A DNA stretch of 64,000 nt, taken from contig DASPUC010000024.1 of the NCBI GenBank assembly GCA_035623075.1, forward strand, positions 248,001 to 312,000, written 5' to 3'. This DNA comes from Nitrospiraceae bacterium. Its GTDB lineage: Bacteria; Nitrospirota; Nitrospiria; Nitrospirales; Nitrospiraceae. The notes under the pieces were generated by a model, which searched no databases, was not told the origin of the DNA, and was given only the letters and a program-made list of their open reading frames with translations. Shown in pieces: positions 1 through 64,000 of this stretch; position 1 is the stretch's first letter, and each line of letters opens with the position of its first letter. Position numbers and translations under genes: made by a program.

Positions 1-483
1 CCCCGCACCATGTCGGACGACAACATGAGACAGGCGACGGAACGGGCGTTGGAGTACATGGGCCTCAGGCCGAACATGCCCATCACCGACATTCGAATAG
101 ACAAAGTGTTCATCGGTTCCTGTACCAATTCACGTATCGAGGACCTCCGTCTCGCTGCGAGTTTGGCAAAAGGCAAACACGTGGCCAAGGGGGTACACGC
201 ATTGGTGGTGCCAGGATCCGGCCTGGTCAAGCAGCAGGCTGAACAGGAAGGTCTCGATCAAGTCTTCAAAGAAGCTGGCTTTGAGTGGCGAGAAGCCGGC
301 TGCAGCATGTGTCTGGCCATGAACGCCGACGTGTTGCAGCCCGGTGAACGGTGCGCCTCCACCAGCAATCGAAACTTTGAAGGGCGACAGGGAGCCGGTG
401 GACGGACCCATCTCGTCTCTCCCGCCATGGCCGTGGCCGCCGCTGTCGAGGGCCATTTCGTGGATATCCGGAACTGGAGCTAG
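1..483 (+). CDS. leuC: 3-isopropylmalate dehydratase large subunit, C-terminal part (5' end outside window)
   Basis: LeuC and LeuD form the isomerase that converts 2-isopropylmalate to 3-isopropylmalate in leucine biosynthesis. The frame is open from base 1, so the gene starts upstream of the window; the ATG at 10 is internal. Visible are two parts of the [4Fe-4S] cluster site: GSCTNSR (Cys at codon 41 of the fragment) and CSMCLAMN about 60 residues later, then the aconitase-family ending with NRNFEGRQG. The stop is followed after 7 bases by leuD, as expected for a leuCD operon. About 160 of the usual 465 or so residues are present. Confidence 0.95.
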
Positions 484-490
484 CGGACCG

Positions 491-1114
491 ATGCGAGCGT
501 TTACCACACTGACCGGCCTGGTTGCAGCGTTGGATCGCGTCAACGTCGATACGGATCAGATTATCCCGAAACAATTTTTGAAGACGATCAAACGCACAGG
601 ATTGCGGGAAGGGCTGTTCTTTGACTGGCGGAGGAAGAAGGATGGATCGCCCGATCCGGAATTTTTTCTCAACCAACCGCGGTATCAAGGCGCGACGATC
701 CTCCTCACCCGAGAGAACTTCGGCTGTGGCTCCTCGCGCGAACATGCTCCCTGGGCGCTGCTCGACCAGGGATTCCGCTGCGTGATCGCCCCGAGCTTTG
801 CTGACATCTTCTACAACAACTGTTTTCAGAACGGCATCCTGCCAGTGGTCTTGAAGACCGATGAGGTGCAGGCTTTGATCCAAGCCGTCCTCAAGACGCC
901 GGGGTTCCAGTTGACGGTGGACCTCGAAAACCAGACGGTGACGACTCCGTCCCACACCAGCCACCGTTTCGACATCGATCCGTTCAGAAAACGCTGCTTG
1001 TATCAGGGACTCGATTCGATCGGGCTGACACTGCAGCACGAGGCCGCCATCACCGCGTACGAGACGCGGCGCAAGACCGAGGTGCCATGGTTGTTCGCCG
1101 ATCCTCGTCCCTAA
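491..1114 (+). CDS. leuD: 3-isopropylmalate dehydratase small subunit
   Basis: Small (swivel-domain) subunit of isopropylmalate isomerase. The protein is 207 residues, normal for LeuD. It begins MRAFTTLTG and contains the typical [12 protein letters not shown] and [15 protein letters not shown] blocks, the latter lining the substrate pocket. An in-frame open stretch continues back to 344 inside leuC, but the leuC stop at 481-483 and the family's usual N terminus place the start at 491. It is translationally close to leuC and ends 15 bases before the next gene. Confidence 0.96.
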
Positions 1115-1129
1115 ACTGAGGAGACTTTG

Positions 1130-1516
1130 ATGAACTGGTCGATTATTCTGTTCCCTGTCATGTGGCTCTGGCGTCCAAAATTGCTTCTGACTCTCATCTT
1201 CTTCATCGGCGCCGCCTACCTCCTCATCGCATTTAATTACAGCTATTCAGACGGGAGCCGGGCCGGTTATGTTCAGAAGTTTTCCAAAAAGGGCTGGTTC
1301 TGCAAGACATACGAGGGGGAGCTGGCGATGACCACGGTACCGGGAGTTGCGCCTGTGCTCTGGGACTTTACCGTGTGGGACGACAACGTTGCATCACAAT
1401 TTAGTCACATGATGAGCAAGCGATTGGTGCTCCATTATAAGGAGTATCGCTATCTGCCCACGACCTGCTTCGGAGAAACCCAATACTTCGTCGATAGTGT
1501 CGAAGTGCAGGAATAG
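1130..1516 (+). CDS. conserved hypothetical protein with one N-terminal membrane segment
   Basis: 128 residues. GAGGAG at 1118-1123 sits 6 bases ahead of the ATG at 1130, which I prefer over the TTG at 1127. A hydrophobic helix covers roughly residues 15-38, followed by a charged soluble part with the motif SDGSRAGYVQKFSKKGW and FCKTYEGELAM. I recognise this as a widespread small family without a known biochemical role; database names given to relatives are not reliable. It is in line with leuCD and may be read through from that operon. It converges with corA, leaving only 21 bases between them. Confidence 0.75.
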   Translation: MNWSIILFPVMWLWRPKLLLTLIFFIGAAYLLIAFNYSYSDGSRAGYVQKFSKKGWFCKTYEGELAMTTVPGVAPVLWDFTVWDDNVASQFSHMMSKRLVLHYKEYRYLPTTCFGETQYFVDSVEVQE

Positions 1517-1537
1517 CGCGCTGCTCGGTAGCCGGTC

Positions 1538-2593
1538 TCACAACCATTGCTTCATTCGAAAGACCACCAGCATCACCACGCCTACGGCCGTCATTACCGC
1601 CAAGACGATCGGATACCCCCATTCGGTTTTCAACTCCGGCATGTACTCGAAGTTCATGCCGTAAATGCTCGCAATAAAACTGAGAGGCATGAAGATAGTG
1701 GTGATGACCGTCAGCACACGCATGACCGCATTCAGGCGGTAACTGACGCTCGACAGGTAAATATCGAGGCTCGCTGATACCATTTCGCGCAGCGTCTCGA
1801 TGGTATCGACGATCTGCACGACGTGATCATAGACGTCCCTGAGGAAGAGCTTCGTGGCCTGTTGCAAGGACGGGCATTCCGAACGGGATAAGCTGTTCAT
1901 CGCATCCCGGAGCGGCCAGACGGCACGACGGAGAAACAGCAACTGCCGCTTGAGCGCATGAATATTCTTGAGCGTTTCCGGTTTGGGATCGGCCACCACG
2001 GTTTGTTGCAAGGCTTCGATTTTTTCCCCCAAAACTTCCAGCACGGCAAAGTATTGATCGACGATCGCATCAATAAGCGCATAGAGGAGATAGTCAGCAC
2101 CAGATTGGCGAAGCCTGCCCTTCCCTCCCCGCAGTCGCTCGCGTACCGGCTGGAAGACATCGGTTCCGTTTTCCTGGAATGAGAGAACAAAGTTCCGTCC
2201 GAGGACAAAACTGACCTGTTCGACCACCACATCCTGCCGGTCTGAGAGCGAGAGCATCTTCATGACGAGGAAAAAATAGGTCTCGTAATCGTCCAGCTTT
2301 GGACGCTGATCGGTATTCGCTACGTCCTCGAGCAGTAACGGGTGAAGCGAGAATTGTTTACCGAAGGCTTCCAACACCTCCATTTTGTGCACGCCGCCAA
2401 CATTCACCCAGGTCACGGACTCGTCAGCGGGAGGAGCGAGTTCATCGGGTGTGGTGACCTGCTGTTCGTCACACCTGTTACTCGTGTAGCTGAACGCGGT
2501 GATGGTGACCTGTTCCGCCTTCCTTTCACCGATGTGGACGGGCGTGCCGGGCGGAAGACCAGTTTTTCGCGATCGCTTCTGGACCAACCTCAT
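1538..2593 (-). CDS. corA: magnesium/cobalt transporter CorA
   Basis: Pentameric inner-membrane Mg2+ channel. The C terminus has the signature YGMNF (GMN at residues 312-314 of 351) between two membrane helices, followed by the usual basic end (MKQWL). The large cytosolic N-terminal domain precedes them. The frame is open to 2740, but I choose the ATG at 2593: it is preceded on the minus strand by a near-perfect GGAGGAGGT Shine-Dalgarno, and the protein then begins MRLVQKRSRKTGLPPG, a common start for this CorA subgroup. It is divergent from the phosphatase gene at 2715. Confidence 0.93.
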   Translation of the reverse strand: MRLVQKRSRKTGLPPGTPVHIGERKAEQVTITAFSYTSNRCDEQQVTTPDELAPPADESVTWVNVGGVHKMEVLEAFGKQFSLHPLLLEDVANTDQRPKLDDYETYFFLVMKMLSLSDRQDVVVEQVSFVLGRNFVLSFQENGTDVFQPVRERLRGGKGRLRQSGADYLLYALIDAIVDQYFAVLEVLGEKIEALQQTVVADPKPETLKNIHALKRQLLFLRRAVWPLRDAMNSLSRSECPSLQQATKLFLRDVYDHVVQIVDTIETLREMVSASLDIYLSSVSYRLNAVMRVLTVITTIFMPLSFIASIYGMNFEYMPELKTEWGYPIVLAVMTAVGVVMLVVFRMKQWL

Positions 2594-2714
2594 GCCACCT
2601 CCTCCGATTGGCTCCTGCTTTAACGCAGGTTCACCGAGGCCGTCAAGAGAGAGTGGCGTCGAAACCAGCGGACCTGTTACTCTCTGATCTCCTGTTTGAG
2701 AAAGAGGATCCGCG

Positions 2715-3518
2715 ATGCAATCGGAATTGGATGTGCTCATCGACGCAGTTCAGAAGGCCGGAGCTCGGGCGCAGCAATTGGCGCGTGAGGGGTTTTCAGT
2801 CCACACGAAGTCCGACCGGTCGCCTGTCACGACGGCAGATTTGGAGGCCAACCGTATCTTACAGGAGCAACTTTCAGCGCACTTTCCAGGCGACGGGTGG
2901 TTGTCTGAAGAATCTCCCGACGAAATCGGTCGCCTCGAGAAGACTCGCGTCTGGGTCGTGGATCCGATTGACGGGACCAAGGCCTATATCAATAGCCTGC
3001 CGGAATACTGCATCTCCGCGGCCTTGATCGAACAGGGAAAGCCGGTGGTCGCCGCGATATTCAACCCAACGACGGATGAGATGTTCTCAGCCAGACGCGG
3101 GTCTGGCCTCTATCTCAACGGAAAACCAGTGCAGACCCTGGCATCACCAGCCTCTTCGCCCCTCGTCATGGTCACTCCCTGGGAACTACGTCGGGGGCGC
3201 TGGGCCGCGATTACAGAAACCGTTCGTTGCCGTCCGATGTACTCCATCGCCCATGCGCTCGCCCTCGTGGCCGTGGGTCGCGTTCAAGCCACGATCACCC
3301 TCGAGCCGGAAAACGAATGGGATCTCGCCGCCGGCCTGTTACTGATCGAAGAGAGTGGTGGGAGCATGACCGACGGAGCAGGACAGCCATTTCATTTCAA
3401 CCAACCGACACCGAGATTCCACGGTGTGATTGCCCTGGCGGGGTCAGCGGATCAGAAGTTACAGAATTTATTGCGGTCGCAGGCGGGTGGGGCTGGTATG
3501 CCATTTCAGAAGAGGTGA
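2715..3518 (+). CDS. cysQ: inositol-monophosphatase-family phosphatase, CysQ-like
   Basis: Probable 3'(2'),5'-bisphosphate nucleotidase, which removes PAP formed during sulfate assimilation. 267 residues. The metal site motifs of the family are visible: WLSEES around residue 63, WVVDPIDGTKAYI with DPIDGT starting near residue 83, and WDLAAG near residue 210. The substrate (PAP, inositol phosphate or fructose bisphosphate) cannot be fixed from sequence alone, but the short family block and the sequence after DGT fit CysQ best. The next gene begins 3 bases after the stop. Confidence 0.85.
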   Translation: MQSELDVLIDAVQKAGARAQQLAREGFSVHTKSDRSPVTTADLEANRILQEQLSAHFPGDGWLSEESPDEIGRLEKTRVWVVDPIDGTKAYINSLPEYCISAALIEQGKPVVAAIFNPTTDEMFSARRGSGLYLNGKPVQTLASPASSPLVMVTPWELRRGRWAAITETVRCRPMYSIAHALALVAVGRVQATITLEPENEWDLAAGLLLIEESGGSMTDGAGQPFHFNQPTPRFHGVIALAGSADQKLQNLLRSQAGGAGMPFQKR

Positions 3519-3521
3519 CCT

Positions 3522-4388
3522 TTGACGACGGTTGGATTACTGGGAACCGGACTTATGGGTCGGGCGATCGCGGAACGGCTCCATGCCGTGCATCATTCTG
3601 TGATTGTCTACAACCGGACCGCCGCCCGGGCACTCTCCCTCCAGAACCTTGGCGTGACCGTCGTCACGTTGCCTGAACAAGCGGTCGTGCAAACCGACGT
3701 GGTCCTTCTGGTACTGGCCGACGCTGCAGCGATCCAAGCGGTCTTGCTCACACCCGCGGTTACCAAGGTCCTCGGAGGCAAGACCATTGTTCAAATGGGC
3801 ACCATTGCTCCGGACGAGAGCAAAGCAATTCAACGCGAGGTCGAACGCTTCGGCGGCACATACTGCGAAGCCCCGATCCTGGGGAGTCTCGTTGAGGCAA
3901 AATCCGGCACACTCCAGGTTATGGTGGGCGGCACGGACGAACTGTTCTCTAGGTGGTTTCCGTTATTCCGCTCACTCAGCCGTGAACCCCGTCTGATTGG
4001 CCCAGTCGGAACGGCCGCCGCACTCAAACTGGCCTTGAACCAACTGATTGCCGCGGAGATTTCGGCATTCGCTTTGAGCCTTGCCTTGATCCAAAGAGCC
4101 GGGGTTCCCGTCGACACCTTCATGACCATTCTGCGAGAAAGCGCCCTCTTCGCCCCGTCTTTTGAGAAGAAATTACCCCGCCTCCTCAAGCGGGACTATC
4201 ACAACCCCAATTTTTCGACCCGCCATCTTCTGAAGGACGTCGAGCTGTTCCTTGCCGAGGCGATCAAACAGCGGCTTACGGTCACCAGTCTCGAAGGCAT
4301 TGTACCGATCCTGCAAAAGACGATCGACCATGGGCTCGGGGAGGTCGATTATTCTGCGATTTACGACGTCATCCATCCACCTCGATAG
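3522..4388 (+). CDS. NAD(P)-dependent beta-hydroxyacid dehydrogenase family protein
   Basis: 288 residues, related to 3-hydroxyisobutyrate dehydrogenase, tartronate semialdehyde reductase and glyoxylate reductase GLYR. The N terminus is a Rossmann nucleotide site (GLLGTGLMG, residues 5-13). The usual LGSLVEAKSGTLQVMVGG stretch follows, and the catalytic lysine lies in AALKLALNQ near residue 169. The start is a TTG at 3522 with AGAGGTG just upstream; it places the Rossmann glycines at the usual distance from the N terminus. It is coupled to the preceding phosphatase gene. Substrate unknown. Confidence 0.88.
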   Translation: MTTVGLLGTGLMGRAIAERLHAVHHSVIVYNRTAARALSLQNLGVTVVTLPEQAVVQTDVVLLVLADAAAIQAVLLTPAVTKVLGGKTIVQMGTIAPDESKAIQREVERFGGTYCEAPILGSLVEAKSGTLQVMVGGTDELFSRWFPLFRSLSREPRLIGPVGTAAALKLALNQLIAAEISAFALSLALIQRAGVPVDTFMTILRESALFAPSFEKKLPRLLKRDYHNPNFSTRHLLKDVELFLAEAIKQRLTVTSLEGIVPILQKTIDHGLGEVDYSAIYDVIHPPR

Positions 4389-4468
4389 CTCACGGTTGGT
4401 TCGCGCCCGCATTTCCACCCAGAAGCGCGGATTCGTTGTGCAGAATCCTGTCTCGTTTTTGAAATTCG

Positions 4469-4496
4469 TTGTACGCGATGGGAAAATCTCTATACT
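4469..4496 (+). promoter_or_regulatory. candidate sigma-70 promoter for the secretion ATPase gene
   Basis: TTGTAC (4469-4474), 16-base spacer, TATACT (4491-4496) in the 165-base gap before the ATPase gene. Two matches off the -35 consensus and one off the -10. The implied 5' leader is about 50 bases. Confidence 0.45.
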
Positions 4497-4553
4497 CATT
4501 TCATGAACAACCCGCCGCCCCAATAACCGCATATTTCTCAAAGAATTCATGAA

Positions 4554-6314
4554 ATGACACCGATGCCGAAGACGGTTCAGAAAACCATTGATCCCCACGC
4601 TTTCGATCTTTTGATTGACGAGGGGTTCATTCGCCAGGCGGATCTGGTGAAGGCAATTCAGGATTCCATGCAGGCACGCACCGAACTGGAAGGCGTGCTT
4701 CTCGAGAAATATCGCGTCCCTAAGGCAGCGCTTGGCAAAGCGTTGAGCAGGTTCTTCGACTGCCCCTATATTCCGTTTGACGAACGGACCGTTGCTGATC
4801 CCAAACTCGTGAAAGATCTCAGCCACGATTACCTGTGGAAACATCGCTGGCTTCCTCTCAAATGCGATGGAGAGGTTCTAGATGTTCTGATCGACAACCC
4901 CCACGATCTCGAGAGAGGTCATGACATTCGCCGCGCCTTTCCTGGTTTGACCGTACGGTACGCCGTGAGCTTGCGGCGTGACATCGAGCGGTTTCTCCAG
5001 TCAATTATCGGAGAATCCGACACGGGCTCCATTGCCGACACCCTTGGCGAACTGGTTCAAGAAGCCAGAATCGAAGAGTCACCCGATCCCGTTTCTGACG
5101 GCATTGATGAAAATGATTCCGCAATCGTACGGCTCGCCAATCAGATTATTGCCGAAGCCTATCGGCACGACGCCTCCGATATTCATATCGAGCCCTATAC
5201 GGATCGGAAAGAAACCGCCATCCGCTTCCGTGTGGACGGAACCTGCTCCACCTATATGCGGATCCCAGCGGCGTATCGTCGAGCGCTGGTGTCCCGTATC
5301 AAGATTATGTCCAGTCTGGACATCGCCGAACGTCGCAAACCTCAAGACGGGAAGATCCGATTCCGATTGAACAGGGAGAAGGAGATCGAACTTCGCGTCG
5401 CCACACTGCCTACTGCTGGCAACAATGAAGACGTTGTGTTGCGGCTCCTCTCGGCAAAGGAACCGATCCCTCTAGAGGCCATGGAGCTTTCCCCTGCCAT
5501 GCTCAGCAAGCTGCAGGATATCGTGGAGAAGCCGCATGGAATCATCCTGTGCGTTGGTCCAACCGGTTCCGGGAAAACGACGACTCTTCACGCTCTGCTT
5601 CGCCATCTGAATACCGACGAGCGGAAAATCTGGACGGCGGAGGATCCTATCGAGATTACGCAGGAAGGGCTCCGTCAGGTGCAGGTCAATCCAAAGATTG
5701 GATTCACGTTCGCTGCCGCCATGCGATCATTCCTGCGGGCCGACCCAGACGTCATCATGATCGGCGAGATGCGAGACAAGGAAACCGCCGATGTGGCCAT
5801 CGAGGCTTCGCTTACCGGGCACCTTGTTCTGAGCACTTTGCACACGAACAGTGCGGTCGAGACAGTGATTCGACTTCTCGATATGGGATGCGATCCTTTT
5901 AATTTTGCCGATGCCATACAAGGTGTGATTGCCAAACGCCTTTGCAAGCGGCTCTGCACCAATTGCAAACAGGCCTACCATCCCTCGGCCCAAGAGTACG
6001 ACAAACTTGTCCGCGCATACGGCACAAGCTCCTGGGAAGCGTTAGGAATTAGCTATGACGAAGGATTTCAGCTCTCTCGTGGGCAGGGGTGCGAGACCTG
6101 CAATCACACGGGTCTTAAAGGACGGGTCGGGCTGCACGAACTCCTATGCGGATCGGATGAGCTGCGGAGCCTGATTCAGAACCGGGCTAAGACAGCGGAG
6201 ATGTTGAGCCTAGCAGTCAAAGAAGGGATGGCAACACTCGTACAGGATGGGATTGCAAAAGTGCTCGCCGGCGTGACGACCTATGACCAGGTCAGAGCCG
6301 TTGCTATAAAATGA
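4554..6314 (+). CDS. GspE/PilB-type assembly ATPase
   Basis: Hexameric cytoplasmic ATPase that drives type IV pilus or type II secretion pseudopilus assembly. 586 residues. An N-terminal MshEN/GspE_N-like domain (about 10-160) could bind c-di-GMP. Then come the ATPase core with Walker A GPTGSGKTT (about 335-343), the Asp-box/Walker B region DPDVIMIGEMRD (about 396-407), the His box GHLVLSTLHTNS, and a tetracysteine zinc module (CKRLCTNC near 464 and CETC near 513). No other pilus gene is beside it, so whether it serves pili or secretion is undecided. Two PilZ genes nearby make c-di-GMP control of surface structures plausible (inference). Confidence 0.92.
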   Translation: MTPMPKTVQKTIDPHAFDLLIDEGFIRQADLVKAIQDSMQARTELEGVLLEKYRVPKAALGKALSRFFDCPYIPFDERTVADPKLVKDLSHDYLWKHRWLPLKCDGEVLDVLIDNPHDLERGHDIRRAFPGLTVRYAVSLRRDIERFLQSIIGESDTGSIADTLGELVQEARIEESPDPVSDGIDENDSAIVRLANQIIAEAYRHDASDIHIEPYTDRKETAIRFRVDGTCSTYMRIPAAYRRALVSRIKIMSSLDIAERRKPQDGKIRFRLNREKEIELRVATLPTAGNNEDVVLRLLSAKEPIPLEAMELSPAMLSKLQDIVEKPHGIILCVGPTGSGKTTTLHALLRHLNTDERKIWTAEDPIEITQEGLRQVQVNPKIGFTFAAAMRSFLRADPDVIMIGEMRDKETADVAIEASLTGHLVLSTLHTNSAVETVIRLLDMGCDPFNFADAIQGVIAKRLCKRLCTNCKQAYHPSAQEYDKLVRAYGTSSWEALGISYDEGFQLSRGQGCETCNHTGLKGRVGLHELLCGSDELRSLIQNRAKTAEMLSLAVKEGMATLVQDGIAKVLAGVTTYDQVRAVAIK

Positions 6315-6338
6315 TGGATCGCTCCCGATAACGGCTGC

Positions 6339-6665
6339 CTAGGCTCGGACCCCTGTTTCTAACGTCTTGACAAATTTCTTCAGCCGATCACCCTCGTCGG
6401 GACGAACCTTGATAAACTCCACGCCAAATCTCGCCGGAGTCGACCATCGGACCGCCGCGAGATCAACATGGACGGGCTCTTCCCGCTCCCGGAGTTGCAT
6501 CGTCAATTGCATGTACGACGCCGTACCCGCAATGGTGGTCGAGGTGATGGCGCAGCCGTCGGCGGACAGATTTAGGATAATCCCTTCGCCCTCCTGCGAG
6601 AGCTGATCTCCATTGAATGACACGGGAAGTTGAACTGCGTATCTGGTGTGTTTGCGTGATTCCAC
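6339..6665 (-). CDS. PilZ domain protein
   Basis: 108 residues, a single PilZ domain. It opens with the c-di-GMP-binding arginines (ESRKHTRYAV, the RxxxR-type element at about residues 3-8) and carries LSADGCAI, matching the second PilZ motif (D/N)xSxxG in relaxed form. It ends close to the domain boundary. It converges with the assembly ATPase gene (24 bases between stops). Probable role: c-di-GMP receptor acting on motility or secretion; the partner is unknown. Confidence 0.85.
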   Translation of the reverse strand: MESRKHTRYAVQLPVSFNGDQLSQEGEGIILNLSADGCAITSTTIAGTASYMQLTMQLREREEPVHVDLAAVRWSTPARFGVEFIKVRPDEGDRLKKFVKTLETGVRA

Positions 6666-6709
6666 GAATCTCCCTGCGCGAGCCGACTGGTCGTCTTAAT
6701 TCCTCCGTG

Positions 6710-7201
6710 TCATGGGGCCGACGGCGTGTCACTCACTTTCGCCGAGAGTGCTTTTTTGGTGAGACGAAACGTCCCGCCCTTCTGGGACGGAGCGTGATCG
6801 TTCCCGATGCGTGTGTACCACCATGTGCCGTCTCCCTCTGAAAAATCAGGCGAGAACTCGACGCTGAAACCGCCTTCACGGTCATTCTCTTTTTGAAACC
6901 ACATCCCTTTCCACGTCCGGCCGATGAGCGCCTGCGTCTCGATGCGACCCTCCTTCCATGCGTAGGGCCCATTGCCTTGCTCATCGAGCGAGAGCAGGAA
7001 TACCGCTCCATCTTCATATTCCCATTCGCCAGCCAGGTTGCGACGGTCACCCGGAAGGGCTTGGTCCAGCGATGGGACCAGTTCGGTCGAAGACGATCGC
7101 TGAATCCCCGGCTGAATGCAGCCGCCGACACCCAACAGTGCGAATAACAGCACGAGTAACCCAGTGCGGTGTATGCACAGGGATTGCTGCGAACCATTCA
7201 T
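6710..7201 (-). CDS. putative lipoprotein of unknown function
   Basis: 163 residues from the ATG at 7201; the frame is open to 7273, but this ATG puts a signal peptide at the N terminus. The hydrophobic stretch LLVLLFALLGVGGC ends in a lipobox with Cys near residue 28, so the mature protein should be lipid-anchored. The rest is small, rich in Gly and Trp (GEWEYEDGAVFLLSLDEQG, GTWWYTRIG), suggesting a beta-barrel fold similar to small lipocalin-like domains (inference). It lies upstream of, and co-directional with, the PilZ gene. Confidence 0.72.
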   Translation of the reverse strand: MNGSQQSLCIHRTGLLVLLFALLGVGGCIQPGIQRSSSTELVPSLDQALPGDRRNLAGEWEYEDGAVFLLSLDEQGNGPYAWKEGRIETQALIGRTWKGMWFQKENDREGGFSVEFSPDFSEGDGTWWYTRIGNDHAPSQKGGTFRLTKKALSAKVSDTPSAP

Positions 7202-7300
7202 GGTTGTTGTACTTACCACGTGGGGACCAGTTACACAAGCAGATGAATCGAACTGATTGCCCGAGGTGCACACATAGGGCTGAGCCGGTTTGGGAATCTC

Positions 7301-8458
7301 TTAGCCGATCCGCGCCAGCCGCCTGCAGGCTTCATCGAGGTCGGAATCCGTCTTTGCATAACTGAAGCGGATGAAGTGATGCCCTCCCCCTCCCGAGAAA
7401 AATGCTTCCCCTGGTACACCTGCGACACCGGTTTTATTCAATAGATACATGGCCCGCTCTTTGCCGGTTTTTCCCGGCAGGCTCGAGGCATCGGCCAATA
7501 CATAATAGGCCCCTTGGGGGATCGACGCTGTGAGGCCGGCCTTTCCCAGTGCGTGGCAGATGCGATCCCGTTTTATTTGATAGTCCTTTGCAAGGTCTCG
7601 ATAAAACGAGTCAGGAAGCTGCTCGATTCCCGATGCTACGCCAGCTTGGAGAGGTGCAGGGGCACAGACATACAGCAAATCGTTCATGGCCCCGATCAAG
7701 GAAGCCCATCTTTGATCCGCGACACTATATCCGATTCGCCAGCCGGTGATGCTGAAGGTTTTGGAATAGCCGCCGATCGTAATTGTTCGCTCGCTCATAC
7801 CGGGCAGTATTGCGAGACTGATATGCCGGCAACCGTCGTACAGGAAATATTCGTAAATCTCGTCCGTAAACGCGAACAGATCGTGCCGTTGTGTCACATC
7901 TGCTATGCCTTCGAGTTCAGTTCGAGAAAACACTTTTCCAGAAGGGTTGCCCGGCGAGTTCACAATAATGGCCCTTGTCCGAGGGGTAATCGCGCGTTCG
8001 AGATCGGCTTTCGAGAACGTCCAGTGTGGTGCCGTCATCTTCACGATGACTGGAACCGCTTCAACAGCTAATAGTGCACTGATGTGATATTGGTAATAGG
8101 GCTCGAACAAGATCACTTCGTCACCGGGGTTCAGCAGGGCGAGGCAGGTGCAGTGAAATGAACCGGTCGCGCCGGAACTAATCGTGATCTCCGTTTCTGG
8201 GTCCGCCTTGATGCCGTTGTATCGAGCCAGCTTTCTTGCGAGTGCTTGCCGCAGTTCCGGCAGGCCATCGAACCTCGTATACACATTCCCCCCGCTCTCC
8301 ATGGCCTGCTCAGCCCCCTTCAGCACCACGGTCGGCACTGGGGTATCGCACACGCCTTGCGCCATATTGATCCCTGTGACTTTGGCACAAGCCTGGGTCA
8401 TCGCCCTGATTTCCGAGTGAGCCAGTGTGGACATCCGCTGGTTGACCTGCCGCTTCAT
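7301..8458 (-). CDS. class I/II pyridoxal-phosphate aminotransferase
   Basis: 385 residues, fold-type I aminotransferase of the AspC/kynurenine-aminotransferase group. Visible are the SPGNPSGKV block (Asn171), Asp199 in the TDEIYEY stretch, the PLP lysine Lys233 in GGYSKTFSITGWRIGY, and the substrate carboxylate arginine in HHFIRFSYA near the C terminus. The amino-acid donor cannot be assigned from sequence. It stands alone on the minus strand, with about 300 bases of non-coding DNA upstream. Confidence 0.9.
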   Translation of the reverse strand: MKRQVNQRMSTLAHSEIRAMTQACAKVTGINMAQGVCDTPVPTVVLKGAEQAMESGGNVYTRFDGLPELRQALARKLARYNGIKADPETEITISSGATGSFHCTCLALLNPGDEVILFEPYYQYHISALLAVEAVPVIVKMTAPHWTFSKADLERAITPRTRAIIVNSPGNPSGKVFSRTELEGIADVTQRHDLFAFTDEIYEYFLYDGCRHISLAILPGMSERTITIGGYSKTFSITGWRIGYSVADQRWASLIGAMNDLLYVCAPAPLQAGVASGIEQLPDSFYRDLAKDYQIKRDRICHALGKAGLTASIPQGAYYVLADASSLPGKTGKERAMYLLNKTGVAGVPGEAFFSGGGGHHFIRFSYAKTDSDLDEACRRLARIG

Positions 8459-8582
8459 AATTTCCTGACTCTCCTTCGCCTCGCTCTCTCTTGTCGCAGA
8501 GGGATTCTGAAAAGGTCAAGTCCTCTACCGTGAATGACGAAGACAAGACGAGCCTGATGCTGGGTAGAACTACGTGTTTCCT

Positions 8583-8755
8583 TTTACATAGATTAACGTG
8601 CTGTGTATACTGCGCTTGGGGACCCAGGGCATGTTCCCTACTTCAGGACTAGTCTGTTCAGGGAAGGCATCATGCTGGTCCCAGCTATAGTTTTATAGTG
8701 AGAAGCGGAACATTCTCCCTAGTTCTCGGGTCGTTCCTCGGAAAGGACACGGTTT
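8583..8755 (+). promoter_or_regulatory. strong sigma-70 promoter and structured leader of the second PilZ gene
   Basis: TTTACA (8583-8588), exactly 17 bases, TATACT (8606-8611): the clearest promoter in this part of the window. The transcript would begin near 8618 with a leader of about 138 bases. The leader can fold: GGGGACCC (8618-8625) faces CATGCTGGTCCC (8671-8682), with an inner stem TTCCCT (8634-8639) / AGGGAA (8660-8665). A second shorter structure precedes the GTG start. I could not match it to a known riboswitch class. Confidence 0.55.
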
Positions 8756-9124
8756 GTGACGGCGAATAATCCTAAACCTGATCGAGATCCGAAGCCTGAT
8801 GAAGACGCCACAATCCTGGAGCGACGGGGCCGTCGCTTGCGCATCGATTGTCGGCTCTTCTTCTTTGGAGAGGACGAATTTGAGGGCGAGGCACAGGTTC
8901 TTGATATTTCGACCAACGGGTGCCAGGCCAGTTCCCAGGTGGCCGTCCAGGTTGGGATGCAGCTTCGGCTTTCCGTCTTTCTCGGGGATCAGAAATGGCC
9001 ATTGCGCATCGATCAGGCCACCGTGCGGTGGGTCCGGGGCCAGAATTTCGGGCTGGAATTCATCGGGATCCGGTTGGCCCAGCGAGAGCGGTTACGGACA
9101 ATGATCATGGCAAAGCGGTACTGA
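8756..9124 (+). CDS. PilZ domain protein with charged N-terminal tail
   Basis: 122 residues starting at GTG 8756. A hydrophilic tail of about 20 residues (rich in Pro, Lys, Asp) precedes a PilZ-like domain: ERRGRRLRIDCRLFF gives the arginine-rich c-di-GMP element and DISTNGCQ the D-x-S-x-x-G motif; VRWVRGQNFGLEFIGI is the usual C-terminal strand pair. Likely c-di-GMP receptor. It has its own strong promoter and a long leader, and converges with the transglycosylase gene 100 bases downstream. Confidence 0.82.
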   Translation: MTANNPKPDRDPKPDEDATILERRGRRLRIDCRLFFFGEDEFEGEAQVLDISTNGCQASSQVAVQVGMQLRLSVFLGDQKWPLRIDQATVRWVRGQNFGLEFIGIRLAQRERLRTMIMAKRY

Positions 9125-9223
9125 CACGCACCTCGCACCTTACCCCACTTTCAGTCTCTGACATAACCTGGATCGCCAAAAAAGCCCGGCACCATATCGC
9201 GCCTGCCGATATTATCCGACGTT

Positions 9224-9799
9224 TCAGCGATCATAGACTCGGGCAGAAGGACGCTGGAACGAGGGTCGACTCGAGCGGGGAGAATGCGCCGGTGCCTTGA
9301 AGGCATGATAATAGTGAAGGACTTTTCGGACGTACCGCCGTGTTTCGCGAATGCGCGGGACCTTTTGTCCTTTCACTCGCTGGATACCGGCGTTATAGGC
9401 CGCCAGACTGAGGCGCAGGTCTCCGCGATAGAGATTCAAGAGGCGGCGCAGTTGTTTTGCACCTCCTCGGATGTTCTGGATCGGGTCATAGACGTCTGCG
9501 ATCCGAAGGGTCGCCGCCGTATCAGGCGTGAGTTGCATGAGTCCGACGGCACCTTTGTGCGACACCACATGCTGGCGAAAATCAGACTCAGTTTTGATGA
9601 CCGCCCGTAGCAGGGCAGGATCGAGACGGTAGTGCTTCGCGTAAAACGTGATGGCCCGGCGAAGTTCTTTCTTGGAATACTGCGGTCGATTTTCATAATC
9701 AGATTTCGTCGAACTTGGAAACAGCACGAGCGTCGTCGTGACGATCGCGACAATGCAGAGTTCGCGCGCGAGCTTTCTGAGAACGTGCGAGATTTCCAT
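9224..9799 (-). CDS. lytic transglycosylase (SLT domain), membrane-anchored or periplasmic
   Basis: 191 residues. Residues about 12-28 form a signal or anchor helix. The SLT fold follows with catalytic Glu71 (KTESDF), GAVGLMQL (83-90) and the LAAYNAG motif near residue 133, all diagnostic of family 1 transglycosylases (Slt70/MltC/MltE group), which cleave peptidoglycan between MurNAc and GlcNAc. The C-terminal 25 residues are Ser/Pro/Arg-rich. Its position near msrA and lipoproteins says little about a specific partner. Confidence 0.92.
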   Translation of the reverse strand: MEISHVLRKLARELCIVAIVTTTLVLFPSSTKSDYENRPQYSKKELRRAITFYAKHYRLDPALLRAVIKTESDFRQHVVSHKGAVGLMQLTPDTAATLRIADVYDPIQNIRGGAKQLRRLLNLYRGDLRLSLAAYNAGIQRVKGQKVPRIRETRRYVRKVLHYYHAFKAPAHSPRSSRPSFQRPSARVYDR

Positions 9800-10042
9800 A
9801 ATAAATCGCTAGAGTCTGACCCAGGACCATGACCTCATTCCTGCTGAAGAGGCTCAACTTCTGTGCCAGAACCCTTCCATCGTAAGTGTCGAAAGATGCG
9901 ACGAATCTTGGCTGCTGTGACAGAAATGCCGCGCGGGACTTCTGTTCAAAGCCTGACGGGCATGACTCCTTTTTGACGCAGTGGAAATGAGAGCCTTGCG
10001 GCATCGGGATCACGCAAGCCGACAAGCCGCTTTTTCAATTTG

Positions 10043-10672
10043 TCACTTCGGCTTTCCCCACAACTCATCGAGCCGTTGGGCGCGGCCACAGTTGTATTTG
10101 TAGAACTTGTAGCGGATGGGGTTTTTCTTGTAGAAATCCTGGTGATACTCCTCGGCGGCATAGAATTGCGATGCCATCACGATTTGAGTCAGAATCGGCT
10201 GACTGAACCGTTTTGATTGTTCGATGGCCTGCTTGGATTCCTCGGCGAACCGCTTTTCTTGGTCATTCTGATAAAAGATCACCGCGCGATACTGCGTGCC
10301 ATGATCGCAGAACTGTGCGTTTGTGGTGATTGGATCCACGTTTCGCCAGAACGCTTCTAGGAGTTGGTTGTACGTCACTTTCGACGGGTCGTAGAGCACC
10401 TCGACCGATTCCGCGTGCCCGGTCCGACCCGCAGACACTTCTTCATAACTGGGACTCTGGAGGGTCCCTCCCATATAGCCGGAGACGACTGCAATCACCC
10501 CGTCCACCTTTTCGAAGGCCTCCTCCATACACCAAAAGCAGCCGCCGGCGAAGTAGGCCCTAGCCGTCTCTCCCGATTCGACGACGGAATGGGATAGGAC
10601 GTTCAAGAGTGCGACGATCACAATAATCATTGCTCCCGACCACATGGCACTAAACCGCCGGACATATTTCAT
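10043..10672 (-). CDS. msrA: peptide methionine-S-sulfoxide reductase MsrA, exported
   Basis: Reduces S-methionine sulfoxide in oxidised proteins. 209 residues, longer than cytosolic MsrA because of an N-terminal hydrophobic segment (about residues 12-28) that should export or anchor it. The catalytic signature GGCFWCMEE has Cys45 (nucleophile) and Cys48. The GHAESVEVLYDP and EEYHQDFYKKNP blocks are typical. A further Cys in KYNCGRAQ near the C terminus could resolve the disulfide. Probably protects periplasmic proteins. The 240-base gap between this gene and the transglycosylase gene holds nothing I recognise. Confidence 0.95.
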   Translation of the reverse strand: MKYVRRFSAMWSGAMIIVIVALLNVLSHSVVESGETARAYFAGGCFWCMEEAFEKVDGVIAVVSGYMGGTLQSPSYEEVSAGRTGHAESVEVLYDPSKVTYNQLLEAFWRNVDPITTNAQFCDHGTQYRAVIFYQNDQEKRFAEESKQAIEQSKRFSQPILTQIVMASQFYAAEEYHQDFYKKNPIRYKFYKYNCGRAQRLDELWGKPK

Positions 10673-10732
10673 GGAGCGTCCCTCCCTTTGCCTTCTGTCG
10701 TTCCATCACGCTAGGACGTACATCATCCTACC

Positions 10733-11245
10733 ATGGTCGATCCGAAATGGATGTTCATGTATGATGCCGTCATGTTGCTTCAATGGGCCAAGATCGCAGG
10801 ATTAACCTCCTTCCTTGCCGTGTCCGGATGCGCCTCGTGGTTTCAGAAAGGTGAGCCGCCTGACGTGCTGGTCACCAATGTGACCCCGTTGGAGTCCTCG
10901 GCATTGGAGCAGCGGCTGCAGGTTGATCTAAGCATCCGTAATCCCAACGACTTCGACCTTCACGTGACTGGAATCGATTTCAAGCTCGACATGAACGGGA
11001 AGCGCCTCGCCCGCGGACTGAGTAATAAAGAATTGACGGTGCCTCGCCTCGGTGACGCCGTCCTCTCGGTGGAGACCAGCGCTTCTACTTTCGACATCGT
11101 CCGTCAGGTTTTCAGGGCGTCGCAGAAACAGGAACTCTCCTACAGCATCTCCGGGGAGCTCCACAGCCAGGACGGTCGTCTTCCCTTCGAGAGCAGCGGC
11201 ACGCTCTTCGAAAAGGGCCAATTCTCAGGATCGCCTTCTCCTTGA
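10733..11245 (+). CDS. LEA14-like (WHy domain) lipoprotein
   Basis: 170 residues from ATG 10733; an ATG at 10772 would give a more compact signal peptide and is an equally good start. SFLAVSGC is a lipobox, so the protein is probably a lipoprotein. The body is a single LEA type 2/WHy domain: RLQVDLSIRNPNDFDLHVTG is the NPN-containing signature, followed by GKRLARGLSNKELTVPRLG. Such proteins are associated with envelope stress or desiccation tolerance; no enzymatic role is known. Its stop is 12 bases from that of the converging LOG-like gene. Confidence 0.85.
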   Translation: MVDPKWMFMYDAVMLLQWAKIAGLTSFLAVSGCASWFQKGEPPDVLVTNVTPLESSALEQRLQVDLSIRNPNDFDLHVTGIDFKLDMNGKRLARGLSNKELTVPRLGDAVLSVETSASTFDIVRQVFRASQKQELSYSISGELHSQDGRLPFESSGTLFEKGQFSGSPSP

Positions 11246-11257
11246 ACTTCAGCCTCG

Positions 11258-11746
11258 TCAATGTTCAATACGTTTCATGATGAGGTCGATGGCTTCCTCC
11301 GGCGTATTGACGGACGAGACCAGCTTTTGACCAAGCTTCTTGAAGAAGGTCGTTTCGACCGGTGTCGCTCCGACGAGAATAACTGGTTTGCTTGCCTTCA
11401 CCGCCAGCGCCACTTCTGACACCGTCCCCGATCCACTGAGGCCACAGGCGACCACGACATCGCTCGACAGAACGTTAATATTGTTTCTCGCGCTGCCCAT
11501 CTCCGTCATGATCGCGACATCGACGTGACGGGAGACTTTGTCGGTCGCAGAGGGCAACACTCCGACCGTGAGGCTTCCGCCCACCCGTTTGGCTCCCTCG
11601 CAGGCCGCATCCATGACGCCGACGTCACGCCCGCCGGTGAGCACCACCCATCCACGTCGGGCGATCAATTCGCCCAACAACCGGGCATGGTCCAGATCTT
11701 TTCTCTTGGCCTTCGCCGGTCCCATCACCCCCACAACAAATCGCAT
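11258..11746 (-). CDS. TIGR00725/LOG-like Rossmann-fold protein
   Basis: 162 residues. The start at 11746 follows a GGAGGG Shine-Dalgarno; the longer frame to 11824 overlaps the TPR gene. The sequence has GVMGP at the N terminus, GGRDVGVMDAACEGAKRVGG and GSGTVSEVALAVKASKPVIL, matching the TIGR00725 family, related to LOG-type cytokinin-activating phosphoribohydrolases and DprA-like folds. The PGGxGTxxE motif of true LOG enzymes is replaced by LSGSGTVSE, so the nucleotide-hydrolase function is not assured. Confidence 0.82.
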   Translation of the reverse strand: MRFVVGVMGPAKAKRKDLDHARLLGELIARRGWVVLTGGRDVGVMDAACEGAKRVGGSLTVGVLPSATDKVSRHVDVAIMTEMGSARNNINVLSSDVVVACGLSGSGTVSEVALAVKASKPVILVGATPVETTFFKKLGQKLVSSVNTPEEAIDLIMKRIEH

Positions 11747-11781
11747 GGACCCTCCATCAGATTGTCGCGATTCCCGATCGA

Positions 11782-13473
11782 TCAAAATCGCGAAGCGGTC
11801 AATGTCACATCGGCATAGGTCCACGCTTTGGCGAACCGCGCCTCTTCGACCCTGGCTGCCTCATCTTGCTGCTCAGCCCGGAGGCTTTGCATCAGTCCGA
11901 ACAGCGCCCACCCGCTGTCAGGATTTCGCGTAAGATCGGCCCGATACTGGGCCTCTGCTTCCGCCGGTCGGCCAGCCATCAGTAAAACTGGTCCGAGATA
12001 CTGACGAACCGGTAGTGGCCAGTGAGGAGGCTCTGCGTACGGAAGGCTGTCTTCCAGCTTGATGGCTTCTTTCAGTGCGCGAATCGCATCCTCGAATCGT
12101 TGTCGCCGAGCGGCAATCTCGCCAGCCAGCATCCGTTCCGCAATTTTCAGCAGCGATCGAGTGATTTTGTCCTCCTCGCTCCGGTCCCGCCTTATCTGTT
12201 TCGTCAGGCTGAGCAGCGCATAGTGCTCTCCCTCGGCTCCCGGCAGTCGCCCGGTCGCAGCCAGAGCCAGTCCTCGCCCGAGCCGCCACATGCCGTCCGT
12301 GAGCAGCAGCCCCTTTGGAGCCGGCGGTTCACGTAACAGCTCATCCCAGCGTCCGAATCGAATCAACGAGTAGAGCGGCGCGGGCAGATAAAACTCCTTC
12401 CACTTGTCGCTGCGAACTTCTTGCTCGGTGATCGTCTTCGCCAGCTCTCGCGCCACCTTCATGGCCTCTGCGCTGCGACCCTCCATCATGAGCGAGACCC
12501 AGAGAAAATGGAGGTTGTGCGAATAGTATCCATCGGCATAGTTTCCGTTCGGCGTGCGAGAAGCCAGATACGCCCGATCGACTTGGGCTGCGTGTTCGTT
12601 GCGCTCCGCAGCCTCATGATACCTGCCGAGCCGGATGTAGAGGTGAGCCGGCATGTGGACCAGATGCCCGGCACCAGGCATCAGGTCGGGTAACCGGTCT
12701 GCGCAGGCGAGCGCCCGTTCCGGGTGGGGCGACGCTTCGAGCGCGTGAATATAGTAGTGGCAGGCGCCGGGATGGTCCGGATGTTGTGCAAGCACTTGCT
12801 CGATAACGGACACGAGTTCGGTCGTCCCTGATTTCGGCTTCCCATCCGACGTCCAGAGATCCCATGGCCGAAGGTTCATCAATGCCTCTGCAAACAAGAT
12901 TCCGGCATCCGGATCATCCGGATATCGTCGCCAGACGATCCGCATCGCTTCGGCATACGCCGAATCAAGAGAGGCACGCGTTGCTCTGCGAGGTGAGAGA
13001 TACCGTTTGCTAAGCGCGCCAATATACGCCTGTTCGGCTGCCGAGGCGGTTTTGGCGTGGGCACGAGCTTTTTGCATCGCATCGACGGCCCGCCGCCCGT
13101 CCTCTTTTGACATTGCAGCATTGATGTTGGGACCGGAGGCGAGGGCAACGCCCCAATAGGCCATGGCGGCGTGCGGGTCCTGTCTCGCCGCCTCCTGAAA
13201 AGAAAGGATGGCTTCCTCGTGATTGAAGGCATATACCAACCTCAGCCCCTGGTCAAAGTATCGTTGCGCCAGTTCAGAAGTCGTGGTGATTTGGTGGTGC
13301 AGCGTCCCCAGATTGTCGAACAACGGAGGAGGGGTTCCCTGATTCCCTGCATGACCGATCGATGGGGAAACTCCGAACCAGGCAAGGAGTAAAGAGTCGA
13401 AGCAGACCGCCAATGAAACGAGAACTCTCCACTGATTGGTCACGGCGACCCTTCCGATCGACCTTCCGAACAT
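11782..13473 (-). CDS. TPR-repeat protein, exported
   Basis: 563 residues. A signal or anchor helix spans about residues 17-35, followed by a long alpha-helical protein with recognisable tetratricopeptide repeats (RYFDQGLRLVYAFNHEEAIL, AAMAYWGVALASGPNINAAM, GWALFGLMQSLRAEQQ). The mid-part contains HPGACHYYIHALEASPHPERA and AGHLVHMPAHLYIRLGRYHEA, a pattern seen in a family of predicted periplasmic TPR proteins. Function unknown; likely a protein-interaction scaffold. It lies 4 bases downstream of the TldE gene and may share its transcript. Confidence 0.8.
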   Translation of the reverse strand: MFGRSIGRVAVTNQWRVLVSLAVCFDSLLLAWFGVSPSIGHAGNQGTPPPLFDNLGTLHHQITTTSELAQRYFDQGLRLVYAFNHEEAILSFQEAARQDPHAAMAYWGVALASGPNINAAMSKEDGRRAVDAMQKARAHAKTASAAEQAYIGALSKRYLSPRRATRASLDSAYAEAMRIVWRRYPDDPDAGILFAEALMNLRPWDLWTSDGKPKSGTTELVSVIEQVLAQHPDHPGACHYYIHALEASPHPERALACADRLPDLMPGAGHLVHMPAHLYIRLGRYHEAAERNEHAAQVDRAYLASRTPNGNYADGYYSHNLHFLWVSLMMEGRSAEAMKVARELAKTITEQEVRSDKWKEFYLPAPLYSLIRFGRWDELLREPPAPKGLLLTDGMWRLGRGLALAATGRLPGAEGEHYALLSLTKQIRRDRSEEDKITRSLLKIAERMLAGEIAARRQRFEDAIRALKEAIKLEDSLPYAEPPHWPLPVRQYLGPVLLMAGRPAEAEAQYRADLTRNPDSGWALFGLMQSLRAEQQDEAARVEEARFAKAWTYADVTLTASRF

Positions 13474-13477
13474 CCTG

Positions 13478-14818
13478 CTAAAACTTCGTCACGCTGGAGA
13501 AGTGAAAATCGTCGAGCATCATGGCGGGCACCAGCAACTTGCCCGTCTCGGAAGTGACCGCCTCGGCCGGACCGGTACAGGCGTCCAGTCGGTTGAAGAC
13601 GCGCAAGGGACTATCGTGAAAGCGGAAGTTCTTCACTGCCGAGACAATTTCGCCGTTCTCCACAAGAAAGGTGCCGTCTCGAGTCATGCCGGTCAACGTG
13701 AGATCCGTCGCGTTCACCGTGCGAATGTACCAAAAGTTCGTCACGAGAATCGCGCGCTGTGTCTTCTTAATGAGATCCCGGACATTGGTTGCTTCCGCCT
13801 CTTCCGCGGCAAGGCACGGTGCGTCCAATGTCGGAATCGTGTGAATGTCGTGGGTCTTGGCCGTGTAGCGATCGTAGGAGAGTTGCTTCAACTCTCCCCG
13901 CTCGACCCACATAGATTCGGTGGAGGGTAATCCATCGCTCGTAAAACTCACTCCCAGGAGATCGGCGTGCTTCGGGAGATTCTTCAGGCTTAACCGCTTG
14001 TCGACGATCGATCGCCCCAGCTTGCCTGCAACGGGACTCGTTCCTTTCTCATAGGATTTGGCATCAAGCATCCACAGCAGCCAAGTCCAGAGCCCCGCCA
14101 CTGCAGCCGGTTCAAGAATCACTTTGTAGCGACCGGGAGAGAGTTCCCTCGGCTCCCCTCCTCGCTTGGCCTTACCGATCGCGGCGAGTGTCCGTTCCTG
14201 GACTTTCAAATGATCGATCGACCGGTGCGCCGCCGAAGCCCAGCCCGTCGCGTCGCCCGCCTGTACGGTGAGGCCAAATCGCGCCTCGGTCCGTTCCTCG
14301 TGAGCAAAGAGGCCCGTGCTGGCCGCAATCCCGATGGCCGCGGTCGACGATGACACAATTCCGGCCGCATGGAGATTTTCCATTCGACACTGACCAATGG
14401 CTTCGTTGACATACTCGAGGCGGCGAGCCGGTCCGGCTGCGACCGTCTCCGGACGAGTCGTGGGAACGTTCAGATACTCGGGCTGGTCCACCGGAGGAAG
14501 ATATTCAGGATCGTCGGGTGACAGGCGAGCAATGTGCTCGGCGCGGGTGAGCGTGTCCTGGATTGCGCCGGCCGTAAAATCTGTCGTACTCGCCGTACCC
14601 TGCTGCCGTTCAAATGCGACGGTTACACTGAGCAAGCCCCGCCTAGTATCGACGTTCTGCACGATCTGGTTGTTGGCGAAGCGGGTTGTCCCCCCATGCT
14701 GGTCGTGCAGGCGCACGACGGTATGGTCGCCCATCGACCGTTTCAGCACCAAGTCGGCGAGAAACTGGAATTCGTCGCGACCGGTCATCTTCGGCCAGGT
14801 CCTGGCGGCGACACTCAT
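13478..14818 (-). CDS. pmbA: TldD/PmbA family protein, TldE-like subunit
   Basis: 446 residues from the ATG at 14818, which shares one base with the stop of the upstream tldD (TGATG), showing translational coupling. TldD and TldE form a heterodimeric metalloprotease that unfolds and degrades small peptides and in E. coli matures microcin B17 and degrades CcdA. This subunit lacks the HExxxH zinc motif, as TldE proteins do. Family blocks seen include YVNEAIGQCRME, the HDIHTIPTLDAP stretch and GTFLVENGEIV near the C terminus. The frame is open to 14977 inside tldD, but the coupled start is clearly better. Confidence 0.9.
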   Translation of the reverse strand: MSVAARTWPKMTGRDEFQFLADLVLKRSMGDHTVVRLHDQHGGTTRFANNQIVQNVDTRRGLLSVTVAFERQQGTASTTDFTAGAIQDTLTRAEHIARLSPDDPEYLPPVDQPEYLNVPTTRPETVAAGPARRLEYVNEAIGQCRMENLHAAGIVSSSTAAIGIAASTGLFAHEERTEARFGLTVQAGDATGWASAAHRSIDHLKVQERTLAAIGKAKRGGEPRELSPGRYKVILEPAAVAGLWTWLLWMLDAKSYEKGTSPVAGKLGRSIVDKRLSLKNLPKHADLLGVSFTSDGLPSTESMWVERGELKQLSYDRYTAKTHDIHTIPTLDAPCLAAEEAEATNVRDLIKKTQRAILVTNFWYIRTVNATDLTLTGMTRDGTFLVENGEIVSAVKNFRFHDSPLRVFNRLDACTGPAEAVTSETGKLLVPAMMLDDFHFSSVTKF

Positions 14819-16272
14819 CAGCTCCCACCTCCCTTGATTACGCCGATCGCCCGAAATCGTGCAGGAGAAGCCGCATGGGTCATCCAGCCCGATTGACCCG
14901 GCTGACCTTTGCCACACGTAATAAACCCGAAAAGACGGCGATGTCTCCGGTCCGCAACTCCGTCGCACTTGCTCCAAAACTCAGGCGTAATCCCGTGATA
15001 GACAACATCCCGGACCATGTGGGTCCGCTTCCCACGCTCAATGAGCCAGAACGCATCGCCGCCGAACTGAAAGTTGTAGCGTCGCTGGTCGATGCTGTAC
15101 GACCCATGCCCTTCGATGTAAATCCCCCTTTTGACGTCGACGATCAGATCATCGAGGGATCCGATACCAGGCTCTAACCCGATGTTGGCGATACGGACCA
15201 TCGGCACGCTGCTCCAACCATCGGCGCGGTTTGACCCGCGCGAACGAGACTCGCCGATCTTCAGTGCCACTTCGCGATTGGTGCAGTATCCGACGAAGAT
15301 CCCTTCGCGAACAATATCCCACCGTTGACACGCCACTCCGTCGTCGTCGTAGCCGGTCGCCGCCAATGTGGTCGCCTCCGTGTTGTCCGCCACCAGATTT
15401 ACGTGTGAAGACCCATACCGAAAGCTCCCTCGCTTCTCGGTCGTGAGAAAACTCGTGCCAGCATAGTTGGCTTCATATCCCAATGCACGATCCAGTTCGC
15501 TCGGATGACCGCATGATTCATGCATTGTAAGTGAAAGGTGCTCGGGATCGAGGACGAGATCATAGGAACCAGGGTCGATCGCCGGGGCGTTCACTTTTTC
15601 GACCGCTTGGGCGGCAACTCGGGGAGCTTCGGTTAAGAAGCGCGTGTCCTCGATGAGTTCGTAACCGGTTCTGAGATGGGGCGCGGTATAACTCCGCGTC
15701 GCGAACCGTCCGTGTCGGCTCGCTGTGGCCGTCATTTCTCCGTTAAGAGCCAGCAGGTCGAACTCCAGATGGGTGCCTTCAGTGGAAACGAAGAGTTTGC
15801 GGTCCCGACAGGCCCAGAGGCTGGCTGAGCTCCGAACCACGCCCGCCTGTTGTTGCAGCACCTCCATCGTCTCCAACAGAAGATCCGTCTTCTTGTCCGT
15901 AGACACCGCAAAGGGGTCGATCCGTCTAGCCGTCACCACCTGATCGCGGTGGACCGGCTCATCGGCGAGCTTCACCTTCTCGATGGCCAACGAGGCCGAT
16001 CCTCTGGCGATCTCGACCGCAAGGTCGGTGACACGCGGCACTTCCTCCAGCGAGCAGACCGAACTGGCGGCAAACCCCCATCCACCGTGGTAAAGCACCC
16101 GGACGCCGAAGCCGCGATCGCTCGACTCGCGCACGGCAGCGATCCGACGGTCTTCGCCTGCGATGGTTTGAACCGTGCTGTCGAGAAGGCGAATGTCTCC
16201 GTATTCCGCACCGGAGGCCGTGATGCGCGCGAGGGCGAGTTCGGCAAGTTGTTCCCAACCGGTGGCAGGCAT
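14818..16272 (-). CDS. tldD: TldD family metalloprotease, catalytic subunit
   Basis: 484 residues from ATG 16272 (AGGATGAG sits upstream); a GTG at 16302 would add 10 residues. The zinc motif HESCGH (about residues 251-256) is intact, with LDRALGYEANYAGTSF following as in TldD. The GRGSNRADGWSS-type region and the GRG/EGHGSYSID part near the C terminus also fit. Forms the active protease with the next gene. In this window it is the only small-peptide protease of this kind; pqqA needs one, but a link is only a guess. Confidence 0.92.
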   Translation of the reverse strand: MPATGWEQLAELALARITASGAEYGDIRLLDSTVQTIAGEDRRIAAVRESSDRGFGVRVLYHGGWGFAASSVCSLEEVPRVTDLAVEIARGSASLAIEKVKLADEPVHRDQVVTARRIDPFAVSTDKKTDLLLETMEVLQQQAGVVRSSASLWACRDRKLFVSTEGTHLEFDLLALNGEMTATASRHGRFATRSYTAPHLRTGYELIEDTRFLTEAPRVAAQAVEKVNAPAIDPGSYDLVLDPEHLSLTMHESCGHPSELDRALGYEANYAGTSFLTTEKRGSFRYGSSHVNLVADNTEATTLAATGYDDDGVACQRWDIVREGIFVGYCTNREVALKIGESRSRGSNRADGWSSVPMVRIANIGLEPGIGSLDDLIVDVKRGIYIEGHGSYSIDQRRYNFQFGGDAFWLIERGKRTHMVRDVVYHGITPEFWSKCDGVADRRHRRLFGFITCGKGQPGQSGWMTHAASPARFRAIGVIKGGGS

Positions 16273-16363
16273 CTTGATCTCATCCTGCCAAAGTTCCGGC
16301 ACCCGATCAACCCTTCATCGTCCTCAGTTGGCTTTCCGCCCGTGATTGCCTAGGATGGGGACC

Positions 16364-16672
16364 ATGTTGCCTCCGGAACGAACCCCTCGTCAGCGGATCA
16401 TTGAGCTGATCACCGACACTCGCCTCTCGTCCCACCAGCTCGCCCAACTGCTGGGGATTCCAGAGCGACAGGTGGAGGATCACCTGACTCATGTGGTGAA
16501 ATCCCTGGCGCGTGATCGAGGCCGACGTTTCGTTCTCGATCCATCGGTTTGCGGGGACTGTGGTTTCGTCTTTCGCAACCGGAACCGCCTTACACGTCCA
16601 AGCCGCTGCCCGATTTGCCGTAGTGAAAGGATCACAGCGCCTCAGTACGGCATCGAACCGGCATCTTTGTAG
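16364..16672 (+). CDS. predicted transcriptional regulator, HTH plus zinc ribbon (COG3357-like)
   Basis: 102 residues from ATG 16364, preceded by AGGATGGGG. The N-terminal half is a winged-helix type HTH (RQRIIELITDTRLSSHQLAQLLGIPERQVEDHL). The C-terminal half is a zinc ribbon with two CxxC knuckles (CGDC and CPIC). This is the architecture of COG3357, a predicted regulator. It is divergent from tldD, with 91 bases between the start codons, so tldDE is one possible target (inference). Confidence 0.8.
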   Translation: MLPPERTPRQRIIELITDTRLSSHQLAQLLGIPERQVEDHLTHVVKSLARDRGRRFVLDPSVCGDCGFVFRNRNRLTRPSRCPICRSERITAPQYGIEPASL

Positions 16673-16863
16673 TCGCTACACTGTTCGGTTCGACACATCG
16701 ACCCTCCCTGTTTGAATTTCCTCGAATCGTGTCGTAAGCTCCACGAATCGACGGGCGGTCTGCTCGATCTCGCATGGGATAAGCTTTAAGGTTTGTCGTG
16801 CCACGCTAGACATGTGTCCTGGGAGGGCGCAGGGTGACAGAAATGACTGGGATAAGGAGAAGA

Positions 16864-17088
16864 ATGAGTCGACGCGGAGAGATCCTCGTCCTTCTGTTGA
16901 GTCTTGTCTTCACTTCCTGCAGCGGCGACAAACCCAAGGAACTGCTCGAAACAGCAGAGCTGGAAGAGAGGCAGCACAACATCGTCCATGCGAAGGAGCT
17001 CTACGAAGATCTCATCCGTCTCTACCCCACCAGCCCGCAGGCAGAAATCGCCCGAGCCCGTCTGACTTCGCTCAGTCAGGGCCAATAG
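16864..17088 (+). CDS. small lipoprotein with TPR/YfiO-like helical hairpin
   Basis: 74 residues from ATG 16864 (AGGAGA 5 bases upstream); an earlier ATG at 16834 is possible but would bury the signal peptide. The segment ILVLLLSLVFTSC ends in a lipobox, so it should be lipid-anchored. The mature part (AELEERQHNIVHAKELYEDLIRLYPTSPQAEIARARL) is one TPR-like helix pair resembling the first repeat of BamD/YfiO or CpoB. It may be a minimal outer-membrane assembly or cell-division helper (inference). The 192 bases upstream hold no other gene. Confidence 0.72.
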   Translation: MSRRGEILVLLLSLVFTSCSGDKPKELLETAELEERQHNIVHAKELYEDLIRLYPTSPQAEIARARLTSLSQGQ

Positions 17089-17140
17089 GTGTTGAATGAT
17101 TGCTTCATCTCGGTTGGAATCCAGGGACACGAATGCTTAC

Positions 17141-17157
17141 AGCAGGCTGAGCCTGCT
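17141..17157 (+). repeat. short perfect hairpin (7-bp arms)
   Basis: AGCAGGC, 3-base loop, GCCTGCT, 52 bases past the stop of the small lipoprotein gene and 3 bases before the palindromic element. No T-run follows, so a plain Rho-independent terminator is unlikely. Confidence 0.5.
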
Positions 17158-17160
17158 ACT

Positions 17161-17328
17161 CAGGATGTTCAAAAAGGCTGTCAGCAAGGCCGCAGCGAGT
17201 GAAGATGCGACGCGTACCTTGTTTCACCCGCCAACCCCAAGCTTGCCGAGACAATCTCTTTCCCCAGCCCGTACGTGGAGCCGCTGAGCGATGCGAGAAT
17301 GAAGCTGACGGTCTTTTTCAACATCCTG
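17161..17328 (+). repeat. dispersed palindromic element, copy A (168 bp)
   Basis: The outer arms CAGGATGTTCAAAAAGGC and, at the other end, a near-perfect inverted copy (25 positions, 3 mismatches) enclose a G+C-rich middle containing GGCCGCAGCGAG and GAGCGATGCGAGAA. The second copy at 60244-60367 shares the arms and these middle blocks but lacks about 45 bases of the interior. It fills the gap between the lipoprotein and DUF1295 genes. No transposase is encoded, so it is MITE- or REP-like. Confidence 0.8.
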
Positions 17329-17336
17329 CCAGTGAC

Positions 17337-18131
17337 TCACTGCCGTTTCGGAAACCAGGGAACGAACGCATTCGTCGTGCGCTGGTAGGCTCGATAGTCC
17401 TCCCCGCGCGCGGCCAGCGCCTGACGTTCAGCCAACGGAATACCAGTCAGTCGTACCAGCGCCATTCCCATGACAACAGGTCCGATCCACGTCAGTAACC
17501 ATCCCGGCGTGCCGACTGCCATCAGCACATAGGCCCACCACTGCAGCCATTCGAAAAAGTAGTTGGGGTGACGGGAGTAGTACCAGAGGCCGTCGCGGCA
17601 CACCCGGTTTTTGTTCCACGCCTTCTGGCGAAAGTGTGCGAGCTGCCAGTCTGCCGTGGCCTCCCCGACCACTGCTACAAGCCAGACCAGCACACCAGCG
17701 AGCTCCCACAGGCTGAACGTGGGCCGTGGGTTCTGCATGACGGTCAAGGGCGGGAGAGAGAACAGCACTACGGCCGGAGCCTGGAGCAGAAAGTAGGCGA
17801 ACACCCCCAGGTGCTCCCGACTGCCCAGCCATCGACGCATGTATTGGTACCGCGGATCTTCCGTCTTGCCGATGACCCGATTGAGCAAAATGTAGGAACC
17901 AAGGCGCAGACCGTAGACTCCGATCATCGCCATGACGAGACCGCGGCGTCCGGGATCGCCGAAGGCGGCAGTGCCGTACCAGGTCGTGACAGCGACAAGC
18001 CCAATGCACCACCCCACATCGGCCAGTGAGGCATTCCGACCATGCAGCTGCACCATCCACAACAGGAGCATCACCCCTGTCATCATTACGAAAGCTGTGC
18101 CGATCAGGGTCAGGGGATCGTGTGAGGTCAT
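17337..18131 (-). CDS. DUF1295 family membrane protein (steroid 5-alpha-reductase/isoprenylcysteine methyltransferase fold)
   Basis: 264 residues, about six to seven hydrophobic helices. The C-terminal signature RHPNYFFEWLQWWAYVLMA and the preceding GLWYYS mark the DUF1295/ICMT-like superfamily, whose members reduce or methylate hydrophobic substrates using NADPH or SAM at the membrane. The individual substrate is unknown. Gene 3' end lies 8 bases from the palindromic element. It is divergent from the aldehyde dehydrogenase gene. Confidence 0.88.
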   Translation of the reverse strand: MTSHDPLTLIGTAFVMMTGVMLLLWMVQLHGRNASLADVGWCIGLVAVTTWYGTAAFGDPGRRGLVMAMIGVYGLRLGSYILLNRVIGKTEDPRYQYMRRWLGSREHLGVFAYFLLQAPAVVLFSLPPLTVMQNPRPTFSLWELAGVLVWLVAVVGEATADWQLAHFRQKAWNKNRVCRDGLWYYSRHPNYFFEWLQWWAYVLMAVGTPGWLLTWIGPVVMGMALVRLTGIPLAERQALAARGEDYRAYQRTTNAFVPWFPKRQ

Positions 18132-18272
18132 GAACGATGGTTCTCCCTGTGGGTCAGGAGCGCTAGGGTGCGCCAGTCCGGCTCATCGTCACACAATGCT
18201 CGGAGCCGGCTAATGTGAGGGATCTCCCTCACCCGACTGAAGCTGGTGGCTGGTCGACACCCCATCGAAGTG

Positions 18273-18289
18273 TAATGATCGAGTCATTA
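18273..18289. promoter_or_regulatory. palindromic operator candidate between DUF1295 and aldehyde dehydrogenase genes
   Basis: TAATGA, 5-base spacer TCGAG, TCATTA: a perfect 6-bp inverted repeat in the 268-base divergent intergenic region. Its AT-rich arms stand out from the surroundings, and CATTAT/TATAGG overlaps its right arm as a possible -10 element. No regulator gene is adjacent. Confidence 0.4.
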
Positions 18290-18399
18290 TAGGGAGATCT
18301 GGTTCGAGCGCAACACTCCGCGGCACGCGTCGTTCATTAGGTGGTATAGTGAAACTAGTAGTGCGCTTCAGTCCCTCGCTCTTGTCAAGGAGGTGCGCT

Positions 18400-19908
18400 A
18401 TGGCGTCTCCGGCTCTCCCTAGTTCAACCAAGACTCTCCGCTATCAGCTGTTCATCGATGGGAAGTGGGTTGATGCTCGATCGGGCAAAACATTCACCAC
18501 GCCAAATCCATCGACCGGTGCATCACTCGCCGAGGTCGCAGAAGGCGACGCGGCCGATATCGATAACGCCGTGCGCGCCGCTCGCAAAGCCTATGAAGGT
18601 GTCTGGCACAACGTGAGCGCGCGCGATCGTGGACGTATGCTGTACAAGCTGGCTCAGTTGATCGAGCGCGACGCGCGACGATTGGCCGAATTGGAGACGG
18701 CTGATAACGGCAAACCGATTCGCGAGGCAACTTACATCGATCTCCCCCAAGTCGTCGAGACATTCGAATATTTTGCCGGCTGGGCCACGAAAATCGAAGG
18801 GGCGACGATTCCGCTCCCCGGAATGATGTTCAATTACACGCTCCGGGAGCCGGTCGGCGTGTGCGGCCAGATCATTCCCTGGAATTTTCCGTTGCTGATG
18901 TGCGCCTGGAAGCTTGCGCCTGCCCTGGCCGCGGGCAATACGTGCGTGCTCAAACCCGCGGAGCAAACGCCCATCACGGCCATGGAGTTAGCCAAACTCA
19001 TCCAAGAAGCCGGATTCCCAGACGGTGTAGTCAATATTGTACCCGGTTACGGTGAAACGGCAGGAGCGGCACTGGCCTCCCATTCAGGCGTGGACAAGAT
19101 CGCGTTCACCGGTTCGACGGAAGTCGGGAAATTGATCGCCCATGCAGCCGCCAACAACCTGGCGAAGGTCTCGCTGGAACTTGGCGGCAAAGCTCCGAAC
19201 ATCATTTTTGCAGACGCCGATCTGGATCAGGCCGTTGACGGCGCGATGATGGGGATCTTCTTCAATCAAGGCCAAGTTTGTTGTGCCGGCTCGCGTCTCT
19301 TCGTCGCGGACGCAGTGCGAGACTCATTCCTCGATCGGTTCCGAGCGAAAGCACAACGCCTCAAAGTCGGCGATCCTCTGCAGCCCGACACACAGATGGG
19401 ACCGCAAGTGTCCGAGGAGCAGCTGAATCGGATTCAAAACTATGTCGCGATTGGCCAGCGGGAGGGGGCAACCGTGCTCACCGGCGGGAAACCGCCTCGC
19501 CTTTCCGGTGCGCTTGAACGGGGATATTTTTTTCAGCCCACGATCCTCGTCGACGTGCAGAATCAGATGCGTGTGGCTCAGGAAGAAATCTTCGGGCCAG
19601 TCACGGCGGTTCTTCCGTTCAAAGACGAAGAGGATCTGATCCGACAGGCCAACGACACCATCTACGGCCTGTCAGCCGGAATCTGGACCAGAGATCTCGG
19701 GCGGGCTCATCGGTTCGCGAAGGCAGTGCATGCCGGAACGGTCTGGATCAACACGTACAACATGATCCATCCGGCTTCTCCGTTCGGTGGGTACAAACAA
19801 TCCGGTTACGGGCGAGAACTCGGCAAGCATGCGCTCGACCTGTATACGCAGGTCAAGAGCGTGTGGGTCGACCTCTCGGATAAGCCGATCGGCTGGTTTG
19901 CGGCGTAA
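18400..19908 (+). CDS. aldehyde dehydrogenase family protein (NAD(P)+-dependent)
   Basis: 502 residues from ATG 18400, which follows a textbook AAGGAGGTG; the frame extends to 18349 but without support. The canonical class 1/2 ALDH layout is present: QIIPWNFPLLM, KPAEQTP, GSTEVGK, catalytic Glu in LELGGKAPNI (about 259) and the nucleophile Cys294 in GQVCCAGSR, then EEIFGPV and HAGTVWINTYN. It resembles betaine/retinal-type aldehyde dehydrogenases most, but I cannot define the substrate. Its stop is 6 bases from the end of the converging ettA. Confidence 0.93.
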   Translation: MASPALPSSTKTLRYQLFIDGKWVDARSGKTFTTPNPSTGASLAEVAEGDAADIDNAVRAARKAYEGVWHNVSARDRGRMLYKLAQLIERDARRLAELETADNGKPIREATYIDLPQVVETFEYFAGWATKIEGATIPLPGMMFNYTLREPVGVCGQIIPWNFPLLMCAWKLAPALAAGNTCVLKPAEQTPITAMELAKLIQEAGFPDGVVNIVPGYGETAGAALASHSGVDKIAFTGSTEVGKLIAHAAANNLAKVSLELGGKAPNIIFADADLDQAVDGAMMGIFFNQGQVCCAGSRLFVADAVRDSFLDRFRAKAQRLKVGDPLQPDTQMGPQVSEEQLNRIQNYVAIGQREGATVLTGGKPPRLSGALERGYFFQPTILVDVQNQMRVAQEEIFGPVTAVLPFKDEEDLIRQANDTIYGLSAGIWTRDLGRAHRFAKAVHAGTVWINTYNMIHPASPFGGYKQSGYGRELGKHALDLYTQVKSVWVDLSDKPIGWFAA

Positions 19909-19914
19909 CTCGGT

Positions 19915-21600
19915 TCAGCTGCGCGTCAGCCTCCGATACCGGATGCGGTGTGGCCGTTCGGCTTCTTTACCGAGTCGTTTCTTGCGGTCTGCTTCGTAGT
20001 CGCTATAGTTTCCTTCGAACCAGACGACCTTACTGTCGCCTTCAAAAGCCAGAATATGGGTTGCGATCCGGTCGAGGAACCATCGGTCGTGACTGCTGAT
20101 GACGGCGCAGCCGGCGAAATTCTCGAGTCCCTCCTCCAAGGCGCGCAGGGTGTTGACGTCGAGATCGTTGGTCGGCTCATCAAGGATGATGAGGTTCGCC
20201 CCTTCTTTCAGCATCCGGGCGAGGTGCACGCGATTACGTTCACCGCCTGAAAGGTCTTTGACTTTCTTTTGCTGATCCGTCCCGGCGAAGTTAAACCGCG
20301 CGCAGTACCCGCGGGCGTTGACATCGACCTTACCCAACTTCACGGTTTCTTGCCCGTCTGAAATCACCTCGTAGACGGTCTTGTTGCCGTCCAGGCTCCG
20401 ATCCTGATCGACGTAGCCGAGCTTGACCGTTTCGCCGATCTTGATTGAACCGGCATCAGGCTTGTCTTTCCCGATGATCATCTTAAAGAGGGTCGTCTTC
20501 CCGGCGCCGTTCGGGCCGATCACTCCTACAATCCCGCCCTTCGGCAGGTTAAAGTTCACGTTTTCGAAGAGTACCTTGTCGTCGTAAGCCTTACTGATCC
20601 CCTTCGTCTCCACGACCACATCGCCCAGTCGGGGTCCCGGAGGAATATAGATTTCCAGGTCGTCGGTCCGCTGCTCTTGTTTCTGGTTCACGAGTTCTTC
20701 GTAGCGATTCACTCGAGCCTTACCCTTCGATTGTCGAGCCTTTGGCGACATGCGGATCCATTCCAGTTCGTGTTCGAGCGTTTTACGTCGCTTGGATTCC
20801 GCTTTTTCCTCCTTCTCGAGCCGCTCCTGCTTCTGTTCCAACCAGGAGGTGTAGTTGCCTCGAAACGGGATGCCGTGGCCACGATCGAGTTCAAGAATCC
20901 ATCCGGCCACGTTGTCGAGAAAATACCGGTCGTGCGTGACCGCGATCACGGTCCCTTTGTAATGCTGCAGGTGCTGTTCAAGCCACTGGACCGATTCGGC
21001 GTCCAAGTGATTGGTCGGCTCGTCGAGCAGTAGAATGTCAGGCTCCTGAATCAGGAGACGACAGAGCGCCACACGGCGTTTTTCGCCGCCGGAAAGCGTC
21101 CCGATTTTCTGATCCGCCGGGGGACAGCGCAGCGCATCCATCGCGATCTCTAATTCGTTTTCCAGTTCCCATCCATTGGCCGCTTCGACTTTCTCCTGGA
21201 GTTGCGCCTGTTTGTCGAGAAGCTTCTCCATCTCGTCGGGATCCGCTTCGCCGATCTTGTTACTGACGGCTTCGTATTCGTGCAAGAGCGCCACAAGTTC
21301 CTTCTTGCCTTCTTCGACTATTTCTTTCACCGTCTTGTTCGCATCGAGCTGCGGTTCTTGGTCGAGCAGGCCGACCGAATAGCCCTTCGATCTCGTAATC
21401 TCGCCGGTGTAGTTCGGATCTGACCCGGCGATGATCTTGAGCAGACTGCTCTTCCCCGATCCGTTTAACCCCAGCACACCGATCTTGGCGCCGTAGTAAA
21501 AGCCGAGATAAATCTCCCGGAGTACCTGTTTCTTCGGTGGATAGACTTTGCCGACATTGACGAGTGAAAAAATGACTTGTTTATCGTTTGTGGTTGCCAT
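19915..21600 (-). CDS. ettA: energy-dependent translational throttle protein EttA (ABC-F)
   Basis: 561 residues from ATG 21600 (MATTNDKQV), the usual EttA beginning. Two ABC domains: Walker A GLNGSGKSS and GPNGAGKTT, two LSGGE signatures, and Walker B/LLDEPTNHLDAESV and ILDEPTNDLD. The linker and PtIM-type arm are in the expected place. No membrane segments. ABC-F EttA binds the ribosomal E site and gates elongation according to the ATP/ADP ratio. Upstream it is open to 21669 without plausible homology. Confidence 0.95.
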   Translation of the reverse strand: MATTNDKQVIFSLVNVGKVYPPKKQVLREIYLGFYYGAKIGVLGLNGSGKSSLLKIIAGSDPNYTGEITRSKGYSVGLLDQEPQLDANKTVKEIVEEGKKELVALLHEYEAVSNKIGEADPDEMEKLLDKQAQLQEKVEAANGWELENELEIAMDALRCPPADQKIGTLSGGEKRRVALCRLLIQEPDILLLDEPTNHLDAESVQWLEQHLQHYKGTVIAVTHDRYFLDNVAGWILELDRGHGIPFRGNYTSWLEQKQERLEKEEKAESKRRKTLEHELEWIRMSPKARQSKGKARVNRYEELVNQKQEQRTDDLEIYIPPGPRLGDVVVETKGISKAYDDKVLFENVNFNLPKGGIVGVIGPNGAGKTTLFKMIIGKDKPDAGSIKIGETVKLGYVDQDRSLDGNKTVYEVISDGQETVKLGKVDVNARGYCARFNFAGTDQQKKVKDLSGGERNRVHLARMLKEGANLIILDEPTNDLDVNTLRALEEGLENFAGCAVISSHDRWFLDRIATHILAFEGDSKVVWFEGNYSDYEADRKKRLGKEAERPHRIRYRRLTRS

Positions 21601-21710
21601 GTGTTCCTTCTCGTTGCTGGGTGAACCGACTGCGAGAGGCCACGATAGCAAATGCGCGTGGCGTTGCACAACACGAGGAGGAGTGATTCGAGGGTATCTC
21701 GCCGGAGCGT

Positions 21711-21878
21711 TTAGATCCCCAGTTCCTCAGAGAGCCTGAGTTCTGACTCGTCAGTGATGTCTTCGAGGCAGCTGAAGCACGCGAAGGGAAACCGATCGAT
21801 CGGGATCGCGCAGACCTCGCCGACCATCGCGTCTTCGATTGCCGGCCCGCTACATGCCTTGTGGATTAAGACCAACAT
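21711..21878 (-). CDS. small cysteine-containing protein, 55 residues
   Basis: A short minus-strand frame, ATG at 21878 and TAA at 21711-21713, filling the space between the esterase and ettA genes. The product begins MLVLIHKACSGPAIED and contains EVCAIPIDRFPFACFSCLEDITDESEL. Four cysteines plus a histidine (HKAC, VC, CFSC) suggest a metal-binding knuckle. The acidic C terminus and lack of rare-codon runs look like real coding sequence, but no strong ribosome-binding site is visible. I do not recognise a family. Confidence 0.5.
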   Translation of the reverse strand: MLVLIHKACSGPAIEDAMVGEVCAIPIDRFPFACFSCLEDITDESELRLSEELGI

Positions 21879-21915
21879 TGGATTGCTCTGTAGAATAACG
21901 TCGAGTCACGCACGT

Positions 21916-22632
21916 TCAAGTCGTAAATACTCTTGTGAGAAAAGCACCGAGTTGCCGCAGCACGATCTCCGGGATTTCATGTCCACCGCGAAAGCTGTGC
22001 CATTCTACCGACAATCCATTGTGGATCAATTCGTCATGCAACCGTTCGGCCATGACATAGGGGAGAATCGGGTCCCGTGTGCCGTGGCTCTGAAAGACCG
22101 GAACCCCTGTTCGTTTGGCGACCGCGGGACGCCAATCCTGTTTCGCCAGGAGCGACCCTGAGAGTTGGACGAGTCCAGCGAACGGGTGCGGCGTGCGCAT
22201 GACGATGTCACAGCTCAACATGGCGCCCTGAGAAAATCCCCCGATCACAGTTTTTTTGTAATCGATCGGAGTTGCGCGAGGAAGCTGCGCAAGAAACTTT
22301 TCGAGCGCCTCGCGTGCGGCAGGAAGGCCGCGCGGCACTTCGGCCGATAGGTCTCGCACTCGGCCCGCGGCCCGATCCGCTTCAAGCCGGGCCATATCGA
22401 TAATCCACCAGGCCCGGGAGTCGCCGAAGCCCATGCTCAGCGAGAGAGGACCTTCCGGAAAGAGAAATCGCGTCCCTTTCGGGACAGCCAGCACATCCCC
22501 CAACGCCACAAGATCGTCGCCTGGTGCACCGAAGCCGTGCAGCAGGATGACGACGGGACCGTTGCCGCCTCCGTTTCTGTCGGTTCCACCCGTGAGCCGC
22601 GTGTTCAAGCCACCCAGTATGACTTCTCGCAT
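21916..22632 (-). CDS. alpha/beta-hydrolase, carboxylesterase/phospholipase type
   Basis: 238 residues. The oxyanion region LLHGFGAPGDD (31-40), the nucleophile Ser134 in GGFSQGAMLS, Asp187 in HGTRDPILP and His218 in FRGGHEI form the expected triad order of the YpfH/acyl-protein-thioesterase-like family. Soluble, no signal peptide. Likely hydrolyses short acyl esters; physiological substrate unknown. It follows the large membrane protein gene by 10 bases on the same strand and is probably co-transcribed with it. Confidence 0.9.
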   Translation of the reverse strand: MREVILGGLNTRLTGGTDRNGGGNGPVVILLHGFGAPGDDLVALGDVLAVPKGTRFLFPEGPLSLSMGFGDSRAWWIIDMARLEADRAAGRVRDLSAEVPRGLPAAREALEKFLAQLPRATPIDYKKTVIGGFSQGAMLSCDIVMRTPHPFAGLVQLSGSLLAKQDWRPAVAKRTGVPVFQSHGTRDPILPYVMAERLHDELIHNGLSVEWHSFRGGHEIPEIVLRQLGAFLTRVFTT

Positions 22633-22642
22633 CGGCGGTTTG

Positions 22643-25390
22643 TTAATGGGCGTAGAGATATTGAAGCAGTGCCACGATGCCGTAGATGGAAGACTCGATC
22701 ACCGGTTGCTGGTAGAGCGGCACGAAGGCGCCCTTTTCATTGGCTTCCACCTCGTCGATGATGAACTGAATTTGCTTCATGCGGACATCACGATCCTGGC
22801 CGACTTCCAAAGCCTGGACCATGTGCCGGCTCAGCCCATCGAGCATGGCGGCTTTCGCCTGGCTCGCTGCCTGGTACAGCAGATACGCAGCCAGCAGCGC
22901 AAGGAACACATTTAACGTCCAGGAGAGCAGTAAGAGGAGAGGATAATTCCAGATATCGAAGTAGTCGTTCCGTCCCGCAATCATGATGATCAAGGCGATA
23001 AAGGGATACCGGATCAGACGATTCACCACTTCTGTCCGCCGCCCGATCAAATCAACTACCGCGAGGTACTTCAGCTTCTCGAACTCGGCCTTCCGGGTTT
23101 CACTCAACCCATATTCGACAAGATATTGCTCTTGCACCTGTTGCGACCAGCCGCCGGTCGAAGCCGTCACCCAGCCGATCCAACGGCGGCACAACATCAC
23201 GGCATCGAACACCGCAAGATTGAGGAATACGACCAAGACCGTGCTGCTCAGCGTCATGACCCAATCCACTGCGCAGCTCAGTCGACCGCGGCAGGGATGA
23301 ATATACTCCTCCTCCAATACATAGTAGCCCAATAACCACGTCATTCCGAGATAGAGGAGAAACAACAAGACGGTCCGGGCGAACCACTGCGCCGGCTTGC
23401 TTGCTTCGCGATACCACGACCAGGCCTGGTCCACCGTTGTCGCCGTCATCGTTGCGGCCGGATGAGCGACTCGCTTCAGATTGAGCCAGAAGGTCTTCGG
23501 TGAGAAACGTTGAAAGATGGACTCATCTTGGAAGAGGAAATCATCCGTAATGAAGTCGCCGTTCTTGCTAAGGTCTCGCCATCCCTTTGCAAGGAATACC
23601 AGGCTGAGCACCACCACGAAGAGACGAATCAATTCGCTTGGCCAGACGCTGGCTCCGGCGGTCCAGGAGAACGGCTCTCCCTCATCGTGTCGGGCCAGCA
23701 GCGCGGGCGCACCGCCGAATGCCACGAAGGCCGCGAAAAAGGCGAGGAGGAGGACTCCCACGACTCCCAAGAGGTTCGGGTTCCGTGATACCCACAGCCA
23801 CAGACGCTGATTGCTCCAAGCAATGATCGTTCCGATCATGAGTGCGATAACCATGAGGACGGCGACCGCTGTATTATTGAATTCCACACCCCGTTTCAGC
23901 TGCCCATGGTCGTCGGTCTGGGCGAGATCCGCCCTCAGGGGATGGATCGTTCGCACCCCTTCTTTGTCCACCACGCTCAAGTCCACAGCACCCTCACGGC
24001 CCACTTCAAACAGTCTCGGATGAGTTCCGGCGTCGTAGAGACGATCCTCCGGCATCAGCGAAACATGGTACTCAGTCGTGCAGGGCTCGACCTGTCTTTG
24101 ATGACCATGCGATTCACAGAGGACGTGCTCCACCGCTTGCAGGACGGCAAAGTATGCCGAGGTTTGATAACTGCTGCGGAAGGGCGAGACATCGCGCTGG
24201 AGACCTCCCTCCAACTGCAGGCCGAACGGCGAGGCAGTAACCATATTACGCGTCGCCTTATATTCGCTCGTATGGAGATGGCGCGCGTCCAGATCGACGG
24301 TGAAGAAGATCGCGTGCGGGAATGCCGGACGTAGGGCTCTGATGATGAGCAACGCGTCGTAGGGATCTGTACCCAGAATGCCGATGGCCCTGGCCCCCTC
24401 CCCTTCATCATGTATGCGAGCGACCAGCGCTCGCACGTAATCGAGTTGACTGGTCCCTTCCGGACGGTCTCGGGTTGTGTCTTTGGACTGGTCCCCGGCT
24501 GCTGCCTTTGCGGCCCGAGCGGCTCTCGCCGCGTCATCGCCCGGCACTTCACCGTCCAAGCCGCTGAGATAGCTGTAGCGAAAGACATTCAGCGTAAGTG
24601 ATTCGTAGTCGGCCGGCCGCTGGATCTGCAAATCGATGCCACGGGGGATCGACGGACACCAGCCCTTGATTCCCACCGGCACCTGGATTTCTTTCAGGTC
24701 GGCCTCGGTGAAGGTCGCCACCTTCGCGCAGGCGGCAGCGCGGAACTCGATGGGCAAGGCCCGCCCGTAGAACGAATCCCACTCGCTGATGAGGATGACA
24801 GCATCCCATCCGAGCCGGACCTGTCTCCGTTCCAACTCAGCGATCAGCGCTTCGAACCGTTGGTCATCGGATCCAATATCGTAGACCAGTCGCACGTTCG
24901 CATCGGCCAACCGGCGATAAAACTCCTGTTCGCAATCTTCGTACGTCGCGCAAGCCGCTCCCTTGCCGGACTCCGCCCTGAGCCCGTAGGCCAGCAGGCC
25001 CTTCATCGCGGTGGCCCAAGGGGAATAAAGGTCAATCGCGCCATCGGCGTTCGGCCAGACGCCGATACCTTCGTGAGAACCGCCGTACAGTTTCCCGGCC
25101 TCATCCAGAAGCGAACGGTACGCCGACGAACTGCGAGGGCCAATGATTTTGAACGTCACCGCCCGCCGCAACGAGGGGTTCAGCCACGCCAACTTGCGTT
25201 TGTCGTCGGTCAACAGGCACTCGCTCCGATCGGTTTCCTGGCAGACAAGCCCTTGGGAGAGCGACGTCAGCGTGGCGAAGAACCCGCGACTGAAGGCTTC
25301 ATCAGGCAACCAGACGACGAGGACGCTGTCCGCACGCGATCCTGCTTCTCCACAGACCCTCGTCTTCCTGAGGCGATAGATACCATTCAT
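22643..25390 (-). CDS. large multi-pass membrane protein of unknown function, main part (frame broken at 5' end)
   Basis: About 915 residues from the ATG at 25390, but probably not the natural N terminus: the upstream frame carries the missing beginning (see 25302-25889). The N-terminal 500 residues look like tandem alpha/beta sensor domains related to periplasmic ligand-binding folds: SVLVVWLPDEAFSRGFFATL, the LIAELERRQVRLGWDAVILI stretch, GILGTDPYDALLIIRALRP and AIFFTVDLDARHLH. The C-terminal half has about seven membrane helices (for example TAVAVLMVIALMIGTIIAW, RLFVVVLSLVFLAKG, RTVLLFLLYLGMTWLLGYY, PLLLLLSWTLNVFLALLAAY). No catalytic motif recognised. Confidence 0.6.
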   Translation of the reverse strand: MNGIYRLRKTRVCGEAGSRADSVLVVWLPDEAFSRGFFATLTSLSQGLVCQETDRSECLLTDDKRKLAWLNPSLRRAVTFKIIGPRSSSAYRSLLDEAGKLYGGSHEGIGVWPNADGAIDLYSPWATAMKGLLAYGLRAESGKGAACATYEDCEQEFYRRLADANVRLVYDIGSDDQRFEALIAELERRQVRLGWDAVILISEWDSFYGRALPIEFRAAACAKVATFTEADLKEIQVPVGIKGWCPSIPRGIDLQIQRPADYESLTLNVFRYSYLSGLDGEVPGDDAARAARAAKAAAGDQSKDTTRDRPEGTSQLDYVRALVARIHDEGEGARAIGILGTDPYDALLIIRALRPAFPHAIFFTVDLDARHLHTSEYKATRNMVTASPFGLQLEGGLQRDVSPFRSSYQTSAYFAVLQAVEHVLCESHGHQRQVEPCTTEYHVSLMPEDRLYDAGTHPRLFEVGREGAVDLSVVDKEGVRTIHPLRADLAQTDDHGQLKRGVEFNNTAVAVLMVIALMIGTIIAWSNQRLWLWVSRNPNLLGVVGVLLLAFFAAFVAFGGAPALLARHDEGEPFSWTAGASVWPSELIRLFVVVLSLVFLAKGWRDLSKNGDFITDDFLFQDESIFQRFSPKTFWLNLKRVAHPAATMTATTVDQAWSWYREASKPAQWFARTVLLFLLYLGMTWLLGYYVLEEEYIHPCRGRLSCAVDWVMTLSSTVLVVFLNLAVFDAVMLCRRWIGWVTASTGGWSQQVQEQYLVEYGLSETRKAEFEKLKYLAVVDLIGRRTEVVNRLIRYPFIALIIMIAGRNDYFDIWNYPLLLLLSWTLNVFLALLAAYLLYQAASQAKAAMLDGLSRHMVQALEVGQDRDVRMKQIQFIIDEVEANEKGAFVPLYQQPVIESSIYGIVALLQYLYAH

Positions 25391-25889
25391 AGGACAGTCC
25401 CTGAACGACGCCTTGCGGGTCCCAGTCCACAAAGGACAGGTGGCCTTCGTCTTCCGGAGCGTAACAAGCCACACCGAGCGCGGTCCCGATGGCATACCGA
25501 TCGCGGATACGCGATTCGGTGCTCTCGACGTAGGGCCCCCCGCTCGTCGTCACCAGAAGGACGGTCAGGCGCTCGCCGTTTGTGACCCGCTCGACGATGG
25601 CGTGCCGGAGCGACCTGAGCCGTTGAGCCAAGGACGGCATGTGAGAGGTGGCGGATGCCGCCTTGGTTGATCCTTTCTCTCGTATGGCCCGTTCGACCGC
25701 AGCTACCGGATCTTCCCAGAGCCTCGCCCGGACCAATTCCTCTCCGGTCGTCTGCTTCATCTCCAACCCGGTGCCGACCGGCCGCGAGCTGCGCAACGGC
25801 TCCTTCACTAACAGTACGCCAGCGACGGCCAGAGCGAGCGTGAGCGCCCCCGCCACCGCCAGTTTCGAATCGCCAGGCTTCTTCGCCAT
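25302..25889 (-). CDS. N-terminal part of the large membrane protein, separated by a frameshift
   Basis: 195 residues from ATG 25889. An N-terminal anchor (LAVAGALTLALAVAGVLLV) is followed by LWEDPVAAVERAIREKG and an alpha/beta stretch (TVLLVTTSGGPYVEST, RDRYAIGTALGVACYAPED) ending in LSYEWYLSP. After that the frame gives an arginine-rich tail and stops at 25302, while the overlapping +1 frame continues sensibly with SVLVVWLPDEAF. The overlap is 25302-25390. Either a single-base indel (mutation or sequencing error) split one gene of about 1,080 codons, or two proteins overlap. I favour one broken gene. Confidence 0.6.
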   Translation of the reverse strand: MAKKPGDSKLAVAGALTLALAVAGVLLVKEPLRSSRPVGTGLEMKQTTGEELVRARLWEDPVAAVERAIREKGSTKAASATSHMPSLAQRLRSLRHAIVERVTNGERLTVLLVTTSGGPYVESTESRIRDRYAIGTALGVACYAPEDEGHLSFVDWDPQGVVQGLSYEWYLSPQEDEGLWRSRIACGQRPRRLVA

Positions 25890-25994
25890 AATGCCTGTGT
25901 CCTCGGCCGAACAGCCCCGACACTGTACAACAGAGTGCGTGGGGGACTGCAAGCGGACCTGGGCGTTCAGCTGCCTGGCGGGCGGAAGGTGGAG

Positions 25995-27470
25995 CTATGA
26001 GGAGCAACTGACCGCGAGATGCTTGCCCCAGTTGGGAGGAGGAGCCGCGTAGGCTTCCATTCCGGGCTGGTCGCTGTAGGGAAGGTGCAGCAGAGTGACC
26101 AAGCGATCGATCTCGGAGAAATCCTTCTGTTGCGCCTTCTCGATCGCCTGCTGGGCCAGATAGTTGCGCAGGACATACTTAGGATTGACTCGGTTCATCC
26201 GCTCGCTCCGTTCAGCGTCGGTACCAGCCTGGTCCTGCAGGCGAGCGCGGTAGCGAGCAGCCCAGCCGTCGAACGCACCTCGATCCACAAAATAATCGCG
26301 CAACCCTTCGTTCAGCTCTCCCGACGCTGAACGAAAATCGCCCAGTGCTCGGAAAACGTTCGTATAATCCGCCTGACTTTGAGCCATGAGAAGCAAGAGA
26401 TCGGTCACGAGCGATTCATCCTCCGGCCGCGCAGCTTCGAGGCCCAACTTGGTGCGCATGAGTTCCAAATAATGGTCCTGGTGAATCGGCGTATAGCGAT
26501 CCAACGTGGCCTTCAGCTCCTCCTTCGGGGCCAGCGGCAAGAGGGCCTGGGCGAGACAGCTGAGATTCCACAAGCCGATGAAGGGCTGTTGGTTAAAGGC
26601 ATAGCGGCCATTGTGATCTGAGTGGTTGCAGATAAAGCCCGGATCGTAATCGTCCATGAACCCAAAGGGACCATAGTCCAGCGTGATCCCATTGATCGAC
26701 ATATTGTCGGTGTTCATCACGCCGTGCGCCCACCCGACCGCCTGCCACTGAGCGATCAGTTTCGCGGTCCGTTCTGTGATTTCCCCAAAGAAGCGTGCGT
26801 ATTTGTTGCTCGCACTGACGAGGTGGGGATAGTGATTCGCAACGACATAGTCGGCGAGGACCTTAAGATGTTCGTACTGTTTCCGATAGTAAAAGATCTC
26901 AAACGTGCCGAACCGAACGTGGGACAGAGCCATGCGCACCAGCATCGCGCCGGTTTCGACCTGTTCCCGGTAGACTTTCTCATCGCTCCCGACGATACAG
27001 AGCGCCCTCGTCGATGGAATACCCAGCCCGTGCATCGCCTCACAGCAGAGATATTCCCGGATCGTCGAACGCAGGACGGCACGCCCGTCGCCATCGCGCG
27101 AAAAGGGAGTGAGGCCTGCTCCCTTGAGTTGCAGATCCCACCGCTCGCCTCGCTCATTCTTGACCTCACCCAGTAGAATCGCACGACCGTCGCCAAGTTG
27201 AGGAACATAGACGCCAAATTGATGGCCGGAGTAGATCATCGCGAGCGGCTCCATGCCCGGCGCCAGGAGGCTGCCTCCGAATACACCGGCAAACTCAGGG
27301 CGAGTGAATTGGTCAGGGTCGAGGTCGATCAGCCGCGCCGCGGCACGATTGGCATGAACCAGATACGGTGGAGAGCCGAACGGGGTCGGGTTCAGCTTGG
27401 CGTAAAACGCTTCGGGTAAACGGGAGTAGGTGTTGTCGAAAGAAAGAGTTTCCAGCGAACGTCCGGCCAT
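25995..27470 (-). CDS. selO: protein adenylyltransferase SelO (YdiU family)
   Basis: 491 residues. SelO is a pseudokinase-fold enzyme that transfers AMP to Ser/Thr/Tyr of proteins and responds to oxidative stress. Family blocks are intact: SGHQFGVYVPQLGDGRAI, LQLKGAGLTPFSRDGDGRA, GVMNTDNMSI (Asp255, Asn256) and LDYGPFGFMDDYDP (metal Asp265). The protein ends in CSS, where animal SelO has selenocysteine; here it is an ordinary Cys codon. Length is normal. The 524 bases between the start and the next gene up are discussed with DUF2294; no operon is evident. Confidence 0.95.
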   Translation of the reverse strand: MAGRSLETLSFDNTYSRLPEAFYAKLNPTPFGSPPYLVHANRAAARLIDLDPDQFTRPEFAGVFGGSLLAPGMEPLAMIYSGHQFGVYVPQLGDGRAILLGEVKNERGERWDLQLKGAGLTPFSRDGDGRAVLRSTIREYLCCEAMHGLGIPSTRALCIVGSDEKVYREQVETGAMLVRMALSHVRFGTFEIFYYRKQYEHLKVLADYVVANHYPHLVSASNKYARFFGEITERTAKLIAQWQAVGWAHGVMNTDNMSINGITLDYGPFGFMDDYDPGFICNHSDHNGRYAFNQQPFIGLWNLSCLAQALLPLAPKEELKATLDRYTPIHQDHYLELMRTKLGLEAARPEDESLVTDLLLLMAQSQADYTNVFRALGDFRSASGELNEGLRDYFVDRGAFDGWAARYRARLQDQAGTDAERSERMNRVNPKYVLRNYLAQQAIEKAQQKDFSEIDRLVTLLHLPYSDQPGMEAYAAPPPNWGKHLAVSCSS

Positions 27471-27646
27471 GGCCCCAGCATGCCAGGGCTAACGAGCCGC
27501 TTTCAAGCAGGCTGAACGAGAGCCTCCATGACCCTCAAATCGTGGCTTATGTGGAGTCGAGCGAAGAGTTCTTTCTTCTTTCTCAAAGATTTCGATACGA
27601 AATCCCGTAAAGCCATCCACGAGTTTCTCCAACCTTCTGTTCCTGC

Positions 27647-27991
27647 CTAGCGTCCGCCATTCTTGAGGTCCCGATCCACCGTAAAAACAAAGACCCGTTC
27701 CCCGAGCTGCACGTCGATGTCGGTGAAGACCCCCAGGATCTTGGCGCCCGTGATCTCGCTCACCTGTTCGCAGAGTTTATCCCGTCCTTGCGCGATCAAA
27801 TTCTGGCGTAGACGCTTGACCATTTCGACACCTTCTGTGGTCTTCGCCAACTGACGTTCGGCCGGCGTGAGCACCCCTTTGAGCCGCACGACGACCACAT
27901 CACGGACGATAAAGGCCCGGACATCGTCGGGACCTCGTCCCATGAATTCCTGCTCGAACTTGATAATCGCGTTGCGAATCGCGTTTTCCAT
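27647..27991 (-). CDS. DUF2294 family protein
   Basis: 114 residues from ATG 27991. The frame is open to 28084, but this start yields the family's usual beginning (MENAIRNAIIKFEQEFMGRGPDDVRAF) and sits just after a good promoter. The core RGPDDVRAFIVRDVVVVRLKGVLTPAE and the C-terminal VFTDIDVQLGERVFVFTVD are the conserved DUF2294 features. Function not established. Divergent from the carbon-uptake operon, so shared regulation is possible. Between 27471 and 27646 I see no gene or clear signal. Confidence 0.82.
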   Translation of the reverse strand: MENAIRNAIIKFEQEFMGRGPDDVRAFIVRDVVVVRLKGVLTPAERQLAKTTEGVEMVKRLRQNLIAQGRDKLCEQVSEITGAKILGVFTDIDVQLGERVFVFTVDRDLKNGGR

Positions 27992-28013
27992 GATCTGTCC
28001 GTCTGCGCACAGG

Positions 28014-28042
28014 ATTATAGGATCGCCTGGGAGCACGAACAA
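28014..28042 (-). promoter_or_regulatory. sigma-70 promoter of the DUF2294 gene
   Basis: On the minus strand: TTGTTC (28042-28037), 17-base spacer, TATAAT (28019-28014), only 22 bases ahead of the ATG at 27991. A perfect -10 box at optimal spacing supports that start codon. Confidence 0.6.
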
Positions 28043-28137
28043 GCGGAAACCTAAGCCATTTGTCTCAACGATGTAATGTGTCATAGGTCTTTCGGGCCAA
28101 GGGGCGCCGGTTGAATGGCCTCACGCTCAATCAGTGC

Positions 28138-28165
28138 TTGACGGTGATCAGGGTGCCGTATTATT
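28138..28165 (+). promoter_or_regulatory. candidate promoter of the inorganic-carbon operon
   Basis: TTGACG (28138-28143), then ATTATT or TATTAT starting at 28159-28160, spacing 15-16 bases. The resulting leader would be about 200 bases and would include the hairpin at 28299-28346. The spacing is slightly short, so this is tentative. Confidence 0.3.
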
Positions 28166-28298
28166 GAAGGGACTCGTTACTATCAGGCGGCGCTGCTGCT
28201 TGTCCCGACGGTGGCTCGAGGACGAACAGGACGCTGGGTTCGTTGACAACAGGGCCGTAGGGTGACCGGCAGTTTGATCCAGAGGCTGGTCGCAGTAC

Positions 28299-28355
28299 AA
28301 GCCAACCGGGATGCCTCGACTGCCGGTCGAGCATGTCGGTTGGCTTTTGTGTTTT
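28299..28355 (+). promoter_or_regulatory. leader hairpin with T-rich tail upstream of the carbon-uptake operon
   Basis: AAGCCAACCG (28299-28308) pairs perfectly with CGGTTGGCTT (28337-28346), and inside it CTCGAC (28315-28320) pairs with GTCGAG (28326-28331). TTTTGTGTTTT follows at once. It looks like a Rho-independent terminator but lies only 20 bases before the ribosome-binding region of the first operon gene, so it may work as an attenuator. Confidence 0.6.
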
Positions 28356-28374
28356 GAAATGCTTCGAGGTGCTG

Positions 28375-30075
28375 ATGTCGGCTGTGCTGCTCGTCCCGTT
28401 GCTCCCGCTGTTAACCGCGCTCATCGTCGTGGCCGGTCCGGACAACACGCGATATCAGCGCGCCAAGATCGCGGCCTGGCCGATCGGCGCGGCCTTCTGT
28501 GGAGCCATCGTCACGCTCTATGTCGTCGCGACACAGGGACCGATCACCATTCGGTTTTACGACCCTTCGTCGTTGGCCTCCATCGGCTTTCCCATCGGCT
28601 TCCACATCGACCGGCTCAGTGCGGTCATGATGGTCCTGATCTCGGCGGTCGGCACCATCATCTATACCTATTCCGTCGGGTACATGTACCAGGACCAGCA
28701 CGAATCCCGGTATCTGGCCCTCATCGGGTTCACAACCTTCGTGCTGCTTTGCATGGTCTCGAGCAGCAACCTCATGATGCTGTTCATCTTCTGGCAACTC
28801 CTGAGTTACCTGCTCTATGTGCTGGCCCACAATCATGCGCACGCGGCGACGTTGGAAGGCGCCTTTCGAACGTTTACCCTCCTGCGCGTCGGCGACGTGG
28901 CATTCCTCTCCGGCATTGTTCTGGCCCACTCGCTCTACGGCACGTTGGAATACCAGGCGCTGTTCGCCAGGGCAGCTGGCACGTCGATCGTCCTTTCCCC
29001 TTTGCCTGGAATCGAAATCAGCGGCCCGACCGCCGTTACCCTGCTGCTGTTCATCGGCGGAATGAGCAAGTCGGCGCAGTTTCCGATCCACGTCTGGCTG
29101 CCCCGTTCCCTCTATGCTCCGACACCGGTGCATGCGCTGCTGCATGCGGGCATCATCAACGCCGGCGGGTTTTTGATTAATCGACTGGCGCCGCTCTTCG
29201 GACTCAGCTCAACCACGTTGCATGTCGCCTTCGTCGTCGGAACCATGACGGCCATCCTCGGCGCCAGCATGATGTTGGCACAGAACGACATCAAAAAAAC
29301 CCTCGGCTTCTCCACGATCGGCCAAATGGGCTACATGATCATGGAATGTGGCTTAGGCGCGTTCTCATTGGCCGTGTTCCATTTGATCGCCCACGGCCTC
29401 TTCAAGGCCACTGTCTTCCTGAACTGCGGCAATGTCATCCATAAGGCCAGGCAAGAACCCCACTTCCCGCACGTCGACCATCAGGAGGAGGAAGGGTCCT
29501 TCTCTCGCCTCACCTGGTCGACCGGGTTCGTGACGACTCTCTTCATTCCCCTGTTGATCCTGCTCGTCACGCACGGCGTGCTGCATATCCCGCTCCTCGA
29601 GTCGCAAGGCACCGTGATCTTTCTGTTCTTTATTTGGATCACCTCCTCGCAAGCCATCCTGACGCTCACGCGCTTGCGCGCCGTGGCTTCGTGGAAAGTA
29701 TCGGCAGCGATGTTGCTGACATTGCTCTTCATCGTGTTTGTCTATCTGTTCGCGGTGGAATCTTTCACCGCGTTCTTGTACCCGGATCCGCAGGAAGTCG
29801 CGTCCTACTTCAAGGCCGCGGCTCTGGCGAATTGGCTGTTCGATCTCATCATCCTCCTGGCCACCGTCCTGACGATCGCGAGTTGGTCGTACCTCTACAT
29901 GCGCGCCCATGGTCGGACCGTGTGGATGCCGGCCTGGATCGAAGGCCTGAGGATTCGGCTGTACGTCCTGTTTATGAATCGGCTCTTCGCGGACGAGATC
30001 TATCAGACCCTCGGAAGGATCGTAACGCGACTCCTCGACCGATTCGACAAGAGCGCACAAGGATGGTCGCGATGA
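28375..30075 (+). CDS. dabB: proton-conducting membrane subunit, NuoL/DabB-like
   Basis: 566 residues from ATG 28375, preceded by GAGGTG. A multi-pass protein of the MrpA/NuoL antiporter family with intact proton-path motifs: the IFWQLLSYLLYVLAH region, GMSKSAQFPIHVWLP with its lysine, APTPVHALLHAG and GFSTIGQMGYM. The gene is followed directly by a second NuoM-like gene and then dabA. In characterised DAB systems DabA and DabB form a complex that accumulates dissolved inorganic carbon using the proton gradient. Here it would feed autotrophic CO2 fixation. Confidence 0.9.
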   Translation: MSAVLLVPLLPLLTALIVVAGPDNTRYQRAKIAAWPIGAAFCGAIVTLYVVATQGPITIRFYDPSSLASIGFPIGFHIDRLSAVMMVLISAVGTIIYTYSVGYMYQDQHESRYLALIGFTTFVLLCMVSSSNLMMLFIFWQLLSYLLYVLAHNHAHAATLEGAFRTFTLLRVGDVAFLSGIVLAHSLYGTLEYQALFARAAGTSIVLSPLPGIEISGPTAVTLLLFIGGMSKSAQFPIHVWLPRSLYAPTPVHALLHAGIINAGGFLINRLAPLFGLSSTTLHVAFVVGTMTAILGASMMLAQNDIKKTLGFSTIGQMGYMIMECGLGAFSLAVFHLIAHGLFKATVFLNCGNVIHKARQEPHFPHVDHQEEEGSFSRLTWSTGFVTTLFIPLLILLVTHGVLHIPLLESQGTVIFLFFIWITSSQAILTLTRLRAVASWKVSAAMLLTLLFIVFVYLFAVESFTAFLYPDPQEVASYFKAAALANWLFDLIILLATVLTIASWSYLYMRAHGRTVWMPAWIEGLRIRLYVLFMNRLFADEIYQTLGRIVTRLLDRFDKSAQGWSR

Positions 30076-31382
30076 TGGAAGGCGCGCTGGTTCCGTTGCT
30101 GCTGGCCGGCATTCCTCTTTTAGGCGCCGCATCGAGTGTACTGGTCTGGTCGCGACCGGAGCATCTCAAGAACTGGTCGGTCATCTTCTCCGTCGCGAGC
30201 CTAGCTGCTGCTATTGGATGGTCGGGGTATCTTGCAACCCCACCAGAAGGCTTGTTGCTGGTCTATCTTCTGCCGGTTGCTGCCTGCGCGTCCCTTCTGG
30301 GTCAGCCGGTTCATCAGAACCATCGACCTTCATGGATGCTGACCCTCGTGTTTCTTGGGTTGGGATTGGGCATCCTCACGAGTCAAAATCTCCTCGGCCA
30401 GATAGGTCAGATGCTCTTGTTGATCCTGACCGCTGTGCTGCTCTACCGCCACCATACTCCTTTGTGGCCAATCTCCTGGTTAGGCATCGGTGCGTATGGG
30501 CTCGCCGCCATGTGTGTCGCGGTCTCTATCGTGGCCGGTCCACCTCTGTCCTCGGTCATGTCCTTGCTGGCCTGCGCCATCTTGTTGCCGCTTGTCCCGT
30601 TTCATGAGGGATACATCACCGCGCTCACGCGACTCCCTGGCAGCCTCCCCTCGTTCATTGTGTTGCTCTTTCCCTCAATTGGACTGCATGGGTTGGCCTC
30701 CGGCATGCAGACGGTGCCGGACTCAGTGGCCTGGACGGTGACCCTGCTCGCGCTGGCGGGAACTTTGTACGGAGCCGGCAAGGCGTTGGCGCAATCGCGA
30801 GCTCGACTGTTGCTCTCGTTCGGGAGCTTGTCGTTGTACTCGATGCTGTGGTGGGTTGCGGCCATGACTCACGCCACGCCACCACGTGCAACGATCTTCG
30901 TCGGCGCTATCGGTCTCATCACCAGCGGGCTGTTGCTCGCCTGGCAGGTCATCCGTACACGCTACGGAGACGATGTGGACCCGCAATCCATCAGCGGGTT
31001 GGCCGCGACCATGCCGCGCTATGCGGTCCTTCTCTCGCTCCTCGCACTGGCAGCGATGGGTCTGCCGCCGTTCGGTCTGTTTGCCGGCTTCATGGGTTTG
31101 CTGTTGGCGTCTGCCGTGCCGTTCTCACTCTCAATCCTCATCATGGTGACGGCCTGGCTCGCCGCTTCTTGGTACATCATGGGGATGGTGCAGCAATGGC
31201 TCTTCGGAGCCAAGCGTCACGATCTACGCTACACCGATCTCCTCCATAGTGAGTTGGCCGCGCTGATGATTCTTGTTGCGGTGTTGCTCGCGTTGGGCAT
31301 GATGCCAGCTACGTTTTTCGGGCCTGACGCGATGGCAACAGCAACCGGCGCGTTCACGGGATTGTTCGCATGGAACAAGTAG
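30072..31382 (+). CDS. additional NuoM/N-like membrane subunit between dabB and dabA
   Basis: 436 residues from ATG 30072 in an ATGA overlap with dabB, so coupled translation is expected. About 12 hydrophobic helices. Distant similarity to proton-conducting complex I subunits is seen in LVPFHEGYITALTRLPGSLP (the position of the P-S-x-LLHA type element) and MGLPPFGLFAGFMG, but the usual lysine/glutamate and LLHA motifs are degenerate. It overlaps dabA by 13 bases. Standard DabAB systems have two subunits; this is a third, unexplained one. Confidence 0.78.
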   Translation: MMEGALVPLLLAGIPLLGAASSVLVWSRPEHLKNWSVIFSVASLAAAIGWSGYLATPPEGLLLVYLLPVAACASLLGQPVHQNHRPSWMLTLVFLGLGLGILTSQNLLGQIGQMLLLILTAVLLYRHHTPLWPISWLGIGAYGLAAMCVAVSIVAGPPLSSVMSLLACAILLPLVPFHEGYITALTRLPGSLPSFIVLLFPSIGLHGLASGMQTVPDSVAWTVTLLALAGTLYGAGKALAQSRARLLLSFGSLSLYSMLWWVAAMTHATPPRATIFVGAIGLITSGLLLAWQVIRTRYGDDVDPQSISGLAATMPRYAVLLSLLALAAMGLPPFGLFAGFMGLLLASAVPFSLSILIMVTAWLAASWYIMGMVQQWLFGAKRHDLRYTDLLHSELAALMILVAVLLALGMMPATFFGPDAMATATGAFTGLFAWNK

Positions 31383-34300
31383 AGAACCGGTCCGACATCG
31401 AAACAAGACGGATGGAGCTGCGAGGGATCGTCCACCTCGCGGGCGAAGTCGTCGCGCAGTATTGGCCGATGCGCATGTTCGTGCACCACAATCCGCTCCA
31501 TAGCCTCGAGTACCTCCCGTTTGAAGAGACCGTCCGCCGCGGCAGGCAATTCATGGATGGTAACGGCTACCTCCCAAGCCATCAGTATCGCGCCTGCCTC
31601 GAGTCGGGCCGCATCAGAACCGAGCACGTCGACGCCGCGCTGAAACCACTGGTTCTCGACAAGCACGTGACCATCGGAGGTCGTAGGGTTACACACGGCG
31701 AGGTTCTACGGGCCTGCCTGACGGAAGGACTCTGCGAACCGCTCGTCGAGCCCTTGGAAACGGAACTTCCGGATCCTTGGCAGGAACTGATCGACAAGCT
31801 CGCGGTCAAGCTGACGTCCATCCTCAAGGTGCGGGACGTGCGCGAGCGGATCGACAAGATCGTTGAAGGGGATCAACTAGCTCTGGGACGCTGGCTTACG
31901 CTCTCGCACTGGTGCGATGACACATTCGGCACGCAGGTCGTCCGGCAGATCAACGATCAATTGATTAAATGGTGCGAAGCGTTCCTGGATGAAGACCATG
32001 CGGCCTGGCCCATGCCGGAGCGGGAGAAGGGACTTTACGGGGCCTGGAAAATGATCGCCTCCCACGAATGGTCGCCTTGCGGAATCAGGGACAGCGGCAG
32101 AAAAATCGTGCGGCTTCCGGAGTATCCCGAAGATGCTCTCCTCGACAGTCTGGATGCACTCGGCATTCCGGCTGAACTTCGACAGGATTATCTGGCTCTG
32201 CAACTGACCGCGCTGCCAGGCTGGGCCGGCTTCATCAAGTGGCGTGGAGAGGAACGGAATTATCCCTGGCAGCAAGCCTATCCGGCCGGCCTCGTGAAAT
32301 TTCTGGCCATCCGTCTCTGGTACGCGCGCGAGTTGGTCCAAAAGACCTGCCGCGAAGAACTGGGCATTGAGGGTCGCTACGACGCCGTCACTACCTACAT
32401 GCGGAACTATCCGGAAGAATATTATCTGAGACGACAGCGGGTCGCCGGCCGATTGCCGGCCCTCTACGCTGAGGAAGTTGACCGGCTGCGACATCAGAAA
32501 CGAAACGGCTGGCGCAGCGTCATCGAGCGTTATAGAACGGAGGTTGTTCCACGCCAGCAAGCGGCGGCCAGGCGTGACATGGCGAGAAGGCTGCTGGCAT
32601 TCGCTCGATCGTTCGACATCGATCCAGTCGCGCTCGTCGATAGTGCTCACAGTGATCTGAAACAACTCATCAAGTGGATGGAGGCCTTTCCTGAATCGGA
32701 CCATGGACCGTTATGGCTCAAGGCATTTGAAGCCGGATACCACGAATCGCTGATAATCAAGCTTGTGCGCAACGCGCGTGAGGGTGAGGCGCCTCCGGCT
32801 AAGCAGGAGGAGGGAGCGACGCGAGTCCCTGGTATAGCCCGCCCCTATTCACAATCGGTCTACTGCATCGACGTGCGATCGGAGCCGTTCCGCCGGCATC
32901 TCGAATCCACAGGGCCCAACGAGACCTATGGCTTCGCCGGATTCTTTGCCGCGTTCATTCGCTATCGCGCGTGGGGAAAAGAACATGACACCGAACAGTT
33001 TCCGGCCATCATGCGCGCCAAGAACGAGGTGCGGGAAATCCCCCGGAGCTATTTCGATCACAAGGTGTCCAAGCACGAGGCTCGCACCAGATGGGTACAG
33101 GCGGGTCACACACTGTTACACGATCTCAAAGAAAACGTCGTGACGCCCTATGTCATGGTGGAATCGTTGGGTTGGTTCTACGGGTTCCCGATCTTCGGCA
33201 AAACATTCCTGCCAGCGCTTTATCGACGCTGGACCTCCTGGTTGCGGAACCTGTTCGTGCCGTCGATCGCCACGACACTCACCGTGGATAAGCTCGCGCC
33301 GGCCGAAACGGCGGAGATGCTGGCCGCCGAGCAACAGGCTCTCGTCAGGAAGGCGCTGCAGGAACGGATCGGGTTGCGCAGTTCCCGCATGACGCCTGCA
33401 TTGGTCGAAGGGTTGCGGCAGCGCGCCTTGAGCGGATCTGGTGACCTGGACCCATCGTTGGCCGAAGTGGCCAACCAAGCAGGTCTCTCAACCGATGTGG
33501 TGAACGGCCTCGTCGAGACCTTGCGCCGCCACTACGACCTCAACGCGCGCTCGGCCTCCCGGCAGAAGGAGCGGATCACGCGCACTGGATTCACGCTTGA
33601 AGAACAGACGCTCACGGTCGATACCGCTCTACGCATGATGGGATTGACGAAGAATTTTGCACGCCTGGTCCTGTTCTGCGCCCATGGCAGCACGTCGGAC
33701 AATAATCCCTACGAATCCGCGCTCGATTGCGGCGCCTGCGGCGGCAATGAGGGCAAGCCCAACGCCCGCGTCCTCGCGATGATGGCGAACAACCAGAAAG
33801 TGAGAGAACGCCTCATCAGGACCGGCATCGAGATTCCGTCCGATACCCACTTTCTCGCCGGCCAAATGGACACGACGACTGACGAGGTGCAAGTCTTCGA
33901 CTTGGAGGACGTGCCGCCGACGCACCGTGCAGACCTGGCTCGTCTCCAGAAGGATCTCAAGGAGGCCTCCGCGCTCACTAGCCAGGAGCGCTGTGCGCGC
34001 TTTCCCGACATTCAGCAGGCGCTAGAGGGAACGAATGCCGAAACTCGTGTCCGTCGACGGAGTTCAGATTGGAGTCAGGTCCGACCGGAGTGGGGTCTCT
34101 CCGGCAATACGGCGTTCTTGATCGGTCGACGGGCACTCACAAAGGGGTTGGACCTTGGCGGACGTGTGTTCTTGCACTCCTACGACTATCGCGAAGACCC
34201 GAGCAATCGTCTGCTCGAAGTGCTGCTCACCGCGCCGCAGGTCGTGGCGCAGTGGATCAACATGGAACATTATTTCTCCGCGGTCGACAACGACGTATAC

Positions 34301-34609
34301 GGGAGCGGGAGCAAGGTCTACCACAACGTCGTGGGGCGGCTCGGCATTATGTCGGGACCTTGGAGTGATCTTCGACTTGGATTGGCCAGGCAAACGGTGA
34401 TGAACGGCGACGTGCCGTATCACGAACCGATGCGGCTGCTGACGATCATCGAGGCGCCGCGTGAACGGATCGAAAAGCTGATTGCGCGGCATGAAGTGCT
34501 GCAGCATTACTATCACAACGAGTGGGTGCACCTCGTCGCGCTCGACCCGGAAGACCAGGTATGGTATCGATACCGCCCGACCGGCGAGTGGAGCGTCTTA
34601 GCGAGTTAG
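31370..34609 (+). CDS. dabA: DUF2309 protein DabA, inorganic-carbon transporter/beta-carbonic-anhydrase-like subunit
   Basis: 1079 residues, cytoplasmic face of the membrane. Putative zinc ligands match the DabA pattern exactly: Cys499-x-Asp501 in YCIDVRSEP and His772 in CAHGSTS with Cys787 fifteen residues later in DCGACGG. In characterised DabA these residues (C, D, H, C with the same C-x-D and H-x14-C spacing) bind zinc and convert CO2 to bicarbonate vectorially. The protein is longer than the Halothiobacillus form by about 250 residues at the N-terminal side. Start ATG 31370 overlaps the preceding subunit by 13 bases. Confidence 0.93.
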   Translation: MEQVENRSDIETRRMELRGIVHLAGEVVAQYWPMRMFVHHNPLHSLEYLPFEETVRRGRQFMDGNGYLPSHQYRACLESGRIRTEHVDAALKPLVLDKHVTIGGRRVTHGEVLRACLTEGLCEPLVEPLETELPDPWQELIDKLAVKLTSILKVRDVRERIDKIVEGDQLALGRWLTLSHWCDDTFGTQVVRQINDQLIKWCEAFLDEDHAAWPMPEREKGLYGAWKMIASHEWSPCGIRDSGRKIVRLPEYPEDALLDSLDALGIPAELRQDYLALQLTALPGWAGFIKWRGEERNYPWQQAYPAGLVKFLAIRLWYARELVQKTCREELGIEGRYDAVTTYMRNYPEEYYLRRQRVAGRLPALYAEEVDRLRHQKRNGWRSVIERYRTEVVPRQQAAARRDMARRLLAFARSFDIDPVALVDSAHSDLKQLIKWMEAFPESDHGPLWLKAFEAGYHESLIIKLVRNAREGEAPPAKQEEGATRVPGIARPYSQSVYCIDVRSEPFRRHLESTGPNETYGFAGFFAAFIRYRAWGKEHDTEQFPAIMRAKNEVREIPRSYFDHKVSKHEARTRWVQAGHTLLHDLKENVVTPYVMVESLGWFYGFPIFGKTFLPALYRRWTSWLRNLFVPSIATTLTVDKLAPAETAEMLAAEQQALVRKALQERIGLRSSRMTPALVEGLRQRALSGSGDLDPSLAEVANQAGLSTDVVNGLVETLRRHYDLNARSASRQKERITRTGFTLEEQTLTVDTALRMMGLTKNFARLVLFCAHGSTSDNNPYESALDCGACGGNEGKPNARVLAMMANNQKVRERLIRTGIEIPSDTHFLAGQMDTTTDEVQVFDLEDVPPTHRADLARLQKDLKEASALTSQERCARFPDIQQALEGTNAETRVRRRSSDWSQVRPEWGLSGNTAFLIGRRALTKGLDLGGRVFLHSYDYREDPSNRLLEVLLTAPQVVAQWINMEHYFSAVDNDVYGSGSKVYHNVVGRLGIMSGPWSDLRLGLARQTVMNGDVPYHEPMRLLTIIEAPRERIEKLIARHEVLQHYYHNEWVHLVALDPEDQVWYRYRPTGEWSVLAS

Positions 34610-34642
34610 GTATAACCGTCGAGCTAGGAAAGGAGTTCGTTA

Positions 34643-34981
34643 ATGGGTTTGACATTGCATCCGATGAAGGAAATCCGCGTGATCGTGGCAGGAGAACAGC
34701 GGGCGTTCGTGACCGACTTACTCGACCGGGTCAACGCCACCGGCTACACCATCATCGGGAACGTATCCGGCAAAGGTCACCACGGCGTGCGCGAAGCCCA
34801 TTTCATGTTCAGTGAGCAGGAAAGCCTGGAGATGATCATGACGGTGGTCCCCGAGGAGAAAGTCGAGCCGATCTTGGCCGGGCTGCGGCCGCTGTTCGAG
34901 CGGCATTCCGGTGTCATGTTCGTCGCCGACGTGGCCGTGAGCAGGCAGGAATATTTCGGCAAGAAGGGCAAAGAGGCCTGA
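34643..34981 (+). CDS. PII-like signalling protein of the carbon operon
   Basis: 112 residues; start ATG 34643 follows AAGGAG at good spacing. The sequence (KEIRVIVAGEQRAFVTDLLDRVNATGYTIIG then SGKGHHGVREAH and VMFVADVAVSR) has the ferredoxin-like PII fold with GKGHxG-type loop residues. PII-like proteins associated with DUF2309/SbtA-type transporters respond to adenyl nucleotides or bicarbonate and gate inorganic-carbon uptake; that role here is inference from position, 33 bases after dabA. Confidence 0.85.
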   Translation: MGLTLHPMKEIRVIVAGEQRAFVTDLLDRVNATGYTIIGNVSGKGHHGVREAHFMFSEQESLEMIMTVVPEEKVEPILAGLRPLFERHSGVMFVADVAVSRQEYFGKKGKEA

Positions 34982-35002
34982 ACGACGCGATCCGCCCCGC
35001 CC

Positions 35003-35052
35003 TTGTCTTCACGACCAGAACCTGTCTAAAATGAGCCCCTCTGAGGCAGGTT
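35003..35052 (+). promoter_or_regulatory. possible promoter plus inverted repeat before the 89-residue gene
   Basis: TTGTCT (35003-35008), 18 bases, TAAAAT (35027-35032). AACCTG (35019-35024) and CAGGTT (35047-35052) form an inverted repeat flanking the -10 box. Weak matches; could also be a terminator for the carbon operon without a T-run. Confidence 0.3.
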
Positions 35053-35068
35053 TCGCCACGGTGCAACG

Positions 35069-35338
35069 ATGAAGGGTTTACGGTTCGAGCGTATCGGCCG
35101 GGATCGCTACTACAATGTGGTCTTCCACATGGGCAGCACCTATGTGCCGGTAAGCGACGAGACCGTGGAAGAACTGAAATCCCAGAGCCTCCTGCCACCC
35201 GAGCGGTTCCTCGATCTGCTCATCGATCGCATCGGATATTCGTCCTATCTCAAAGATCAGATTCGCACCGAATTGAAATCGTCGGGCGATCCAGTGACGC
35301 AGATCACGGTCCTTCAGGGAGCAATCAGAGAATTATAG
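35069..35338 (+). CDS. hypothetical protein, 89 residues
   Basis: Compact, charged, no membrane or signal segment. Sequence MKGLRFERIGRDRYYNVV then HMGSTYVPVSDETVEELKSQ and DLLIDRIGYSSYLKDQIRTEL looks like a small alpha/beta domain with a helical end. I do not recognise it. It lies 87 bases after the PII-like gene on the same strand and could be the last gene of the carbon operon or a separate unit. Confidence 0.6.
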   Translation: MKGLRFERIGRDRYYNVVFHMGSTYVPVSDETVEELKSQSLLPPERFLDLLIDRIGYSSYLKDQIRTELKSSGDPVTQITVLQGAIREL

Positions 35339-35850
35339 TTCCTTTCTTGCCAGGTTCTATCCTTCCACTGTCAAATAGACCGTTGCTCTTCCCACACCCG
35401 CTTTGAATGTGGCGGGATTTGGTTCTTCCACTGTATGCCTCAAGAGGCACCGCCTTTAAAATGGTCCTTCCGAGCTTGCTTGGTCCCTCCCAACGGGTGA
35501 TCTGGATCGGTCCCGTCGTGCGCCCGTCGAACAAGCACCAACCAATTCAATACTCCCTCCAAGCTCGCTCGTTCCCTCCTCAAGCGTGGGGGCTGATTGA
35601 TCTCCCACTGCGCGCATGCACTGAGCACCATTTTCTCTTATCCTCTCCACTGCCAACCCCAACGGGATGGTTGGGCTCGCTGCGACTTGCGAGGGGGTTG
35701 CATGGTTCTGTCGCTGCGGTCGCCGGAGGCGATGGCGAGCACTGTCCGAAGTTCCGTTCGGACGGAGTTTTGGACGGAACGAGTTGCGCAGCCAAGCAGT
35801 GATAGAACCACGCGGCCTAACCCATCGCCGGAGCAGCAGCCCACCATCCC
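35339..35850. other. 512-base non-coding stretch with imperfect direct and inverted repeats
   Basis: No frame here looks coding. Two 22-base blocks (35469-35490 and 35558-35579) match at 18 positions and share CTTGCT/CTCGCT and CCCTCC. GGTTCTATC at 35353-35361 is the inverse of GATAGAACC at 35801-35809. The stretch is pyrimidine-rich on the plus strand. It separates two converging transcription units; it might be remnants of an old gene or a non-coding RNA. Nothing firm. Confidence 0.4.
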
Positions 35851-36891
35851 CTACGTATCCCACGTCCCGCCTTCTTTGTAGAGTTTGTTCATGATGTCGT
35901 TCTTCTTCTGCGGGTCCCGCTCGTACTTGATGGCCTTGGTGTAGTTCTCAATCGCCAATTGCACCTTGCCGCGGCTCGCATAGACTTTGGCCACGCCGAG
36001 ATACGCTCTTGCGTCCTCGGGATCGGCTTTCAGGGCGCGATTGAAGCTGTCCATCGCCTCTTCCCGCTGGCCCCTATCAAAGAGCATCCAGCCGATCGCT
36101 GAGTGGGCCGGTGCGATGTTCGGATTGGCCTCGACCGCCGCTTGATACTCCTTCATCGCCAAATCAGACCGGTTCTTAGTTTCGTACAAGCCGCCCAAGG
36201 CGAAGTGCACTTCACCATCGTTCGGATTCAGACGCAGCGCTTCTTGGTATTCCAAGAGCGCGGCCTGCGTCTTCCCTTGCTCTGCCAGCGCGCAGGCCAA
36301 GTTTGCATGGGCGACGGCATCGTTCGGGTTGAGTTTAATCACTTCGCGGTACTGCGGGATTGCCATCTCCAAACGCCCCTGCTCTTGATAGGCCACGCCC
36401 AGGTTGGTGCGCGCCGGCACGTAGGCGGGATCGAGTCGGACAGCTTCGCGATATTCTTTGATCGCCATTTCGAGATAATCGGCCCGCTCGTGGATTTGCG
36501 CGAGAAAGTAGTGGGGATAGGCGGACAGGGGCGCGAGCTTGGCGGCTTCTTTGTACGATTGGATCGACTGTTCGGATTCTCCCGATTGAGACAAAAAGAG
36601 ACCCATCACGAGGTGGGCATTGGCCTGCCCCGCCTGTCGCACCACGAATCCGTTGACCCATTGTTTGACCTGAGCGATGTCGTCGGCCTCCTGTAGACAG
36701 AGGGCGTGCGTCTGCCAGGCCTCACCAAATTGCCCTCGGATCAGCTGCACGACATTGCGCGCAAAATGCGGCCGCGGGTCTCTGGTCGTTCCGGGAGGCG
36801 GATGCCGGGCCCAGGCGAGCGCCTCTTGCTCTGCAGCATCCCATCGCCCTTCGAGCAGGGTCGCTTCACATTGTGTTTGGTAATCGGGCAT
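35851..36891 (-). CDS. tetratricopeptide repeat protein
   Basis: 346 residues, at least six well-formed TPRs in tandem from about residue 120 to 330, each with the A-x-x-x-LG/A-x-x-Y pattern (for example ARTNLGVAYQEQGRLEMAIP, AHANLACALAEQGKTQAALL, AHSAIGWMLFDRGQREEAMD). No signal peptide or membrane helix, so probably cytoplasmic. It starts 19 bases after the end of the ThyX-like gene and is likely co-transcribed. A scaffold; partner unknown. Confidence 0.85.
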   Translation of the reverse strand: MPDYQTQCEATLLEGRWDAAEQEALAWARHPPPGTTRDPRPHFARNVVQLIRGQFGEAWQTHALCLQEADDIAQVKQWVNGFVVRQAGQANAHLVMGLFLSQSGESEQSIQSYKEAAKLAPLSAYPHYFLAQIHERADYLEMAIKEYREAVRLDPAYVPARTNLGVAYQEQGRLEMAIPQYREVIKLNPNDAVAHANLACALAEQGKTQAALLEYQEALRLNPNDGEVHFALGGLYETKNRSDLAMKEYQAAVEANPNIAPAHSAIGWMLFDRGQREEAMDSFNRALKADPEDARAYLGVAKVYASRGKVQLAIENYTKAIKYERDPQKKNDIMNKLYKEGGTWDT

Positions 36892-36910
36892 GGAACGAGG
36901 CTGCTGCTTG

Positions 36911-38398
36911 TTACCTGGTAAGCGTGTCCTCGATATCGGGCGACGTGGCTTGAATGCGATCGCCGAGGGCGGGATAGCGCGCGGTGAGTTTCTGCTTCAT
37001 CAGCCAGGCAACGGTGCGGTACGACCAGTGGCCCTTCACGCCAGACCGGAGTTTGGCGATATATTCGGCCTCGGCATAGTCCATCTTAAACAGGCAGCGA
37101 ACTTTGAATCCGAAGGGAATGGCGTACAGCGCGCCCTCCGCGCTGGATTTCCTAAGCTGCTCGATGTCGACCCGCACGGCGTCCATCGCTTGGCGATACT
37201 CCTGATCCAGTCCCGCTTGCACGAGCGGCGGCGGCACGTCGAATCCGTGGACCGTTGTGAAGTTCTGCTGCACCTGCTGGCAGCGCCGGTGCCGGTGCAG
37301 GTCGCGCCAGCCCCCGATGTCCATCAACACATCGAACGTGAAGGCATAGCCGCTGCGAAATTCCTTGATGAGTTCATCGTACGGCCCTCTGGTGCTCAGC
37401 GCCACGTCGATCGTTTCCTGCTTTTGCTTCTCCGTCCAGCTGCGGACGACTGCGAGCACGTTGCGATAGGGGGCGTGGGACACGCGATAGAGCAACGTCG
37501 TCGCGACCTCGTCCAACGGGTCGTGCGGTTCGATCAGGTCTACCGACTCCGGCTCACCCCACGTCGCCGGTTGATCCAAGCCCGTTCCCTTCAGTACGTC
37601 TTTCGCATATCTGGCGAGGTCCTGGTAGACCCTGGATTGATATTCGTTCGGCTTCGCATGGCGCGCGAGGGTCGGCGCCAACGGTTCGCTCATGCCGGCT
37701 GCCTGGCCGTTGAGTTCCCCCCACAGGTTCACGGGCGGGCGCTGGCAGGCATCCTTGAGGTCGTCTCCAATCATGCGGAGCTCGGGTAACTGCGACGAGA
37801 GGAGTCTCGTGATCTGCTTTTCTAGCGTTCGGATGCTCACGACCTGTCCGACATTTGTCTTGGCCGCGAGCGGCAACAGGTATCGCGTGACGTCGAACGC
37901 GCGTGCGGCGATGGTCCGTTGGTAATCGCCGGGTTTCATGGTTTCCGGGCGAGGTTCCCGCTCCGACAGAAATTGAGTCAATGGTTGGTGCAGGAGGCGA
38001 TAGGCTTCGGCAAGGCTCCGGAGGATGCCATGGTACGTTCCCTCCGTTTCCGACCCGCGCAGGCTGTCCGGAATGTACCATGCGCCAGAGGCGAAGTTCT
38101 GATAGCGGCTTGATTTTGCCTGCCCGTCCCATAACGGTTCGTCCTCGAGGCGGATCGCCGCAAGTTCGGAAACGTCCTCGAAACAAATGATGACATGGCC
38201 GAGGTCGGCGATCGACGCGTGCCCGTAGTCAAAGTAGAACTGATCCCAGAATTTCTCTGAGGAATGGCCGTGCACCCAGCGGATGCTGCTCTCGATGGAA
38301 TCGGGCGAACGGCTGTAGCGGGCAAGGGCGTAGGCCGACTTCTCCGGCGGCATGGGAGCCACTGCGATCACGCGTCGGTTGGATTGATCCTGGCTCAT
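36911..38398 (-). CDS. tandem two-domain ThyX-like (FAD-dependent thymidylate synthase family) protein
   Basis: 495 residues, about twice the length of normal ThyX, with two related halves. The first half has the ThyX stretch DYGHASIADLGHV and a SSRYQNF box (Ser96-Tyr99) but lacks the RHR. The second half has HRHRRCQQVQQNF (Arg369) but lacks the serines of the RHRxxS signature. So each half holds only part of the active-site motif. Whether it methylates dUMP is uncertain; it may be a flavin protein with another role. It begins MSQDQSNRRVIAVAPMP at 38398 and is divergent from hisS. Confidence 0.72.
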   Translation of the reverse strand: MSQDQSNRRVIAVAPMPPEKSAYALARYSRSPDSIESSIRWVHGHSSEKFWDQFYFDYGHASIADLGHVIICFEDVSELAAIRLEDEPLWDGQAKSSRYQNFASGAWYIPDSLRGSETEGTYHGILRSLAEAYRLLHQPLTQFLSEREPRPETMKPGDYQRTIAARAFDVTRYLLPLAAKTNVGQVVSIRTLEKQITRLLSSQLPELRMIGDDLKDACQRPPVNLWGELNGQAAGMSEPLAPTLARHAKPNEYQSRVYQDLARYAKDVLKGTGLDQPATWGEPESVDLIEPHDPLDEVATTLLYRVSHAPYRNVLAVVRSWTEKQKQETIDVALSTRGPYDELIKEFRSGYAFTFDVLMDIGGWRDLHRHRRCQQVQQNFTTVHGFDVPPPLVQAGLDQEYRQAMDAVRVDIEQLRKSSAEGALYAIPFGFKVRCLFKMDYAEAEYIAKLRSGVKGHWSYRTVAWLMKQKLTARYPALGDRIQATSPDIEDTLTR

Positions 38399-38482
38399 CG
38401 CACAAATGACCTCTGCTCACAGCCCACAATCGTGAGGAGCGCACTATACCCCCCGTTTTAGCGAGGCGCAAGGTCCGCTCCG

Positions 38483-38512
38483 TTGACTTGCCGCGGAACG
38501 CGCCGCTATAGT
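38483..38512 (+). promoter_or_regulatory. sigma-70 promoter for hisS
   Basis: TTGACT (38483-38488), 18-base spacer, TATAGT (38507-38512). The transcript would start near 38519 and carry the hairpin at 38531-38581 in its leader. Confidence 0.55.
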
Positions 38513-38530
38513 CGCGACGCGCATGCGCGA

Positions 38531-38581
38531 GAGGCAAGGGGCTCGTGGCTAGGGGCTCTCTTTCCTCTAGCCCCTCGCCTC
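38531..38581 (+). repeat. hairpin element in the hisS leader, GGCTAGGGGC family
   Basis: GAGGCAAGGGGCT (38531-38543) faces AGCCCCTCGCCTC (38569-38581), 12 of 13 positions pairing, with GGCTAGGGGCTCTC in the loop side. A related element lies in the gyrB-gyrA gap (46298-46369). Its position between promoter and start codon could influence hisS expression, or it may be just a dispersed repeat. Confidence 0.6.
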
Positions 38582-38595
38582 GGATCCTCGCGCCC

Positions 38596-39864
38596 ATGGC
38601 CAAGCAAGATATGATCAAAGGCATTAAGGGCGTCAAAGATATTCTCCCGGAAGAGACCCCTCGATGGCGTGTGATTGAAGAGGCAGCGAGAGGAGCTGCG
38701 CTGCGCTATGGGTTTCAGGAGATCCGTATCCCGATCTTTGAGGTGACGACGCTGTTCGCTCGGAGTATCGGCGCCACAACCGACATTGTCGAGAAGGAAA
38801 TGTATACGTTCGCCGACCGGGATGGCACGTCGCTGACACTTCGCCCGGAGGGCACAGCCGGGACGGTCCGTGCCTTTATCGAACATAATCTCGCGGCCGA
38901 CCCGCTCCCCCAGAAATATTTCTACCTGGGGCCCATGTTCCGACATGAGCGTCCTCAGGCGGGCCGCCTCCGGCAATTTCATCAATTCGGCGTCGAAAGT
39001 TTCGGCACTTCGGACCCTCGGGCTGATGTGGAGGTGATCGCGCTGCTCTGGCGTTTTTTGTCTGATCTGTCGTTGCCGGATTTGACGCTGGAGATGAACA
39101 GTCTGGGGACCAGCGCGGACCGAGCGGCCTATCTGCCGGCTCTGGTCTCATTTCTCAAGCAGCACGAATCTCGGCTCTGTGCAAACTGCCGACGTCGTAT
39201 CGAGACGAATCCCTTGCGGATTCTGGATTGCAAGGTTCCTGAGTGCCGGACGGTTACCGACAAGGCTCCTCGCCTGACTGATCATCTCTCGGCAGAGGCT
39301 CAGGTACATTTCGACGAGGTTCTCGCGGGATTGGCCGTGATCGGAATCCCCTACCAGTTGAATCACCGCTTGGTGCGCGGGCTCGACTACTACTGCCTGA
39401 CGGCGTTCGAGATTACCTCGACACACCTGGGGGCACAGAATGCCGTCGGCGCCGGGGGGCGCTACGACGGTCTCGTCGAGTCGTTGGGAGGCCCCAGCGT
39501 TCCGGCAGTGGGTTTTGCTGTTGGCCTCGAGCGTGTGACGCTGATGCTCCCTGAGGGAACGGCTTCATCGATCGGGCCATCGATTTACGTAGCAGCGTTT
39601 GGAGCGGAAGGAAATCGCGCTGGCGTGCTTCTCCTTGAAGCGCTGCGGCGAGCTGGATTCAGTGCGCAAACTGACTATCGTTCAACATCCCTCAAGGCCC
39701 ATCTGCGTCAGGCTGACCGAGCCGCGTGTTCCTTCGCAATTCTCCTCGGGGATGACGAGGTAAAACGTGGTTCTGGAATTCTCCGTAACATGCACTCGAA
39801 AGCTCAAGAGGAACTGTCCTTGGGGGACTTTCCTACCCTCCTTAAATCGCGCGTTTTAGGCTGA
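38596..39864 (+). CDS. hisS: histidyl-tRNA synthetase
   Basis: Class II synthetase charging tRNA-His. 422 residues from ATG 38596; the in-frame GTG at 38545 would begin inside the repeat. The ordinary HisS start DMIKGIKGVKDILPEE is present, followed by motif 2 (MFRHERPQAGRLRQFHQFG), the His-binding RGLDYY and GGRYDGLVE, and the C-terminal anticodon domain. Own promoter at 38483-38512. A terminator overlaps the stop codon. Confidence 0.97.
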   Translation: MAKQDMIKGIKGVKDILPEETPRWRVIEEAARGAALRYGFQEIRIPIFEVTTLFARSIGATTDIVEKEMYTFADRDGTSLTLRPEGTAGTVRAFIEHNLAADPLPQKYFYLGPMFRHERPQAGRLRQFHQFGVESFGTSDPRADVEVIALLWRFLSDLSLPDLTLEMNSLGTSADRAAYLPALVSFLKQHESRLCANCRRRIETNPLRILDCKVPECRTVTDKAPRLTDHLSAEAQVHFDEVLAGLAVIGIPYQLNHRLVRGLDYYCLTAFEITSTHLGAQNAVGAGGRYDGLVESLGGPSVPAVGFAVGLERVTLMLPEGTASSIGPSIYVAAFGAEGNRAGVLLLEALRRAGFSAQTDYRSTSLKAHLRQADRAACSFAILLGDDEVKRGSGILRNMHSKAQEELSLGDFPTLLKSRVLG

Positions 39865-39880
39865 AAAACCGCGCTTTTTT
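39848..39880 (+). terminator. Rho-independent terminator overlapping the end of hisS
   Basis: GCGCG-TTTT (39849-39857) pairs with AAAA-C-CGCGC (39866-39874 region, one bulged base), followed immediately by TTTTTT (39875-39880). The left arm is inside the last hisS codons. Confidence 0.65.
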
Positions 39881-39985
39881 CCAGTTGCTTTTCTTTTCAA
39901 AAACCCGTAGACTCCCCTCGAGCACACCAATCCGTAACTATTTGATAGTATTCGGAAGTTGTTTATTTTTCTCCTGTGGATTCCC

Positions 39986-40306
39986 ATGGCACCCCGTAAA
40001 CTCGGCCTCCTTTTATCCACACCCCCGTCTCATCCGAGTGTCAACACGGTCTTGCGCCTCACTGACGCGGCTCTCCGTCAGGGGATTGACGTTTATCTCT
40101 ATCTCATCGATGAGGGTGTAAAGAGCCTAATGGACACACGTTATGGAGACTTGATTCAGGCTGGAGCGAAGATGTCTGTCTGTGCCTATGGCTGCCAGCA
40201 ACATGGGGTTTCGACCAAAGATATCAATCCGAAGATCTCTCTTTCTGGGTTGGTCGTGCTCTCCGGGATTATCGATGGGTGTGATCGTTTCTTGGCATTC
40301 ACGTAA
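39986..40306 (+). CDS. DsrE/TusD-like small sulfur-relay-type protein
   Basis: 106 residues from ATG 39986. The DsrE/DsrF/DrsH fold is seen in KLGLLLSTPPSHPSVNTVLRLTDAALRQGIDVYLYLIDEGV, and SVCAYGCQQHGV carries cysteines where DsrE/TusD proteins have the sulfur-carrying Cys. Probably a sulfur carrier for tRNA thiolation or sulfur handling. It is the first of three small genes in order before dnaA; A+T content is higher than in the neighbours. Confidence 0.75.
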   Translation: MAPRKLGLLLSTPPSHPSVNTVLRLTDAALRQGIDVYLYLIDEGVKSLMDTRYGDLIQAGAKMSVCAYGCQQHGVSTKDINPKISLSGLVVLSGIIDGCDRFLAFT

Positions 40307-40336
40307 AATTCCTTCTTTTCCGTTCATCTGGTGCCT

Positions 40337-40678
40337 ATGCCAAAACGTGTGGCGGTCGTGATTTCAGGTGATCCCTGCAAGACGCATCGCCCTGTTGAGG
40401 CCTTGCGTATTGCGTTGGGTCTTTGCGCTGGGGAGCATGAGACCACGGTCATCCTTCTCGATCACACTCCCCTCCTCCTCACGGACGACACTGATGATGT
40501 GGTTGACGTCGATATCCTCGAAAAATACCTTCCCTCCCTCAGCCAACTGCGGGTCCCATTTCTTATGGAGGCTGACTCCTTTCCTAGGCCATTGCGTCAT
40601 GAATTTGCTGTATCTGCTGCATCTTCGGACAAGATCAGAGGAGTTCTTCAGTCGGTGGATCGCAGTTTAGTCTTTTGA
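40337..40678 (+). CDS. DsrE/F-like protein, TusC-type
   Basis: 113 residues from ATG 40337. The KRVAVVISGDPCKTHRPVEALRIALGLCAGEHETTVILLDH segment is the alpha/beta fold of the DsrE/F/H superfamily, resembling TusC and DsrF, with TDDTDDVVDVDILEKYLPSL further on. Member of the same three-gene set; 30 bases after the preceding gene. Confidence 0.7.
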   Translation: MPKRVAVVISGDPCKTHRPVEALRIALGLCAGEHETTVILLDHTPLLLTDDTDDVVDVDILEKYLPSLSQLRVPFLMEADSFPRPLRHEFAVSAASSDKIRGVLQSVDRSLVF

Positions 40679-40698
40679 TTTCCTGTGGGAGTTTCTTG

Positions 40699-40875
40699 GT
40701 GAGCAAGACATTGTATCTGCTTCGTCGGCATCCGAATGAGATTTCTCGTGCGCTGTTTCATACTTCAGATCCAGGAGTAGAGGTAGTCCTTATTGAAGAG
40801 GCTGCTTCACGTGCATTCTCTTACGATGATCTCGTGAGGAAAGTTTTTGAAGCGGACCGTGTGGTTGTCATATAA
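40699..40875 (+). CDS. short DsrH/TusB-like protein
   Basis: 58 residues from GTG 40699 (GGGAG is 12 bases upstream); the frame is open from 40675. MSKTLYLLRRHPNEISRALF, then VVLIEEAASRAF and VVVI matches the beginning of DsrH/TusB proteins, which are normally about 95 residues. The shorter length may mean truncation. Completes a D-C-B-like order typical of TusDCB/DsrEFH. Confidence 0.6.
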   Translation: MSKTLYLLRRHPNEISRALFHTSDPGVEVVLIEEAASRAFSYDDLVRKVFEADRVVVI

Positions 40876-40930
40876 GGACGACCAGGTCTTACTCCGAAGA
40901 AAAGTGTGTCAGAAGAGAGAAACCTCGGCG

Positions 40931-40951
40931 TAGTAGGAGAAGTAGTAGTAA
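40931..40951 (+). other. possible DnaA-trio run
   Basis: Seven consecutive triplets of the form (T/A/G)A(G/A): TAG TAG GAG AAG TAG TAG TAA. Such 3-base repeats are bound by DnaA in single-stranded form in the unwinding element of bacterial origins. A close, strong DnaA box next to it is lacking, so this is tentative. Confidence 0.3.
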
Positions 40952-41164
40952 GGTCAGCAGATAGTGGGGATGAGTCGAAACGACTGTTGGGGTATGGAAA
41001 TAAGTTACTCGGTCTCTGGGGAAGTCCTTGGGGATTGACTCTGTATGATCCCTGTGCGAACAGTGGACATACTGGGGAACGTCTGGAAGTAGCAAAGTGT
41101 GTGACAAAAAGAGAGACGTTCGAATGGCTACGATCACCAGAGAAAAAAGATACAGAAATCCAAC

Positions 41165-41196
41165 TTATCCACAGGTGTGAATAAGCCTGTGAATGA
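41165..41196. promoter_or_regulatory. DnaA-box cluster ahead of dnaA
   Basis: One perfect box TTATCCACA on the plus strand and, in the opposite orientation, TGTGAATAA (8 of 9) and TGTGAATGA (7 of 9), separated by 2 and 3 bases. DnaA probably represses its own gene here. Confidence 0.65.
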
Positions 41197-41212
41197 ACAA
41201 CCATAAGGGGTT

Positions 41213-42556
41213 ATGAGCGTTACGAGCGTCTGGCAAGAGGCTCTGTCCTACATTCAGGGTAAGGTCCCAAAGCAGGTCTACGACACCTGGTTCACTCCGG
41301 TTCAGCTTGAGAGAATTGAGGAGTCGACCGCACAAATAGGCGTTCCTAATAAGTTTTTTGGGGATTGGCTCAGTCAGCATTATGGTCCGCTGCTTGCGGA
41401 GGCTGTCTCAAATGCCAGGGGGGGTGGCGACCTCGCTGTAAGCTTTGTCGTGTTTCAGCGTTATGCAGCCCGTCAACCAGAAAATCCCCCAATCAGTCAG
41501 GCGGGCCGGACCGGGACTCCGGTCCGCGCAAGGAGAGGGGGACAACTCAATCCCAAATACACCTTTAAGAACTTTGTCGTGGGAGCCGGCAATCAGTTCG
41601 CCCATGCAGCCTGTATGGCTGTGGCCGAGCAGCCGGCCAAGGCGTATAACCCGCTCTTCATCTATGGCGGTGTGGGGTTGGGCAAAACGCACCTCTTAAA
41701 TGCGATCGCGAACCATGTTGCGGAGCGAACCGACCTCCGGATCGCATACCTGACGACAGAGCAATTTACCAACGAAGTCATCAACTCCATCCGCTATGAC
41801 AAGATGATGGACCTGCGCAAACGGTATCGTCACATCGACATGTTGATGATCGACGACATCCAGTTCTTGGCCGGGAAAGAACGGACACAGGAGGAATTCT
41901 TTCACACGTTCAACTCGTTGTACGAGGCCCACAAGCAGATTGTTTTATCCAGCGACCGGTTCCCCAAAGACATGCCCGATATCGAAGAACGGCTGCGGTC
42001 ACGGTTTGAATGGGGACTGATCGCAGATTTACAGCCGCCCGACGTTGAAACCAGGATCGCCATTCTCAGGAAGAAGTCCGAAGACGAGGGTGTCACGCTG
42101 CCGGAGGACGTGATCCAGTTTCTCTCAACAACCATGAAAAGCAACATCCGCGAGCTCGAAGGATCGCTGGTGCGCCTTGGAGCCTATGCGTCGTTGACCG
42201 GGCAGACGATCACCCTCGACATGGCGAAGAACGTGCTCCGGGACCTCATCGGCGACAAAAAGAAGATCGTGTCGATGGAAGATATTCAAGAGGCCGTGAG
42301 CGCGCGCTTTCACGTGAAGATCGCCGACCTCAAGTCGAGGCGTCGCAGCAAGACGCTCGTGCATCCGCGCCAAATCGCGATGTACCTCTGTCGCGAATTG
42401 ACCGACGCATCCTATCCCGAGATCGGGCGTCATTTCGGCGGGAAGGATCATACGACGATCATTCATGCCTGTCGGCAGATCACGAAAGCACAGGACGGCG
42501 ACGCCACGCTGAACGCGACATTGGAGAGCCTCAGGGAGGAGATTCTCAGGGGGTGA
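41213..42556 (+). CDS. dnaA: chromosomal replication initiator DnaA
   Basis: 447 residues. Domain I ends near residue 85, then a short linker rich in Gln, Arg and Gly. The AAA+ domain III has Walker A GGVGLGKTHL (about 148-157), Walker B LMIDDIQFL and sensor regions (FEWGLIADLQPPDVETR). Domain IV contains the DNA-binding signature GGKDHTTIIHACRQI. Start ATG 41213 gives the standard N terminus (SVTSVWQEALSYIQGKVPKQ). dnaN follows after 25 bases. Confidence 0.98.
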   Translation: MSVTSVWQEALSYIQGKVPKQVYDTWFTPVQLERIEESTAQIGVPNKFFGDWLSQHYGPLLAEAVSNARGGGDLAVSFVVFQRYAARQPENPPISQAGRTGTPVRARRGGQLNPKYTFKNFVVGAGNQFAHAACMAVAEQPAKAYNPLFIYGGVGLGKTHLLNAIANHVAERTDLRIAYLTTEQFTNEVINSIRYDKMMDLRKRYRHIDMLMIDDIQFLAGKERTQEEFFHTFNSLYEAHKQIVLSSDRFPKDMPDIEERLRSRFEWGLIADLQPPDVETRIAILRKKSEDEGVTLPEDVIQFLSTTMKSNIRELEGSLVRLGAYASLTGQTITLDMAKNVLRDLIGDKKKIVSMEDIQEAVSARFHVKIADLKSRRRSKTLVHPRQIAMYLCRELTDASYPEIGRHFGGKDHTTIIHACRQITKAQDGDATLNATLESLREEILRG

Positions 42557-42581
42557 CGAGGCGCTCGAGGGAGAGACGACC

Positions 42582-43709
42582 ATGAAGGTACGGATTGGGC
42601 GTGACGAATTGTTGACGGGCCTCCAGCGCGTACAGGGCGTCGTGGAGAAGCGAAACACCATGCCCATTCTTTCCAATATCCTGTTCGAGGCCAAGCAGGA
42701 GGGGGCGGAGATCGTGGCCACCGACTTGGAGCTGGGAATGCGCGGGCTCTACAAGGCCACGGTTCTGAAGCCGGGAGGCATTACCGTCTCCGCACGCAAG
42801 CTGTATGAGATAATCAAGGAACTTCCGGCGGGGGACATCGAGCTCATATCAGGAGACAATAATTGGACGACGATTCAAGCAGGCAAAAGCCAGTTCAAGA
42901 TTGTCGGGCTTCCGAGCGCGGACTATCCGGCGCTTCCGACCATCGATCGAGAGGGCCTTATTCCCCTCGCGGGAGCCGGCCTTCTCGAACTGATTCGCAA
43001 GACCCTCTTTGCGGCCGGCGACAACGATGCACGGTATATTCTCAACGGGCTCCTGGTCACGCTGATCACGACCGATAAGAAGACGATGTTGCGGTTGGTT
43101 GGCACCGACGGTCACCGGTTGGCGGTGGCTGAACAGGACGTCGGCAAGGCAACCGGCAAGGGGGCGCCGCAAGAAATCAAGGCGATCATTCCTAAAAAGG
43201 CGGCGCATGAGATGCAGCGCCTGCTGGAAGAAGGCGGTGATGGGGAACCGTTGATCGGGTTCACCAAGAACCTCATGATCTTCCGGAAAAGCGGTCTTTT
43301 GTTGACCTCCCGGCTGATGGAGGGAAACTACCCCAACTATCAGCAGGTCATTCCAAAAGAAGGCCAGAAAAAGGTCAGCGTCAACCGCGTCGAATTCGAG
43401 AGCGCCCTCCGCCGCGTCTCGGTGCTCTCGCGGGACAAGGCGAACGCCGTGAAAGTCTCATTTGCGGCGGGGCGGATGACGCTGTTCTCGAGCAATCCGG
43501 ACTATGGCGAGGCCACGGAAGAACTGGCGGCGCGGTACGACGGCGAGGCCCTGAATACAGGGTTCAACGCCCGCTACCTCCTGGATGTCTTCGGGGTGAT
43601 GGACGGAGAGACGATCTCTCTCCAGATGGACAACCCGCTCAGTCCCTGTTTGATCCAGGAGCCCGATAGTCCAGGGTTCAAGTGCGTCGTGATGCCGATC
43701 AAGATCTAG
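42582..43709 (+). CDS. dnaN: DNA polymerase III beta sliding clamp
   Basis: 375 residues. Three clamp domains in tandem. Typical stretches: TMPILSNILFEAK, the ATDLELGMRG, VGTDGHRLAVAEQD and YLLDVF...SPCLIQEP near the C terminus. Start ATG 42582 (MKVRIGRDELL) preceded by GGAGAGACG. Processivity factor of Pol III and hub for repair polymerases. Normal length and normal place after dnaA. Confidence 0.97.
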   Translation: MKVRIGRDELLTGLQRVQGVVEKRNTMPILSNILFEAKQEGAEIVATDLELGMRGLYKATVLKPGGITVSARKLYEIIKELPAGDIELISGDNNWTTIQAGKSQFKIVGLPSADYPALPTIDREGLIPLAGAGLLELIRKTLFAAGDNDARYILNGLLVTLITTDKKTMLRLVGTDGHRLAVAEQDVGKATGKGAPQEIKAIIPKKAAHEMQRLLEEGGDGEPLIGFTKNLMIFRKSGLLLTSRLMEGNYPNYQQVIPKEGQKKVSVNRVEFESALRRVSVLSRDKANAVKVSFAAGRMTLFSSNPDYGEATEELAARYDGEALNTGFNARYLLDVFGVMDGETISLQMDNPLSPCLIQEPDSPGFKCVVMPIKI

Positions 43710-46292
<2,583 letters not shown>

Positions 46293-46297
46293 AAATT

Positions 46298-46369
46298 GGC
46301 TAGGGGCCAGTGGCAAGGGGCTAGAGGTTGGGCAGTCAACTCTAGCCTCGTGCCCCTCGTCTCTCGCCC
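46298..46369 (+). repeat. hairpin element in the gyrB-gyrA gap, GGCTAGGGGC family
   Basis: GGCTAGGGGCC (46298-46308) and GGCAAGGGGCTAGAGGTTG (46312-46330) precede CAACTCTAGCC (46338-46348), which pairs with GGCTAGAGGTTG with one bulge; GTGCCCCTCG then faces the GGCAAGGGGC part. Related to the element at 38531-38581. It occupies most of the 92-base gap. Confidence 0.6.
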
Positions 46370-46384
46370 ACCGACGGAGTCGGA

Positions 46385-48856
46385 ATGCCCCCCGATGAAC
46401 GGCTGAGTCAGATTGCAATCGAAGACGAGATGCGCTCGTCGTACCTGAGCTACGCGATGAGCGTCATCGTGGGCCGAGCCTTGCCCGATGTACGAGACGG
46501 TCTGAAGCCGGTGCATCGCCGCATCCTCTTCGGCATGAACGAAATGGGCTTGGTCCACAACCGGCCCTATCGGAAGTCCGCCAAGATTGTCGGCGAGATC
46601 ATGGGGAACTACCATCCCCACGGCGACAGCGCGATCTACGATACCTTGGTTCGGATGGCGCAAGACTTCAACATGCGCTATCTACTCGTGGACGGCCAGG
46701 GCAACTATGGCTCTGTGGACGGTGATCCACCGGCGGCCATGCGCTATACCGAGGCGCGGCTGGCGAAGCTGGCCGAAGAGATGCTGGCCGACATCGACAA
46801 GGAAACGGTCGACTTCGGCCCGAACTATGACGAGTCCCGTGTCGAGCCGCTGGTCCTCCCGTCGAAGGTCCCGAATCTCCTGGTGAACGGTGCAGGTGGA
46901 ATCGCGGTCGGCTACGCGACGAACATTCCGACCCATAACATCGCGGAAGTCATCGACGGACTCCTGCTATTGCTCGACGAGCCTGACACGACGATTGCCC
47001 AGCTCATGAAAAAGATTCCGGGCCCCGACTTCCCGACCGCCGGCTTTATCTACGGCACGGCCGGGATCAAAGAGGCCTATGAGACCGGCCGGGGCCTGCT
47101 GACCCTGCGGGCGAAAGTCAATATCGAGTCGGATGAACGGACGGAGCGCGAGCGTCTGATCGTGACCGAAATTCCGTACCAGGTGAACAAAGCCAAGTTG
47201 ATCGAGCGGATCGCCGAGCTGATCCAGGAGGATCGCATCAAGGGCATCTCGGACCTGCGCGATGAATCGGATCGCGAGGGCGTGCGCATCGTGATTGAAC
47301 TCAAGCGGAGTGAAATCCCGCTTGTCGTACTGAACAATCTGTACAAACACTCGCAGCTCCAGACGACCTTTGGCGTGATCATGCTGGCGCTGGTGAATAA
47401 CCGGCCGGAGGTGCTGAATCTCAGGCAGATCCTCCAGCACTTCGTCGATCATCGCCGCGAGGTCGTCGTCCGGCGGACCGCCTACGAGTTGCGCAAAGCG
47501 GAAGACCGGGCCCACATCCTCGAAGGGCTCAAGATCGCCCTCGACCATCTCGACGTCGTCATCACGCTGATCCGGCGCGCCCAATCGCCCGACGAAGCCA
47601 GGGCCGGGTTGATGCGACAGTTCTCGCTGAGCGAAATCCAGGCCAATGCCATTCTGGACATGCGGCTCCAACGCCTGACGCAACTGGAGCGGACGAAGCT
47701 CATCGAGGAATACGCGGAGGTGTTGAAGCAGATCGAGTATCTAAAGTCGGTCCTGGGGAGCGAGGCCTTGGTGCGGAAGATCATCAAGGACGAGTTGATC
47801 GAAATCCGCGAGAGCTACAAGGACGACCGTAAGACACAGATCGTGAAGGAAGAGGCGGAAATCAACGTCGAGGACCTGATTGCGGAAGAGGAAGTCGTCG
47901 TCACGATCTCGCACGCCGGGTATATCAAGCGCAATCCCGTCTCGCTCTATCGAGCCCAACGTCGTGGCGGCAAGGGCAAGATCGGCATGGGCATCAAGGA
48001 AGAGGATTTCGTCGAAACACTGTTTACGGCGTCGACTCACGACTATCTGTTGTTCTTCACCGACGCGGGCAAAGTGTACTGGCTGAAAGTCCATGAAATT
48101 CCAGAGGCAGGGCGCGCCGCAAAGGGCAAAGCATTGGTGAATCTCTTGGCGCTCGCGGGCGATGAAAAGGTCACAGCGACTCTACCAGTGAAAGAATTCC
48201 GGGAAGACCGCTTCGTGGTGATGGCGACGAAACAGGGCATCGTCAAGAAAACGGAACTCTCGGCCTACGGGAATCCGAGACAGGGTGGAATCATCGCGTT
48301 GGGACTGGAAGAGGGCGACAAGCTGATCAGCGTCCATGTCACAGACGGCCAGCGCGAGATTCTCCTGGGGACCAAGCAGGGCATTACCATTCGATTTACG
48401 GAGGACGAAGTCCGGCCCATGGGCCGCACCGCCTACGGCGTAAAAGGCATCACGCTCGAAGAAGGCAATGTCGTCATCGGGATGGAGACCATCACGCCAG
48501 ATTCCACCACGTCCATTCTCACGGTGACGGAAGGCGGCTATGGCAAACGGACGCCGGTGACCGAATATCGCATTCAGGGCCGGGGCGGCAAGGGCATCAT
48601 CAGCGTCAAGACGACCGAGCGGAACGGTCTGGCCGTGGGTTTTCTCCAAGTCCGCGAGGGCGATCAAATCATGCTCATGGCGGCGCAAGGCAAGGTGTTG
48701 CGCTGCAGCGTCGACGACATCCGAGAAATCGGCCGCAACACGCAAGGGGTGCGGATTCTCGAGCTTAACGGGGACGACCGGGTTGTGGCAGTGGCTCGGC
48801 TGGCCGAAAGTACCGAACGCGATGACGCGGGACCTGACGAGAGTGCTGTTAACTGA
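46385..48856 (+). CDS. gyrA: DNA gyrase subunit A
   Basis: 823 residues. N-terminal breakage-reunion domain with [16 protein letters not shown] (the quinolone-resistance region, Ser83 and Asp87 equivalents wild type) and catalytic Tyr in [10 protein letters not shown]. The C-terminal pinwheel includes the GyrA box QRRGGKG (near residue 530), confirming gyrase rather than topoisomerase IV. Start ATG 46385 with GGAGTCGG upstream. Likely co-transcribed with gyrB through the hairpin element. Confidence 0.97.
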
Positions 48857-48902
48857 TCTTCGTCCGTGACACCCGGCCTCCCTGACCGATTTGTTCCCAC
48901 CC

Positions 48903-49502
48903 ATGAATGATTCAACGAGTCAGCCGGCGGTACCCGGGCAAAAGAAACCGCTCGATACCGTCGTCAAGATGGCGCTGGGAGTATTCGTCGGGTCCTTTGC
49001 GTTGATCTGGGGCGGGATGTATCTCAGCCGTCCCGACCGGTCCATTCCACCTTACAGCATCGGGTCGCAAGAAGGGTCGGCCGTCGCGGTTCACGTGCCG
49101 GCCTGGACGAGCGACGCGGAGATTGAAACCCTCATCGAGCGCTTCCGGAAAGTCGGCCGGGAAACCAGAAACTTCGGGGCCATGAAGATTCGCCCGACGA
49201 CGCCCGATGATCCTCAGAGCCGTTATCACCGTATCACGATCTACATCTTTACGCTGGATGACTGGGCAGAGGCACCGATCCTCCATCAGTACCTAACAGG
49301 TGAAGATCGAGACGTGCGGGAGGGGTTTCGGAAGGCGTTACGGGGTTTCTACCAACTGACTGATTCGGAAGAAGAGGGCCGGATCGGTCCGTTGGTCGAG
49401 GGCCCTGATACAGCCGCGACGATGGCTTATTCCCGCCAGCTGTTCAAGGGACCTATCGGTCAGCCCTTGACCGGGTCGAGCGAGCGAGCGAGTGCGCCAT
49501 GA
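48903..49502 (+). CDS. hypothetical membrane-anchored protein
   Basis: 199 residues from ATG 48903. A single N-terminal helix (VVKMALGVFVGSFALIWGGMYL, about 23-44) precedes a soluble domain with YRITIYIFTLDDW-like beta strands (RYHRITIYIFTLD) and charged helices. I do not recognise a family. Its last 50 bases overlap the end of the minus-strand dciA gene. Follows gyrA by 46 bases. Confidence 0.6.
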   Translation: MNDSTSQPAVPGQKKPLDTVVKMALGVFVGSFALIWGGMYLSRPDRSIPPYSIGSQEGSAVAVHVPAWTSDAEIETLIERFRKVGRETRNFGAMKIRPTTPDDPQSRYHRITIYIFTLDDWAEAPILHQYLTGEDRDVREGFRKALRGFYQLTDSEEEGRIGPLVEGPDTAATMAYSRQLFKGPIGQPLTGSSERASAP

Positions 49503-49941
49503 GGTGCGCAAAGCGATACCGAAGATCCGGATCGTGAATTGGAGACGCGTGAGCGGAGGTTTCCGCGAGGAGATCGACGCTCGGATTGCTCGCGTCTGTG
49601 CTTTGGTCTACAGAGGAGGACACCTGGTCCGACTCCGGAAGCTCCCCCACCCGGAACACGATGTCGGCGATGAAATCCGCGCCGACCGCGCTGTGAAGTT
49701 TCTCAATCAGCGTCGGCTTGAGAAAAGTCAGTTGGTGGAGCCAGACGCTATTATGGACGCGCACGTACAGTTTCTTGTATCGGATTTGATCGGGCCAGGT
49801 GTTGGAGGCGATCGGTTCGCCGACAATCGCACCCCATTCTCGCCGAACGCGGCTTTCAAGGAGTTTCGACTCAAGACCCAAGCGGCGGGCTAGACCGTTG
49901 AGTACGGTCCCGATCGAATCGAGTGGGCGGACGCCGCGCAT
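49453..49941 (-). CDS. dciA: DciA family protein (DUF721), replicative helicase loader
   Basis: 162 residues. The DciA domain is in the first 100 residues: LARRLGLESKLLESRVRREWGAIVGEPIASNTWPDQI and LYVRVHNSVWLHQLTFLKPTLIEKL. The long C-terminal tail is low-complexity. DciA recruits and loads DnaB in most bacteria lacking DnaC/DnaI; its place beside gyrA, dnaA and dnaN is consistent with that. It converges with and overlaps the hypothetical gene by 50 bases. Confidence 0.85.
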   Translation of the reverse strand: MRGVRPLDSIGTVLNGLARRLGLESKLLESRVRREWGAIVGEPIASNTWPDQIRYKKLYVRVHNSVWLHQLTFLKPTLIEKLHSAVGADFIADIVFRVGELPESDQVSSSVDQSTDASNPSVDLLAETSAHASPIHDPDLRYRFAHLMAHSLARSTRSRADR

Positions 49942-50008
49942 GCGCGCATGATAGGGAGTGTGCGCACAGCGGTCAAGCGAGAAGACTCACTCCGATCGAC
50001 AGTGCGAC

Positions 50009-50482
50009 ATGACCAAAGCTTCAGACGATCATCAAAAAGTCGTGGCGACCAATCGGAAGGCCTACCACGATTATTTTATCGAAGAGAAACTGGAAGCCGG
50101 CCTCGTGCTCAAGGGAACGGAAGTAAAGTCCCTGCGGGAAGGCCGCGTGAACCTGCAGGACAGCTATGCCTCCGTCCATGGGAACGAAATCTTTTTGCAC
50201 CAATGCCATATCAGTCCCTACAGTCATGGCAACATCATGAACCACGACCCGACAAGGGCCAGAAAGCTGCTGTTGCATCGGAAGGAAATCAACAAACTCA
50301 TCGGAAAGACTCAGCAGAAAGGGCTCACGCTCGTGCCGCTCCGCATCTACTTCTCCAAGCGCGGCCATGCGAAGGTCGAGATCGGTCTGGCGAAGGGAAA
50401 GAAGCAGTACGACCGAAGGGAATCGATCAAGGCCAGAGAAGCCGGTCGCGAAGTCGAACGGGCGATCAAGGAGAGAAAGTAG
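50009..50482 (+). CDS. smpB: SsrA-binding protein SmpB
   Basis: 157 residues from ATG 50009 ([18 protein letters not shown]). Ribosome rescue: binds tmRNA and delivers it to stalled ribosomes. Typical blocks are [27 protein letters not shown], the [17 protein letters not shown] and the basic C-terminal tail with [26 protein letters not shown]. The tmRNA gene itself is not in the adjacent DNA. Stop codon is directly followed by a 113-bp inverted repeat. Confidence 0.95.
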
Positions 50483-50595
50483 AGTCAGCGGGTCCTGTCG
50501 CCGACCCAGCCCATTCGTCCTCGCTCCACCCATCCCCCAGTAGGTCCCTTACGCTGCGGGCGAATGGGCGCCCGGGTCTGCACCACCCGCTGACT
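50483..50595. repeat. 113-bp nested inverted repeat after smpB
   Basis: Three stems in nested order: AGTCAGCGGGT (50483-50493) with ACCCGCTGACT (50585-50595), GACCC (50503-50507) with GGGTC (50574-50578), and GCCCATTCG (50509-50517) with CGAATGGGC (50561-50569), all perfect. It could form a cruciform or long RNA hairpin. It begins at the base after the smpB stop codon. No T-tract, so not a classic terminator. No other copy seen in the window. Confidence 0.75.
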
Positions 50596-50709
50596 GAAGA
50601 AAAGCGGAGAAGTTCTAAAGCCGGCGCCGTTAGTCGTTGTTACTCGCACATTCCAACTCGTTGATCTCGCAAGACAAAATAATCACCACTTTCTCGTCGC
50701 CACTGTTAC

Positions 50710-50740
50710 TTGACTTTGTTCTAACTAGAACTATTATACT
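50710..50740 (+). promoter_or_regulatory. promoter with embedded palindromic operator for the doxX operon
   Basis: TTGACT (50710-50715) and TATTAT (50732-50737, 16-base spacing) or TATACT (50735-50740). Between them is GTTCTA-AC-TAGAAC (50718-50731), a 6-bp-arm palindrome. A dimeric repressor bound here would block the promoter. The leader to the ATG is about 80 bases. Confidence 0.55.
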
Positions 50741-50824
50741 GGGGTCAGCCGGGGTTTTATGTCGATCTCAGCGATCGCAGCAGTTTGAACAGGCAGTGGG
50801 TCGATTAATCACAAGGGGGTGCCC

Positions 50825-51274
50825 ATGAAAGTGCTCTTTCAGACGGATGAGAGTTGGGTCGGTCTGATCTTACGACTGACGCTGGGGTTCGTGATGTTTC
50901 CACACGGAGCGCAGAAGCTCCTCGGTTGGTACGGTGGATTCGGCTTCTCCGGCATGATGGGCTTCTTCACGGAAACCATGCACCTCCCATGGTTGATCGC
51001 GTTCCTTGTCATCATCGGAGAATCCTTTGGGAGCGTGGCTCTCCTCCTGGGACTCTTGACGCGATTTACGGCGGCAAGCCTCGCAGTCATCATGCTGGGG
51101 GCGATTACAATGGTCCATCTGCCCAACGGATTTTTCATGAACTGGTTCGGGAAGCAGGCCGGCGAAGGATATGAGTACCATCTCCTCGTGATCGGAATCG
51201 CGGTGACACTCATGGTGACTGGCGCAGGCAAGTGGTCGGTTGATAAAGTGATCGCAGAACGAGTGCATGTGTAA
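50825..51274 (+). CDS. DoxX family membrane protein
   Basis: 149 residues, four membrane helices, start ATG 50825 after AAGGGGGTG. Blocks such as LILRLTLGFVMFPHGAQKLLGWYGGFG and FGSVALLLGLLTRFTAASLAVIMLGA match DoxX/YphA-type proteins; family members are linked to redox reactions and detoxification at the membrane. First gene of a six-gene operon reaching 54385. Confidence 0.9.
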   Translation: MKVLFQTDESWVGLILRLTLGFVMFPHGAQKLLGWYGGFGFSGMMGFFTETMHLPWLIAFLVIIGESFGSVALLLGLLTRFTAASLAVIMLGAITMVHLPNGFFMNWFGKQAGEGYEYHLLVIGIAVTLMVTGAGKWSVDKVIAERVHV

Positions 51275-51366
51275 AGAGTGTCCGATGAAAGGTTTCGATG
51301 ACTGACAGTCCGCCGATCGGGCGAGCAAGTCCGAACATGGCACGTGGCGGAGAAAGAGAGGTCAGA

Positions 51367-52263
51367 ATGAGAGACGCGATGCTGGCAACCAATGTGAACA
51401 AGGCGGCGCAGGTGAAAGTCTATCAACCGGGCTCTCAACATGTTGTCGGGGACGGGTTCCACGTCCGCAATCTACTCCCGAGCAACGACCTGGACCGCGA
51501 ACTGAGCCCGTTTATCATGCTGGATTATGCGGGGCCTACGTACTATCCGGCGACGGACACGCCGCGCGGAGTCGGCGAACATCCGCATCGGGGGTTCGAA
51601 ACCGTCACGATCGTCTATCAGGGGATCGTGGCCCATCGGGATTCGGCCGGGAACTCCGGCGTCATCGGACCGGGAGACGTCCAGTGGATGACGGCCGCGT
51701 CGGGCATCGTCCATGAGGAGATGCACGAGCGCGCATGGGCCAAGCGCGGAGGGACGCTGCAGGCGATTCAGTTGTGGGTGAACCTCCCCAAAGCGTTCAA
51801 GATGTCGGCGCCCGGCTATCAAACCATCGTCAACGCTCAAATTCCGGTGGTGCCGCTAGAGGACGGAGCCGGCTCGCTGCGTGTGATCGCGGGATCGGCG
51901 CGAGGCGTCAAAGGCCCGGCGAAGACCTTCACTCCGATCGAACTGTACGATCTCCGTCTGCGCGCAGGTCATTCATTGCCGCTGCAGATTCCGAAGGGTC
52001 ACAACGTCGGTATGTTCGTCCTGAGCGGCCGAGCATCCGTCGCGGAGTCGCAGAGGTTGGCAGAAGCGGACCTGGCCGTCTGGGCTTCCACGGGCGACGA
52101 CGTGACGATTACGGCAGAGGAAGATGCCGTGATCCTGGTGATGGCCGGCGAAGCAATCCACGAGCCGGTGGCGCGCTATGGCCCATTCGTGATGAATACG
52201 AAGGCGGAACTGGTCCAAGCCGTGAACGATTATCAGGCCGGCAAGATGGGACATTTGTCTTGA
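51367..52263 (+). CDS. pirin family bicupin protein
   Basis: 298 residues from ATG 51367, with AGAGAGGT upstream; an earlier ATG at 51298 is possible. Pirin cupin motifs: GEHPHRGFETVTIVYQG and HEEMHE give the metal-binding His/Glu set of the N-terminal cupin; the C-terminal cupin follows (AGHSLPLQIPKGHNVGMFVLSGRA). Iron-containing pirins can act as quercetinases or as redox sensors. Stop overlaps the next start (TGATG). Confidence 0.92.
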   Translation: MRDAMLATNVNKAAQVKVYQPGSQHVVGDGFHVRNLLPSNDLDRELSPFIMLDYAGPTYYPATDTPRGVGEHPHRGFETVTIVYQGIVAHRDSAGNSGVIGPGDVQWMTAASGIVHEEMHERAWAKRGGTLQAIQLWVNLPKAFKMSAPGYQTIVNAQIPVVPLEDGAGSLRVIAGSARGVKGPAKTFTPIELYDLRLRAGHSLPLQIPKGHNVGMFVLSGRASVAESQRLAEADLAVWASTGDDVTITAEEDAVILVMAGEAIHEPVARYGPFVMNTKAELVQAVNDYQAGKMGHLS

Positions 52264-53000
52264 TGCCGTCGCTCATGAAACGTATGTCGTTGAAAGCTGA
52301 CGTAGCGCCAGGGATGAAAGCTCACATGGGCCAGTCGACAGCAGTACTCTCGATCGAGATCTATTCCGATGTCGTGTGCCCTTGGTGCTATGTCGGAAAG
52401 CGTCGGCTGGAGCAGGCGCTCGAGACCGCTGGTTACGCAAGCCGGGCGCACATTCTGTGGCGCCCGTTTGAGCTGAATCCGACAATGCCGAAGTCCGGCA
52501 TGGATCGGCAGGCCTATCTCGACGCGAAATTTGGAGGCCCAGAGGCCCGGCGTGCGATGGAGCAACGCATCGCTAATGCCGGTGAAGCGGATGGGATCGT
52601 GTTCGCCTTCGACCGGATCGAACGGACGCCGAACACGTTCGATGCCCATCGCTTGCTATGGTTCGCCCAGCAGCACGGGAAGCAGGACGACCTGGCCGAA
52701 GCGCTGTTTCACGCCTATTTCTCGGAAGGCCGGGATATCGGCGACGGACCGACGCTCGTCGAGATTGCAGTGGAGGCCGGGCTTGGTCGCGGGGAGGCCC
52801 GGCAGTTTCTATCGGGCGATGCGGGAATTGAAGAAGTCCGTGCTGAAGAAGCAGCAGGTCACCGTTTGGGAATTCGCGGTGTCCCCTACTTCCTGTTGAA
52901 CGATACCTATGCGATCTCCGGTGCGCAATTTCCTGATATCTTTGTCGCGGCCTTGCAAAGGGCAGACGTTGATCGCGCGGAGCGAAAGGTAGGTCGATGA
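52263..53000 (+). CDS. DsbA/FrnE-type thioredoxin-fold oxidoreductase
   Basis: 246 residues from ATG 52263, whose A is shared with the pirin stop codon; ATG 52326 (MGQSTAVLS) is an alternative with a shorter tail. CPWC at residues 39-42 and GVRGVPYFLLNDTYAISGAQ near the C terminus (cis-Pro) define the DSBA/FrnE domain, cytoplasmic disulfide isomerase or 2-hydroxychromene-2-carboxylate isomerase family. No signal peptide. Confidence 0.9.
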   Translation: MPSLMKRMSLKADVAPGMKAHMGQSTAVLSIEIYSDVVCPWCYVGKRRLEQALETAGYASRAHILWRPFELNPTMPKSGMDRQAYLDAKFGGPEARRAMEQRIANAGEADGIVFAFDRIERTPNTFDAHRLLWFAQQHGKQDDLAEALFHAYFSEGRDIGDGPTLVEIAVEAGLGRGEARQFLSGDAGIEEVRAEEAAGHRLGIRGVPYFLLNDTYAISGAQFPDIFVAALQRADVDRAERKVGR

Positions 53001-53410
53001 TGGCGGTTCAAGTCTACGGCTGCAACCATGTTGTGATCGAAGTGACCGATGCGAAGAAAGCCGTGAAGTTTTATTCCGATGTGTTTGGCCTGAAGATGCT
53101 CCGGGGAGGGGAAGGCGCGGCCTGGTGCAAACTGGGCGAGCATCAGTTCATGGCGATCTTCGAAGTCGAGAAGCTCCAACCAGACCGCACGAAACACTTT
53201 GGCCTTATGGTGCGCGATCAGAGACAGATCGATGAAGTTCGGCGGAAACTCACGAAGAAGTATAAGCTCAAGCTCCATCCGAATTTCCGCTGCGACTTCC
53301 GAGATCCTTGGGGGAACCGTATTCAGGTTGGCGACCTCTCCGACGAGTCGCTGGTCTGGCTTCTCCCCTATCAGGAAGTGCAGAAGGCAGGAGTGACGTT
53401 TGTGAAATGA
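52997..53410 (+). CDS. VOC superfamily protein (glyoxalase/dioxygenase-like)
   Basis: 137 residues from ATG 52997, ATGA overlap with the preceding stop. Single pair of beta-alpha-beta-beta-beta modules: NHVVIEVTDAKKAVKFYSDVFGL starts it and DPWGNRIQVGD closes it. VOC enzymes bind a divalent metal; His in CNHV and Glu or Gln positions are consistent. Substrate unknown. Confidence 0.85.
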   Translation: MMAVQVYGCNHVVIEVTDAKKAVKFYSDVFGLKMLRGGEGAAWCKLGEHQFMAIFEVEKLQPDRTKHFGLMVRDQRQIDEVRRKLTKKYKLKLHPNFRCDFRDPWGNRIQVGDLSDESLVWLLPYQEVQKAGVTFVK

Positions 53411-53910
53411 GTTCACCTATGACTCTCGACCACGGACAACACCAACATGAACACCATGCCATGGCAGGAGAACGAGCTTCGCTGACGGGACTCGCTGTCT
53501 CGGCCACGATCCATTGCCTGACCGGCTGCGCGATCGGTGAAGTCCTTGGCATGGTGATCGGGGTGGCGCTCGGTTGGAGCAACGCTGCGACCATCGCTGT
53601 GTCCATTGTCTTGGCCTTTCTCTTCGGGTATTCGATGACGCTCTGGCCGCTCCTGGCCGGTGGCATGGAATTCGGGCCGGCGGCGGGATTGGCGTTGGCT
53701 TCGGATACGCTCTCGATCACCGTGATGGAAATTGTAGACAATGCTGTGGTGTTAATGATCCCCGGTGCGATGGACGCGGGGTTGACCAGCCTGCTGTTCT
53801 GGGGGAGCCTGGTACTGTCGCTGGCCGTGGCTTTCGTGGCCGCCTTGCCGGTGAATCGGTGGTTGATCAGCAAGGGTCGCGGACACGCCCTGGTCTACGC
53901 GCACCATTAA
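53407..53910 (+). CDS. DUF4396 family membrane protein
   Basis: 167 residues from ATG 53407 (ATGA overlap with the VOC gene). A His-rich N terminus (DHGQHQHEHHAM) suggests metal binding, followed by four or five membrane helices, with IHCLTGCAIGEVLGMVIGVALGWS matching the DUF4396 core (HCLTGCxxGE). Function unknown; family members often sit near metal or redox genes. Confidence 0.85.
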   Translation: MSSPMTLDHGQHQHEHHAMAGERASLTGLAVSATIHCLTGCAIGEVLGMVIGVALGWSNAATIAVSIVLAFLFGYSMTLWPLLAGGMEFGPAAGLALASDTLSITVMEIVDNAVVLMIPGAMDAGLTSLLFWGSLVLSLAVAFVAALPVNRWLISKGRGHALVYAHH

Positions 53911-53938
53911 CGGTCAGCTCAGACAAAGAGGATCTGCA

Positions 53939-54385
53939 ATGAAAGCACATTATCTCGGTCACGTCGTGTTCTATGTGAAGGATCTTGAGCGATCATTGAA
54001 ATTCTATCGCGACCTGCTGGGATTCAATGAAGTCGGACGGATTTTCAACGGAGCGGCCGCCGCGTTGACGTCCGGCCGCACGCATCACGAGCTGTTGCTC
54101 ATCCAAGTCGGTGACGCGCCGGGGCCTCCGACCGGAAGACATCGAGGCCTGTATCACATCGGCATCAAAGTCGGCGACAGTCTCGATGAATTGCGCGAGG
54201 CGAAGAGAGAATTGGAACGAGCCGGTGTTACGATCGACGGCATAAGCGACCACACAGTCAGCCAGAGCCTCTACCTTCAGGACCCGGACGGCAATGAGGT
54301 TGAACTCTACGTGGATGTGGACGAGTCCATCTGGAAGGAGAACCCCGAGGCCGTGTTGTCCCCGATCAGGCCCCTGCGGTTGTAA
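53939..54385 (+). CDS. VOC superfamily dioxygenase-like protein
   Basis: 148 residues. GHVVFYVKDLERSLKFYRDLLGF at the N terminus, HIGIKVGD in the middle and LQDPDGNEVELYVDV at the end are the extradiol-dioxygenase-like (catechol-2,3-dioxygenase) pattern with His6, His60-region and Glu123 metal candidates. Last gene of the doxX operon; 28 bases after DUF4396. Confidence 0.88.
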   Translation: MKAHYLGHVVFYVKDLERSLKFYRDLLGFNEVGRIFNGAAAALTSGRTHHELLLIQVGDAPGPPTGRHRGLYHIGIKVGDSLDELREAKRELERAGVTIDGISDHTVSQSLYLQDPDGNEVELYVDVDESIWKENPEAVLSPIRPLRL

Positions 54386-54516
54386 CCAGATCAAGGGCTT
54401 GCTACCCTCGATCGGCACGACTCAAAGGAGTACAGTTCACCAAGAGGCCACACCACGCAGCCAAATAGCGGGCGCTGCTCACGCTGGGTCCAGCAACCTA
54501 TAAAGGAGGAGCCGTC

Positions 54517-54657
54517 ATGCGCATGAAATGGGAAACGCCTTCGTTCGCGGAAGTAAAGATGGACGCCGAAATCAACTCATATCAGGACGATTTTGCGGAC
54601 ACTCCGGATGTCCAGGAGCCATCGAAGGAAGCGTCGGTCGCAAACATTCCCCAATAA
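54517..54657 (+). CDS. pqqA: PQQ precursor peptide PqqA
   Basis: 46 residues, start ATG 54517 after AAAGGAGGAG (54503-54512), an excellent ribosome-binding site. The peptide begins MRMKWETPSFAEVKMDAEINS; Glu18 and Tyr22 (E-x-x-x-Y) are the pair that PqqE cross-links to make PQQ. C-terminal part is longer than in most PqqA and rich in Asp, Glu and Ser. 14 bases before pqqB. Confidence 0.9.
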   Translation: MRMKWETPSFAEVKMDAEINSYQDDFADTPDVQEPSKEASVANIPQ

Positions 54658-54671
54658 TAGTAGGAACAGCA

Positions 54672-55595
54672 ATGCTCATCCGGGTCCTAGGATCTGCAGC
54701 CGGAGGAGGATTCCCACAATGGAACTGCGCCTGCGTGAACTGTCGAGGCGTACGGGGTGGGCTGATCCACGCAGTTCCCCGGTCGCAGGAATCAGTCTGT
54801 GTGAGCGCTGACGATGGAGACTGGTTTCTCATTAACGCATCTCCGGACATCCGTTCACAAATCGAGAGCTTCGGCCCTCTCCACCCAAGGAAATCACGCG
54901 CCACGCCGATTCAGGCGATCTTTCTGACCAACGGCGACCTTGATCACTGCCTGGGACTCCTCTCGCTGCGGGAGAATCACCGTCTCGTGATCTACGGGAC
55001 CGAATCCGTGCATCGCGGTTTCACAGAAGGCAATGTCTTGTATCGGACCCTTCAACGCTTTGCCGATCAGGTGACCTGGCGAACCCTGAAACTCGGAGTG
55101 GAAGAAACGGTGCTGCGCGCAGATGGATACCCGTCGGGGTTGACGGTGAAAGCCATGGCCGTTCCGGGAAAACCTCCTGTACATTTGGAAGGACTCGTCT
55201 CGTCCGATAACCTGGAAATAAATGTGGGGCTCAGGTTTCGCCAGGTCAGCAACGGGCGGGTCCTGACCTATCTGTCCGCTGTCGGCAGAATCACGCCTTC
55301 CGTCGTCGAAGGACTGGAAGGCGCGGATTGCGTCATGTTTGACGGTACCTTCTGGTCAAGCGATGAACTGTCCGCGCCGGGCTTCCTCCAGAAGTCGGCC
55401 GAGGAGCTCGCTCACTGGCCCGTCGGCGGGCTGGAGGGAAGTCTGTCGATGCTCTCGAAGATCACGGCTCCCCGCCGACTGTTTATCCACATCAACAACA
55501 CCAATCCGATGTTGCGGGAGGATTCCCCTGAGCGGAAGATCGTCGAGGCAACCGGATGGGAAGTGGCCCGGGATGGGATGGAGGTCAGGCTATGA
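54672..55595 (+). CDS. pqqB: PQQ biosynthesis hydroxylase PqqB
   Basis: 307 residues, normal. Metallo-beta-lactamase fold, with the PqqB start MLIRVLGSAAGGGFPQWNCAC and the CACVNCRG structural zinc cysteines. LTNGDLDHCLGLLSL carries metal-binding DH. Hydroxylates the cross-linked tyrosine. Translation of pqqC starts 4 bases before its stop (ATGA). Confidence 0.95.
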   Translation: MLIRVLGSAAGGGFPQWNCACVNCRGVRGGLIHAVPRSQESVCVSADDGDWFLINASPDIRSQIESFGPLHPRKSRATPIQAIFLTNGDLDHCLGLLSLRENHRLVIYGTESVHRGFTEGNVLYRTLQRFADQVTWRTLKLGVEETVLRADGYPSGLTVKAMAVPGKPPVHLEGLVSSDNLEINVGLRFRQVSNGRVLTYLSAVGRITPSVVEGLEGADCVMFDGTFWSSDELSAPGFLQKSAEELAHWPVGGLEGSLSMLSKITAPRRLFIHINNTNPMLREDSPERKIVEATGWEVARDGMEVRL

Positions 55596-56356
55596 AGAGC
55601 GACCAGCATCAAGGTCCGCTTTCAAAGGACGCCTTCGTGGAGTGGCTCTCGCGCGAAGGTGCTGTCCGTTATCATGACCACCATCTCTTCCATAAGCTCA
55701 TGCACGATGGGAATCTGACGAATGTCCAGCTGCAACAATGGGTGTTGAATCGCTACTACTACCAAACTCGCATTCCGATCAAGGACGCCCTCATCGTCTC
55801 AAAGTCTGAAGACCCGAATTTTCGACGGATCTGGCTCCGCCGCATTCAGGATCATGACGGATCGCAAGATGGGCAAGGCGGCCTCGCTTCGTGGCTCGAG
55901 TTGGCCCGCGGTGTGGGTCTCGATATCGAGGAAGTCAGAAACTGTCGGTCTGTGCTCCCGGGAGTCAGGCTCGCCTGTGACGGGTATGTGCAGTTCGTCC
56001 GTGAGTCCCCGCTTCTCGAAGCAGTGGCCTCCTCACTGACGGAGTTGTTTGCTCCAGCGCTCATGGCCAAACGCCTCGAGGCGTGGAAACACCATTTTCC
56101 GTGGGTAAGTTCGGAAGCCCTGGCGTATTTCCAGATGAGAATTTCCCGCGCCAGCCTTGATTCGAAACAGGCCGTCGAATTCGTCGTGCAACACGCCGTG
56201 ACGTATGAGCTGCAGAAACGATGTGTGCAAGCTTTGGTCAAGAAGGCCGAGATTCTGTGGCATATACTCGATTGCCTGTATATGGCCTACGTCGAGCCCG
56301 GATCAGAACGAGAAAAGGCGGCCCATGCTTATGACCACAGCCAGGCCTCGGCTTAA
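55592..56356 (+). CDS. pqqC: PqqC, final PQQ-forming oxidase
   Basis: 254 residues, TenA-like helical protein that carries out the last cyclisation and oxidation to PQQ. Typical blocks: RYHDHHLFHKLMHDGNLT, QQWVLNRYYYQTRIPIKD, and near the C terminus HILDCLYMAYV. Start 55592 overlaps pqqB; its end overlaps pqqD by 32 bases. Confidence 0.95.
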   Translation: MKSDQHQGPLSKDAFVEWLSREGAVRYHDHHLFHKLMHDGNLTNVQLQQWVLNRYYYQTRIPIKDALIVSKSEDPNFRRIWLRRIQDHDGSQDGQGGLASWLELARGVGLDIEEVRNCRSVLPGVRLACDGYVQFVRESPLLEAVASSLTELFAPALMAKRLEAWKHHFPWVSSEALAYFQMRISRASLDSKQAVEFVVQHAVTYELQKRCVQALVKKAEILWHILDCLYMAYVEPGSEREKAAHAYDHSQASA

Positions 56357-56600
56357 CCGAAAAGTGCGCCTTCGCCTCGATCGGCGCACGGGTCGCTATA
56401 TGCTGCTGTACCCTGAACGGGGACTGGAGCTGAACGAGACTGCCTTGGAGATTGCACGCTTCTGTACGGGAGAGTGGACGGTCGACGATATCGTCCAACA
56501 TCTGGCTCGTGCGTTTCATGATGCTTCCCTGCTTGAAATCAAGCGAGACACGCGTCACTTTCTCGACACCCTCGCCGAACGTGGACTCCTGCAAGGTTGA
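56325..56600 (+). CDS. pqqD: PqqD peptide chaperone
   Basis: 91 residues from ATG 56325 (alternative ATG at 56331). The RRE fold: RPRLNRKVRLRLDRRTGRYMLLYPERGLELNETALEI and ETALEIARFCTGEWTVDDI. Binds PqqA and presents it to PqqE. Overlaps pqqC, and pqqE begins 3 bases after it. Confidence 0.93.
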   Translation: MLMTTARPRLNRKVRLRLDRRTGRYMLLYPERGLELNETALEIARFCTGEWTVDDIVQHLARAFHDASLLEIKRDTRHFLDTLAERGLLQG

Positions 56601-56602
56601 CC

Positions 56603-57706
56603 ATGAACGGCGAGTATCGTCCCTATACATTCATCGCCGAACTCACCTACCAGTGTCCTTTACGATGCCCCTATTGTTCGAATCCTCTCGACTATACGCA
56701 TCAGAGAGACGAAATCGACACCGACACATGGCTTCGTGTCTTTCAGGAGGCGGAAGCACTTGGTGTGGTCCAGCTCAACCTGACGGGCGGCGAGCCGTTG
56801 CTGCGGAATGATCTTGAACGGCTCATTGAGGGGGCGAGCAAGCTTGAGCTGTATACGAATCTGATCACGAGCGGCATCCCTCTGACCTTCGAACGACTTG
56901 CTCGATTTCGGGCGCTCGGGCTCAACAGCGTGCAAGTGTCCATCCAAAGTACAAAGCCGACGGAATCAGATCGCATTGCCGGCGCACCATCGTTCCACCG
57001 GAAGCTCGACGTCATGCAGTGGGTGAGATCGCTCGACATCCCGTTGACCATGAACGTGGTACTCCATCGGGACAACATCGGTGAAACCGCGGCGCTCATC
57101 GCGCTGGCCGAAAATGTGTCGGCAGACCGGTTGGAATTGGCCAACGCGCAGTACCTTGGGTGGGCTCTCCGGAATCGCGCAGCGCTCCTGCCCACTCGCG
57201 AGCAACTCGGACGGGCACGAGCCATCGCGGCTGACGCCAGGGAACGGCTTCGAGGGAGAATGGAAGTGGTGTTCGTCACTCCCGACTACTATTCGGCGTT
57301 TCCCAAATCCTGTATGGATGGCTGGGGACGCCGGTTCATCGTGGTGAATCCGGAAGGGCTTGCGCTGCCCTGTCATCTAGCGCAGACGTTGCCGGGCTTA
57401 CATTTTGACAACGTCAGGCAGCGTTCCGTCGAGGACATTTGGCATCACTCCTCCGGCTTTAATCAATTCCGTGGAGAGGGATGGCTGCCCGACCCCTGCC
57501 GAACCTGCGATCGTCGCACCAAAGACTTTGGAGGATGTCGCTGTCAGGCCTTTCATGTGACGGGGAACGCCGGCGCAACGGATCCAACTTGTTCTCTCTC
57601 CCCTGCACATGGGCGCATTGAATCCGCCCGAAGCCAGGCGAGTCACGTGGCCGGTGCGCCGGTGTTGTTTGAATATCGGACCGGCCGAGGATTTGCTCGA
57701 GCATGA
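56603..57706 (+). CDS. pqqE: PqqE radical SAM enzyme
   Basis: 367 residues. The radical SAM motif C18-x3-C22-x2-C25 (CPLRCPYC) and the SPASM-like C-terminal cysteines (CMDGWG, the LPCHLAQ, and CRTCDRRTKDFGGCRC) show full auxiliary clusters. Catalyses the Glu-Tyr carbon-carbon link in PqqA. Start ATG 56603; a TTG at 56597 would add 2 residues. Confidence 0.95.
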   Translation: MNGEYRPYTFIAELTYQCPLRCPYCSNPLDYTHQRDEIDTDTWLRVFQEAEALGVVQLNLTGGEPLLRNDLERLIEGASKLELYTNLITSGIPLTFERLARFRALGLNSVQVSIQSTKPTESDRIAGAPSFHRKLDVMQWVRSLDIPLTMNVVLHRDNIGETAALIALAENVSADRLELANAQYLGWALRNRAALLPTREQLGRARAIAADARERLRGRMEVVFVTPDYYSAFPKSCMDGWGRRFIVVNPEGLALPCHLAQTLPGLHFDNVRQRSVEDIWHHSSGFNQFRGEGWLPDPCRTCDRRTKDFGGCRCQAFHVTGNAGATDPTCSLSPAHGRIESARSQASHVAGAPVLFEYRTGRGFARA

Positions 57707-57810
57707 GCGGGCTCTCTTGGTCCCTCCGTTCCTGGGGATGACCGGACAGTGTGCATTCAATCTGGCGATGAAAAGGAAAACGGAATAGCCGGCTAGGAGG
57801 CGATGGTTCG

Positions 57811-58950
57811 ATGAGGCGCGTTGGTATGCTGTCATTCTTCTCGACGATTCTGATCTTCGTCGCCTGCCGGGTCGGCGCAGGCCCTCTCCCGCTCGATACA
57901 ATCAAGCTCCCCCCCGGCTTTTCCATCGCGATCTATGCGGACAATGTTCCGAATGCGCGGGGAATGACGCTTGGGCAAAACGGCACCGTCTTCGTCGGCT
58001 CCAGAGAGAAAGGAGACGTCTATGCAGTCCTCGACAAAGACGGTGATCAACGCGCTGATGCCGTGGTGACTATCGCCCGTAGCTTGCAAATGCCCGTGGG
58101 TGTCGCCTATCAGAACGGCTCTCTGTACGTCTCCGCGGTCGATCGCATCTTACGTTTCGACAAGGTTGAGCAAAACCTGACGAATCCTGCTCCGCCGGTG
58201 GTGGTCACGGATCGATTTCCGAAAGAGACGCATCATGGATGGAAATTCATCGCGTTCGGTCCAGACGGAAAACTCTATGTGCCTGTCGGAGCCCCTTGCA
58301 ATATCTGTGAACCCGACCCCGACCGCTACGCGCTCATCGCCCGCATTAATCCGGGCGGGAGCGGTTACGAGGTTGTGGCTCGTGGAGTCCGGAACTCGGT
58401 CGGATTCGACTGGGATCCAACGACCCGCGACTTGTGGTTCACGGACAATGGTCGGGATTATCTCGGAGACAATCAACCGCCGGATGAACTCAATCATGCG
58501 TCGAAGGCGGGACTGCACTTCGGCTACCCCTATTGTCACGGTGGAACAATCCAGGATCCTGAATACGGCAGCAAGCACGCCTGCAGCGAATTCACTGCGC
58601 CGGCCGTCACGCTCGGCCCCCATGTTGCTTCTCTTGGCATGCGTTTTTACACCGGCATGATGTTCCCCTCGGAATACCGAAACCAAATCTTCATTGCGGA
58701 GCATGGGTCGTGGAATCGGAGCGAGAAAATAGGCTATCGGATCACCCTCGTGTCACGGGATAAACAGGGGCGACTCCAGTATTCGACCTTTGCAGAAGGG
58801 TGGCTTCAGGGTCAAAAGGCATGGGGACGCCCTGCTGATGTTCTCGTCATGCCGGATGGCGCTCTCTTGGTGTCGGACGATTCGGCGGGCGTGATCTATC
58901 GAATCAGCTATCGAACACCGTCGGCCAATACTCCCCCGCCACCACCGTGA
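57811..58950 (+). CDS. PQQ-dependent sugar/sorbosone dehydrogenase family protein, exported
   Basis: 379 residues. A signal peptide (LSFFSTILIFVACRVG, residues 7-22) exports it. The soluble glucose-dehydrogenase-like six-bladed propeller shows: IKLPPGFSIAIYADNVPNARG, SLQMPVGVAYQNGSLYV, GVRNSVGFDWDP, FGYPYCHGG and IAEHGSWNRSEKIGYR, all typical of GdhB/sorbosone dehydrogenase family. Its position right after pqqE makes PQQ the likely cofactor. Substrate unknown. Confidence 0.88.
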   Translation: MRRVGMLSFFSTILIFVACRVGAGPLPLDTIKLPPGFSIAIYADNVPNARGMTLGQNGTVFVGSREKGDVYAVLDKDGDQRADAVVTIARSLQMPVGVAYQNGSLYVSAVDRILRFDKVEQNLTNPAPPVVVTDRFPKETHHGWKFIAFGPDGKLYVPVGAPCNICEPDPDRYALIARINPGGSGYEVVARGVRNSVGFDWDPTTRDLWFTDNGRDYLGDNQPPDELNHASKAGLHFGYPYCHGGTIQDPEYGSKHACSEFTAPAVTLGPHVASLGMRFYTGMMFPSEYRNQIFIAEHGSWNRSEKIGYRITLVSRDKQGRLQYSTFAEGWLQGQKAWGRPADVLVMPDGALLVSDDSAGVIYRISYRTPSANTPPPPP

Positions 58951-59008
58951 GTGCTGGTGACTGCCGTGGCGAAGTTTCAGGGTGAGGCTTGAGGAGAAGG
59001 AGGCTCTC

Positions 59009-59878
59009 ATGCGCTCGACATGGTTCCGATTCTTACTGGTCGTTGGATGCCTGCTGGTTCAAGGACCTGAGGCGTCGGCTCAACAGTCTCGGCCCGATGA
59101 TGAAATCACGAAGTTGGCCGATGACGTGTATCTGTTCAGGCACAAATTTCATCAGTCTATTTTTATCACCACGCCAAAAGGTGTCGTCGTCACCGATCCG
59201 ATCAGTTCCGACGCCGCGACCTGGCTGAAAGCCAAGATCAAGACCCTCACCGATCAGCCCGTCCGCTACGTGATATACAGCCACAACCATAATGATCACA
59301 TCACCGGTGGCAGCGTCTTCTCCGACACAGCTCTCTTCATCAGTCAGACTGCCGCAAGGCCGAAAATTCTCCAGGCCGGGGATCCTCAGACACCAGTTCC
59401 CAACGTGACGTTTGGTGATCGGATGTTCATCGACCTTGGAGGCAAACAGGTCGAACTGATTTACACCGGAAGAAACCATTCGGATAACAGCCTCGTCGTG
59501 CTGCTCCCGCAGAACAAGCTGCTCTTCGCCGTCGATTTCATTCCGGTCGAGACGGTGGCCTATCGGGCGCTGCCGGACAGCTATCCAGAGGAATGGATCG
59601 ACTCGCTCAAACAGGTCGAGCAATTGGATTTCGAGATCCTGGTTCCCGGCCATGGCAAGGTCGGCACGAAGGAGGACGTGCAACGGTTTCGCGGCTACCT
59701 CGAAGATCTCAGAGTCGCCGTACTGGAGCAGGTCCAGAAGGGCGCAAGTCTGGAAGAAACGAAAAAAACTGTTCAGCTTCCCAAATACGAACAGTGGCAG
59801 CGGTATTCCGATTGGTTTCCGGAGAATGTCGAAGGGATGTACCGGTATCTCTCCGAACAGCGGAAGGACAATCGCTGA
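59009..59878 (+). CDS. metallo-beta-lactamase-fold hydrolase, exported
   Basis: 289 residues from ATG 59009 (GAAGGAGG upstream). A signal peptide covers about residues 1-25 (WFRFLLVVGCLLVQGPEASA). HNHNDH around residue 93-98 is the HxHxDH metal motif; GRNHSDNS and PGHGKVG supply further ligands. It may belong to the quinoprotein-associated MBL relay group, given its place after the PQQ enzyme, but its substrate is unknown. Confidence 0.87.
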   Translation: MRSTWFRFLLVVGCLLVQGPEASAQQSRPDDEITKLADDVYLFRHKFHQSIFITTPKGVVVTDPISSDAATWLKAKIKTLTDQPVRYVIYSHNHNDHITGGSVFSDTALFISQTAARPKILQAGDPQTPVPNVTFGDRMFIDLGGKQVELIYTGRNHSDNSLVVLLPQNKLLFAVDFIPVETVAYRALPDSYPEEWIDSLKQVEQLDFEILVPGHGKVGTKEDVQRFRGYLEDLRVAVLEQVQKGASLEETKKTVQLPKYEQWQRYSDWFPENVEGMYRYLSEQRKDNR

Positions 59879-59952
59879 GCGAACCTGAAATTGTTTCGGC
59901 GCCGATTTACGGTGGAGTACGAGCGCCCATACAACCACCTAAGGAGGAGAAC

Positions 59953-60159
59953 ATGAGCGACGTCATCATTACCCCCAAGAATGACGGACCCTATTACGTC
60001 AAAGGCACGTTCAAGATCGTGACGGAAGGCGGTCGACAGATCGTGGTCGATGGAAACGAGGCCTGGCTCTGCCGGTGCGGCCACTCGGCAAACAAGCCGT
60101 TCTGCGACGGTTCGCACAAGAAGGCCGGGTTCAAGAACAATTTGGATCAGAAATCATGA
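59953..60159 (+). CDS. CDGSH iron-sulfur protein
   Basis: 68 residues, start ATG 59953 after AGGAGGAG. CRCGHSANKPFCDGSH is the complete CDGSH motif (C-x-C-x2-S-x3-P-x-C-D-G-S-H) that binds a redox-active [2Fe-2S] cluster with three Cys and one His. Single-domain, soluble. Follows the MBL gene after 74 bases. Role: electron transfer or redox sensing. Confidence 0.93.
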   Translation: MSDVIITPKNDGPYYVKGTFKIVTEGGRQIVVDGNEAWLCRCGHSANKPFCDGSHKKAGFKNNLDQKS

Positions 60160-60243
60160 CGACCTAACAAGCTCTGTAAAAACTCAATTGTCGTTCAAAA
60201 GTCATTGACAGTTTTAGCGTGGTGAGGGCGCCAGAATAGCCCA

Positions 60244-60367
60244 CAGGATACTCAAAAAGGCCGTCCGGCGCGGCCGCAGCGAGCGAGGAGGCGAGGCGTA
60301 CTCCGTTCCGTACGTTGAGCCTCTAAGCGATGCGAGAACAAAGCTGGCGGACTTTTTCAGTATCCTG
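60244..60367 (+). repeat. dispersed palindromic element, copy B (124 bp)
   Basis: CAGGATACTCAAAAAGGC at the left and GGACTTTTTCAGTATCCTG at the right form inverted ends (22 positions, 3 mismatches). Inside are GGCCGCAGCGAGCGAGGA and AGCGATGCGAGAACAAAGC, as in copy A at 17161-17328. The differences in the arms of the two copies are matched on both sides (ATACT/AGTAT here, ATGTT/AACAT there). Lies between the CDGSH and OsmC genes. Confidence 0.8.
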
Positions 60368-60388
60368 CTCAACGAAGGGAGATGGACG

Positions 60389-60814
60389 ATGAAACGCACC
60401 AGTTCCGCAATCTGGCAAGGTGATCTGAAAACCGGCAAGGGAACAGTTTCGACGGAGAGCGGCGTGTTGTCGAAGACCCAGTATTCGTTCAGCACAAGAT
60501 TCGAGAACGGTAAGGGCACGAATCCGGAGGAGCTGATCGCCGCGGCGCACGCGGGCTGCTTCACGATGGCGCTGTCGGCGCAGCTGGGCAATGCGGGACT
60601 CGTGGCCGACAAGCTGGAAACGACGGCCACGGTGAGTTTTGAGAAACTCGAAGCCGGTTGGGCCGTGACGCAGATTCATCTCGACGTAAAGGGCAAGGTC
60701 CCGAAAGCCGATGTCACAGCCTGGGAGAAGGCGACCGCTGCGGCAAAATCAGGCTGCCCGATTTCTCGGTTACTCAACACGACGATCACAATGGACGCAA
60801 AGTTGGAGGGGTAG
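60389..60814 (+). CDS. OsmC/Ohr family peroxiredoxin-like protein
   Basis: 141 residues, OsmC subfamily. The two catalytic cysteines are present in AAHAGCFTMALS (about residue 57) and SGCPISRLL (about residue 124). Detoxifies organic hydroperoxides with dithiol reduction. GAAGGGAGAT precedes the ATG at 60389. Stop directly adjoins the next start. Confidence 0.92.
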   Translation: MKRTSSAIWQGDLKTGKGTVSTESGVLSKTQYSFSTRFENGKGTNPEELIAAAHAGCFTMALSAQLGNAGLVADKLETTATVSFEKLEAGWAVTQIHLDVKGKVPKADVTAWEKATAAAKSGCPISRLLNTTITMDAKLEG

Positions 60815-61603
60815 ATGACGTCGGAAGGGGAAACGATCATGACGGTACGACGAGCAAAGGGAGATGGGAGGAGAACCCGAAGTCCGATCAAGGTGCTCGC
60901 GATTGATGTGGGCGGCACCAACGTGAAGGTGCTCGGAGCCGATCAGTCGACACCTCATAAAATCCCTTCCGGGCCGGCCATGACGGCGAAAAAGATGATC
61001 GGCGAAGTCAAGCGCGCAACCGATGGTCGAGCCTATGACGCGGTCTCGATCGGGTACCCAGGCCCGGTACGGGGCGGACACCCGCTGGCGGAACCCAAGA
61101 ATCTCGGCGGAGGGTGGGTGAAGTGTGATTTTCAGAAGGCCTTCGGCAAACCGGTCAAGGTGATCAACGACGCGGCCATGCAGGCGCTCGGCAGCTACGA
61201 AGGCGGTCGCATGCTGTTCTTGGGGCTCGGCACCGGCCTCGGTTCCGCGCTCATCACCGACGGTGTGCTGGTCCCGATGGAACTCGCGCATCTCCGGTAT
61301 CGAAAGGGTCGCACCTACGAGGACTACGTCGGGGTGCGCGGATTGAAGCGGTACGGGAAGAAACGATGGCGCCGGTACGTGCTGGATGTGGTGTCAGCGC
61401 TTCGGGATGCGCTCCAATCAGACTATGTCGTACTCGGCGGCGGCAATGCGAAGAGGCTCCAGAGGCTGCCCAAATGGGCTCGTCTCGGAGACAACAGCCA
61501 TGCCTTTATCAGCGGCTTTCGATTATGGGACGACGCCTGGCAGGATGAACGATCTGCCTGTGTCGTGCGGATGGGCCGTTCAAGTGAAGGGCGTGGGTCG
61601 TAA
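60815..61603 (+). CDS. polyphosphate-glucokinase-like ROK family protein
   Basis: 262 residues; ATG 60815 follows the OsmC stop directly, and ATG 60839 is an alternative. IDVGGTNVKVLG is the phosphate-1 loop, SIGYPGPVRGG the next, and LGLGTGLGSALITDG the adenosine-site loop. It lacks the ROK zinc motif, as polyphosphate glucokinases do; ELAHLRYRK corresponds to their ELGH stretch. Probable glucose phosphorylation from polyphosphate or ATP. Confidence 0.85.
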   Translation: MTSEGETIMTVRRAKGDGRRTRSPIKVLAIDVGGTNVKVLGADQSTPHKIPSGPAMTAKKMIGEVKRATDGRAYDAVSIGYPGPVRGGHPLAEPKNLGGGWVKCDFQKAFGKPVKVINDAAMQALGSYEGGRMLFLGLGTGLGSALITDGVLVPMELAHLRYRKGRTYEDYVGVRGLKRYGKKRWRRYVLDVVSALRDALQSDYVVLGGGNAKRLQRLPKWARLGDNSHAFISGFRLWDDAWQDERSACVVRMGRSSEGRGS

Positions 61604-61766
61604 GCCGACCAGCCGGGAACTCGACTTCTTGACTTGTCCTGGGTCCTCCATGCCTGAACTCCATTGGTACGAACGGGGCGTCTAGAGAGGGGCGAGGATT
61701 CAAGATCCGTCTCGACCCGCGTCTGCCAAGGCGGCAGCGGACCCTCTTGAGCAGCCACAGCCGATA

Positions 61767-61789
61767 GTCCATACTGAACATGTATGGAC
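61767..61789 (+). promoter_or_regulatory. inverted repeat spanning the start codon of the sigma-54 activator gene
   Basis: GTCCATAC (61767-61774), 7-base loop, GTATGGAC (61782-61789), perfect 8-bp arms. The ATG at 61784-61786 is within the right arm, so the mRNA hairpin would hide the start codon, or a protein bound to DNA would block transcription. Confidence 0.6.
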
Positions 61790-63835
61790 GGGCGCACCGT
61801 ATCTCCATGTGAGACTCTCTCCGAACGGTACCAAGCCCTACTGGAGGTTGCGGAGGCGATTTCCTCACACCGCGACCTACACGAACTCTTTCGCGACCTC
61901 GCCCAGCGGCTTCCCCGGGTCGTCCACGTGAATTTTGTGTCCCTCTCCTTGCACGATCCCGCCCGTAACCTGATGCGATTGCAGACGATCCAAGCGAATG
62001 TTCCGGTGGATCTCATCGGTGGCCACGAGGAACCGATTGAGGAAACACCGTCGGGACTCGTATGGCAAACACAGCAACCGGTCCTTGTGCCGGACCTTGC
62101 CGAAGAACATCGGTGGCCAAAAGTTACTCAACGGATGAAGGAGGACGGCACGAAGTCGTTTTGTGTCGTGCCCCTGACCACGGCGGTCCGACGGTTGGGA
62201 GCGATGGGGTTTTCGAGCTTGGAGAGAGGGGCCTATGGCGAAGCGGACCTGGAATTTCTGCGACAGGTCGGAAACCAAGTCGCCGTTGCCGTGGACAACG
62301 TCCTCCATCATCAAGACCTGACCCATGATCGTGACCGCTTGCGTCTCCTCCTGGAAGTGTCCGAGTCTATCGCGTCACACCGTGACCTGGCCGAGCTGTT
62401 CCATGATCTGGCCCAACGGCTTCCACGCGCGCTCGAGTTTTCCTATATCGCCTTGATTCTGCATGATCCCGAGCGGAACGTCATGCGTCTCCATATCCTG
62501 GAGACGCCGCGACCGGTCAGCATCGCTCCAGGGTGTGAATTTCCCGTCGAAGAGTCGGTTGGAGGTTGGGTCTGGCAACACCAGCAGCCCCTGGTGATCG
62601 AGAATATCGAACAGGAAACCCGATTCCCGAAACTGATCCAGATGATTTGCGAGGCAGGCGTCCGGTCCTTCTGCACGGTTCCTCTCACGACCGCGCGCCG
62701 CCGCCTGGGTGCGTTGTCCGTCGGAAGCTTTGAACAGCATCATTACGGCAGGGCGAGCATCGAATTCCTCCAACAGGTGGCCAAGCAAGTCGCCATCGCG
62801 GTCGAGAATGCCCTGGCCTATGGCGAGATAACGGGCCTCAAGGAAAAACTCGCCAAGGAGAAACTGTACCTGGAAGAAGAAATCAGGACCGAATACAACT
62901 TCGAGGAGATCATCGGTGAAAGCCCGACGTTGAAAAAGGTGCTCAAGCAGGTCGAAGTCGTCGCGCCGACGGATTCGGCCGTACTGGTTCTGGGAGAAAC
63001 GGGAACGGGCAAGGAATTGCTGGCCCGTGCCATTCACAACTTGAGCGGCAGGCGGGAGCGGACGTTCGTGAAGATGAACTGCGCGGCCATCCCCACCGGT
63101 CTGCTCGAAAGCGAGTTGTTCGGTCACGAGCGCGGAGCCTTCACCGGGGCGATCGCCACCAAGATCGGACGATTCGAGTTGGCCGATGGCGGCACGCTCT
63201 TTCTCGACGAAGTGGGAGACATCACGCTTGAACTCCAATCGAAGCTCCTGCGCGTCCTACAGGAACAGGAATTCGAGCGGTTGGGAAGCACGAGAACCAT
63301 GCGAGTCAACGTGCGGGTCGTGGCCGCGACCAACCAGGACCTGTCCGAGATGGTGGAGAAAAAGGAATTTCGCAGCGATCTCTATTACCGGTTGAACGTG
63401 TTCCCGCTCGTGGTTCCTCCCTTGAGAGAACGCCGCGAGGACATTCCCGTGCTTGTGCGCTACTTTGCCCAGAAGTTTGCGCGACAGTTGAATCGTTCGG
63501 TCGAACGCATCCCCGCCGATACAATCGATGCCTTGACGGCCTATGCCTGGCCCGGAAACATTCGGGAGCTCGAAAATCTGGTCGAACGGGCGGTCATCCT
63601 CTCCACCGGCCCTGACTTGGTGTTTCCCCTCAGCGAACTCAAAACCCCGCGCTTCCAGGCGGGTGCGGCGTCAGTGTCCACACTGGAAGCGGCGGAGCGA
63701 GAACACATCGTTCGCGCGCTGAACGCAACCAACTGGATCATCGGAGGTCAGGCCGGCGCGGCGGCCAAGCTCGGCATGAAACGCACCACCCTCCAATCCA
63801 AGATGCAGAAGCTCGGCATCGTACGTTCCCACTAA
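61784..63835 (+). CDS. sigma-54-dependent transcriptional activator with two GAF domains
   Basis: 683 residues. Two GAF sensor domains (about 20-170 and 190-340), internally duplicated: SHRDLHELFRDLAQRLPR and SHRDLAELFHDLAQRLPR. AAA+ domain: Walker A GETGTGKE, sigma-54-contact loop GAFTGA, Walker B TLFLDEVGD. C-terminal Fis-type HTH (GAAAKLGMKRTTLQSKMQKL). FhlA/NifA-like architecture; signal unknown. Start could also be ATG 61780 out of frame, so 61784 is used. An inverted repeat covers the start codon. Confidence 0.93.
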   Translation: MDGRTVSPCETLSERYQALLEVAEAISSHRDLHELFRDLAQRLPRVVHVNFVSLSLHDPARNLMRLQTIQANVPVDLIGGHEEPIEETPSGLVWQTQQPVLVPDLAEEHRWPKVTQRMKEDGTKSFCVVPLTTAVRRLGAMGFSSLERGAYGEADLEFLRQVGNQVAVAVDNVLHHQDLTHDRDRLRLLLEVSESIASHRDLAELFHDLAQRLPRALEFSYIALILHDPERNVMRLHILETPRPVSIAPGCEFPVEESVGGWVWQHQQPLVIENIEQETRFPKLIQMICEAGVRSFCTVPLTTARRRLGALSVGSFEQHHYGRASIEFLQQVAKQVAIAVENALAYGEITGLKEKLAKEKLYLEEEIRTEYNFEEIIGESPTLKKVLKQVEVVAPTDSAVLVLGETGTGKELLARAIHNLSGRRERTFVKMNCAAIPTGLLESELFGHERGAFTGAIATKIGRFELADGGTLFLDEVGDITLELQSKLLRVLQEQEFERLGSTRTMRVNVRVVAATNQDLSEMVEKKEFRSDLYYRLNVFPLVVPPLRERREDIPVLVRYFAQKFARQLNRSVERIPADTIDALTAYAWPGNIRELENLVERAVILSTGPDLVFPLSELKTPRFQAGAASVSTLEAAEREHIVRALNATNWIIGGQAGAAAKLGMKRTTLQSKMQKLGIVRSH

Positions 63836-64000
63836 TGCCCACTCACGCCTTTATTTCCTGACAGTGAGCACCCGTGTACATAGACACTCTTGAGCAAGCG
63901 ACATAGGGGTACTGGTACCGCTGTATCGAGAAGGAGTATCCTAAAGCGCACGGCTCAAAACTCTGAACGAAGACCGCTGTGTTTGATTCAGGCCTCCCTT
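63836..64000. other. non-coding tail of the window
   Basis: 165 bases after the sigma-54 activator. No frame, hairpin or tRNA fold stands out. It may hold the promoter of a gene beyond the window. Confidence 0.5.

Follow-up and report, generated by a model that had tools for sequence, protein, structure and literature searches.

Each active site of canonical ThyX, the flavin-dependent thymidylate synthase (FDTS), draws on three subunits (PMC6514825). In the numbering of Mycobacterium tuberculosis (Mtb) ThyX, subunit A supplies the RHR motif for FAD and dUMP and Arg199 for dUMP, subunit B supplies Ser71 and Arg190 for FAD, and subunit C supplies Arg87, Ser105, and Arg107 for dUMP together with Tyr108 of the lid (PMC6514825). 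A separate structure paper assigns Gln75 and Arg182 to one monomer and Ser88/Gln89 to another (PMC3498832). A 2009 paper mentions a duplicated ThyX of Chloroflexi and calls it "not characterized" (PMC3224940).

The window, a stretch of 64,000 nucleotides of Nitrospiraceae DNA, carries a tandem ThyX gene at 36911..38398 on the minus strand (495 residues and a stop codon). Pfam Thy1 (PF02511) matches the product in two stretches with 92.5 bits against a curated cut-off of 24.8 (E 3.6e-26 for the whole protein). The best stretch is residues 352–476, and the two halves score 50.9 and 39.6 bits in the genome search, each above the curated cut-off. The cut-off of the NCBIfam equivalog TIGR02170 (thyX) is missed (23.2 vs 87.9 bits). 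The N-terminal half (N half; residues 1–262, 37613..38398, minus strand) aligns with canonical ThyX with an hhalign E value of 1.3e-7 and the C-terminal half (C half; residues ~290–479, 36962..37531, minus strand) with 3.8e-11, both boundaries being approximate. The initial annotation had read this ORF as a tandem ThyX-like protein, and the two Thy1 domains bear this reading out. A misassigned reading frame was considered for the ORF and rejected.

The gene is present in single copy and is found across the order Nitrospirales at 64–89% identity, plus one copy at 44%. The copy 44% identical to the window protein, in one genome of the same family, suggests replacement by a divergent relative. 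A TPR-repeat gene (35851..36891, minus strand) lies immediately 3′, 19 bp past the stop codon. Its co-direction with the ThyX gene, remarked on earlier, is kept more widely; the two genes adjoin in 78 of 80 Nitrospirota loci, some of them shortened by contig ends, and always on the same strand. They possibly form an operon. The flanks in Nitrospira are this conserved TPR gene and a divergent hisS.

Each half was aligned as a profile (hhalign) to a profile of single-domain ThyX made from same-phylum sequences and those of Mtb and Thermotoga maritima (Tm). The Mtb and Tm sequences were taken from PDB alignments, and the Mtb numbering was verified residue by residue. All 13 single-domain ThyX (11 from the same phylum, Mtb, and Tm) hold the full active-site set within one chain, though a few of them differ by having Thr71, Phe108, or His190.

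The alignment of the N half is gap-free near the motif. In this half (all positions on the minus strand), Ser62 (38213..38215) corresponds to Mtb Ser71, which has the subunit-B role at the FAD phosphates, and Ser96-Ser97-Arg98-Tyr99 (38102..38113) corresponds to Mtb Ser105-x-Arg107-Tyr108, which has the subunit-C role at the dUMP site and lid. Asp86-Glu87-Pro88 (38135..38143) falls on Mtb Arg95-His96-Arg97, where RHR is lost. Arg172 (37883..37885) corresponds to Mtb Arg172 and is invariant in tandem and canonical ThyX. Arg190 (37829..37831), corresponding to Mtb Arg190 in the subunit-B role, is kept here, though its partition is inconsistent in the wider family. The position of Mtb Arg87 is occupied by Glu78; Arg87 is missing from Tm ThyX too. 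Arg198 adjoins the N-half position of Arg199, and in Nitrospira the loss of Arg199 hinges on gap placement; across the family, the column of Arg198 varies and position 199 is always Leu, Phe, or Met.

In the C half, RHR is present as Arg369-His370-Arg371 (37286..37294, minus strand), with the subunit-A role toward FAD and dUMP, and Arg451 (37046..37048, minus strand) corresponds to Mtb Arg199 and Tm Arg174, with the subunit-A role toward dUMP. Residues 374–381 (QQVQQNFT; 37256..37279, minus strand) correspond in degenerate form to the Ser105/Arg107/Tyr108 element; here the positions of Ser105 and Arg107 are occupied by Gln377 and Asn379, or by Asn379 and Thr381 if the gap is omitted. Counterparts of Ser71, Ser105, Arg107, Arg172, and Arg190 are all absent from the C half in the profile alignment. 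The motif RHRxxSxxxxSxR is therefore never whole in one domain of tandem ThyX, RHR being in the C half only and SxR in the N half only. Once both halves are combined, Ser71, Arg95-His96-Arg97, Ser105, Arg107, Tyr108, Arg190, and Arg199 are all present. The earlier description of an N half with SSRY and without RHR, and of a C half with RHR and without the conserved serines, agrees with this alignment, in which the motifs fall on the true active-site positions. Taken with the subunit roles in canonical ThyX, the alignment assigns the A role to the C half and leaves the B and C roles to the N half.

The same partition is found in distant tandem proteins. Full-length tandem homologues with 20–38% identity are detected by tblastn on plasmids of Actinomycetota, Bacteroidota, and Bacillota and in cyanobacterial, Vibrio, and Tunturiibacter phages, and extra sequences were drawn from IMG/VR. 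The contig scan gave only Nitrospirota among the 80 matches listed, and the other phyla come from the plasmids, phages, and IMG/VR. Two viral scans, with the Tunturi/Nitrospira alignment and with Tunturi alone as queries, gave no matches. Among 33 tandem proteins, drawn from phages and from several phyla, RHR and Arg199 sit in the C half (33/33), and Ser71, Ser105, Arg107, and Arg172 sit in the N half (33/33), as does Tyr108 in 32. Conversely, Arg95 or His96 occurs in the N half in 0/33, Ser105 is never found in the C half, and the partitioned counterparts in the other half are unconserved. The exception is Arg190, which is replaced by Gln in the N half and found as Arg in the C half in a Parabacteroides/Miltoncostaea-like group.

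Invariance was counted over the 495 columns in 20 tandem representatives with mutual identity below 60%. Only 12 columns are invariant (S29, R30, S62, S96, R98, R172, P176, E206, R369, H370, R371, and R451). They include eight of the nine retained active-site positions and none of the nine counterparts in the other half. The hypergeometric P value for this overlap is 5e-14 (5e-12 without R172), and chance resemblance of the motifs was rejected on these statistics. Ser29-Arg30 (in an SRS motif, residues 29–31), Pro176, and Glu206 are also invariant across these tandems, referred to here as type I. In an IMG/VR prophage-like contig (L231, 525-3194), an apparent intein splits tandem ThyX exactly at the conserved YGH-Ser, the Ser62 equivalent; another such contig (L232) holds the end of a comparable insert.

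Both halves are folded in the AF2 model built from a diverse alignment (pLDDT 81.3, pTM 0.81). This alignment was used instead of Nitrospira sequences alone, which give a poor model (pLDDT 58.9, pTM 0.46). In a PDB structure search with the AF2 model, the matches listed are ThyX with a probability of 1.00, all of them single-domain; phmmer with the sequence against PDB gave no match. Placements of N and C halves at the four positions in a D2 tetramer, a symmetry assumed from canonical ThyX, were then enumerated. A single arrangement, plus its symmetry equivalent, yields any complete site, and it has exactly two complete sites, the other two lacking all three elements. This enumeration, together with the residue partition, predicts a homodimer of tandem chains in which each site extends across both chains.

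We consider it very probable, judging from the sequences, that the protein is a working flavin-dependent thymidylate synthase, duplicated and fused, which acts as a two-chain assembly with two composite sites. Two tandem chains would form the usual four-domain ThyX body, and each whole site would draw on a single C half and on the N halves of both chains. The canonical site composition and the residue partition suggest that, at each site, the C half of one chain would provide RHR and Arg199; of the two N halves, one would provide the serine at the FAD phosphates and the other the Ser/Arg/Tyr that binds dUMP. At the two remaining potential sites, an N half takes the RHR role; none of the elements is left there, and no catalysis is expected.

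The initial annotation had proposed that the halves complement each other within one molecule. RHR/Arg199 and Ser/Arg/Tyr are indeed both within one chain, and the pTM of 0.81 suggests that the halves pack together, as an active monomer would need if its two domains were to rebuild one complete site by themselves. However, Ser71 and Ser105/Arg107 come from different subunits of the three in canonical sites (PMC6514825), so an intramolecular pair would not be expected to be enough, and complete sites appear only in the four-domain arrangement. An active monomer is therefore improbable. Rebuilding of a site from both halves is strongly supported, but the purely intramolecular pair is not, since a dimer of tandem chains is the only assembly that agrees with the partition.

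The host genome (3.39 Mb, 99.9% complete), whose closest named relatives among the matches listed in the contig scan are Nitrospira, was surveyed for other thymidylate enzymes. ThyA, thymidine kinase, and DHFR_1 are not found in it, and the two halves of tandem ThyX are its only Thy1 matches; the survey for thyA or a canonical thyX that had been suggested earlier thus finds neither, and this check, like that of the motif positions, favours complementing halves. Across the order, ThyA exceeds the cut-off in 0/118 genomes, and Thy1 is found in 113/118, nearly always as two matches. Thymidine kinase is found in 0/58 genomes and DHFR in 1/58. The ThyX-only genotype without DHFR is already known (PMC1971073). 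Since ThyA, a single ThyX, and thymidine kinase are all missing from the genome, tandem ThyX is probably the sole dTMP source of the host cell. The near absence of DHFR_1 from Nitrospirales bears on how dihydrofolate made de novo is reduced in them. Three Nitrospirales genomes have an additional canonical single-domain ThyX beside the tandem one.

These observations bear on a new flavin-dependent role, which had also been proposed for the protein. It might bind FAD, and perhaps a nucleotide, for another function, with dTMP made by an unrecognised enzyme; its divergence from canonical ThyX and its score under the NCBIfam equivalog cut-off are compatible with this. Such a role is nevertheless very unlikely, because the dUMP and FAD contacts, with the Tyr lid, are exactly the residues that are invariant and no dTMP source other than this gene is identifiable. 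The lack of ThyA and thymidine kinase, with DHFR mostly missing, is the classic ThyX-only genotype, and a relative adjoins dCMP deaminase in phage Tunturi_5. A degenerate pseudo-enzyme whose motifs decay independently in each half would explain why either half alone is without essential motif residues, but it can be practically dismissed, and a pseudogene was rejected as already contradicted by conservation: losses of the partitioned contacts never overlap, the residues kept do not vary among proteins of different phyla and phages at 20–30% identity, and no orthologue listed has an internal stop.

A second tandem type (type II; 520–570 residues) is found in other Nitrospirota families, and a Thermomicrobium protein is 45% identical to it. 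Its N half has HSH or HAH where RHR is expected and keeps SQRY, and its C half has RHR and Arg199 without SxRY, so that the polarity of RHR/Arg199 versus Ser105/Arg107/Tyr108 is identical in the two types. In a tree of the halves, type I C halves group together (UFBoot 98), and the tree does not separate one shared type I/II fusion from separate ones. It is conceivable, though rather doubtful, that a four-site homotetramer became, by fusion, an obligate two-site enzyme on at least two independent occasions (types I and II), with the same polarity of loss, and that the two pockets emptied in each complex also gained another role, for example in controlling dTMP synthesis allosterically.

The composite-site thymidylate synthase proposed here amounts to a natural complementation experiment within one gene. 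The residues that each half may lose independently confirm the three-subunit site of ThyX inferred from crystals, and the partition predicts that Nitrospira, which are nitrite oxidisers, and several phages have a thymidylate synthase with two sites that depends on dimerisation. Direct tests become possible of whether all four ThyX sites are needed and of whether the sites communicate with one another. A standard ThyX motif search misses tandem enzymes because no single domain holds the whole motif. The ThyX of Chlamydia trachomatis was reportedly studied experimentally by Griffin in 2005; if it is tandem, a tandem ThyX has already been assayed.

Several known proteins can be compared with the window protein. 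PGAP and PHROGs already label such tandem proteins thymidylate synthase. PHROG 36506 "thymidylate synthase" (phage, profile length 491) matches residues 21–465 in one stretch with an E value of 4.1e-31. Phage Ma-LMM01 and its relatives have the partition of the Nitrospira tandem ThyX; the family is phage-borne, and the phage relatives found are 20–38% identical. The PGAP "FAD-dependent thymidylate synthase" proteins of 516–572 residues on plasmids of Parabacteroides, Bacillus, Paenibacillus, Euzebya, and Miltoncostaea are full-length tandem homologues with the same partition, but they are only 21–26% identical to the Nitrospira protein, and some of them treat Arg190 differently. In a literature search with limited coverage of subscription papers, a partition of residues by subunit role is not described. 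The duplicated ThyX of Chloroflexi (Valas and Bourne 2009, PMC3224940) shares the tandem architecture, but split active-site residues are not mentioned there, and the Nitrospira protein forms a type of its own, and a very divergent one. Compared with canonical ThyX (Tm TM0449, PDB 1O26; Mtb ThyX, PDB 3GWC), the fold of each half, the Thy1 domain, and the active-site residue set are alike. However, the canonical enzyme is a single-domain homotetramer of ~220–270-residue chains with four equal sites, whereas tandem ThyX has two fused, non-equivalent halves and two predicted sites.
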